Assembly: GCA_017935905.1 (NCBI GenBank)
Contig: JAGBGO010000030.1
Location: 1 to 34,376, forward strand
From: Clostridia bacterium
GTDB taxonomy: Bacteria > Bacillota > Clostridia > UBA1212 > UBA1255
Length of the DNA stretch: 34,376 nucleotides
Direction: 5' to 3'
Positions 1 through 34,376 of the stretch are shown in pieces (positions within the stretch are counted from its first letter, which is position 1; the number at the start of each line of letters is the position of its first letter). The position numbers were made by a program, and so were the translations under genes. The notes under the pieces were generated by a model. That model searched no databases. It was not told the DNA's origin and was given only the letters and a program-made list of their open reading frames with translations.

Positions 1-11
1 ATGTCGACATT

Positions 12-815
12 TTACAATCCCAGCAACCTCATCGCATTGCTGCCTAAGATCGCTTCCTTTTGATCATCGGACACCGGCAACCCCTCTACCCAGGCAATGG
101 ATTTCGTGGGATCTTCCCAAGGGCAGTCGCTGCCCAGCAGAATGTTCTCTAACGGGTGTTTCGCGAGAATCTTTCCGGCAAGCTCGTAAGACAGCTCGTA
201 GGTAGCTGCCATAGCGGTATCCATATAGACGTTGGGAATGCCGGCTACGTAATCCAAAACGTCCTCCCATCTGCGAAGCCCGCCGAAGTGGGCGAGAATC
301 ATTTTAAGTTTCGGATGGCGCTTTGCTACCTTTGCTGCAAGGACAGGAGGGCAGTGCACCTTGTCCGGACTGTAACAATCCCAGCCGGAATGAAAGACTG
401 TGGGGATTTCCAATTGTGCTAACGCATCGTAAATGGGGTCCATACGGCTTTCATCTACCATGAAATTCTGATAGTCCGGATGGAGTTTTACCCCGGGAAG
501 CCCCAGTTCTTTAATCCGTTCCAGTTCTTCCAAGGCATTGGGGGATTCCGGATGCACGGATCCAAAGGCCACCAAATGCCCTTTGTGTTCTTCGCAAATG
601 GCCGCTGCAGTATTGTTGATGGTATGTTCCTGTCCCGGCGCCGTTGCAATGTTCAAACAAACGCATACGTCTACGCCGGTTTTCCCTTGAGAGACCAGTG
701 TATCTGCCACCGTGCCGTCCGTATAGGGCGTAATGCCGGAAATTACCGCTAATTTACCGATGGCTTTGGGCGCTACTTTGTCCGGGAACGTGTGGGTGTG
801 AAAATCAACAATCAT
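12..815 (-). CDS. Amidohydrolase-family (TIM-barrel) metal-dependent hydrolase
   Basis: A 267-residue protein starting at the ATG at 813-815, which has a good GGAGG site about 9 nt upstream; the open frame extends further upstream but only overlaps metH out of frame. The N-terminus carries the metal-binding HxH pair (H6, H8 in DFHTHTF), later segments show TVFHSGWD and LAHFGG histidines, and GSDCPW near the C-terminus supplies the usual catalytic Asp. This is the signature order of the amidohydrolase_2 / TatD-like superfamily. The substrate cannot be read from sequence. It begins 2 nt after the metH stop and is the last visible gene of the methionine operon, so co-transcription is very likely. 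Whether it acts on a one-carbon or sulfur metabolite is only a guess from context. The stop codon lies 11 nt from the window edge. Confidence 0.9.
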   Translation of the reverse strand: MIVDFHTHTFPDKVAPKAIGKLAVISGITPYTDGTVADTLVSQGKTGVDVCVCLNIATAPGQEHTINNTAAAICEEHKGHLVAFGSVHPESPNALEELERIKELGLPGVKLHPDYQNFMVDESRMDPIYDALAQLEIPTVFHSGWDCYSPDKVHCPPVLAAKVAKRHPKLKMILAHFGGLRRWEDVLDYVAGIPNVYMDTAMAATYELSYELAGKILAKHPLENILLGSDCPWEDPTKSIAWVEGLPVSDDQKEAILGSNAMRLLGL

Positions 816-817
816 CT

Positions 818-3178
818 TTATTTGCCTCCGTAAAATGTTTGTACAATGTGTACGGCTTCCATGGCGTCTTGCCCGTAGAAATCCGCACCGATTTGGGTTG
901 CATACTCCGGCGTCAGCACAGCGCCACCTACCATAATACGTATGGACGGATCGGTCTTGTGAAGCAACGCGATGGTTTCTTCCATGGCCGGCACCGTGGT
1001 GGTCATTAAAGCACTTAAACCTACAATCTTGCAACCATTTTCCAGGGCGCCTCGCACAATCGTCTCCGGTGCCACGTCCCGCCCTAAATCGATGACTTGG
1101 AATCCGTAACTTTCCAATAATACCCGCACGATATTCTTGCCGATATCATGAATGTCGCCTTTCACCGTAGCTAGAATGACGGTCCCTTGGCTGTTGTCTC
1201 CCGTGGTCATCTTTTCTTTTGCTACGTCAAATGCTTTTGCAGCGGCTTCTGCCGTTTGGAGCAGTTGGGGGAGGAAAACGGTCTTAGCTTCGAAACCCGC
1301 CCCAATTTCGTTTAGTGCCGGGATGATTTGCGTCTCGATCATAGAAAGCGGCGCTTGGTCCTTCAAGGCTTCCCGGGCCCGGGTTTCCGCCAAATCTGTA
1401 AGACCACGGACAATGGCTTCTTTCAGCGTGCCGTCATCGGTGGTTTTGCTTTGTACGGTGACTTCATCAAGGCGCAGCGCGTAATCAATATATGCGCTGC
1501 AAGCGTTATCGAACCCGTGGAGTGCGTTGTGCCCGTAATACACATCCATCATCCCTTGTAAGAAAGGGTTCATAATGGCGGCACTTAATCCGGCTTGCAA
1601 TGCCTGGGCAAAGAATACGGGGTTCACTAAATCCCGACGGGGAAGTCCAAAGGAAATATTGGAAACACCCAGTACGGTGTGAATACCTAACTTTGTTAAG
1701 GCCTGCACGGCGCCCAGCGTAACGTTTCCGCTGTTTGTATCGGAAGACACGGTTAAAGTTAAGGGATCCACCACAATATCTTTCGCTTGAATCCCATATT
1801 CTTTAGCTTTCTCAAGAATCTTCTCGGCAATGGCTACGCGACCTTCTACCGTGTCCGGAATGCCGCTTTCGTCTAAGGTAAGGGCCACCAATACACCGCC
1901 GTATTTGGCCACCAAAGGAAGCACGGATTCCATAGAAGACATCTTACCGTTTACCGAGTTGATCATAGGCTTGCCGGCGTAAATCCGCATGGCTCGTTCT
2001 AAGGCTTCCGGGGAAGAAGAGTCGATCTGCAGGGGCAGGTCTGTCACCGCTTGCAAGGCCTTGACGGTGTCTTCCATCATGGCAGGCTCGTCGATTTCCG
2101 GAAGTCCTACGTTGACGTCCAAAATCTGCACACCGGCTTCCGTCTGACGGATGCCTTCATTTAGAAGATAATTTAAGTCGTGTTGCCGCAAGGCTTCTTT
2201 TAATTTGGGTTTACCCGTAGGGTTAATGCGCTCGCCGATTAAAACGGGCGCACCGCCGATTAAGACACCGTGAGAATAAGACGACACCACGGTTTCGTCT
2301 TTAGAAGTAGGCAGCGCATAGGGCAGGTCTTTGGTCTTCTCAATGGCCAGGCGCAAATATTCCGGGGTGGTACCGCAGCAACCGCCTAATATCGTGGCAC
2401 CTTGGGTGGCCAGCGCCACCATTTTACCGGCAAAATCCTCCGGGGAAAGATCGTAGTAGGTCTTTCCGTCTTGGCTCTTGGGAAGCCCTGCATTGGGATT
2501 CACGATAATGGGGGTACTTGCGTGGGCGGTAAAATGGGGAAGAAGTGTCAACATTTGATCCGGCCCGAAGGAACAGTTCATACCGATGGCATCTACGCGG
2601 AGTCCTTCCAACATAGCAATCATGGCCAAAGGATCGGCGCCGGTCATCAAATGACCGCTTTCGTCGTAGGCATTGGTGACGAAAATGGGCAGGTCGCAAT
2701 GCTCCTTAGCTGCCAGTACCGCTGCCTTGGTTTCCAAAGCGTCGTTCATGGTCTCAATTAGAATACAATCTGCACCGCCGCAAGCTGTCAAGGCTTTTAC
2801 ATTGTCAGCATAAAGGGCGACGCAGTCTTCAAAATCCAGGTCGCCGTAGGGGGCCAGCATTCTGCCCGTGGGACCCATATCAAAGGCGACATAGGTGCCG
2901 GGGTAGTCTTTACATGCTTCCCGGGCATTTCGAAGCGCCGCTTCAATGAGCTCCCGGGCGTTGGTAAAACGGTCTTTGTTGACCCCAAATGTATTGGTCT
3001 TGATTATATGACATCCGGCTTCTAAATAGGCTTTATGCAGGGCAACGATTTCTTCCGGATGGGTGAGGTTCCAGGTTTCCGGTTTCTCTCCGGGCTGAAG
3101 GCCTCTTGCTTGCAGACAAGTGCCGGTTCCGCCGTCGAAGAAGATTCGTTCTCGTTTAATTCTTTCTAATAGCGTCAT
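818..3178 (-). CDS. metH: Cobalamin-dependent methionine synthase lacking the reactivation domain
   Basis: A 786-residue enzyme that transfers a methyl group from methyl-tetrahydrofolate via B12 to homocysteine. The N-terminal homocysteine-binding barrel has the zinc-ligand cysteines C202 (MNCSFGP) and C267/C268 (GGCCGTTPE). The pterin-binding barrel follows (GERINPTGK, DVNVGLPE, DSSSPEAL). A four-helix cap and a B12-binding Rossmann domain end the protein, with the cobalt-ligand motif D675-x-H677-x-x-G680 (GDIHDIGKN). E. coli MetH is about 1,230 residues; the missing part is the AdoMet-binding reactivation domain, which the gene immediately upstream encodes as a separate protein. I chose the ATG at 3176-3178 because it has AAGGAGTG upstream and overlaps the upstream stop as ATGA. 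The longer open frame would run through the upstream gene. Confidence 0.96.
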   Translation of the reverse strand: MTLLERIKRERIFFDGGTGTCLQARGLQPGEKPETWNLTHPEEIVALHKAYLEAGCHIIKTNTFGVNKDRFTNARELIEAALRNAREACKDYPGTYVAFDMGPTGRMLAPYGDLDFEDCVALYADNVKALTACGGADCILIETMNDALETKAAVLAAKEHCDLPIFVTNAYDESGHLMTGADPLAMIAMLEGLRVDAIGMNCSFGPDQMLTLLPHFTAHASTPIIVNPNAGLPKSQDGKTYYDLSPEDFAGKMVALATQGATILGGCCGTTPEYLRLAIEKTKDLPYALPTSKDETVVSSYSHGVLIGGAPVLIGERINPTGKPKLKEALRQHDLNYLLNEGIRQTEAGVQILDVNVGLPEIDEPAMMEDTVKALQAVTDLPLQIDSSSPEALERAMRIYAGKPMINSVNGKMSSMESVLPLVAKYGGVLVALTLDESGIPDTVEGRVAIAEKILEKAKEYGIQAKDIVVDPLTLTVSSDTNSGNVTLGAVQALTKLGIHTVLGVSNISFGLPRRDLVNPVFFAQALQAGLSAAIMNPFLQGMMDVYYGHNALHGFDNACSAYIDYALRLDEVTVQSKTTDDGTLKEAIVRGLTDLAETRAREALKDQAPLSMIETQIIPALNEIGAGFEAKTVFLPQLLQTAEAAAKAFDVAKEKMTTGDNSQGTVILATVKGDIHDIGKNIVRVLLESYGFQVIDLGRDVAPETIVRGALENGCKIVGLSALMTTTVPAMEETIALLHKTDPSIRIMVGGAVLTPEYATQIGADFYGQDAMEAVHIVQTFYGGK

Positions 3179-3777
3179 AATTTTCTCACTCCTTGAAATG
3201 CAGTGATGGATTTTCTCGGGGTCATCAACAGATTGGTCCCCAGTGTGATGCCGGTATGCTTCGTCGCCTCCAAGGCTTCTAAAACGGTAGTCTGGATTGT
3301 AAGGGGTACGTCTCCGTATCCCGGACTGAATCGGGGACAAAGGGTCGCATCATCCGATAGTTCTTCTCGGAATATTTTGCTCAGTGCATCCGCAGCACTT
3401 TCTGCATAAGCGGAGGCCAGTGCGTCTACTGCAAAGGCTTTTCCGGGGGAAGATACGGCCAGTCTTGCAATGGTGCGGTCAATTTGAAGACCTAAAGTCA
3501 CTGCCAGCGTGTACACTTGTATGCAGCCGGATAAGTTTTTGTAAAGGTCTTTGGATTCCAAACGGGTGTAGCCTAAATCAATCTTTCCGGTAGGCAGTAT
3601 GCGGACCAACGTTTTGGTAAAACAGTATTTGGGTTGAATTTCTTTCTCCACCAAAGGTGCGTATTCCGCAATCCATTGCGATGCCTGCTCTCCCGGCACC
3701 CCTAAACGAAGGGCTGCTTCCTTCACGTTCAGCTCAATTTGATCGATTTGAAAAGATCCTGCAGAAATAGCAATCAT
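3175..3777 (-). CDS. Stand-alone methionine synthase reactivation (AdoMet-binding) domain protein
   Basis: A 200-residue protein that matches the C-terminal reactivation domain of long MetH enzymes. In that family the domain binds S-adenosylmethionine and remethylates cob(II)alamin after accidental oxidation, with an electron donor. The diagnostic region is PRFSPGYGD (about residues 147-155), the counterpart of the RxxPGYP AdoMet-binding motif, followed by the LMTPRKSITA segment typical of the clostridial split form. The start at 3775-3777 has AAGGAGT at proper spacing. It lies 10 nt after metF and overlaps metH by 4 nt (ATGA), which suggests translational coupling and near-equal dosage with metH. 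The electron donor is not visible in this window. Confidence 0.92.
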   Translation of the reverse strand: MIAISAGSFQIDQIELNVKEAALRLGVPGEQASQWIAEYAPLVEKEIQPKYCFTKTLVRILPTGKIDLGYTRLESKDLYKNLSGCIQVYTLAVTLGLQIDRTIARLAVSSPGKAFAVDALASAYAESAADALSKIFREELSDDATLCPRFSPGYGDVPLTIQTTVLEALEATKHTGITLGTNLLMTPRKSITAFQGVRKL

Positions 3778-3787
3778 AACGTACTCC

Positions 3788-4651
3788 TTACTGAATTAAA
3801 TAACGTACGTTGTCTTGAATGGCTTTGGCTACATCCGGTTTGTTCATGGAGTAAACGTGCACCGCATTGATGCCGTTTGCCAGCAAATCCACAATTTGCT
3901 CGGTAGCAAAGGCAATGCCCGCTTGTTTCATCGCCTCCGGTCTGTCCCCGTAGCGATCTACGATGCGCAGAAATTGCGGAGGCAGATTATTTCCGGAAAT
4001 GGAACAAATTCGCTTGATTTGGGCAGCGCTGGTTACCGGCATAATACCGGCCACAATGGGTACATTCACGCCTGCGCGAAGAGCCCGGTACATAAAATTA
4101 TATAGAATATCATTGTCGAAAAACATCTGAGTGGTGAGAAATTCGCATCCCGCATCCACTTTCTTCTTTAAGTTCTCAATATCTTGGCTTGCGCTTACGC
4201 TCTCCGGGTGGGTTTCCGGATAGCAGGCGCCACCGATACAAAAGTCTCCGTCAAATTGTTTGATTTCTTCAATCAAGTCTGACGCGTGTCGGTACAACGG
4301 ATTCTCCACAGTTTGTCCTTGGGGAACGTCTCCGCGAAGCGCTAATATATTCTCAATACCTGCGACTTTTAGATTGGTTAACATCTGCCGCACGTTTTCT
4401 TTGTTGGAAGAAATGCAGGTTAAATGGGCAAGGGAAGGAACCCCTTGTCGCAGTAAGTCTTCTGCAATCTGTACTGTATAGGCGGACGTACCGCCACCGG
4501 CTCCGTAGGTTACGCTCATATAACTGGGGCTTAGCGTGGCAATTTCCGTAACGGCTTTCTGCACAGACTCAAACGTATCGCTGGTCTTGGGCGGGAAAAC
4601 TTCAAAAGACAGACTGGGTTTAGGCCCGGTTAAAATATTGGTTAGTTTCAT
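3788..4651 (-). CDS. metF: 5,10-methylenetetrahydrofolate reductase
   Basis: A 287-residue FAD-dependent TIM-barrel enzyme that reduces methylene-THF to methyl-THF, the methyl donor for the MetH encoded downstream. The N-terminal SFEVFPPKT motif (about residues 15-23) is the family hallmark and includes the catalytic Glu; YMSVTYGAGG, LALRGDVP and the TQMFFDND segment are also characteristic. Length matches the bacterial family (about 280-300). It is the first gene of the minus-strand methionine operon, with an AAAGGAGA site upstream and an extended -10 promoter at about 4695-4723. I saw no S-box or T-box leader; the leader is short, so control is more likely by a promoter-binding factor than by a riboswitch. 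Confidence 0.97.
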   Translation of the reverse strand: MKLTNILTGPKPSLSFEVFPPKTSDTFESVQKAVTEIATLSPSYMSVTYGAGGGTSAYTVQIAEDLLRQGVPSLAHLTCISSNKENVRQMLTNLKVAGIENILALRGDVPQGQTVENPLYRHASDLIEEIKQFDGDFCIGGACYPETHPESVSASQDIENLKKKVDAGCEFLTTQMFFDNDILYNFMYRALRAGVNVPIVAGIMPVTSAAQIKRICSISGNNLPPQFLRIVDRYGDRPEAMKQAGIAFATEQIVDLLANGINAVHVYSMNKPDVAKAIQDNVRYLIQ

Positions 4652-4694
4652 ATTGACGTGCCATCTCCTTTCCCCGTAAGTGCGGGCAAGAGAT

Positions 4695-4723
4695 ATTATA
4701 GCACAGTTGGGGTAAAATGGAAA
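4695..4723 (-). promoter_or_regulatory. Extended -10 promoter for the metF operon
   Basis: On the minus strand there is TATAAT (4695-4700) preceded directly by TGC, an extended -10 element (TGnTATAAT). A weak -35 (TTTCCA, 4718-4723) sits 17 nt upstream. The distance to the metF start leaves a leader of about 40 nt. A 14-mer covering the -10 and its upstream side (plus-strand TATAGCACAGTTGG, 4697-4710) recurs exactly in the dus promoter at 26185-26198. Confidence 0.7.
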
Positions 4724-4725
4724 TT

Positions 4726-4941
4726 TTATTTCACTCTTTTGGGATTGTTGGTACGACCTAAGATATAGTCGGTGGAAACTTTGTAAAAATCTGCTAATTT
4801 GATCAAATAATCCAGAGGGAGATTCTGCACGCCGCGCTCATAGCGAGAGTACACGGTTTGCTGAATATTTAACATTGCAGCAACATCTACTTGCGTTAAA
4901 TCGTGGTCTTCACGTAAATCTCGAAGGCGCTTAAAATGCAT
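4726..4941 (-). CDS. Small XRE-family helix-turn-helix repressor
   Basis: A 71-residue protein that is almost entirely one lambda-repressor-type HTH domain. LTQVDVAAMLNIQQTVYSRYERG (split here only as a description: helices 2-3 at about residues 15-37) is the recognition unit, and LPLDYLIKLADFYKVSTDYILGRT is the standard continuation of helices 4-5. It has a strong GGAGGG site 9-14 nt upstream of the ATG. No oligomerisation or effector domain is present. It faces away from the nuclease-like gene at 5298, with a 356-bp region of inverted and direct repeats between them, so autoregulation and control of that divergent gene are plausible. It points toward the metF promoter, which overlaps its 3' end. 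An antitoxin or phage-type regulator role cannot be separated from a housekeeping one by sequence. Confidence 0.9.
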   Translation of the reverse strand: MHFKRLRDLREDHDLTQVDVAAMLNIQQTVYSRYERGVQNLPLDYLIKLADFYKVSTDYILGRTNNPKRVK

Positions 4942-5049
4942 CTTACGTCCCTCCTTTTTTGGAAAATTTTACCAATATGATTGATTTGACTTTATCATAC
5001 TTGCGTGTTGAAATGGTGTTTTAGAACAAATAAGTACTAAATTTTTTGC

Positions 5050-5089
5050 GGTGGGAGGTAAAATGGCGTAAAAATGAATTTACCTCACC
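5050..5089. repeat. Hairpin unit 1 of the GGGAGGT/ACCTCCC array
   Basis: GAGGTAAA (5055-5062) pairs perfectly with TTTACCTC (5079-5086) around a 16-nt loop; the outer GGT (5050-5052) can pair with ACC (5087-5089) past a 2-nt bulge. On the plus strand the left arm GGGAGGT is followed by an ATG-GCG-TAA mini-frame at 5063-5071. Confidence 0.75.
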
Positions 5090-5103
5090 CATTCTTGAAA
5101 AAA

Positions 5104-5141
5104 CGGGAGGTTTTTTTTGATTTAATCGGATTTACCTCCCG
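5104..5141. repeat. Hairpin unit 2 of the GGGAGGT/ACCTCCC array
   Basis: CGGGAGGT (5104-5111) pairs perfectly with ACCTCCCG (5134-5141) across a 22-nt loop. An alternative small hairpin is possible at 5099-5114, with A-rich and T-rich arms around the GGGAG core, so the element may have two conformations. Confidence 0.8.
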
Positions 5142-5165
5142 CGTACACCATCGATGCATCAAAAA

Positions 5166-5205
5166 GTGGGAGGTTAATTCATAAAAAAAGCATTTTACCT
5201 CCCGC
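5166..5205. repeat. Hairpin unit 3 of the GGGAGGT/ACCTCCC array
   Basis: GTGGGAGGT (5166-5174) pairs with ACCTCCCGC (5197-5205), 9 bp with one G-T wobble, across a 22-nt loop. The right flank TTTACCTCCCGCG matches unit 2 closely, so units 2 and 3 look like diverged copies with a 62-63 nt period. On the minus strand the right arm reads GGGAGGTAAA then an ATG opening a 4-codon frame. Confidence 0.8.
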
Positions 5206-5220
5206 GCACCTGCCGAAATA

Positions 5221-5257
5221 AATTTTGGGAAATATATTCACAAAATTCGGGAAATAT
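5221..5257. repeat. 15-bp imperfect direct repeat upstream of the nuclease-like gene
   Basis: AATTTTGGGAAATAT (5221-5235) and AAATTCGGGAAATAT (5243-5257) are direct repeats with a 22-bp start-to-start distance, about two helical turns. The position just upstream of a possible -10 for the rightward gene suggests an operator, with the adjacent XRE protein the obvious candidate ligand; this is inference. Confidence 0.6.
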
Positions 5258-5297
5258 GTTTGAATGGTATAGCGTAGAAGAAAGGGGGGCTTTTACC

Positions 5298-6077
5298 ATG
5301 TATTACCAAAAAATGAAAGAAGAAAGAAATCGATTACGGCAAGCCATTCGTCATTGTGATGAATTGTTGCAAACGCTTCCGGAGGGAACGCTTTATTGCG
5401 TACAAGATGGAAATCGGGAGAAATGGTATCACAAAATTGATGGTAAGGAGAAATATATTCCGAAAGCGAATCAATTACAAGCGGCGCGGCTTGCGTACAA
5501 ACGCTATTTAATTGCACAAAAGAAAGACTTAAAGCGGGAACTGTGTGCTGTAGATGCCTTTTTGGAAAAATATCCGCAGGAATATGAAGCGCAAACGTTC
5601 ATGGAGGACCATCGATACCAACCGCTGATTCAAGTGTTTCTGTCTCCACGTAACGAGGTGCTCAAAAGGTGGGCGGAAGAACCTTATGAGCAAAATCCAT
5701 ATAAACCGGAAGGGAAGATCCATCGCATTTATCCGGGGCTTTCCGTACGATCTAAAGCAGAAGCGATGATTGCTTCTCGATTACATAGTTATCAGATTCC
5801 GTTTCGCTATGAGTGTATCATGTATTTAGGCGGGAAAGCGGTTTATCCGGATTTCACGATTCGCCATCCGGAAACAGGCGAACTTTACTACTGGGAGCAT
5901 TTAGGGCTTTTAGAGGATCCGGCATACAGTCAGAGGGCCGGGGAGAAAATCACACAATATGCAAACGCCGGATTCTACGTAAATCGAAATCTGATTCTTA
6001 CCGATGAAACGCGACGTCATCCTTTAACCTTGGATGAAATCGACAAGGTGATTGGGGACTATTTTTTGTGTGCGTAG
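5298..6077 (+). CDS. Candidate PD-(D/E)XK nuclease-like protein of unknown function
   Basis: A 259-residue protein starting at the ATG at 5298, chosen because AAAGGGGGG lies 8-17 nt upstream; the in-frame ATG at 5256 has no such site and lies in the repeat region. Residues 1-95 are charged and helical (probable coiled coil). The C-terminal half has the order expected of a PD-(D/E)XK-type fold: E155 in VRSKAEAMIA, P184-D185 in VYPDFTI, E200-H201 in YYWEHLG, then K217. I remember similar uncharacterised proteins from clostridial genomes (RSK-E ... PDF ... WEH pattern), but know of no assigned function. There is no helicase, methylase or transposase partner nearby. It lies between an XRE gene and polC, with a structured intergenic region upstream. 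Nuclease activity is inferred only from the residue pattern. Confidence 0.85.
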   Translation: MYYQKMKEERNRLRQAIRHCDELLQTLPEGTLYCVQDGNREKWYHKIDGKEKYIPKANQLQAARLAYKRYLIAQKKDLKRELCAVDAFLEKYPQEYEAQTFMEDHRYQPLIQVFLSPRNEVLKRWAEEPYEQNPYKPEGKIHRIYPGLSVRSKAEAMIASRLHSYQIPFRYECIMYLGGKAVYPDFTIRHPETGELYYWEHLGLLEDPAYSQRAGEKITQYANAGFYVNRNLILTDETRRHPLTLDEIDKVIGDYFLCA

Positions 6078-6090
6078 GATCTTTTGCAGG

Positions 6091-6120
6091 TTGCACCCAA
6101 AGCGGGATTCGTGGTATACT
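6091..6120 (+). promoter_or_regulatory. Promoter for polC
   Basis: TTGCAC (6091-6096), an 18-nt spacer and TATACT (6115-6120), preceded by TGG as an extended -10. It starts 14 nt after the stop of the nuclease-like gene and gives a leader of about 37 nt to the polC ATG. Confidence 0.75.
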
Positions 6121-6163
6121 AAATGAAATCGTTTGGAGTTTGGAAGGGCGGATTGGAAAGGTC

Positions 6164-9100
6164 ATGAGCAGGCTGAAAATTCTGAAAGTAGAAGCGTGCA
6201 AAGAAACAAAGAAATTTAAGATTTACACCGAAAGTGATACGGTGCTGAATGACTCTGAAATTGAACGTTACAAGCAGAAGTTTCGGCAAACATTAGGCTA
6301 TCAGGATATAGAACTGTTTGTGGAAATGCCGGAGCCGCCTGCCACGCAAGACCTTCCGCCTGAAGAAATCGTACAGGTTGGATTTACCGTTGATGAATAC
6401 GAGAAACAGCAGCAGGAGAATATTAAACTTGCTGCCAGAAATATGTCGAAATCCGGCGAGGGATACGCTTCCGGAGAGGGTCATTACGTTCGGAAACAGG
6501 AAGGCTGGTACAATGGTAAAGGCGACGGCAAATCGTCTAAACGCAAACGCATTGCGCCGGCGGAAGGTGAAGAACCCAGGAAAGATGCGGAAGGGAACGT
6601 AATCTTATTGGGTACAGATTTCTTCGATCCGATTACGCCGATGAAAGATATTACGATGGACTCCGGTTTTGTGGCAGTTCGAGGAAGAATTTTCCATTTT
6701 GAAACGAAACAAATTCCCAGTGGGTCCTATATTGCCACTGTTCAGCTGACAGATGAAACGAACTCTCTGTCTGCAAAGTTTTTCTTCCAGGAAGAGGACT
6801 TGGATTATGTGAATGGTTTCTTTAAGAAGAATACGTATGTACGCATTTACGGAGAGGCAATTATTGATAAATATACAAGAGAGCTTACTTTGACGGCCAA
6901 GAGTATTATTGTAGCCAAGCAGAAGAAACGCATGGACAATGCCCCCAGGAAAAGGGTTGAATTGCATTTACATACATTAATGAGTTCTGTAGACGGTATC
7001 ACAAGACCGGGACCGCTTATGGAAACCTTGATCCGCTGGGGACATCAGGCAGTGGCGGTTACCGACCATGGCGGTGTACAAGGTTATTCGGAATTAACCA
7101 AAATTTATAGAGAAAAATATGCTAAAGAAATTGCACCGGACTTCAAAATTTTATACGGATGCGAATGTTATCTGTGCGACCGTACGCCGGATATGACCCA
7201 TGATGAAGCAAAGAAATTGCCTACCTATCACTGTATTTTACTGGTACAGAATACGGTGGGATTAAAGAATTTATACAAACTGATTTCTAAATCCAATTTG
7301 GACTATTACCACAAGCGTCCCAGAATTCCCCGCTTTGAACTTCAAGCGCACCGAGATGGTTTGATTGTAGGAAGTGCATGCTCCGAAGGCGAATTGTACG
7401 AGGCATTGCTGAATCAAGAACCGGAGGAGAAACTCCTGCAAATGGCAGATTTCTACGATTATTTGGAAATTCAGCCTGCAGAGAATAATATGTATTTAGT
7501 ACGAAACGGTATGGTTTCCGGTTTGGATGAAATTGAGCGTCATAATTTGCATATTGTATCTTTGGCGGATCAGTTAGGTAAACCCACGGTGGCTACGTGC
7601 GACGTACACTTTTTGAATCCGGAGGACGAAATTTACCGTGCGGTTTTGCAAGCAGGGCAGGGATACGATGATTTTGCCAGCCAGCCGCCCCTTTATTTGC
7701 GTACTACGGAAGAAATGTTGGAAGAATTTAAATATTTAGGCGATCGGGCGGAGGAAATCGTTATTGATAACACCATTAAGATTGCCGATATGATTGAGAA
7801 AATCAAACCGGTTCCCGACGGAAACTACCCGCCCAGTATTCCCGGCTCCGATGAGACTTTACGAAACAGCGCCTATGAGAAGGCTTACAGTATTTACGGC
7901 AATCCCTTGCCGGACGTGGTGGAGAAACGGTTGAAAAGAGAACTGGATTCTATTATCAACAACGGTTACTCTATCATGTATATTACTGCGAAAGAATTGG
8001 TGGCAGAATCTGCCAGAAACGGCTACCAGGTAGGTTCCCGTGGATCCGTAGGATCTTCTCTTGCTGCCTATATGGCGGGCATTACGGAAGTAAACTCTCT
8101 TCCGGCCCACTACCGCTGTCCCGACTGTGGCTATTATGAATTCCATGAGAATGAAGGCTATGACTGCGGTTTTGACATGGAACCGAAAGATTGTCCCACC
8201 TGCGGCAAACCCTTGGTGCGGGACGGTTATGATATTCCTTTCGAAACTTTCCTTGGCTTTAAGGGCGATAAAGTTCCGGATATTGACTTAAACTTTGCTT
8301 CTGACGACCAACCCAGTGCACACCGTTATATGGAGGTGCTTTTCGGCAAGGGCAACGTGTTCCGCGCCGGTACCATTTCCGGACTTGCTGATAAGAATGC
8401 AAGAGGCTACGTACTGAAGTATTTAGAGCGTACGGGGAAGGTGGCCAGCGATGCGGAAATTTCCCGTCTTGCCAGCGGCTTTGAAGGGGTTAAGAAAACT
8501 ACCGGTCAGCATCCGGGCGGTATCATCGTTATTCCACGGGACAAAGAAATCTATGATTTTACCCCCATCCAGCACCCTGCAGAGAAGATGGACTCGGATA
8601 TCATTACGACTCATTTCGAGTTTAAGTACTTGCATGATACGCTGCTAAAGTTGGATATTCTGGGTCACGAAGGTCCGGCAATGTTGAAACTGTTAGAGGA
8701 ATTTACCGGAATTGACAGCTTAAACGTGGATATTAACGATAGCCATATGTTGTCGATCTTCAACTCACCGGACGCCTTGAATATGGATATGGACAAGGTG
8801 AAAATCAGCGTACAATTGGGCACGCTGGGCATTCCGGAAATGGGCACCAACTTTGTAATGAAGATGCTGACGGAAACAAGACCGACCAAATTTTCGGAGT
8901 TGGTTCGTATTGCAGGTCTGTCTCACGGAACGGACGTATGGACGGGGAATGCGCAAACTTTGATTCAAGACGGCGTTTGTACGTTGTCGGAAGCAATTTG
9001 CTGCCGTGACGATATTATGCTTTATCTGATCAATATGGGAATGGACAAGAAAATGTCTTTCGATATTATGGAAAAGGTGAGAAAGGGTAAAGGCTTGACC

Positions 9101-9787
9101 GCCGAATGGGAAGCGGAGATGCGCGCCCACAAGGTGCCTGAGTGGTATATTGAATCCTGTAATAAAATCAAATATATGTTCCCAAAAGCCCACGCCGTTG
9201 CTTACGTTATTTTGTCCCTTCGTATTGCATGGTTTAAGGTGTATCAACCGGCCGCATATTACGCCGCTCGTTTTTCGCTGAAAATTGATGATTTTGATGC
9301 GGCAAATATGATTCACGGTTTAGATAAGGCATACGGGCAGATGTCTCTTATGAACTTGATCGGTAAGAACGCTGTTCAAGTAGACGTAGGTGATGATGAG
9401 GAAGAAGGCGCCTCGAAAGGCGGCGGTGAGTTATCTGCTAAAGAAAAAAGTCAGGCGGCGATCTACTATTTATTGGTCGAATTGTATGCCCGTGGACTTT
9501 CCTTCTTGCCTATGGATATTTATGAATCGGATGCAAAGTATTTTAGGCCTACGCCGGAAGGCATTCGACCGCCCATTGCTTCTCTTCAAGGTGTAGGTGA
9601 ATCGGCGGCGCTGAGTATTGCAAAAGAACGGGATCGCAGGAAAGCAATAGGAGAACGTTTTATCTCTGTTGAAGACTTCCAAATGAGTACGGGTGTAAAT
9701 AAAGCGGTAGTAGAGGCTTTGCGGGCAGAAGGCTGTTTTGGCGGACTTCCGGAAAGCAATCAATTGTCGCTGTTTGATACCCTTTGA
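6164..9787 (+). CDS. polC: DNA polymerase III PolC-type alpha subunit without the 3'-5' exonuclease insert
   Basis: A 1,207-residue Gram-positive-type replicase. Order: N-terminal domain with a Gly/Lys/Glu-rich linker (about 1-165), OB fold (about 170-260), PHP domain (H268-L-H270-T, then VAVTDHGG), polymerase domain with a zinc ribbon (C652-P-D-C ... C-P-T-C) and catalytic Asp residues (P705-D706-I-D708-L-N-F and K829-L-D831-ILGH), helix-hairpin-helix region, and a C-terminal clamp-binding QLSLF. B. subtilis PolC is about 1,437 residues and has a DnaQ-like exonuclease inside the PHP domain. Here the PHP text runs from YGCECYLCD through a short linker straight to TYHCILLVQNTVGLKNLYKL, with no DxETTG, so the insert is absent rather than mutated. 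The ATG at 6164 starts the recognisable N-terminus; a GGAAGGG purine run lies about 15 nt upstream. Confidence 0.97.
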   Translation: MSRLKILKVEACKETKKFKIYTESDTVLNDSEIERYKQKFRQTLGYQDIELFVEMPEPPATQDLPPEEIVQVGFTVDEYEKQQQENIKLAARNMSKSGEGYASGEGHYVRKQEGWYNGKGDGKSSKRKRIAPAEGEEPRKDAEGNVILLGTDFFDPITPMKDITMDSGFVAVRGRIFHFETKQIPSGSYIATVQLTDETNSLSAKFFFQEEDLDYVNGFFKKNTYVRIYGEAIIDKYTRELTLTAKSIIVAKQKKRMDNAPRKRVELHLHTLMSSVDGITRPGPLMETLIRWGHQAVAVTDHGGVQGYSELTKIYREKYAKEIAPDFKILYGCECYLCDRTPDMTHDEAKKLPTYHCILLVQNTVGLKNLYKLISKSNLDYYHKRPRIPRFELQAHRDGLIVGSACSEGELYEALLNQEPEEKLLQMADFYDYLEIQPAENNMYLVRNGMVSGLDEIERHNLHIVSLADQLGKPTVATCDVHFLNPEDEIYRAVLQAGQGYDDFASQPPLYLRTTEEMLEEFKYLGDRAEEIVIDNTIKIADMIEKIKPVPDGNYPPSIPGSDETLRNSAYEKAYSIYGNPLPDVVEKRLKRELDSIINNGYSIMYITAKELVAESARNGYQVGSRGSVGSSLAAYMAGITEVNSLPAHYRCPDCGYYEFHENEGYDCGFDMEPKDCPTCGKPLVRDGYDIPFETFLGFKGDKVPDIDLNFASDDQPSAHRYMEVLFGKGNVFRAGTISGLADKNARGYVLKYLERTGKVASDAEISRLASGFEGVKKTTGQHPGGIIVIPRDKEIYDFTPIQHPAEKMDSDIITTHFEFKYLHDTLLKLDILGHEGPAMLKLLEEFTGIDSLNVDINDSHMLSIFNSPDALNMDMDKVKISVQLGTLGIPEMGTNFVMKMLTETRPTKFSELVRIAGLSHGTDVWTGNAQTLIQDGVCTLSEAICCRDDIMLYLINMGMDKKMSFDIMEKVRKGKGLTAEWEAEMRAHKVPEWYIESCNKIKYMFPKAHAVAYVILSLRIAWFKVYQPAAYYAARFSLKIDDFDAANMIHGLDKAYGQMSLMNLIGKNAVQVDVGDDEEEGASKGGGELSAKEKSQAAIYYLLVELYARGLSFLPMDIYESDAKYFRPTPEGIRPPIASLQGVGESAALSIAKERDRRKAIGERFISVEDFQMSTGVNKAVVEALRAEGCFGGLPESNQLSLFDTL

Positions 9788-9829
9788 TTGACAACAAACG
9801 GACATGATTTTACCACAGACGGGTGGTAA
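9788..9829 (+). promoter_or_regulatory. Possible promoter/operator ahead of the two-component genes
   Basis: A perfect TTGACA (9788-9793) follows the polC stop directly. Seventeen nt on there is only a weak -10 (TACCAC), which lies inside an inverted repeat TTACCAC (9810-9816) / GTGGTAA (9823-9829) with a 6-nt loop. No T-run follows, so a terminator is unlikely. A regulator-dependent promoter is the more attractive reading but is weakly supported. Confidence 0.35.
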
Positions 9830-9856
9830 TATGAATCTTACAAGGAGGCGTGTGTA

Positions 9857-10543
9857 ATGGAACCGATGAAGATGTTAATTGCAGATGATAATAAGCAAAT
9901 TACTTCTGTACTTGCGGAGTATGCAAAGAAAGAAGGGTATCAGGTAGTACTTGCCCATGACGGGGAAGAAGCGATGCATCAATTTGAAATTTTCCGCCCG
10001 GATATCGTTTTGCTGGACGTCATGATGCCCAAACGGGACGGATTTGAGATTTGCAAAGAAATTCGCAGAGAATCCAGCGTGCCGATTATTATGATCACGG
10101 CCCGGGGAGAGGATTTTGAGAAGATTATGGGTTTGGACATTGGTGCTGACGATTATATTGTAAAGCCTTTTTCCAACGGTGAAGTGATGGCAAGGGCCAG
10201 AGCGGTGTTGCGCCGTGTAAACGTAGCGGCATCCAGCAGCAAGATTTTTACCTGTGATAATTTAATCGTGAATTTGGAGAATTACGTAGTCGAGATTGAC
10301 GGAAATCCGGTCAAACTTACCAAGAAGGAGATTGAAATTCTGTGGACATTGGCTACGAATATGAATAAAGTTTTCTCACGGGACGTTTTGTTGGACAAGC
10401 TGTGGGGATTTGATTTCTACGGCGACAGCAGAACGGTGGACTCTCACATTAAACGACTTCGTTCCAAATTGGATGAATATCCCCATGAAAAGTGGGATAT
10501 TGAAACCATTTGGGGTGTGGGATACAAGTTTGCACAAAAATAG
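9857..10543 (+). CDS. OmpR/PhoB-family response regulator
   Basis: A 228-residue DNA-binding response regulator. The receiver domain (about 1-120) has the acidic pair D10/D11 (IADDN), the phosphoacceptor D54 (LLDVMMP), the switch Thr in MITAR and the conserved Lys in IVKPF. The C-terminal winged helix has the family's LTKKEIEIL start, the DSHIKRLRSKL recognition helix and the GVGYKF wing (about 135-226). It has AAGGAGG upstream of the ATG. The kinase gene follows after a 20-nt gap, so the pair is a classical two-component system. Target genes cannot be told from sequence; no clear tandem OmpR-type sites were seen. Confidence 0.96.
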   Translation: MEPMKMLIADDNKQITSVLAEYAKKEGYQVVLAHDGEEAMHQFEIFRPDIVLLDVMMPKRDGFEICKEIRRESSVPIIMITARGEDFEKIMGLDIGADDYIVKPFSNGEVMARARAVLRRVNVAASSSKIFTCDNLIVNLENYVVEIDGNPVKLTKKEIEILWTLATNMNKVFSRDVLLDKLWGFDFYGDSRTVDSHIKRLRSKLDEYPHEKWDIETIWGVGYKFAQK

Positions 10544-10563
10544 AAACGGGGATACGCTGGCGT

Positions 10564-12114
10564 ATGGGCAGGACCTTTCGGTTTGGTATTGCGGGGAAGA
10601 TGGCAGTTTACCTGATTATTACGTTGCTGATTTTTGCGATTGTGATCGGGGTGGCTTTCTCTTTGCTTTTTCGTCGCCATGCTGAGTCCATTTACGTGGA
10701 GAATATGGAGCGAACCGCCTACAGTATTCGAGATATGATGGCGGCCCTTGCGAAGCATCAAGGGTCTATTATTATTGGAGATTATCCGTCCACGCCCGGT
10801 GGTACGGACGAGTTTGGTTCTGACAGTGGGGGCGGTTTCCAATTAAGCCGGGAGACTTTTAGCCGTTTGGTATCAGGTCTTACAGATTCTACTGTATGGA
10901 TGGTTGCCCCGAACAGTCAGGGGGATTCTTTTGATATGCTTTTTCTGCTTCCTCAAGATGGAACGAAGCATTACAACGACACCAATTTTTCTAACCTGCA
11001 AGGGGATATTCAAACGTTTATTCGCCATATTTACCAAGGGAAAGAGGGAAATACCACGCTTTTTTCTACTTTAATGGGGAAACGCACCCTTACGGTAGGC
11101 GTGCCTATTTTAAGGGAAGATAGCAGTGTAATGGGTGTTGTACTTATTCACAAAGCATCTTCCGTGATTACGGAAACGTTTCAAGGCGGCTTGTGGGTGC
11201 TGATGATGAGTATTTTAATGGCGATGCTCATCGGGTGTGGATGTTTGGCGATTGTGGTGCGGAAGTTTTCAAAACCGTTGGTCAAAATCAATCAAACGGC
11301 TTTGCTGATTTCAGAAGGCGACTATACGGCCCAGTCCAACGTGCGCAGCGATGATGAAGTAGGTATGTTGGCGGAAACCATAGACGATATGGGAAAGAAA
11401 CTACAAGCAGCCGGTGAAGAAAGTGCTCACTTGATGCAATTAAGACAGGAATTTGTGGCCAATATCTCCCACGAGCTTCGTACGCCGGTTACCGTTATGC
11501 GGGGATCTTTAGAGGCACTTTGCGATCACGTGGTCACAGAACCTGAAATGGTAGAGAAATATCATGGCGAACTTTTGAAAGAAAGTATGTATATGCAGCG
11601 TCTGGTCAACGATTTGCTGGATTTGTCTCGCCTTCAAAACGCAGGATTCTCTATGAATATCCAACGATTTAATTTGTTTGACTGTGTCAGTGACAGTGTA
11701 AGAAGCGGTCGCAGAGTGGCAGACAACAAGCGTCTTGCTGTGGATTTTGAGTATGATACCATTGAACAAGTTTACGAAGGCGATTACGATCGTATTCGCC
11801 AGATGTTGTTAATCGTACTGGACAATGCAATTAAATTTACAAGCGATATCAAAAATTCGGTGCGGGTTACGTTCAAACAGGGCACGGTTTCCATTACCAA
11901 CGTAGGTCCGGGTATTTCGGAGAAGGAATTACCCTATGTTTTTGAACGTTTTTATAAATCTCGCTCAGAAACCAACAAGAATGGAACGGGTTTGGGTCTG
12001 GCGATTGCTAAGCAGATTGCCATACGCCACGGAATTGGTATTTCTGTGCGCAGCATTCCGGGCGGAGAAACCACGTTTTGGTTTGATTTTAATTTACATC
12101 AAAAGAATTCGTAG
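10564..12114 (+). CDS. Membrane sensor histidine kinase
   Basis: A 516-residue kinase partner of the upstream regulator. TM1 spans about 13-36, an extracytoplasmic sensor region about 40-205 (with a Gly/Ser-rich patch near 78-92), TM2 about 209-232, then HAMP, then the HisKA dimerisation helix with phosphoacceptor H303 (FVANISHELRTP), and the HATPase_c domain with the N box (DNAIKF), G1 (GPGIS) and G2 (GTGLGLAI). I prefer the ATG at 10564, where the basic MGRTFRFG stretch precedes TM1; the frame opens earlier at 10510 inside the regulator gene, and that extension reads as unrelated. The ribosome site (GGGGAT) is weak, fitting translational coupling. The sensor region has no motif I can name. 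Confidence 0.94.
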   Translation: MGRTFRFGIAGKMAVYLIITLLIFAIVIGVAFSLLFRRHAESIYVENMERTAYSIRDMMAALAKHQGSIIIGDYPSTPGGTDEFGSDSGGGFQLSRETFSRLVSGLTDSTVWMVAPNSQGDSFDMLFLLPQDGTKHYNDTNFSNLQGDIQTFIRHIYQGKEGNTTLFSTLMGKRTLTVGVPILREDSSVMGVVLIHKASSVITETFQGGLWVLMMSILMAMLIGCGCLAIVVRKFSKPLVKINQTALLISEGDYTAQSNVRSDDEVGMLAETIDDMGKKLQAAGEESAHLMQLRQEFVANISHELRTPVTVMRGSLEALCDHVVTEPEMVEKYHGELLKESMYMQRLVNDLLDLSRLQNAGFSMNIQRFNLFDCVSDSVRSGRRVADNKRLAVDFEYDTIEQVYEGDYDRIRQMLLIVLDNAIKFTSDIKNSVRVTFKQGTVSITNVGPGISEKELPYVFERFYKSRSETNKNGTGLGLAIAKQIAIRHGIGISVRSIPGGETTFWFDFNLHQKNS

Positions 12115-12126
12115 GGGGAGTACGAA

Positions 12127-14166
12127 ATGTTTGACAGACAATGGTTGGTACGAAAAGACCAAGATACATATAGTTTTGAATCACTTTTAACAGCACGGGG
12201 GATTACGTCGGAGACGCGAAGCGCTTATTTACAACCCGATGCTGCTACGCTGGAAGACCCTTCCAATCCTGTTTGTATGCCGGAAGCCGTTGAACGGATT
12301 TTGGAAGCCTGTGATACGGGAGAGACCATTACGGTTTTTGGTGATTACGATGCGGACGGAATTACCGCAACCACAATCTTAGTTCATTTTTTGCGGTATT
12401 TTCTCCAGGGAAATGTGGATTATTACATTCCCGATCGTTTTACCGAAGGGTACGGTATCACTGTGCAGGCGGTGGAACGGCTGAAAGAACGCGGTACGTC
12501 TCTGATTCTTACCGTGGATAACGGCATTGCGGCCAAAGACGCTGTGAAACGGGCAAGGGAACTGTCGATGGACGTTATCATCACGGATCATCACCAATGT
12601 CCGGAGCAATTGCCGGAATGCAGCGTGATGCTCAATCCCCATATCCCGGACAGCGGATTTCAGTATACGGATCTTGCCGGCGTAGGGGTTGCATATACGT
12701 TAGTACGGGCTTTAGGCGAATGCATTGGCCTTGAAGATGAGCTGAATCTCTATTTTCCGATTGTGGCCTTGGGCACAGTAGGGGACTGTATGCCGCTGAC
12801 CGGCGAGAACCGCATCCTTGTCCGCCGGGGACTAAACCGTATTGGAGAGGGCGCTTGGATCGGTCTTGATGCACTTCTGCGAAGGAGCGGATATGACCCT
12901 GAAACCGGCAAGCCCTTATCCGCAACCGATGTAGCCTTTCGCATTATTCCAAAGTTAAATGCAGCAGGCAGACTGGGCCACGCCGGGCGGGCAGTAGAAC
13001 TTTTGCTGACGTCAGATTATGACAAGGCGGAAACCTTGTCAACAAAATTACTGGAAGAAAATCAGAAAAGGCAAGCCACAGAGGCACAAATTTACAAAGA
13101 GGCGATGGAACAAGGCCATTTGATCAGTGGGGATACAGACGCGTGCGTAATTGCATTCGGCGAAGCCTGGCATCACGGTGTGATCGGCATTGTAGCCTCT
13201 CGTTTGGTGGAACAGTACGGCAAACCGGCCTTTGTGTTTGCGAAAGATGAAAGCAGTGATGAGACCAAAACGTTGTGGAAAGGATCTGCACGTTCTATTC
13301 CCGGCTTTGACATTTATCAGGCCTTAACCGGCTGCGCAGAAATATTTGAAAAATTTGGCGGCCATGAAATGGCAGCGGGGCTTACGCTTCCGGAGTCGCA
13401 AATTCCCAAGTTGATTGAAACGTTAAACCGCTATGCCCGCGAGGTTTATGCCACCCAATGGACACCGCCCCACGTTCTGGCAGACGGTGTTTTAGAACCC
13501 CATCAAGTGACGGTGCCGTTTATTCAAGAGCTTTCTCGCATGGAACCCTTTGGGGAAGGCAATCCACAACCGATCTTTATCATTACCAATCTATTTGTGA
13601 GTAAAGTTGCTATGGCGGGGAAAGACGGGAAACATTTACGGGCTTCGTTTAAGGGTCAAGACCTTTATGGAAATGATTTGTTTTTAGATGGAATTGCCTT
13701 TGGTCAAGGTGCACAAGTGGCGATTGTAAAGGGCTTTTCCCGGTGTAGCGTACTGTGTACGCTGGAGATAAATCAGTGGAATGGCATTGAGCGGCCCTCT
13801 TTGCGCATTATAGATATACAGGATTTCCATATTTCCCTTGAAAAAAGGGCACAATGTCTGTATAATAACGCGTATACTACCTTTGAAGGATTCACGTTAA
13901 ACCGTGACATTATGAAGGCAGTCTATAAGGCGATTGTCAGTTTAGGTGCCCAGTGGACCCGGGAAGATTTACAGAAAATGTGGGCACGCTTGTGCAAAGC
14001 CGGTATATCTTGTTCTTGGTACAGACTTTTGTCTGCGATTTCTGTTTTTACCGATGTTGGTTTAATCGTGAAATCCTCTGAGAACACGTATAGTTTTAAG
14101 AAGACACAGGAGAAATTCGATCTTGCTGCATCTTCTTTGTATCGCGCCATTGCATCCCGGAACTGA
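12127..14166 (+). CDS. recJ: Single-stranded-DNA-specific exonuclease RecJ
   Basis: A 679-residue DHH-superfamily 5'-3' exonuclease used in recombination and mismatch repair. Metal-binding motifs are D73-Y-D75-A-D77-G, DNGI (about residue 136), D154-H155-H156 and the downstream GVGVAYTL region. The DHHA1 part is marked by GKPAFVF, GSARSIPGFDI and GGHEMAAG. The following OB-type region and a helical tail (about 565-679) resemble the longer Firmicutes form rather than the 577-residue E. coli form. The ATG has GGGGGAG upstream and lies 12 nt after the kinase stop. Confidence 0.96.
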   Translation: MFDRQWLVRKDQDTYSFESLLTARGITSETRSAYLQPDAATLEDPSNPVCMPEAVERILEACDTGETITVFGDYDADGITATTILVHFLRYFLQGNVDYYIPDRFTEGYGITVQAVERLKERGTSLILTVDNGIAAKDAVKRARELSMDVIITDHHQCPEQLPECSVMLNPHIPDSGFQYTDLAGVGVAYTLVRALGECIGLEDELNLYFPIVALGTVGDCMPLTGENRILVRRGLNRIGEGAWIGLDALLRRSGYDPETGKPLSATDVAFRIIPKLNAAGRLGHAGRAVELLLTSDYDKAETLSTKLLEENQKRQATEAQIYKEAMEQGHLISGDTDACVIAFGEAWHHGVIGIVASRLVEQYGKPAFVFAKDESSDETKTLWKGSARSIPGFDIYQALTGCAEIFEKFGGHEMAAGLTLPESQIPKLIETLNRYAREVYATQWTPPHVLADGVLEPHQVTVPFIQELSRMEPFGEGNPQPIFIITNLFVSKVAMAGKDGKHLRASFKGQDLYGNDLFLDGIAFGQGAQVAIVKGFSRCSVLCTLEINQWNGIERPSLRIIDIQDFHISLEKRAQCLYNNAYTTFEGFTLNRDIMKAVYKAIVSLGAQWTREDLQKMWARLCKAGISCSWYRLLSAISVFTDVGLIVKSSENTYSFKKTQEKFDLAASSLYRAIASRN

Positions 14167-14169
14167 GAA

Positions 14170-14190
14170 TTAGCCCGTATTTCAGGCTAA
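14170..14190 (+). other. Short hairpin in the recJ-rel gap
   Basis: TTAGCC (14170-14175) and GGCTAA (14185-14190) form a 6-bp stem with a 9-nt loop, right after the recJ stop and next to the GAGGGTGAG ribosome site of rel. There is no T-run, so it is not a standard terminator. It could modulate rel translation; weak evidence. Confidence 0.3.
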
Positions 14191-14202
14191 GAGGGTGAGC
14201 GC

Positions 14203-16434
14203 GTGGACGTTTCTGTCGATTATGAAAACGATTTCAAGAAATTATTAGAGAAACTGCAGAAGCACAATCCGGAAGCGGATTTGAGTCTGTTAGAGCGTGC
14301 TTACCGTTTGGCGGATGAAAGTCATCAAGGACAGAAACGGAAATCCGGGGAGCCTTTTGTCATTCATCCGGTATCCGTTGCCTGTATGCTGGCAGACATG
14401 GATATGGATCTTCCGTCTATTATTGCCGGTATGCTTCACGACGTAGTGGAGGATACGTCCGTTACGTTAGATCAAATTCGGGAAATTTTTGGAGATGAAA
14501 TCGCTTATTTAGTAGACGGCGTCACGAAGCTCAAACGCATTCCCACCAGCACCAAAGAGGAATTACAGGCGGAGAATCTGCGGAAGATGTTCCTGTCTAT
14601 GGCCTCAGATATCCGCGTTATTTTAATTAAACTGGTAGACCGCCTTCACAATATGCGGACGCTCCAGTACGTCAATACAGACGCCCAAATTACGAAAGCA
14701 AGAGAAACCTTGGAAATTTACACCCCGCTTGCACACCGTTTGGGTATGACTAAGATCAAATGGGAGTTGGAAGACCTTTGTTTTAAGTACTTAGAGCCGG
14801 AAGCCTACCGGGAACTGGAAGTACAAATTCGCCAAAAACGAAATGAGCGGGAAGATTATATCCATAACGTGCTGGATACCATTCGCGGAAAAGTGGAAGA
14901 AGCCGGCATCAACGCCTTCTTAGACGGACGGCCGAAGCACTTCTACAGCGTGCATAAGAAAATGATCAAACAGAATAAATCTTTGGAGCAAATTTACGAT
15001 TTGTTGGCCATTCGCGTGATTGTGGATACGGTACAGGAGTGCTACACCGTGCTGGGTATTATCCACGAGTTATATACGCCTATGCCCGGTCGTTTCAAAG
15101 ATTATATTGCCATGCCCAAGCCCAATATGTACCAGTCCTTGCACACTACTATGATTGGTCCTGAAGGACAGCCCTTTGAAGCCCAGATTCGTACTTGGGA
15201 AATGCATAAGACCGCTGAAATCGGTATTGCTGCTCACTGGAAATACAAAGAGGGCAAGAACGGTCGTAAGAACGGGATGGACGGTAAACTGGAATGGGTG
15301 CGCAATCTTTTGGATAACCAAAAGGAAATTGAAGACCCTAACGCCTTTGCAGAAACCTTCAAAATGGACCTATTCACTGACGAAATATTCGTGTTTACCC
15401 CAAAAGGCGATGTGAAATGTCTTCCGAAGGGATCGACACCCATTGACTTTGCCTACGCCATTCACAGCGCCGTGGGCAACAATATGATCGGTGCCAAGAT
15501 TAACGGCGAAATTAAGCCTTTAAACTACAAGTTAAAGACCGGCGAATTTGTGGAAGTGATTACGTCTTCTCAACCCGGACGGGGTCCCAGCCGAGATTGG
15601 CTCAATATTGTTAAGAGTTCAGAAGCCAAGAGTAAGATTCGTCAGTGGTTTAAGAAAGAACGCAGAGAAGAAAATATTGAGAACGGTCGGGACGCCGTAT
15701 TAAGCGAAATGCGCAGACTCGGTGTGCCGGCTGCCCAATTGTTGATTCCGGAGTGGTTTGAACCTATTTTACGCAAACACCGTTTTGGCTCTCTGGACGA
15801 TATGTACAACGTGATCGGCTTTGGTGAATTGAGTGCCCAGAAATTTGTGGGACAGTTGCACAACGAATACCAGCGTCGCCAGAACGAGAAAGAAAACGAA
15901 GAAGAAATTCTCGCCAAATTGGAAGGCGGCAAAGAAGGAAGCACCGAGAGCGAGAACCGGGAGAAAGAGAAACAGAAGAAATCCCATTCGGAGAACGGCA
16001 TTATTGTAAAAGGCATCGACAACTGTCTGGTTCGTCTTTCCCACTGCTGTAATCCGGTGCCCGGCGATTCTATCGTAGGTTACATTACCCGAGGCAGAGG
16101 CGTTTCCGTGCATCGAACGGACTGTCCCAATATTCTCGCCATGAGTGAAGATAACCGTATGATTGACGTGCGGTGGGCCAGCGCCGGTCGCAAAGCGTAC
16201 CCGGTGGATCTTGCGATTAAAGCCATTGACGGTGACGGCTTGTTGATTCAAATTGCCAACGTGATTGCAGACAGTAAACTGCCCCTTCTGGCGATCAATG
16301 CGCGGAAGACACGGGACAATTACGGTTTGTTTGACATCACGGTTCAGATTACGGAAAGAGAAGATTTGGATCGCTTGATTCGGAAACTGTACAAGATTGA
16401 AAACGTTTTGGACGTAAGTCGTTCCGTTCGGTAA
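14203..16434 (+). CDS. relA: Bifunctional (p)ppGpp synthetase/hydrolase (Rel family)
   Basis: A 743-residue stringent-response enzyme starting at GTG (14203-14205) with GAGGGTGAG upstream. The HD hydrolase domain has H55 (VIHPVSVA), H79-D80 (MLHDVVEDT) and the LVDRLHNMR Asp. The synthetase domain (about 245-370) has the SVHKK and GRFKDYIA motifs and YQSLHTT; the RFKD form (RxKD, not ExDD) is known from bifunctional Rel enzymes, and with an intact HD this points to both activities. A TGS domain (IFVFTPKGD...), a charged Glu/Lys-rich region near 565-605, a CCxPxPGD zinc-finger segment (SHCCNPVPGD) and a C-terminal ACT domain follow. The recJ-rel-dtd order is one I recognise from clostridial genomes. 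Confidence 0.97.
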   Translation: MDVSVDYENDFKKLLEKLQKHNPEADLSLLERAYRLADESHQGQKRKSGEPFVIHPVSVACMLADMDMDLPSIIAGMLHDVVEDTSVTLDQIREIFGDEIAYLVDGVTKLKRIPTSTKEELQAENLRKMFLSMASDIRVILIKLVDRLHNMRTLQYVNTDAQITKARETLEIYTPLAHRLGMTKIKWELEDLCFKYLEPEAYRELEVQIRQKRNEREDYIHNVLDTIRGKVEEAGINAFLDGRPKHFYSVHKKMIKQNKSLEQIYDLLAIRVIVDTVQECYTVLGIIHELYTPMPGRFKDYIAMPKPNMYQSLHTTMIGPEGQPFEAQIRTWEMHKTAEIGIAAHWKYKEGKNGRKNGMDGKLEWVRNLLDNQKEIEDPNAFAETFKMDLFTDEIFVFTPKGDVKCLPKGSTPIDFAYAIHSAVGNNMIGAKINGEIKPLNYKLKTGEFVEVITSSQPGRGPSRDWLNIVKSSEAKSKIRQWFKKERREENIENGRDAVLSEMRRLGVPAAQLLIPEWFEPILRKHRFGSLDDMYNVIGFGELSAQKFVGQLHNEYQRRQNEKENEEEILAKLEGGKEGSTESENREKEKQKKSHSENGIIVKGIDNCLVRLSHCCNPVPGDSIVGYITRGRGVSVHRTDCPNILAMSEDNRMIDVRWASAGRKAYPVDLAIKAIDGDGLLIQIANVIADSKLPLLAINARKTRDNYGLFDITVQITEREDLDRLIRKLYKIENVLDVSRSVR

Positions 16435-16455
16435 AGTGTAAAGAAGGAGAGAAAG

Positions 16456-16917
16456 ATGCGCGCAGTAGTACAAAGAGTGCTGTCTTCTAAAGTGACGGTA
16501 GACGGAAATGTTTGCGGGTGCATTGGCCCCGGCATGACGGTTCTTTTGGGTATTTCCAAAGAAGACACGGAGAAAGATGCCGATTATTTGGTCAAGAAAC
16601 TGGCAGGACTTCGAATTTTTGACGACGCCCAGGGCGTGATGAACTTAAACGCCTTTGATGCATTCCCAAACAAGCAGCCGGAAATTTTGGCGATCAGTCA
16701 GTTTACCCTTTATGGAGACGTGCGGAAAGGCAACCGTCCTTCGTATATTATGGCGGAAATTCCGGAAAAAGCCCGTTTGTTGTACGCATATTTTACCCAA
16801 AAATTGCAGGAAGCCGGCTTCCGCGTGGAAACAGGCATCTTCCAGGCGGATATGCAGGTGGAAATTCAAAACAACGGTCCGGTGACCATCTTATTAGACA
16901 GTTTCAAAACGTTTTGA
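16456..16917 (+). CDS. dtd: D-aminoacyl-tRNA deacylase
   Basis: A 153-residue protein, full length for the family. It hydrolyses D-aminoacyl-tRNA (and glycine mischarged on tRNA-Ala), an RNA-based proofreading step in the cytoplasm. The MRAVVQRV start, the SQFTLYGD motif (about residues 80-87) and the C-terminal NGPVTI motif (about 138-143) that shapes the active site are all present. In place of Gly-cisPro text drift I see nothing unusual. AAGGAGAG lies upstream, 21 nt after the rel stop. Confidence 0.97.
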   Translation: MRAVVQRVLSSKVTVDGNVCGCIGPGMTVLLGISKEDTEKDADYLVKKLAGLRIFDDAQGVMNLNAFDAFPNKQPEILAISQFTLYGDVRKGNRPSYIMAEIPEKARLLYAYFTQKLQEAGFRVETGIFQADMQVEIQNNGPVTILLDSFKTF

Positions 16918-16933
16918 GGGAGGTACGCACAAA

Positions 16934-17560
16934 ATGTTTACGTATAAACGTTTCACACAAGGCCTGCTTGGCTCTAATACGTACGTTTTGTGGGATGAAG
17001 ACACGCTGGAATGTGCCTTGATCGATGCAGGCAACCCCACGGAACTGGTGTGGCCATTCTTAGAAGAAAAAGGGCTGAACGTTCAATATATCATCTTGAC
17101 CCATGCCCATTACGACCATATTTTCTATTTTGAGGAATACGCAAAGCGGGCACCAAACGCCCAAGTGGTTTTGCACCCACTGGACAACGAAATGTTGCCG
17201 ATTCCACGTTTGAATGCTTCTGAAATATTTGGTCCTGCCAGACGATTTCGTCAAGGGGACCGTTTGGTTACGGAGGGGAGTATTTTACCCCTGGGAAGAG
17301 GCCGGTTGCACATTTTCCATACCCCGGGACACACGCCGGGGGGCATTTGCATTCAGGCAGACGCCTACTTGTTTACCGGGGATACCTTATTCTACGACGG
17401 ATTTGGCCGTACCGATTTAGGGGCAGGCTCCGTCCACGAAATGGAAGCGTCTATTGATCGGCTTTATCAGATGAATCCGGAACTTACAGTATTTCCGGGC
17501 CACGGTATAGCGACTACTATTGGAAGAGAGGCGAGGGAGAATCCCTTTATGGATTTCTGA
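16934..17560 (+). CDS. MBL-fold metallohydrolase (glyoxalase II-like)
   Basis: A 208-residue single-domain metallo-beta-lactamase-fold protein. The dinuclear metal motif T56-H57-A-H59-Y-D61-H62, then HTPGHTPGG, FTGDTLFYDGFGRTD and FPGHG give all the metal ligands expected of the glyoxalase II-like group. Substrate is not predictable; no glyoxalase I gene is nearby. The gene has GGGAGGTA upstream, 16 nt after dtd, and ends 2 nt before hemZ, so it belongs to the rel-dtd-hemZ transcription unit. Confidence 0.93.
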   Translation: MFTYKRFTQGLLGSNTYVLWDEDTLECALIDAGNPTELVWPFLEEKGLNVQYIILTHAHYDHIFYFEEYAKRAPNAQVVLHPLDNEMLPIPRLNASEIFGPARRFRQGDRLVTEGSILPLGRGRLHIFHTPGHTPGGICIQADAYLFTGDTLFYDGFGRTDLGAGSVHEMEASIDRLYQMNPELTVFPGHGIATTIGREARENPFMDF

Positions 17561-17562
17561 TT

Positions 17563-18978
17563 ATGCGGATACAGTTTGGATTTCCCGGGGAACATCCCGG
17601 TTATCACCCATACGAGGCGCTGCAAATCTTCGGGGACGGAAATTGTTTCCCGGAGTTGGTTCCCAATCAGTCTCAAACGTGGTTGAAACAGTTTTCGGAT
17701 AATGGAGAATTGCTTCAAACTGTCTTTGTGCCGGAAATAGAAGATCACCGTATTTTAAAACAAATGATTTACGATACCATGGTGGAATTTACCGGCTACC
17801 GTTCTCCCTGGGGCTGTATGACCGGCATTCGTCCCGCCAAAATCATCAATCAACTGCTGTCTAAAGGGCAAACACCGGAAGCTGCCAAAGCACACTTGAT
17901 GGATTTCTACCGTGTGTCCGAAGAAAAGGCGGATTTTGCGCTGGAAACCGCCCTCTCCCAGCATGAATTTTTAGAAGAACAAAAAACGAATCCCAAACGG
18001 ATTGGCATTTATATCGGCATTCCGTTTTGTCCTACCCGATGTTTGTATTGCTCTTTCCCGTCTAATTCTATTGGGAAATACAAAAAAGTCGTAGACACCT
18101 ATTTGGATTTGCTGCGGGAAGAAATGGAAGATACGTACGCACTTACCCAAGCATTGGGCTTGGAAATTGAAAGCGTTTATTTAGGCGGCGGCACGCCTAC
18201 TTCATTATCCAACGAACAATTCAGGCGGTATATGGAGGACGTAACCCGCATTTTTACCCGGCAGAATCCGCATCTAAAGGAATTTTCCTTAGAAGCAGGA
18301 CGCCCGGACAGCATTACTTTGGAAAAATTACAGATTGCCAAAGCGTCCGGCGTCACCCGGATGAGCGTCAACCCTCAGACCATGCAGGACGAGACCCTGA
18401 AACTCATCGGTCGCCATCACACAGCAGCCCAAATTGTGGACGCTTTCCAGATGGCACGCAGCGTAGGTATGGACAATATCAATATGGACGTCATTGCAGG
18501 GCTTCCGGGGGAGAATCTGGAACATTTTACCCGCACCCTCTCCGCCATCCGAGCCCTGAAACCCGACGGCATTACCGTGCACACGTTAAGCGTCAAGCGG
18601 GCTGCGGATCTAAAACGGGATGAGAAACGGGCTATGTTGGAAAACGCCCAGGTAGGGGCGATGGTGGCATGCGCGCGGCAGGTTTGTAAAGAGATGGGGA
18701 TGCATCCGTTCTATATGTATCGCCAAAAGAATATGCTGGGCAACCACGAAAATGCGGCTTATTGCAAGCCGGGGAAGGACAGCCCTTACAATATCCACAT
18801 TATGGAAGAAGATCAAACTATTTTGGCCATCGGTGCCGGCGGCGTTTCTAAGCGGGTGGAGGGGGATCGGATAGAGCGGGCCTTCAACGTAAAAAGCGTG
18901 GAAGAATATGTGGCACGAAGCCGGGAAATGATGCAACGCAAACGCGATTTAATGGGCAATCCGGGAGGCGAAGTATGA
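17563..18978 (+). CDS. hemZ: HemZ-type coproporphyrinogen dehydrogenase-like radical SAM protein
   Basis: A 471-residue protein of the HemN/HemZ radical SAM family. An N-terminal HemZ-specific region (about 1-145; SPWGCMTGIRPAKI is a typical block) precedes the cluster motif C156-PTR-C160-LY-C163, then VYLGGGTPTSLS, LEAGRPD, RMSVNPQTM and DVIAGLPGE. HemZ is annotated as an oxygen-independent coproporphyrinogen III oxidase, but real activity in clostridia is uncertain and no other haem gene is in the window. It begins 2 nt after the MBL gene and overlaps the next gene as ATGA. Its link to the CydDC-like exporter may be meaningful, since CydDC is connected with haem and thiol homeostasis in other bacteria. 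Confidence 0.9.
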   Translation: MRIQFGFPGEHPGYHPYEALQIFGDGNCFPELVPNQSQTWLKQFSDNGELLQTVFVPEIEDHRILKQMIYDTMVEFTGYRSPWGCMTGIRPAKIINQLLSKGQTPEAAKAHLMDFYRVSEEKADFALETALSQHEFLEEQKTNPKRIGIYIGIPFCPTRCLYCSFPSNSIGKYKKVVDTYLDLLREEMEDTYALTQALGLEIESVYLGGGTPTSLSNEQFRRYMEDVTRIFTRQNPHLKEFSLEAGRPDSITLEKLQIAKASGVTRMSVNPQTMQDETLKLIGRHHTAAQIVDAFQMARSVGMDNINMDVIAGLPGENLEHFTRTLSAIRALKPDGITVHTLSVKRAADLKRDEKRAMLENAQVGAMVACARQVCKEMGMHPFYMYRQKNMLGNHENAAYCKPGKDSPYNIHIMEEDQTILAIGAGGVSKRVEGDRIERAFNVKSVEEYVARSREMMQRKRDLMGNPGGEV

Positions 18979-20681
18979 AAGGTACACGTCTCTACATCGC
19001 AATCAGCGTATGGGTCAAATGGCTGGCTTTAGTTGCCAATTTGGTGTTGATGACCATTTTGACCATATTTTTGGAAGAACTCTATTTAGGCCACGCTGAC
19101 CGAACTGCTTTCTTGCGCACCATTTTTATTGCATTCGGCGTACTGGCGGTGCGGTTCCTTTGTCCTGTGATAGAGGCCCGATTGAGTTTTAAAGCGGTTT
19201 CTGTTATGAAGCGAAAAGTCCGGGGCGAGATTTATCAAAAACTTCTTCGCCTGGGTGCATCGTACAAAGAACAAGTGCCTACAGGCGCCCTCTTGCAAGA
19301 TGCCGTGGAAGGCGTGGACCAATTGGAAGTATATTACGGGACGCTGATTCCGGACTTCTTCTATGGCGTCCTTGCCACGATTACTTTATTTGGGTATTTG
19401 TGGACGATTCACTTTGAAACGGCCCTTTATTTATTGCTCTCGGTTGCCTTGATTCCCTTTGCCATTGCCTTGGTGGGAACCATCGCCAAGAAGCAACACC
19501 GTGCTTATTGGACGCAATATACACGGGTCAGTCATCTTTTTCTGGAAAATCTTCAAGGACTTACCACGCTGAAAATTTACGGTGGGGATGAAGCGCGTCA
19601 CCGGGCGATGAACCGGGAAAGCGAAACGCTTCGCAAGCAAGGACTGAAAGTGGCGCTGTTGCGAATGGATACGATTACGGTCATGGACTTGATCGCTTGC
19701 CTGGGAATGGCTTTGGCAGCCGTGCTGGCGATTTCCGGGTTTGCCACCCATAAACTTCATCTGGAAGCCAGTTTACATATTTTAGTATTGGCGGCGGAGT
19801 TTTTCCTGCCCATGCGGGTGATGGGGGAACATTTCCACCACGCCTTGAAAGGAAGGGCGGCAGGGGAGAAAATCCGCAGTTTGTTGGAGCTTTCGGAGCG
19901 CAGTCATTCGGGTAAGAAATTTCCTGCACCGTGTACCCTCTCCTGTAAGAATCTGCATTTCTCCTATGACGGTGCCCGAGAAATCTTACGTGGAATTGAT
20001 ATGGAATTTCCAAAGGGTACGGTGACGGCCATTGTAGGTGAATCCGGTTGCGGCAAGTCTACGTTGGCGGATATTTTAATGGATCGCCACGCCGGGTATA
20101 CCGGTACGGTGCTTGCCGGGGACGTGCCGATTTCGGAAATTGACGAAACTTCGTTACTTCAAGAAATCACCTACGTGGGCCATAAACCTTATTTCTTCCA
20201 TGGCACGGTACGAGAAAACTTGCTTTTAGCGAAGCCTTCTGCTTGCGATGAAGAAATTTGGCAAGTGCTGGATCGGATGCAAATCGGTGACGCTTTACGA
20301 AGACGGCAAGGTTTGGAAACCGTTATGGCAGAAGACGATTTACATCTGTCCGGAGGACAGTTGCAGCGAATCAGTCTGGCACGGGCAATCTTGCATGACA
20401 GCAGCGTGTATATTTTTGACGAAGCCACCTCCAATATGGACGGGCAGAGTGAGCATTATGCCATGGAAGCCATTTACGCATTGGGCAAAGAAAAAACGGT
20501 GATTTTGATTTCCCACCGTCTTCCAAACGTGATGCACGCAGATCGAATTTACGTGATGCAGCAAGGACGGGTGGCAGAATGGGGCACCCATGCTGCTTTG
20601 CTGGCGCAAAAGGGTCTTTATTCGGACTTGTGGCATTTGCAGCATCGCATTGAATGTAGCCGGGAAGGAGGGGACGCCTAA
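18975..20681 (+). CDS. CydDC-type ABC exporter, half-transporter 1 (CydD-like)
   Basis: A 568-residue fused membrane/ATPase subunit. About six membrane helices lie in residues 1-290; the FFLPMRVMGEHFHHALKGRAAGEKI stretch (near 276-300) is the CydD-like coupling region. The ATPase domain has Walker A G355-ESGCGKST, signature LSGGQ (458-462), Walker B VYIFDEAT (D482-E483) and the switch His in ISHR. At the Q-loop the text is YVGHKPYF, so the usual Gln is His403. CydDC pairs in E. coli export thiols and support cytochrome bd assembly, but no cydAB is present here. ATGA overlap with hemZ and direct abutment to the second half gene indicate one operon and a heterodimer. Confidence 0.9.
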   Translation: MKGTRLYIAISVWVKWLALVANLVLMTILTIFLEELYLGHADRTAFLRTIFIAFGVLAVRFLCPVIEARLSFKAVSVMKRKVRGEIYQKLLRLGASYKEQVPTGALLQDAVEGVDQLEVYYGTLIPDFFYGVLATITLFGYLWTIHFETALYLLLSVALIPFAIALVGTIAKKQHRAYWTQYTRVSHLFLENLQGLTTLKIYGGDEARHRAMNRESETLRKQGLKVALLRMDTITVMDLIACLGMALAAVLAISGFATHKLHLEASLHILVLAAEFFLPMRVMGEHFHHALKGRAAGEKIRSLLELSERSHSGKKFPAPCTLSCKNLHFSYDGAREILRGIDMEFPKGTVTAIVGESGCGKSTLADILMDRHAGYTGTVLAGDVPISEIDETSLLQEITYVGHKPYFFHGTVRENLLLAKPSACDEEIWQVLDRMQIGDALRRRQGLETVMAEDDLHLSGGQLQRISLARAILHDSSVYIFDEATSNMDGQSEHYAMEAIYALGKEKTVILISHRLPNVMHADRIYVMQQGRVAEWGTHAALLAQKGLYSDLWHLQHRIECSREGGDA

Positions 20682-22349
20682 ATGAAAAAAGAAAGTCGTA
20701 TCCATATTGCCTTTCGTTTGCTACGGTTGGTGAAATCCCTTCGTTTCTCTATTGTGCTTGCGGTGTTGTGCGGCATTTTGGGCGCCTTGTGCGCCGCTGC
20801 CATTCCCGCGCTGGGTGCTTGGGGCTTGGCGGCGTTTTGTACCCATTCCGAAGGGATTCACCCGGCAGGTTTTTTCGCAGGTCTTGTGATCTTAGGTATT
20901 CTCCGGGGACTGTTCCGGTATGGGGAAACGGTGATTGGCAGCCGTACCGCCTATACCGGTATGCACATCTTGCGGGACCGTATTTTTGCTACCCTCCGCA
21001 CCCTGGCACCGGCGAAACTTTCGGGACGGGAGAAAGGTAATTTGATTTCTCTTATTATGGCGGATGTGGAACAATTGGAAACATTCTATGGCCACACGTT
21101 GGTGCCGGCGGTCAGCACGGCATTTTACGCGCTAACGCTATCCGTATTTATGGGTGCCTTCCACCCGGTGCTGGGTCTTTTGGCACTGACAGCCTACGGC
21201 GTGGTGGGATTTGTGATTCCATACGTGTCAGCTACGTGCAGCAAAGAAACGGCCGCGAAACTTCGCCAAAAGTCCGGTGCTTTAAGCGGCTACTTATTAG
21301 ACAGCCTTGGGGGACTTTCGGAAACTCTTCAATTTGGCGGCAGTGCCCAGCGTCTTGCGGAAATGAATCGGCAAACAGAACCGGTTTTGAAGGCGGAAAA
21401 GAAGATGTGGCGCATAGAAGGCGTCAGCCGCGGTGTTACGGAAGCCTGCGTGGTTTTCTTTGATCTTTGTATGGTTATAATTGCAGCGCTTTTGTACCGA
21501 AACGGCGATTTGGATTTCACCGGCGTGCTGATCACCTCCATTTGCTTGATTGGCTCTTTCGAGCCTTGTCTGGAAATTGCCGCCTTGGGCAGCCGACTGT
21601 CTAAGACATTTGCTTCCGGCAAGCGAATTTTGGACCTTTTAGACGAAACCCCTGCGGCCCCGGATATTGAAGGCGCACCTAAAGTGGATTTTCACGGTGT
21701 AGAAGTAGAAAACGTTACGTTCTTTTCGGAAGGATATCCGGTACTGAAAAATGCTTCTTTGGAAATTCCGGAGAATACCATCGTGGGGCTTACGGGCCCT
21801 AGCAGCAGCGGCAAGTCCACTTTGCTGAAACTGCTGATGCGCTTTAGCACAACGGATTCCGGCAGTGTGCGTATTTCCGGCACTTCTATTGAAAATATCA
21901 ATACCCAGGATTTGCGCAATATGGAAAGTTTGGTCACCCAAGATACGTATTTGTTCAATGACAGTATTTTGAATAACTTACGCATTGCCAAAATGGAGGC
22001 TTCTTTGGAAGAAATTCAGGCGGCCTGCAAGAAAGCATCCGTTCATGACTTTATTATGGGCTTACCTATGGGCTACGATACGCAGGTAGGAGAATTAGGT
22101 GACAGCTTGTCCGGGGGTGAACGTCAGCGCCTGGGCCTTGCCAGAGCCTTCTTGCACGGGGCACCTTTCTTACTCTTAGATGAGCCTACCAGCAATTTGG
22201 ACAGTTTAAATGAGGCTGTGATTCTGCGGTCGCTTCATAATCAGCGGAAAGACAAGACGGTGCTGCTGGTTTCCCATCGGTCCTCTGCTTTATGCATCGC
22301 AGACAAGGTTTACTCCGCAGAGCGCGGGGATATTAAAACATATAAATAA
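20682..22349 (+). CDS. CydDC-type ABC exporter, half-transporter 2 (CydC-like)
   Basis: A 555-residue partner of the upstream subunit, beginning on the base after its TAA stop with GGAAGGAGG upstream. Membrane helices occupy about residues 15-290. The ATPase has Walker A GPSSSGKST, an intact Q-loop Gln (LVTQDTYLF), signature LSGGE, Walker B LLLLDEPTSNLD and switch His (VSHRSS). With the complete motif set here and a His in the partner's Q-loop, the two sites may work unequally. The gene ends 3 nt from the stop of the opposing radical SAM gene, with no terminator hairpin visible between them. Confidence 0.9.
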   Translation: MKKESRIHIAFRLLRLVKSLRFSIVLAVLCGILGALCAAAIPALGAWGLAAFCTHSEGIHPAGFFAGLVILGILRGLFRYGETVIGSRTAYTGMHILRDRIFATLRTLAPAKLSGREKGNLISLIMADVEQLETFYGHTLVPAVSTAFYALTLSVFMGAFHPVLGLLALTAYGVVGFVIPYVSATCSKETAAKLRQKSGALSGYLLDSLGGLSETLQFGGSAQRLAEMNRQTEPVLKAEKKMWRIEGVSRGVTEACVVFFDLCMVIIAALLYRNGDLDFTGVLITSICLIGSFEPCLEIAALGSRLSKTFASGKRILDLLDETPAAPDIEGAPKVDFHGVEVENVTFFSEGYPVLKNASLEIPENTIVGLTGPSSSGKSTLLKLLMRFSTTDSGSVRISGTSIENINTQDLRNMESLVTQDTYLFNDSILNNLRIAKMEASLEEIQAACKKASVHDFIMGLPMGYDTQVGELGDSLSGGERQRLGLARAFLHGAPFLLLDEPTSNLDSLNEAVILRSLHNQRKDKTVLLVSHRSSALCIADKVYSAERGDIKTYK

Positions 22350-22352
22350 ACG

Positions 22353-24194
22353 TTAACGCCTTCTTGGCTTTGGCTTTTCATTCCAGCGGTGATACTGCTT
22401 GCCCTGCACCAAACAATGACGTCCGGTTCCGATTAAATCTTCTCGGTGGGCAAGGCGCAACGCTTCTGTCACCAATTCCTTATTCTTGGGATTCCGATAC
22501 TGAATCAATGCCCGCTGCATCGCCTTCTCGTGAGGCGTGGTAGGCACGTACACTTTCTTCATAGTGCGGGGATCGTACCCGGTGTAATACATGCACGTAG
22601 AAATAGTAGAGGGCGTCGGGTAGAAATCCTGCACCTGTTCCGGTCGATAGCCAATATCCCGCAAATACTCCGCCAAAGAAATCGCCTCTTTCAAGGTAGA
22701 ACCCGGGTGGGAGGACATCAAATAAGGTACGACAAACTGATTCTTTCCAAGGGCGCGGTTGGCATCCGCATAAGACTTTAAGAAACGCTCATACACCGCT
22801 TTCTTGGGCTTTCCCATAAGAGACAGCACCGGGTCTGCAATATGTTCCGGCGCCACTTTCAACTGGCCGCTGATATGGTGCTCGCAAAACTCTTTGATAA
22901 TCGAATCGTGCTTCTTGTCCGCCAGTAAATAGTCAAAACGAATGCCGGAGCGAATAAACACTTTCTTCACTCTAGGCAGGGCGCGAAGCTTTCGAAGCAG
23001 CGTCAGATAATCGCTGTGGTCCACTTCCATATTGGGACACACGTCGGGAAATAAACACTGGCGAGCTTTACAAGCCCCTTTGGTCAGTTGCTTCTTGCAA
23101 GCCGGTTTTCTGAAATTGGCGGTAGGACCGCCTACGTCGTTAATATAGCCTTTGAAATCCGGCTCCCAGGTTAAACGCTCCGCTTCCCGCAGAATTGATT
23201 CGTGGCTTCTGGATTGAATGATCCGCCCTTGGTGGAACGTAAGGGCGCAGAAACTGCAAGCACCAAAACAGCCACGGCTGGAGGTAATACTAAACTGAAT
23301 TTCTTCCGTCGCGGGAATGCCGCCGGCGGCCTCATACATCGGGTGGGCTCTTCGCACGTAGGGAAGGGCGTACACCCGGTCCATTTCACTTTGGGAAAGG
23401 GGCATAGACGGCGGATTTTGCACAATAAAGCAGTTCTCGTAGGGTTCCGCTAAGGTTTGTGCGTAAAATGGATCCGTATTTTGGTACTGAGTATAGAAAC
23501 TTTGGGCAAAAGTCTTCTTATCTGCGGTGATTTCGGTAAAATGGGGGAGCATAATGCCGCTGAAATTCTCCGGCAGTTTCTTGGTTTTGTACACGGTGCC
23601 GCGAATATCGGTGATTTCCCGCACCATTTTACCCTCGTCCAAAGCTTTTGCAATCTCCACAATAGAGCGCTCGCCCATTCCGTAGGAAAGCAGGTCTGCA
23701 CAAGAATCAATCAAAATGGAACGCATCACCGTGTCGCTCCAGTAATCGTAATGGGCCATGCGGCGAAGACTTGCCTCGATACCGCCGATAATAATCGGGG
23801 TGTTGGGAAAATATTTTCGCAGGATCTTTCCGTATACGATGGTAGCGCGGTCGGGACGAAGGCCCATCTTACCTCCCGGAGAGTACGCATCTCGATCCCG
23901 CTTCTTCTTGGCTACGGTGTAATGATTGACCATAGTATCCATATTGCCGCCGCAAATTAAGAAACCCAGTCGAGGTGTACCCATTGCCCGCAGACTCTCC
24001 GGATTGCGGAAGTCCGGTTGTGGCATCATAGCAACCTTAAAACCATTGGATTCCAACACCCGGCTGATAATGGCGGGACCGAACGACGGGTGATCTACGT
24101 AAGCATCCCCGGTGACATAAATAAAATCCGGTGCTTCCCAGCCCAAGGCTTGTATCTCTTTTTGATTGACCGGTAAGAACGTGTGCGTTGCCAT
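22353..24194 (-). CDS. YgiQ-family radical SAM protein
   Basis: A 613-residue protein of the YgiQ (UPF0313) radical SAM family. The start at 24192-24194 has a strong AAGGGAGGT; the open frame continues 7 codons further without a better site. N-terminal region: PDFIYVTGDAYVDHPSFG and GIEASLRRMAHYDYW, typical of this family. The cluster motif is C309-FGA-C313-SF-C316 in SSRGCFGACSFCAL, followed by a Cys-rich stretch (CKARQCLFPDVCPN) and KVFIRSGIRFDYLL. The C-terminal basic tail is common in the family. No reaction is established for YgiQ proteins. It lies 10 nt after the lipoprotein gene on the same strand, so it is the last gene of the dus operon. Confidence 0.94.
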   Translation of the reverse strand: MATHTFLPVNQKEIQALGWEAPDFIYVTGDAYVDHPSFGPAIISRVLESNGFKVAMMPQPDFRNPESLRAMGTPRLGFLICGGNMDTMVNHYTVAKKKRDRDAYSPGGKMGLRPDRATIVYGKILRKYFPNTPIIIGGIEASLRRMAHYDYWSDTVMRSILIDSCADLLSYGMGERSIVEIAKALDEGKMVREITDIRGTVYKTKKLPENFSGIMLPHFTEITADKKTFAQSFYTQYQNTDPFYAQTLAEPYENCFIVQNPPSMPLSQSEMDRVYALPYVRRAHPMYEAAGGIPATEEIQFSITSSRGCFGACSFCALTFHQGRIIQSRSHESILREAERLTWEPDFKGYINDVGGPTANFRKPACKKQLTKGACKARQCLFPDVCPNMEVDHSDYLTLLRKLRALPRVKKVFIRSGIRFDYLLADKKHDSIIKEFCEHHISGQLKVAPEHIADPVLSLMGKPKKAVYERFLKSYADANRALGKNQFVVPYLMSSHPGSTLKEAISLAEYLRDIGYRPEQVQDFYPTPSTISTCMYYTGYDPRTMKKVYVPTTPHEKAMQRALIQYRNPKNKELVTEALRLAHREDLIGTGRHCLVQGKQYHRWNEKPKPRRR

Positions 24195-24204
24195 AGTACC
24201 TCCC

Positions 24205-25152
24205 TTATTCCACAATCTTTACGGAATAGGTCATCTGCCGGCTGATCGCAACTTGAGAACCGTTTTCCGGTTTTTTGTCCGGAAAATAACAAATGCCTGT
24301 AGCGTTACCGCTGGAAGAGCCGCTTCGCAGCAGCTCGCCTTCCGTGTACAAAGTACAGGTGCCGGCGGTGGTGCCGGACATTTCGTAATAGGGAAGACCC
24401 AAAGAAAGCAAACTGTCTGCCTGTTCCACTGATAAAGAACTTACCACGCCGTCCATGGCAAACACATCGGCTTTGCCGCTTCTGCCGGTATACGTAATTT
24501 TGTCTTTCATAGAATACGAGTAGGGGGCCAAACCGTCAAAATACCGTTCTTTGGTGTCGCCTACCCGCAAAGTGCCTTCCGGAACGGAGAACAGCAATTT
24601 TTCTAACAGATAGCATAGCGTATTCTCATTCAAAAATTCGTTCAGGGAAGATACCGCTTGTGCTGTAATCTTTTCTCCGTAGGGTGCCGTTTCTGTGCGG
24701 ATCTGCGTCAGTACGTCCTGGAAGCCCTCTAAGGTTTCCAATCTGCCCTGGGCGGTTGGGATGGCGGTAAAAGTGCCTTCCGTTAATGCTTTAAAAGGCA
24801 GGGCACGAACGGCCGCTTCCCCTGTATAGGTGTTGCCGTTGTGAAACTCTAAAGAAGCGTCTCCCGCCACGATGGAAATCTGCAATTCCGGAAGGGTCAC
24901 CGTATAGCCCGTATCTTTGGGTGTCACCGTAAAGGCACCCTTAAACATACTGGTTACCGTCATACCGGTGCTGTTTTCAAATTGGCTGTCAGACACGTGA
25001 AACACCATGGAAAATTCCGCACGCGCCGTTTGAAAACTGCGGTACTTCACGTTGGTGCCGGTGCTGTTTCCTGAAGAAATTCCGTCCGGAGAACAGGCGG
25101 TTAACAGGAACCCGCAAAGCAGCAAACAAATCCATCTTACGCATTTTTTCAT
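24205..25152 (-). CDS. Predicted lipoprotein of unknown function
   Basis: A 315-residue exported lipoprotein. A basic start (MKKCVRW) and hydrophobic core end in the lipobox LLTAC with C20 as the acylated residue; a Ser/Gly/Thr-rich spacer follows. The rest is beta-rich with many short polar strands, without catalytic motifs I can name. It starts inside the dus stop (ATGA overlap) and is followed closely by the YgiQ-type gene, so it is co-transcribed with tRNA dihydrouridine synthase, an arrangement that gives no hint of function. Surface display on the outer leaflet of the cell membrane is the only secure inference. Confidence 0.88.
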   Translation of the reverse strand: MKKCVRWICLLLCGFLLTACSPDGISSGNSTGTNVKYRSFQTARAEFSMVFHVSDSQFENSTGMTVTSMFKGAFTVTPKDTGYTVTLPELQISIVAGDASLEFHNGNTYTGEAAVRALPFKALTEGTFTAIPTAQGRLETLEGFQDVLTQIRTETAPYGEKITAQAVSSLNEFLNENTLCYLLEKLLFSVPEGTLRVGDTKERYFDGLAPYSYSMKDKITYTGRSGKADVFAMDGVVSSLSVEQADSLLSLGLPYYEMSGTTAGTCTLYTEGELLRSGSSSGNATGICYFPDKKPENGSQVAISRQMTYSVKIVE

Positions 25153-26144
25153 ACCGACACCTCAATTTCCGTAAAATACCCGTCTAATATCTTTTGAATC
25201 TCTGCCTGTTTGTTAGAACGACACACAGCGTCTCGCACTCGGGCAGAACCGTGCAGACCTTTCAAATACCAAGCCACGTGTTTGCGCATTTCAGGCACCC
25301 CCAACGTTTCGCCCTTAAATTCCATTACAAGCGCCAAATGACGCAGAATCATTTCTTTCTTCTCCGCTAAAGTAGGTGTGCCTTGATGCCCGCGCAATTC
25401 CCGGAAGATCCAAGGATTTCCTAATGCCCCCCGCCCAATCATAATGCCGTCGCAACCGGTTTCCCGGAAGGCGCGCAGAGCAGTCTGTGTGTCTACGATA
25501 TCTCCGTTTCCGATGACCGGAATCTGCAAGGCTTCTTTCACCCGACGAATGCAGGCTAAATCTGATTTGCCGGTATAGTATTCATCTCTGAAACGTCCGT
25601 GTACGGTCACCCAGCTTGCACCGCCTGCTTGGGCTGCAAGGGCACATTCTACAGCCGTTTCTTTATCTGCAGTGAAACCTCTTCGTAATTTCACCGTAAC
25701 GGGAATGGATACGGCATCTTTCACACGGGCGACGATTTGCTCAATTAAAGCGGGACTGCGCATTAAAGCACTGCCTTCGCCGTTTCCGGTAATCTTACGC
25801 ATAGGACAACCCATATTGATGTCGATCATCCCGGCACCTTCGTCTTGAAAACGAGCGGCGGCCTCTGCCATTAAATCCGGTTCGCTGCCGAAAATCTGGA
25901 CACTTAAAGGGGCTTCCCGCACGTCGGAGCGAGCCAGTTCAATACTGCCGCTGCCGCCGTAGTGGACACCTTTTGCACTGATCATCTCCGATACCACCAA
26001 GCCTGCACCTTGCTCTTTGCAAAGAATACGGAAGGCTAAATCCGTCACACCGGCTAAGGGCGCCAAAAATATATTATTGGAAAGCGTCAAACCGCCGACC
26101 GTAATGGGGTGGACGTAGGGTGCAAGGGGAGATTGAACGGCCAA
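25149..26144 (-). CDS. dusB: tRNA-dihydrouridine synthase (DusB-like), TTG start
   Basis: A 331-residue flavoenzyme that reduces uridines in the tRNA D-arm. LAPLAGVTDLAFR (about 27-39), the catalytic C113 in DINMGCPMRKITGNGEGSAL, VKLRRGF, the VHGR motif, NGDI and GIMIGRGALGNPW are all in place; the C-terminal helical domain is complete. I place the start at TTG 26142-26144: AAAGGAGG lies 7 nt upstream (26152-26159). The next in-frame ATG upstream (26190-26192) is inside the promoter and would not be transcribed. The lipoprotein and YgiQ-type genes follow in the same direction. Confidence 0.93.
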   Translation of the reverse strand: MAVQSPLAPYVHPITVGGLTLSNNIFLAPLAGVTDLAFRILCKEQGAGLVVSEMISAKGVHYGGSGSIELARSDVREAPLSVQIFGSEPDLMAEAAARFQDEGAGMIDINMGCPMRKITGNGEGSALMRSPALIEQIVARVKDAVSIPVTVKLRRGFTADKETAVECALAAQAGGASWVTVHGRFRDEYYTGKSDLACIRRVKEALQIPVIGNGDIVDTQTALRAFRETGCDGIMIGRGALGNPWIFRELRGHQGTPTLAEKKEMILRHLALVMEFKGETLGVPEMRKHVAWYLKGLHGSARVRDAVCRSNKQAEIQKILDGYFTEIEVSV

Positions 26145-26182
26145 AAGAGTGCCTCCTTTCGCAGGGAAAATACTTTTACGTA

Positions 26183-26215
26183 AGTATAGCACAGTTGGAA
26201 GAAATATGCTATACT
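26183..26215. promoter_or_regulatory. Symmetric divergent promoter between dus and ruvA
   Basis: AGTATAGC (26183-26190) and GCTATACT (26208-26215) are a perfect 8-bp inverted repeat with a 17-nt spacer. Each half is an extended -10 element (TGC-TATACT) for one direction: leftward to dus, rightward to ruvA. Neither direction has a good -35, since each -35 zone falls on the opposite -10. No SOS box was seen, so ruvAB does not look LexA-controlled here. Confidence 0.75.
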
Positions 26216-26236
26216 AATAAAGATTGGAGGAAGCGT

Positions 26237-26836
26237 ATGTTTGAGTATTTAAGCGGCATATTGAAATATCGTACGGAATCCTACTGTGTGCTGGACGTAG
26301 GCGGGGTAGGTTTCAGAATTTATACGTCCTCTCAAGGGGCAATGGCAGTGGGAAACGTAGGCGAGCAAGTGACGTTCTATATTTATATGAGCGTCAAGGA
26401 AGACGACATTTCGCTCTACGGCTTTGCATCCCGGGACGAGTTGGCCTCTTTTGAAATGTTGATTTCTGTAAGCGGCGTGGGCCCGAAAGTCGCTCTTTGC
26501 GTTCTTGCGGCGATGTCTCCTTCCGATTTCTCTTTAGCGGTAGCGACGGGAGATTACAAATCAATCAGCCGAAGCAAAGGCGTGGGTCCTAAATTGGCCC
26601 AGCGTATTATTTTGGAACTGAAGGACAAGATTGCCAAAGATCTCCAAGGAGATATTACTTCATCCGGCGGAAACGTACCGGGCCCGATTCCGGCAGGCTA
26701 TATCAGCGAAGATGCAGTGGCGGCTTTGATGGTACTTGGATACAGCTCCAAAGAAGCCTCGGATGCGGTGCGCAAAGTTTACCAAGACGGTATGCAAGTG
26801 GAAGAAGTGGTGCGTTTGGCACTGAAGAATATTTAA
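26237..26836 (+). CDS. ruvA: Holliday junction branch migration protein RuvA
   Basis: A 199-residue protein that tetramerises on Holliday junctions and loads RuvB. The [12 protein letters not shown] start is typical, the OB-fold domain covers about 1-64, two helix-hairpin-helix motifs follow ([13 protein letters not shown] and [12 protein letters not shown], each with the GVGPK loop), and a flexible linker leads to the C-terminal three-helix RuvB-binding domain ([17 protein letters not shown]). TTGGAGGA lies 6 nt upstream of the ATG. First gene of the rightward operon. Confidence 0.97.
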
Positions 26837-26852
26837 GTGGGGGATGTTTCGC

Positions 26853-27902
26853 ATGGAAGATGAACGTTTACTTTCCGTTACCCAATGCCCGGAAGATTTG
26901 GAGGAAGCCAGCCTTCGTCCCAGACGGTTTGAAGAGTATATCGGACAGGAGAAAGCACGGAACAATCTTTCCGTGTTTATTGAGGCTGCCAAGCAGCGGA
27001 AAGAACCCTTAGACCACGTATTGCTCTACGGACCTCCCGGACTGGGCAAGACCACACTCGCCGGCATTATTGCTTCCGAAATGGGTGTGAATCTTCGCGT
27101 GACTACCGGCCCTGCCATTGAGAAAGCCGGCGATCTTGCAGGCCTTCTTACCAACTTAAATGAATTTGATGTACTGTTTATTGATGAAATCCACCGTTTG
27201 AATCGCTCCGTAGAGGAAATTTTATATCCGGCCATGGAAGATTTTGCCTTTGACATTGTTATCGGCAAAGGACCTGCGGCCCGTTCTTTGCGTATGGATT
27301 TACCGAAATTCACTTTGGTGGGTGCAACCACCCGGGCAGGTTTGTTAACGGCGCCTTTGCGGGATCGCTTCGGTGTCATCAGCCGTTTGGAAATGTATAG
27401 CATTTCCGAATTAACCCGTATTGTAAAGCGTAGTGCCGGTATTTTGAAAGTGGAAATCGAAGAAGACGGTGCGAAAGAAATTGCCATGCGGGCAAGAGGG
27501 ACCCCGCGTATTGCCAACCGTTTATTAAAACGGGTTCGGGACTTCGCTCAGATTCGTGCTGACGGCATTGTTACCGGCGCCGTAGCGAAAGCCAGTTTGG
27601 ACTTACTGGAAGTGGACCAATTGGGCTTAGACAACGTAGACCGAAACGTACTGAACACCATGATTTATAAGTTTAGCGGCGGTCCTGTGGGATTGGATAC
27701 GTTGGCGGCGGCTACGGGAGAGGATGCCACCACCATTGAGGACGTATACGAGCCGTATTTACTCCAGTTGGGCTTTATTAGTAAGACACCACGAGGCCGT
27801 ATGGTGATGCCCCTTGCGTATCAGCATTTAGGCATTCCTTTTGATCCTTGCAAGTGTCCCCAACAATTGAGTTTATTTGATGCAGGCGGTGAGACAACGT
27901 GA
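26853..27902 (+). CDS. ruvB: Holliday junction branch migration ATPase RuvB
   Basis: A 349-residue AAA+ motor. [11 protein letters not shown] starts the domain, Walker A is GPPGLGKTT, Walker [10 protein letters not shown], sensor 1 VGATTRAG, arginine finger in LRDRFG, and the C-terminal winged helix has [10 protein letters not shown] and [10 protein letters not shown] chose ATG 26853, with GGGGG about 9 nt upstream; ATG 26844 is the alternative and overlaps that purine run. The tail ends [10 protein letters not shown], a perfect QLSLF beta-clamp-binding motif like that at the end of PolC in this window. The stop overlaps the GTG of ruvC by 4 nt. Confidence 0.97.
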
Positions 27903-28384
27903 TTATCTTAGGGATTGACCCGGGATTTGCAATCACCGGTTACGGTGTCATTGAAAGCCAAGGCAATCATTTGAAGATGCTGGAGTACGGTGTTGTAAGC
28001 ACCAAAGCCGGCACACCTTTTACGTGGAGATTGCTTCAAATCCGCAATCAATTAAACGATTTACTGGCCAAGTACAAGCCGGATGCTTGCGCCGTGGAAG
28101 AACTGTTCTTTAACAGCAATACCACCACCGCCATTCAGGTAGCCCAAGGCAGAGGCGTTGCCATTACCGCGGTTGCCGACAAAGGCATTCCGATTTATGA
28201 ATACACGCCTTTGGAAGTGAAACGCACCGTGGTGGGATACGGTCGGGCGGAGAAGCAACAGGTGCAGCAAATGGTCAAGGTTATGTTGAAATTGGACAAA
28301 ATTCCAAAACCGGACGATGCAGCGGACGCACTGGCTATTGCGATTTGCCACAGTTTTTCTTCGCTGATGGCAAAGCCCATTTGA
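27899..28384 (+). CDS. ruvC: Holliday junction resolvase RuvC
   Basis: A 161-residue endonuclease that cuts the junction processed by RuvAB. Catalytic acids are D7 (GIDPG), E67/E68 (AVEELFF), and the C-terminal DDAADALA cluster (D139, D140, D143). The start is GTG at 27899-27901, overlapping the ruvB stop (GTGA). The order here is ruvA-ruvB-ruvC, whereas ruvC-ruvA-ruvB is the arrangement I know as commonest; having all three in one translationally coupled run is still functionally coherent. Confidence 0.96.
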
Positions 28385-28397
28385 AAGGGTGACAGAT

Positions 28398-28946
28398 ATG
28401 GAACATTTTACAGGAAAGATTCTTCTGCATATTTGCTGCGGTCCTTGCAGTTTGTACTGCATCGATGATTTGCGTGCCCGTTTCCCGGAAAGCGAGATTG
28501 TGGGCCTGTATGCCAATCCCAATATTCATCCCTATGAAGAATTTTTACGGCGGAAAGAGAGTACGCAGATGGCGTGCACGTACAAGAATATTCCCGTTGT
28601 ATTTCTGCCGGATTATGATCAGGAAAAGTGGGAAGCCTATACGGAGGAAGATCCTGCCCGCTGCGCTATGTGTTATCGCGTGCGCATGGAAATGACGGCG
28701 GCTTACGCTAAAGAACACGGTTTTGACGGTTTCACCAGCACGCTGTTTGTCAGCCCTTACCAGAATCATGAGCTGATGGAGGCTGTTTGCCGGGAAATGG
28801 CGGCAAAATATGGGATTACCTATTTACATTGCGATTTTCGCCCCGGTTTTCGCAAAGGGCAACAAGAAGCCCGGGAAATCGGGTTGTATCGGCAGAAATA
28901 TTGCGGCTGTATCCGCTCGCTGCCCAAACCCAAGGAGGGAAAGTAA
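28398..28946 (+). CDS. queH: Epoxyqueuosine reductase QueH
   Basis: A 182-residue DUF208-family enzyme for the last step of queuosine synthesis in tRNA anticodons, the non-homologous alternative to QueG. The four-cysteine pattern is seen: C13-C14-GP-C17 near the start, RCAMCY in the middle and KYCGCIRS at the end. The ATG at 28398 has AAAGGGTG 8 nt upstream; a GTG at 28389 is possible but overlaps that site. It follows ruvC by 13 nt and overlaps lepB by 1 nt. No other queuosine genes are in the window, so the cell may salvage queuine. Confidence 0.93.
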   Translation: MEHFTGKILLHICCGPCSLYCIDDLRARFPESEIVGLYANPNIHPYEEFLRRKESTQMACTYKNIPVVFLPDYDQEKWEAYTEEDPARCAMCYRVRMEMTAAYAKEHGFDGFTSTLFVSPYQNHELMEAVCREMAAKYGITYLHCDFRPGFRKGQQEAREIGLYRQKYCGCIRSLPKPKEGK

Positions 28947-29599
28947 TGGAAGAGGACAAGATTATAGAAATTCAGGAAGAAATTCAGGACGAAATACCGG
29001 CACCGGTGAAGACGCCTTGGTACAAACAAAAAGTAACGAAAGAAATATTCAGTTGGACCGGAACTATTTTGGTGGCGCTGATTATTGCCGTTTTCATCAA
29101 CGCCTACGTATTCAGAGCCAGCCGCGTGGACGGCCGCTCTATGCAGCCCACCTTGCAAGGTGGCCAGACCGTGTATATCTCCCGACTTCCTTATTGGTTC
29201 GGGGATCTTCAATACGGGGACATTCTCGTGTTTGATTCGGATAACGTGAATCGGAATTTCTTCTTAGAATTAAAGGAGTCTTTGCAATACAACGTTATTA
29301 CCTACAACGTATTTCGCGTCAATCATCCGCAGAAATACTGGATTAAGCGCGTAATCGGACTTCCCGGAGACACCATTGAAATTCGGGAGGACGGCGTGTA
29401 TCGAAACGGCGTTTTATTAGAAGAAGATTACGTTTACGACGAGGAAGTACCGGATTATAAGGATTGGCTGGGTCGAACGTGGACCGTGGGGAAGAACCAA
29501 ATGTTCGTGATGGGGGACAACCGGAATCACAGTATGGATAGCCGGGACATCGGCGTGGTTTCCCAAGATGCTATATTAGGAAAGGTTGTGAAGCGCTGA
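28946..29599 (+). CDS. lepB: Type I signal peptidase
   Basis: A 217-residue membrane protease that cleaves signal peptides. An acidic N-terminal stretch (about 1-20, many Glu and Ile) is followed by one membrane helix (about 37-56), the catalytic Ser65 in VDGRSMQPTL, the general-base Lys134 in YWIKRVIGLPGD, and the C-terminal GDNRNHSMDSRDIG box. Length and topology match Gram-positive SipS-type enzymes. AAGGAGGG lies upstream. It overlaps queH and rdgB by 1 nt each. Likely substrates in this window include the surface protein at 31964. Confidence 0.97.
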   Translation: MEEDKIIEIQEEIQDEIPAPVKTPWYKQKVTKEIFSWTGTILVALIIAVFINAYVFRASRVDGRSMQPTLQGGQTVYISRLPYWFGDLQYGDILVFDSDNVNRNFFLELKESLQYNVITYNVFRVNHPQKYWIKRVIGLPGDTIEIREDGVYRNGVLLEEDYVYDEEVPDYKDWLGRTWTVGKNQMFVMGDNRNHSMDSRDIGVVSQDAILGKVVKR

Positions 29600-30306
29600 T
29601 GGGAAAGAAAATGGCCATTTTAGCCGCAACGGGAAACGCTCACAAGATGCGGGAATTTAAAGAAATTTTCCGAGAAATTTTGGCGCGTCACGAAGACTGG
29701 GAGATTGACGTATTTGCGGAAAAAGAATTAGCCCAGCGGGCAGGTGCAGCCTATGAAGCCCCGGAAGAAACCGGAGAGATTTTCCGGGAAAATGCAGAAA
29801 TCAAAGCGGTGGGGATTGCGGATTTCTTGGCGCAGCATCCAAAAGGGTATCCGGAAGGATATGACCAAATGGTGATTTTGGCAGACGATTCCGGTATCTG
29901 TGTAGACGCTTTGGACGGCAAACCCGGAGTGTATTCTGCCAGGTACGCCCAAAAGCCCGGCGTGCCCGGAAATTCTGCGGATGGGGATAATTTGCAGAAA
30001 CTACTCAAAGATATGGAGCAGGTGCCAGATGACCAACGCAGCGCGGCTTTTGTGTGCAGCATCGTAGGCATTGTGTTAAACGGTGAAAAACGGCAGACCT
30101 TATATGCAGAAGGCCGGATTGAAGGCACGCTTACCCGAAGCCCAAAAGGGGAACGGGGATTTGGTTACGATCCTATTTTCTTTGTAGAACAATTTGGTAA
30201 GACCACTGCAGAGCTGACGGCGGAAGAAAAGAATGCTATCAGCCACAGAGGTCAGGCATTGAGAAATTTAGCGGAGCAAGTGTATGGTATTCTTACAAGC
30301 CTGTGA
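29599..30306 (+). CDS. rdgB: Non-canonical purine NTP pyrophosphatase (RdgB/HAM1)
   Basis: A 235-residue nucleotide-pool cleaner that removes ITP, dITP and XTP. LAATGNAHKMREFKEI at the start binds the triphosphate, ENAEIKA and LADDSGICVDALDGKPGVYSARYA (shown by its conserved D-D-S-G core) carry the metal ligands, and GERGFGYDPIFF plus ISHRGQAL close the active site. It is some 35 residues longer than E. coli RdgB, from a charged extension near 20-60 and an insert near 78-90. The ATG overlaps the lepB stop by 1 nt; an ATG at 29611 is an alternative start. Confidence 0.95.
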   Translation: MGKKMAILAATGNAHKMREFKEIFREILARHEDWEIDVFAEKELAQRAGAAYEAPEETGEIFRENAEIKAVGIADFLAQHPKGYPEGYDQMVILADDSGICVDALDGKPGVYSARYAQKPGVPGNSADGDNLQKLLKDMEQVPDDQRSAAFVCSIVGIVLNGEKRQTLYAEGRIEGTLTRSPKGERGFGYDPIFFVEQFGKTTAELTAEEKNAISHRGQALRNLAEQVYGILTSL

Positions 30307-31420
30307 TACATACGAACGAAATACGGTGCTTTCCCACATGGAGGCTATTTTTCAGGCCCACGGCGGTGTCTCCCGATTTGCATCGCCGGGAAAATGCGTG
30401 GTGATCAAACCCAATTTGGTTGCCAAGAAGCGTCCTGAAGAAGCAGCTACCACCCATCCTTCTTTAGTATGGGCTTGTGCAAAATTACTGGTAGAGGCAG
30501 GTGCCCGGGTAGTTATTGCGGAAAGTCCCGGTGGTCTTTACGAGAAACCGGTACTGAAATCTCTGTATCGGGTGTGTGGCATGGAAGAAGCCGCCAAAGA
30601 CAGCGGTGCAGAACTTAATTTCGACACTTCCGTTTCCCACGTACAGAATCCGGAAGGGATATATCTGAAACAGTTGGACGTGCTGACGCCCCTTGTGCAG
30701 GCCGATTGCATCATCAATATTGCAAAACTCAAAACTCACGGGATGATGACCTATACGGGTGCTGTCAAGAATATGTTCGGCGCGATTGCCGGCGTTGCCA
30801 AGGCAGAATATCACTGCAAGATGCCCAGCTACGATGCCTTTGCAGATACGATTTTAGATATTTACGAGGCGGTTAAGCCCACGCTCAATATTATTGACGG
30901 TATTGAAGGTATGCACAAAGACGGTCCTACGGCGGGGGAGAAGATTCAAACCGGTGTGCTGATTTCTTCGGAAAACGGCTATGAAGCCGACCGGGTAGCC
31001 CTTTCCTGTATTCAAGCGGATCCGAAGCGGATTCCTATGATGCGGGCAATGGCGCGCCGGGGGAAACTCCCGGAGGACTGGAAAGAAATTCAAGTTACCG
31101 GAGTGCCCCTTGAACAGGTGGTTTGTAAGAAGTTTGTGGTTAAATACAACGACGATTGTGCCAATCTTCATTTTAGCGACGGTTTCTTAGGAAAGATGCT
31201 TGAGTTGGTGCTAAAGCCAAGACCTGTTATTACTAAGAAGTGTCGTTCCTGCGGAGAATGCGCAAGGTGCTGCCCGGTGAAGGCTATTCAAATTGAGAAA
31301 GGAAAACAGGCGAAAATTGATTTGAATCAATGTATTCGTTGTTACTGCTGTCAGGAATTGTGTCCTTTCAAGGCGGTAAAAATCAAAAAGACGCTCATCG
31401 GAAAGGTGGTTACAAAGTGA
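30284..31420 (+). CDS. DUF362 domain protein with C-terminal 2x[4Fe-4S] ferredoxin
   Basis: A 378-residue protein. The DUF362 part (about 1-300) has KPNLV, ESPGG and NIAKLKTHGMMTYTGAVKNMFG, which are the conserved blocks. The C-terminus (about 318-365) has two ferredoxin motifs, CRSCGECARCCP and CIRCYCCQELCP, for two [4Fe-4S] clusters. The family is common in anaerobes and its reaction is not known; electron transfer is implied by the clusters. It starts 23 nt inside rdgB, with GCGGAG as ribosome site, and its stop overlaps the trmL GTG, so tight coupling is likely. It could be a candidate electron partner for another pathway, but nothing here shows which. Confidence 0.92.
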   Translation: MVFLQACDTYERNTVLSHMEAIFQAHGGVSRFASPGKCVVIKPNLVAKKRPEEAATTHPSLVWACAKLLVEAGARVVIAESPGGLYEKPVLKSLYRVCGMEEAAKDSGAELNFDTSVSHVQNPEGIYLKQLDVLTPLVQADCIINIAKLKTHGMMTYTGAVKNMFGAIAGVAKAEYHCKMPSYDAFADTILDIYEAVKPTLNIIDGIEGMHKDGPTAGEKIQTGVLISSENGYEADRVALSCIQADPKRIPMMRAMARRGKLPEDWKEIQVTGVPLEQVVCKKFVVKYNDDCANLHFSDGFLGKMLELVLKPRPVITKKCRSCGECARCCPVKAIQIEKGKQAKIDLNQCIRCYCCQELCPFKAVKIKKTLIGKVVTK

Positions 31421-31926
31421 AAGGTTTAAATATTGTTTTGGTGGAACCGGAAATTCCGCAAAATACGGGAAATATCGTGCGTACCTGCGGCGGGATCGGC
31501 GCCCATCTTCATTTGGTGCGTCCTCTGGGCTTTGAAGTGACGGACAAACACTTGAAACGGGCGGGCTTGGACTATTGGCATTTGGTGGATATTACGTACT
31601 ACGATTCCTTTGAAGAAGTGCAGGCGAAAGCGGACAAGAATGCAGCTTTCTACTATTTTACCACCAAAGGTGCAAGAAGGCACAGCGATGCGCAATACAA
31701 AGATGGGGACTACTTGGTGTTCGGCAAAGAAACCAAGGGCCTTCCGGAACCGTTGCTGGCCGCTAATTATGAACATTGCGTGCGCCTTCCCATGCGGCCG
31801 GATTTTCGGTCCTTGAATTTGAGCAATGCCGTTGCCGTGGCGGCTTTTGAAGCGATGCGGCAACTGGATTACGACGGGCTGGAGTTCGAGGGACATTTGG
31901 TTGACAAGAACTTAACGGTCGGGTAA
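31417..31926 (+). CDS. trmL: tRNA (cytidine(34)-2'-O)-methyltransferase TrmL
   Basis: A 169-residue SPOUT-class methyltransferase that modifies the wobble base of leucine tRNAs. The VEPEIPQNTGNIVRTC start, HLVRPLGF, LVFGKETKGLP and the C-terminal knot LPMRPDFRSLNLSNAVAV are diagnostic. The start is GTG at 31417-31419, which overlaps the preceding stop as GTGA and has GGAAAGGTGG upstream; the longer frame opening at 31330 lies inside the ferredoxin domain gene. It is the last gene of the ruvA operon, and its 3' end holds the promoter of the next gene. Confidence 0.96.
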   Translation: MKGLNIVLVEPEIPQNTGNIVRTCGGIGAHLHLVRPLGFEVTDKHLKRAGLDYWHLVDITYYDSFEEVQAKADKNAAFYYFTTKGARRHSDAQYKDGDYLVFGKETKGLPEPLLAANYEHCVRLPMRPDFRSLNLSNAVAVAAFEAMRQLDYDGLEFEGHLVDKNLTVG

Positions 31927-31929
31927 AAT
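31901..31929 (+). promoter_or_regulatory. Near-consensus promoter for the surface protein gene
   Basis: TTGACA (31901-31906), a 17-nt spacer and TAAAAT (31924-31929). The -35 lies inside the end of trmL and the -10 covers its stop codon. Transcription would start near 31936, giving a leader of about 28 nt to the ATG at 31964. Confidence 0.8.
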
Positions 31930-31963
31930 GCAAATAGATGGATACAATTTTGGAGGAGCGAAT

Positions 31964-33598
31964 ATGAAACGTATTATTTCTGTTTTATTGGTAGTGGTTT
32001 TCTGTGTTACGCTTTTATTACCTGCGACTGTATGGGGCACGGAACGGGAAGAGTACATTAAACTGGACAAATCTACGTATTTATCCGGAGAATATATGGA
32101 AATTCTATACGAATTCCACGAAGGAGATGCAACCCGCTGGATCTGTTTCTATAAGGGAACGCAGCAGGCTTCTAATATGGTGCTGGCCATGACGGCCACC
32201 GCCCGCATTGCGTCAAATATGTTCGTCCCCAATGTTGCCGTCGGCATGAACGGTCGGAACCGTTTTACACCGTTAGAGCCCGGCAGCTATTTGATGAAGA
32301 TTATGTATTTGCCGGAGGGCGGCGATCACACGGTGGCGGCGAACTTTACGGAAGGGGAGAAGAGTAATCTTACTTATTCTTTCACCGTTACCGCAAACAG
32401 CGGAATGAAACCGACGATTTCAATTGCAGACCGGGAAATTTCCAAGAACGGCACTTTGAACGTTTCATTTAGCGGTATTGTACACACGTTGGAAGACCGC
32501 ACGCTGGACGTTGCGATTTACGATAAAGACGGAAAGGTGGTCAAAACCCGTCAGTTGTGGAACAGTCTTTATTATGCGGGTATTTCCGGTACGGCTACGA
32601 TCTCTTTGGTGGGCTTGGCACCGGGGAAATACACCGTTCGTTTGGTTTGCAGCGACAGTGAATTTGCCATTGACAAAACGGCCATCGAAATCACAATTAC
32701 AGAACAGGAAGATGGAAGCCATGATTCGATTTTCCCGGCAGACCTGTTTAAGAATAAAGAAATCTGCGGACGGTATTTTGCTAATGCAGACAATCCGGGT
32801 AATATCTACCAGGAAATTGACGGTGAATACGTAATGGAAGTACCCCTTCACCCCGGTAACGACTATATGTATACCTGGGAGCCGATTCCGTATGACACCT
32901 TTACGGTGACCTTTGACTTCCTCTTACATATTGAAGAGGAAGGCCGTTTTGCGGACGAAATGGACTTCTTGTTTGGTATGCCCAAAGCCGGCTTGCCGTT
33001 CCACCAAGTATCTATGGTAAACGCATACGGTTCTTTTTCTATGTTGCATTATAAGCACACCGGGAAAACTTTTGAAAACTACGAATACGATACCATGTTC
33101 TACGATTTGTATGAAGAGGAAATGTGGTACACCATTTCTTTCCAAATTACCAAAGACGATGTCACCGTGTTTGTAGGAGACGAGGAACTGATCACGTTGG
33201 AAGATACGGCAAACTGTATCGGAGAATACGGTCATATCGGTTTGCGAGGCGGTTCTAACGCGGGTTGGAGCATTAAGAATTTGACGGTTCGGGAAGGTCT
33301 GTTTGACGACGAAGTGCCGGCTCCGTCTACTTCGGAACCCGGACAGACACAATCCCCTGACAATTCTGAAACCCAGGCACCGGCGACTGATGCTCCGGCT
33401 ACAAATGTTCCGTCCGATTCTACAGGTGACACGGAAGCTACCGATGCACCGATTGGTCCTGAGAAACAAGAAAGTAAAGGGTTGTTCTTAGGCATCGGCG
33501 TTGGCGCGTTTCTGGCAATTCTGTTTGGCGGCATTGTTTTGGTTGCCGGCATTGTCGTGGCTGTCGTTATATTGATAAAGAAGAAAAAGAAAGCCTAA
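31964..33598 (+). CDS. Membrane-anchored surface protein with lectin-like domain and Thr/Pro linker
   Basis: A 544-residue exported protein. The ATG at 31964 has TGGAGGAG upstream; a frame from 31928 lacks this. A signal peptide covers about 1-25 (basic start, VLLVVVFCVTLLLPA core). Two beta-sandwich-like regions follow (about 27-145 and 150-250), then a region (about 258-445) whose YQEIDGEYVMEVP, TVTFDFLLH and GHIGLRGGSNAGWSIKNLTV text resembles concanavalin-like glycan-binding domains. Residues 445-500 are rich in Pro, Thr, Ser, Ala and Asp (spacer through the wall), and a membrane helix (about 505-535) ends in KKKKKA. There is no LPXTG, so it is held by the membrane. Ligand unknown; the domain calls are by texture, not by strong motifs. 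Confidence 0.85.
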   Translation: MKRIISVLLVVVFCVTLLLPATVWGTEREEYIKLDKSTYLSGEYMEILYEFHEGDATRWICFYKGTQQASNMVLAMTATARIASNMFVPNVAVGMNGRNRFTPLEPGSYLMKIMYLPEGGDHTVAANFTEGEKSNLTYSFTVTANSGMKPTISIADREISKNGTLNVSFSGIVHTLEDRTLDVAIYDKDGKVVKTRQLWNSLYYAGISGTATISLVGLAPGKYTVRLVCSDSEFAIDKTAIEITITEQEDGSHDSIFPADLFKNKEICGRYFANADNPGNIYQEIDGEYVMEVPLHPGNDYMYTWEPIPYDTFTVTFDFLLHIEEEGRFADEMDFLFGMPKAGLPFHQVSMVNAYGSFSMLHYKHTGKTFENYEYDTMFYDLYEEEMWYTISFQITKDDVTVFVGDEELITLEDTANCIGEYGHIGLRGGSNAGWSIKNLTVREGLFDDEVPAPSTSEPGQTQSPDNSETQAPATDAPATNVPSDSTGDTEATDAPIGPEKQESKGLFLGIGVGAFLAILFGGIVLVAGIVVAVVILIKKKKKA

Positions 33599-33775
33599 AT
33601 CCACTGCCGGATATTTCTTCTTTTGCAGGGAACAGTAGGTACGAAGCTCCATTTTACCGGAAAGTGCAACATTTCTGTAAATACTGTATTTTTCTCTGTG
33701 CAAAAAGGTTGCTTTTTCCAAAAAAATCATATATAATCCTATATTGTAAAATTTATTACTTGGAGGTATATTCCT
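33599..33775 (+). promoter_or_regulatory. GAPDH promoter region
   Basis: The gap between the surface protein and gap. TTGCTT (33709-33714), a 17-nt spacer and TATAAT (33732-33737) form the likely promoter, with TTGGAGG at 33760-33766 as ribosome site. A-rich and T-rich arms AAAAAG (33702-33707) / CTTTTT (33712-33717) overlap the -35 and may be an operator or chance. A distant 6-bp inverted repeat ACAGTA (33632) / TACTGT (33682) followed by T-rich text is a poor terminator candidate for the upstream gene. Confidence 0.6.
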
Positions 33776-34376
33776 ATGGCAGTTAAAGTTGCGATTAATG
33801 GTTTCGGCCGTATTGGTCGTCTTGCATTCAGACAGATGTTCGATGCAGAAGGTTATGAAGTAGTAGCTATCAATGACTTGACAAGTCCTGATATGCTTGC
33901 TCATTTGTTAAAGTATGACACCGCTCAAGGTAGATACAAATACGCTGACAGCGTAGTAGCAGGCGAAGGTTCCATCACCGTTAACGGTAAGACCATCACC
34001 ATTTATGCTGAGAAGGACGCTGTAAACCTTCCTTGGGGTGAGTTGGACGTAGACGTAGTATTAGAGTGCACAGGTTTCTACACCTCTAAAGCTAAAGCAG
34101 AGGCTCACATTCAAGCCGGCGCTAAGAAGGTAGTTATTTCTGCTCCTGCAGGCAACGATCTTCCTACCATCGTTTTCAACGTAAACCACAACACATTGAA
34201 GCCTGAGGATAAGGTTATTTCCGCAGCTTCTTGTACCACCAACTGCTTGGCTCCTATGGCTAAAGCACTCAACGATCTTGCTCCGATTATGTCCGGTATC
34301 ATGACCACCGTTCACGCTTACACCGGTGACCAGATGATCCTTGATGGTCCTCAGAGAAAGGGCGACAAGAGAAGAA
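33776..34376 (+). CDS. gap: Glyceraldehyde-3-phosphate dehydrogenase, 5' part (runs off the window)
   Basis: The first 200 codons of a glycolytic GAPDH, open to the window end. The NAD-binding start is [20 protein letters not shown], followed by [18 protein letters not shown]; the catalytic Cys lies in [12 protein letters not shown] (near residue 149-157) and [15 protein letters not shown] follows. Codon choice is more uniform than in its neighbours (for example GCT, GTA and AAC/AAG preference), as expected of a highly expressed gene. Phosphoglycerate kinase would be expected downstream but is outside the window. It has its own promoter and is the likely first gene of a glycolytic operon. Confidence 0.97.

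Follow-up and report, generated by a model that had tools for sequence, protein, structure and literature searches.

The described system that comes closest to the locus found in the window, as we call the whole 34,376-nt stretch of DNA that was analysed, is REP/RAYT. As described in three papers (PMC2817692, PMC8266576, PMC3733652), it comprises extragenic palindromes, a cognate gene beside its own palindromes and dispersed gene-less copies, often downstream of coding regions; the gene evolves faster than its neighbours, and palindrome and protein coevolve. These traits recur in the system reported here. The same papers describe TnpA-REP as acting on single-stranded REP (PMC8266576) and REP copy number as usually over 100 per genome (PMC2817692). 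Here, in contrast, the enzyme has a PD-(D/E)XK fold, whereas that of REP/RAYT is a HUH (Y1) tyrosine transposase (a Pfam scan of the window protein reported neither a Y1 transposase nor any significant family); the arrays consist mostly of 3-5 phased palindromes with long, freely drifting loops; their phasing points to duplex DNA, as against the single-stranded REP of those accounts; and the copy numbers found are low, with about 18 arrays in the window genome by a pattern search confined to four arm classes. With close agreement in the traits apart from enzyme and array form, the system is, by this comparison, best regarded as an analogue of REP/RAYT and not as a member.

The window is contig C62 of a 1.88-Mb draft genome (G000) that is 92% complete. 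The gene order at the locus is metF (- strand), a small XRE gene (- strand), the array, a gene for a 259-aa protein and a DNA polymerase III alpha gene (Table 1). An earlier, sequence-only reading had described three tandem hairpins with GGGAGGT/ACCTCCC arms, upstream of a candidate nuclease gene and divergent from an XRE gene, and these points held up. By direct reading, GAGGT occurs at 5055, 5107 and 5170 and ACCTC at 5082, 5134 and 5197; each of the three units is thus a 32-nt GAGGT-N22-ACCTC with arms of 7-9 bp, and starts are 52 and 63 apart. The left arm is GGGAGGT in 3/3 units; units 2 and 3 have ACCTCCC as right arm, and unit 1 has the imperfect ACCTCAC. The start codon of the gene downstream is the ATG at 5298, and the encoded protein has a predicted nuclease fold (see below). 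The XRE gene is real; it recurs beside metF at the syntenic locus of a congener (C62/C202), with 84.5% identity. It was set aside as a candidate partner in the system: among the nuclease loci, read unsystematically for it, it was noticed at C62/C202 only, where it is conserved together with metF.

Table 1. Features of the array locus in the window
Feature	Position	Strand	Remarks
Whole tripartite 'master' array	5050..5205		Adjoins nuclease gene
Palindrome unit 1, GGGAGGT...ACCTCAC	5053..5088		Right half-site imperfect; same class at G000:C7, G000:C77
Palindrome unit 2, GGGAGGT...ACCTCCC	5105..5140		52 bp after unit 1
Palindrome unit 3, GGGAGGT...ACCTCCC	5168..5203		63 bp after unit 2
Two GGGAAATA boxes	5227..5256	+	Just 5' of nuclease-like gene; possible operator or promoter element
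Nuclease-like gene, 259 aa, start ATG 5298	5298..6077	+	N-terminal 1-95 and C-terminal 141-259 domains
XRE gene	4726-4941	-	HTH_3, E 1.8e-15

Searching the whole 34-kb window with a generic finder that calls at least two same-arm palindromes (thresholds fixed after the first loci had been seen) returned the array as the single place, against none in 20 shuffled windows. The pattern GGGAGGT..ACCTC had 14 matches on both strands of the 1.88-Mb genome, versus 0 for a reversed-pattern control. Judged by these shuffled and reversed controls, the array is not a product of chance. RNA folding also beat that of shuffled sequences (single units, either strand, z -2.7 to -4.3; whole + strand array, z -7.8); this is not telling, since any inverted repeat would give it.

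Pfam, NCBIfam and PHROGs gave no meaningful family for the window protein, and Pfam and PDB sequence searches gave no significant match to the PD-(D/E)XK nucleases I-Bth0305I, Bax1, TnsA, Hjc or XisH. An AlphaFold model was built from 8 sequences, including viral PDC-S68 relatives, with C-terminal pLDDT mostly 80-88. In this model residues 141-259 are predicted to adopt the PD-(D/E)XK fold, with VIA-align Z-scores of 9.9 for I-Bth0305I, an EDxHD homing endonuclease (92 residues, rmsd 2.8), 9.0 for Bax1, 8.0 for TnsA, 6.8 for Hjc and 6.4 for XisH. Foldseek alone returned no match to the model at E <= 0.001; a single-sequence AlphaFold model was discarded as poor (pLDDT 50), and a PDB search with it yielded nothing. 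E155 and D185 are invariant, and E200 is kept in at least 90%, among 45 aligned homologues. The canonical (D/E)xK lysine is replaced, within a WEH motif, which counts against the predicted nuclease activity. Residues 1-95 are predicted to form a helix/three-strand/helix arrangement and are a candidate arm-recognition module; matches of this domain to SMC, MukB and prefoldin coiled coils were set aside as short, high-rmsd or generic.

The five nucleases share the fold of residues 141-259 and differ from the window protein in the N-terminal domain and in that the latter is encoded by a stand-alone gene accompanied by arrays. The likeness to TnsA extends to Tn7, an end of which carries several spaced TnsB protein sites in about 150 bp; here, however, the sites are palindromic and there is one gene, with no DDE transposase or TnsC at the loci read. 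PADLOC models of PDC-S68, a candidate system with a large helicase-nuclease, match residues 132-255 (E 2.6e-27) at the C-terminal end of the models. About 120 C-terminal residues are homologous, and there are viral relatives of that kind, but PDC-S68 has about 1,200 aa, as compared with 259 aa and no helicase part here. A phage or viral origin was considered and rejected: the array consensus gave only 2 chance-like viral contigs, and the viral relatives of the protein were PDC-S68 helicase-nucleases only.

The window protein has 8 matches in its own genome and 9 in G001, the single congener that was searched; across the class, a homologue at E <= 1e-15 is found in 23/391 genomes, often in several copies. 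The survey set comprised 110 distinct homologues from fetched loci (profile of alignment A1; weaker-match loci L064-L070 left out), and 109 of them had at least 200 nt upstream, the one shorter case being excluded. The sequence-only reading had proposed looking for similar arrays ahead of homologues of the gene at 5298. At least two exact same-arm palindromes, often 3 to 5, occur within 420 nt upstream in 48 of the 109, against a shuffled expectation of 0.0 (20 shuffles each). By this strict exact 6-mer test 61/109 lack an upstream array, which counts against the association, although some degenerate arrays (L072, L106) are among them, and several carry an array downstream or on both sides (L053, L056, L057, L059, L185). 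In a control with natural sequence, 6 of the 239 remaining 420-nt tiles from these loci contained arrays, as did 5 of 49 downstream stretches. Ten of these 11 adjoin homologues that have no upstream array (L053, L056, L057, L059, L185, L187), and are therefore better taken as widening the association to the other flank of the gene than as background; the remaining one prolongs the upstream array of L231.

The arms vary from gene to gene (GGATGCT, GGACACA, CGGTAGC, TTGGGCA and GGGTACC at other paralogues). At the syntenic locus of the congener, the same intergenic region holds three palindromes with 52/62 spacing and arms GGGTA..TACCC. A search with the GGGTA-arm pattern uncovered more arrays in the window genome and congener (GGGTACA, spacing 53/73; GGGTA); in 54 other relatives it gave 1 to 4 matches in 10, not above the control pattern. 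TACGTS arrays are present in G055, G206, G246 and G399, all of which have TACGTS genes, and neither array nor gene of this type was found in G366. A GGGAGGT consensus scan of 84,980 species genomes, a set that may omit the window genome, gave 17 stretches that on reading resemble coding sequence or unrelated repeats, so this version of the array is not widespread. Palindromes in a G048 HydG leader and at G000:C11 were judged chance.

A second type of box is found nearer to the genes. GGGAAAT/ATTTCCC lies within 160 nt upstream in 25/110 homologues and at -420..-260 in 3. The GGGAAATA box stands near the gene, and a TTTCCCGGGAAA-like palindrome version was seen in 7 homologues; the box may be an operator or promoter part shared by the whole family. 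Two family genes, L108 (G000:C38) and L121 (G001:C78), have a TTTCCCGGGAAA-like box and no recognisable upstream array, and are possibly members that lost their arrays.

Unit-to-unit distances cluster at 51-54, 61-65, 72-76, 83-86, 94-96 and 104 bp; outside these clusters there are four values of 40-48 bp and a single one of 108 bp. For 69 spacings, each distinct spacing being entered once per locus, the resultant length R was 0.765 at 10.5 bp (phase 1 degree). Among periods from 8 to 14 the best was 10.55, and 0/100,000 uniform draws scored as high, a nominal figure that overstates the case because the loci are partly dependent. The pattern of about 10.5 bp holds across many unrelated arm sequences. 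Judged from sequence, spacings at multiples of 10.5 bp mean that the units of an array would occupy one face of duplex DNA.

Arm identity follows protein identity: the same arms were found in 5/5 pairs of homologues at 80% protein identity or more, in 1/4 at 60-80% and in 4/910 below 60%. When arms are shared they are better preserved than their surroundings, with 36/36 positions kept versus 47% of the remaining array in L141/L219, 47/48 versus 76% in L221/L139, 42/42 versus 91% in L214/L139, 48/54 versus 58% in L138/L210 and 36/36 versus 36% in L180/L177; these pairs were selected for shared arms, hence partly by choice, and it is the contrast over all half-sites that counts. The two protein domains were compared in 15 hand-picked pairs. 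Where arms have switched (10 pairs, one of them marked as uncertain), identity is 21-59% over the N-terminal 95 residues and 66-85% over the C-terminal domain, while in 4 of the 5 same-arm pairs compared the N-terminus is 84-90% identical. Since the N-terminus has diverged and the nuclease domain is kept where arms have switched, it is probably this N-terminal stretch that reads the arms. Counting against this, L180/L177 share arms despite 57% N-terminal identity, and a 6-mer is common to both members in 4/910 distant pairs. Between the two species, identity of the family gene is 56-66% in four syntenic sets (C62, C12, C83, C38), as against 78-96% for its neighbours; at the window locus the figures are 58.7% for the family gene versus 84.5-84.9% for its neighbours. 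For C35/C196, a pair with arms kept, the family gene is 86% identical.

Gene-less arrays with arms of these kinds (solo arrays) also occur in intergenic regions of the window genome and of its congener. The match of the window genome's solo arrays to their masters is confined to the array, at 60-70%. Two of the window type, G000:C7:52215-52366 and G000:C77:31003-31153 (the latter on the opposite strand), have three units each with 52/63 spacing and match the window array over the array alone, with about 60% identity. They share its arms and have different loops; the sequence-only reading had noted kept arms and differing loops among the three units of the window. Neither contig C7 nor contig C77 yielded a copy of the 259-aa gene, and the C77 array sits between two convergent gene ends. 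Locus-specific arms, solo copies and the change of arms with the protein all lie beyond what that reading saw.

Solo arrays can change arms in the same way as their masters. In the solo C32 of the window genome and its orthologue C79 of the congener, 6/6 half-sites differ (GGGTAC to GGACA), and 73/124 non-arm positions are kept, including a 15-nt linker (CTTTTTTGCGTTTTC); the orthologous master nuclease loci C12/C45 show the same GGGTAC/GGACA difference. Arrays are pure in this respect: eight GGGTAC arrays have 46/48 expected half-sites and 0 GGACA, and five GGACA arrays have 30/30 and 0 GGGTAC. Against joint change count the congener solos C42 and C127, which keep GGGTACA though the orthologous masters are now GGACACA, and C31, which keeps GGAGGT though its orthologous master is now GGGTA. 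Solo arrays of the GGGTAC and GGACA types occur in both genomes, and the window genome, with six GGACA array places, yielded no GGACA master (completeness of the genomes is about 90%). The solos that do not follow could be accounted for by contigs that are missing, or by a paralogue of relaxed preference (GGRYACA fits both arms). At one other orthologous intergenic site, C67/C58, the arms are GGGTAAA versus GGACACA, with an alignment weaker than that of C32/C79; C213a/C71 and C147/C77 are too diverged for a call. Orthologous solos are otherwise 82% (C16/C42) and 76% (C57/C127) identical between species, with arms largely intact.

One array appears to have been copied without its gene. In genus g37, the solo G246:C4 and the array beside the G246:C17 gene align over 192 columns with 83% identity; the match starts in the linker before the second unit and runs to 3 nt beyond the final palindrome, short of the ribosome-binding site. 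No family homologue was found at G246:C4 or at nine other solo loci (together eight places, with flanks of at most 1.5 kb). A difference in presence was also seen between the congeners: the array at G001:C130 occupies 157 bp, versus 4 bp at the equivalent site of the window genome. It may represent either an insertion or a deletion; no target-site duplication was found at C130.

We think it rather probable that gene and arrays form a two-part element, a partnership like that of REP and RAYT built on an unrelated nuclease. The array would provide the protein of the adjoining gene with a group of sites in double-stranded DNA, and the N-terminal domain of each family protein would read its own arm sequence, two subunits filling both inverted half-sites of one palindrome. 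With palindromes spaced by 4, 5, 6, 7 or more turns of the helix, the bound dimers would be aligned on one DNA face and could form a nucleoprotein complex, bringing the C-terminal PD-(D/E)XK nuclease domain into position. This complex would probably also control the gene's own promoter, and regulation by the same protein alongside mobility is quite possible. Solo arrays with the same arms would be non-autonomous copies, recognised in trans and spread by cutting followed by repair or copying. That the protein binds the arms, that its nuclease is active and that the nuclease drives copying is what we infer from these patterns.

A different reading takes the arrays as operators, the protein as an autorepressor and the solos as a small regulon, the nuclease domain being degenerate or acting elsewhere, for example in phage defence; we consider it unlikely. 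Arrays do lie just upstream of the gene, yet some are downstream of nuclease genes. The solo C32/C79 stands in front of a gene, whereas several solos lie between convergent gene ends (L006, L111, L117, L134), and a stop codon falls within 30 nt of the array edge in 11 of the 20 solo loci examined (simple ORF calls). Helical phasing is typical of cooperative repressors, and the conserved GGGAAATA box close to the gene start is a further point in favour; neither the invariance of E155 and D185 in the 45 aligned proteins nor the array copied without its gene fits this reading.

It is quite improbable that the arrays are instead host-selected chromosome sites (for segregation, looping, fork arrest or insulation) and the protein a site-binding factor. 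Orthologous solos do persist between species with arms largely intact and change in situ, and solos occur in all intergenic contexts. However, each genome has several independent arm classes, each in its own small number, arms and protein turn over fast, congeners differ by presence or absence, and the nuclease domain retains its conserved acids. Hardly credible is the type III toxin-antitoxin or other structured repeat RNA, with the hairpins as RNA antitoxin or guide for the nuclease: tandem repeats ahead of a nuclease-like gene recall ToxIN and single units fold better than shuffles, but Rfam gave no match, no terminator-like site was seen from the array to the gene, the loops are unrelated and unconserved while arm letters are common to all units, which pairing alone would not require, the units are spaced in helical turns of DNA, solos exist, in convergent regions and in either order relative to their neighbours, and the protein has another fold, with no ToxN/AbiQ-type match in Pfam, NCBIfam or PADLOC. 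The sequence-only reading, which had seen the protein as larger than and unlike ToxN-type toxins, had offered such an RNA and protein-binding palindromes side by side; the first option is not borne out, and the second is the one that the sequences favour.

No description of a system like the two-part element was found in the literature, as represented by open-access papers and abstracts. We see an even chance that it constitutes an undescribed class of selfish or domesticated DNA, in which a PD-(D/E)XK family has its own phased arrays, mobilised gene-less copies and a specificity that changes jointly, as an independently evolved duplex-DNA counterpart of REP/RAYT. If true, it would be a new kind of two-part genome element and a natural record of dozens of co-switched protein/DNA-site pairs. 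It would open the questions of how DNA recognition is re-programmed in a nuclease family, with many paired examples of N-terminal 95 residues and 7-bp arms, and of the means by which short extragenic repeats can spread and be maintained when no classical transposase is present.

Several individual arrays have features of their own. The array of L231 (G267:C1:68500-70500) has a 42-44 bp spacing, about four helical turns, among the shortest steps. A-tracts recur in mid-loop and mid-linker in the G000 and G001 arrays, for example in CTTTTTTGCGTTTTC, and would add phased bends. The nuclease gene of L185 (G115:C5) has arrays with GTCCGT/ACGGAC arms on both sides, like a gene bounded by array ends, and at G055:C13 (L138/L258) TACGTC arrays lie upstream and ~2 kb downstream of the nuclease gene, again like array-end boundaries. 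At L166 (G001:C79), reading by eye revealed a second array, with about four palindromes, downstream of a rubrerythrin-like gene; its GGTCGT..ACGACC arms are unlike those of any master found.

Follow-up and report, generated by a model that had tools for sequence, protein, structure and literature searches.

The window, by which we mean the whole stretch of 34,376 nucleotides analysed here, carries on its forward strand a polC gene (6164..9787) encoding a PolC-type DNA polymerase III alpha subunit of 1,207 aa in which the DEDDh exonuclease insert is absent. The open reading frame has no internal stops, and its start at 6164 is backed by the homologue L005, in which MSRLKI begins at the same position and which matches the window PolC over its full length (91% identity in the best segment). 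The nearest named records are gut MAGs labelled Clostridia bacterium or Oscillospiraceae bacterium. The protein gives full-length matches above the curated cut-offs of PolC models, with 1358 bits against NCBIfam NF001688 (cut-off 873) and 1239 bits against TIGR01405 (cut-off 1043), and a Pfam search of the full protein finds OB, PHP, Pol3 alpha, fingers and HhH_6 domains, and no exonuclease domain.

All domains follow one another on the plus strand. The N-terminal region (residues 1-150, 6164..6613), which has a weak DNA_pol3_a_NI match, is modelled by AlphaFold2 as a small alpha/beta domain (residues ~4-54) followed by a disordered linker, with pLDDT values of 71-82 for residues 1-50 and below 50 across most of residues 56-127. 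The OB-fold domain (residues 170-250, 6671..6913), recognised by Pfam as tRNA_anti-codon and by Foldseek, where the top matches are PolC structures and the next are other OB folds, lies N-terminal to the PHP domain, as expected of a PolC. The PHP domain comes in two parts: the first (6959..7165) holds the metal ligands H268, H270, D277, H302 and E334, the second (7229..7843) holds H356, C406, D480 and H482, and between them a loop of 21 residues (335-355, 7166..7228) occupies the site of the exonuclease of other PolCs. The polymerase core of palm, thumb and fingers (7856..9334) contains the catalytic motif PDIDLNF (residues 705-711), which is invariant in all PolC sequences covering that stretch, and the C-terminal part (9494..9784) consists, again as in other PolCs, of a tandem HhH motif and the clamp-binding pentapeptide QLSLF.

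Directly upstream of polC lies a gene for a 273-aa protein without known family (5256-6077, plus strand), which shows 58% identity to its counterparts in the sister species and in L005, and of which the segment YPDFTI...YWEHLG resembles PD-(D/E)XK nucleases by eye. It has no Pfam match above cut-off and was found beside polC in the genus only, and on these two grounds we rejected it as a replacement nuclease. Elsewhere in the window, RuvB (26844-27902, plus strand) carries at its C-terminus a perfect QLSLF clamp-binding pentapeptide identical to that of PolC. It looks like a short motif that could tether RuvB to the sliding clamp. Within the order, RuvB of f3, f6 and most of family f1 has a tail whose length varies greatly and which shows (x)LSLFD, TLFD or LxIFD close to the terminus; the tail is missing in f2, f4, f5 and genus g3.

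The missing module is a DEDDh exonuclease of about 190 residues. At the junction, YGCECYLCDRTPDMTHDEAKKLPTYHCILL (nt ~7154-7243), E334 (nt 7163-7165) and H356 (nt 7229-7231), the fifth and sixth PHP ligands, are separated by 21 residues, in agreement with the linker of roughly 20 residues described in the initial annotation. This corresponds to an E-to-H spacing of 22, against 205-218 (204-217 residues between) in 21 exonuclease-bearing clostridial PolCs, while the loops of exonuclease-less PolCs measure 13-32 residues (spacing 14-33). The motif D[IL]ETTG is present in all 21 of the exonuclease-bearing clostridial PolCs fetched and was found in none of the exonuclease-less clostridial PolC sequences compared, the window PolC included, which bears out the earlier statement that no Exo motif of the DxETTG type exists in this protein. 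In phmmer alignments, residues 155-1205 align in one stretch to the G. kaustophilus PolC structure 3f2b, a construct from which the exonuclease was removed for crystallisation, whereas the alignment to the full-length E. faecium PolC 9qpc falls into two stretches that flank the exonuclease of the latter. At the equivalent PHP site, the loop of DnaE1 is 20-22 residues long across the order of the window (20 in the window's own genome), and published lengths (PMC5636811) are 29 residues for M. tuberculosis DnaE1, 18 for Taq and 9 for E. coli. At the loop site, the PHP domain of the window PolC is thus DnaE-like in form.

A fragment or a frameshift as the cause is ruled out by the open frame and the PolC alignment, and the absence is thus a clean one, as first proposed, with Pfam and the uninterrupted match to 3f2b in accord. 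Nor did AlphaFold2 and Foldseek uncover a divergent DEDD fold inside the protein, which had been named as a possible refutation: the N-terminal 262 residues model as the alpha/beta domain, the disordered linker and the OB fold, with PolC and other OB folds as top Foldseek matches, and for the PHP segment, in a low-confidence model (pLDDT 54), the significant matches were PolC structures only. The source genome is a draft of 84 contigs, and an artefact of assembly or binning, or a recent deletion in a single strain, might be suspected. We give this reading practically no chance: 28 further sequences of the order share the junction, as do MAGs recovered independently by other studies, the reading frame is open, and within the family the linker is conserved in sequence. 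A deletion confined to this one contig, the other refutation foreseen, is already refuted by these relatives.

How common such a PolC might be had been left open by the initial annotation; it proves to be the state of the whole order and of several other families of the class. Each of the 31 genomes of the order has a PolC, and the insert is missing from all 29 sequences that cover the junction, the window's included (28 judged from the alignment and one, G001, from how far its only match reaches; L029 and L040, which are contig-end fragments, were left out of the count). Because every PolC of the order that covers the junction shows it, the absence is far beyond chance; in this order it is an ancient, fixed trait. 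In a sample of 392 genomes of the class, the insert is also missing in families f7, f11, f16, f26, f51, f54 and f76 and in one member of f30, while many other families have PolCs of ~1,400-1,490 aa with the exonuclease present. Family f30 holds both states, L077 with the exonuclease and L087 without it. A genome of family f51 (G373) has two different exonuclease-less PolC genes, L085 and L086, or is a mixed bin (3% contamination).

In a PolC tree of 77 sequences, from which the exonuclease columns were excluded, the exonuclease label switches seven times, and at least four of these switches are forced by strongly supported branches. A constraint grouping all exonuclease-less PolCs was rejected (p-AU 7.4e-12), which rules out a single ancestral loss in Clostridia; both runs were quick IQ-TREE searches with one Bacilli outgroup, the G. 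kaustophilus PolC, taken from a printed pairwise alignment and ending at chain residue 902. The exonuclease-less state is polyphyletic in Clostridia and reflects several independent changes of state, although single cases may be due to transfer between lineages. Given the outgroup and the identical insertion point in all exonuclease-bearing PolCs, the direction of change was probably loss rather than repeated gain. With one origin rejected, the exonuclease cassette is therefore repeatedly dispensable.

The window PolC is not new in kind. Exonuclease-less PolCs were published in 2013 (PMC3919608). In that survey they are paired with DnaE1, make up 6% of PolCs, with Clostridia and Negativicutes as the source of nearly all, and account for 16% of the PolCs in PolC+DnaE1 systems; the identity of the proofreader in such bacteria is posed there as an open question. 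The canonical PolCs of B. subtilis, E. faecium (9qpc) and G. kaustophilus (3f2b) share with the window PolC the OB, PHP, core and HhH domains and the clamp motif but carry the DEDDh exonuclease within PHP; as this hallmark is missing here, and as a DnaE-type alpha subunit occurs in the same genome, we file the protein under the exonuclease-less subtype rather than under canonical PolC. The known members in Clostridia and Negativicutes have the same full architecture minus the insert and the same DnaE1 partner, and nothing differs in kind. The window PolC is best explained as a genuine and complete replicase of the clostridial PolC+DnaE1 type. Our data add that the trait is fixed throughout the order, that it is polyphyletic, and that most exonuclease-less genomes have no DEDDh protein match at all, none of which we found stated in the consulted passages of the published surveys.

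The initial annotation had called for a check of the PHP metal ligands and for a scan for a second alpha subunit. All nine ligands (HHDHEHCDH) are intact in the window PolC, and a DnaE-type alpha subunit (DnaE1) with intact PHP ligands and the clamp motif QMSLF is encoded on contig C7 of the same genome. Both polymerases thus display the nine-ligand pattern HHDHEH[C/H]DH of PHP proofreading polymerases, and the set is complete in every exonuclease-less PolC fully covering the site and in all 19 DnaE1 proteins examined from the order. We are aware of no report of biochemical activity for any clostridial PolC PHP domain. The ligands of the trinuclear zinc site are shared with M. tuberculosis DnaE1, a DnaE1 rather than a PolC, whose ligand 5-6 loop is of similar order and whose PHP exonuclease activity has been demonstrated (PMC5636811). 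In the same alignment G. kaustophilus PolC reads HHDHEHCNH, with one Asn at the ligand that is Asp in the window PolC, and this protein, with one PHP ligand mutated, is described as devoid of PHP exonuclease activity (PMC5636811). The E. coli PHP domain, which has lost five of the nine ligands and has the 9-residue loop, is inactive as an exonuclease (PMC5636811). Ligand conservation shows the site to be important, yet does not by itself demonstrate a takeover after the loss of the exonuclease, because exonuclease-bearing clostridial PolCs covering the site are equally complete.

A scan for a stand-alone DnaQ-type exonuclease, also proposed at the outset, succeeded in part: one is present in the window's own genome, and it is not conserved. 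This protein, L001 (374 aa; L001:1492-2616 on contig C83), carries the motifs DIE and HRSLED, which fit an active DEDDh site; among curated models, PolC exonuclease regions come closest (48 bits), its best phage-family match is phrog_192, 'DNA polymerase exonuclease subunit', and its C-terminal part of ~190 aa has no known family. Contig C83 has a GC content of 0.49, like the window, and an ordinary chromosomal context; as to contamination, the HslO encoded on it has matches at 55-61% within the family but none in the sister species G020. Matches to the RNase_T family occur in 10 of the 31 genomes of the order and are lacking altogether in 21, counts to be read knowing that a gene may wrongly seem absent from a draft MAG, that large-batch genome searches are less sensitive and miss weak members, and that the 400-genome RNase_T search missed L001 itself, its negatives indicating a trend only. 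A repeat search at E <= 10, run in small batches, covered 15 exonuclease-less genomes (the window's, which has L001, not among them): 13 gave no DEDDh family match, including the closed single-contig genome G201, rated 100% complete, and the other two gave fragments only (E 0.05-0.4). Matches appeared as they should in the control genomes and in G208 and G332, both of which bear the exonuclease. A conserved stand-alone DEDDh exonuclease in the order is not supported. In genus g11 (f5 genomes, L055-L060), the sole DEDDh protein found starts with its exonuclease domain and continues into a long basic tail of low complexity, in which K, R and A abound and which possibly binds nucleic acid.

Who, then, proofreads? 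An epsilon-like DEDDh exonuclease such as L001, acting in trans, is an answer to which its motifs, its likeness to PolC exonuclease regions and its chromosomal setting lend some credit. However, no convincing homologue turned up in any other genome of the order (30 searched, the sister species included; best E 0.003), so that L001 cannot be the general proofreader of the lineage; no clamp-type motif was seen in its sequence and most relatives have no DEDDh protein match, and we consider proofreading in trans very improbable. Only a little less improbable is that PolC is wholly unproofread, with accuracy resting on base selection and mismatch repair, and with folding or a pyrophosphatase activity as the reason why the PHP domain is kept. 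In E. coli this domain reportedly has a structural role and has been described as a pyrophosphatase without exonuclease activity, and MutS is present here: MutS-family matches occur in all 31 genomes of the order at E <= 0.001, and 26, the window's among them, exceed the curated MutS1 cut-off. The E. coli domain kept its structural role despite the loss of five ligands, however, whereas all nine are invariant here, and one would expect selection to act against a total loss of proofreading over the time span of an order. With MutS present and the trait ancient and fixed, the suggestion of no proofreading and a raised mutation rate finds no support, and a general mutator state is not supported.

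A further possibility, raised by Timinskas and Venclovas for PolC+DnaE1 systems, is that DnaE1 does the bulk of high-fidelity synthesis; its own PHP domain would proofread, and a minor or specialised PolC could freely lose its exonuclease and keep its PHP domain for other reasons. The near confinement of exonuclease-less PolCs to such systems, noted in the same survey (PMC3919608), fits this, as do the intact PHP ligands and QMSLF of the window genome's DnaE1. PolC, however, was never lost in the order, its PDIDLNF is invariant, and most families of the order keep a canonical clamp tail on it, which together argue for an important replicative role of PolC; we regard a merely ancillary PolC as rather unlikely, though less so than the two preceding readings.

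Our preferred reading, which we hold to be somewhat better than an even bet, is a PolC replicase that has lost its cassette and is proofread by the PHP domain of PolC, of DnaE1, or of both. An ancestor of the lineage would have lost the DEDDh cassette inserted in PHP, and the domain would have closed up through a short loop with all nine metal ligands retained. A mispaired primer end would then shift from the palm to a zinc PHP exonuclease, as it does in M. tuberculosis DnaE1; the site could be the older one within PolC itself, that of its partner DnaE1, or both, and mismatch repair through MutS would act behind it. The loop length, like that of DnaE1 of the order, Taq and M. tuberculosis and unlike that of the inactive E. 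coli PHP, supports this, and the stand-alone RNase_T-type exonucleases of some exonuclease-less genomes count against it. The PHP sites would, we infer, be working exonucleases with a proofreading function; of the three outcomes first offered, a separate exonuclease, the PHP active site or no proofreading, the PHP active site is the best supported, all nine ligands being intact in both polymerases. A stronger version, in which several clostridial lineages have repeatedly discarded the DEDDh proofreader and rely on PHP proofreading alone, with the PolC PHP an active zinc exonuclease and no DEDDh enzyme in the cell, we hold to be possible but somewhat short of even.

The loss of the inserted exonuclease in several lineages implies that it is dispensable, which bears on the modelling of PolC-directed drugs and of mutation rates in gut Clostridia. 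Species that combine an exonuclease-less PolC with the lack of any DEDDh gene have this confounder removed, and offer a natural test of the PolC PHP domain as a proofreader.
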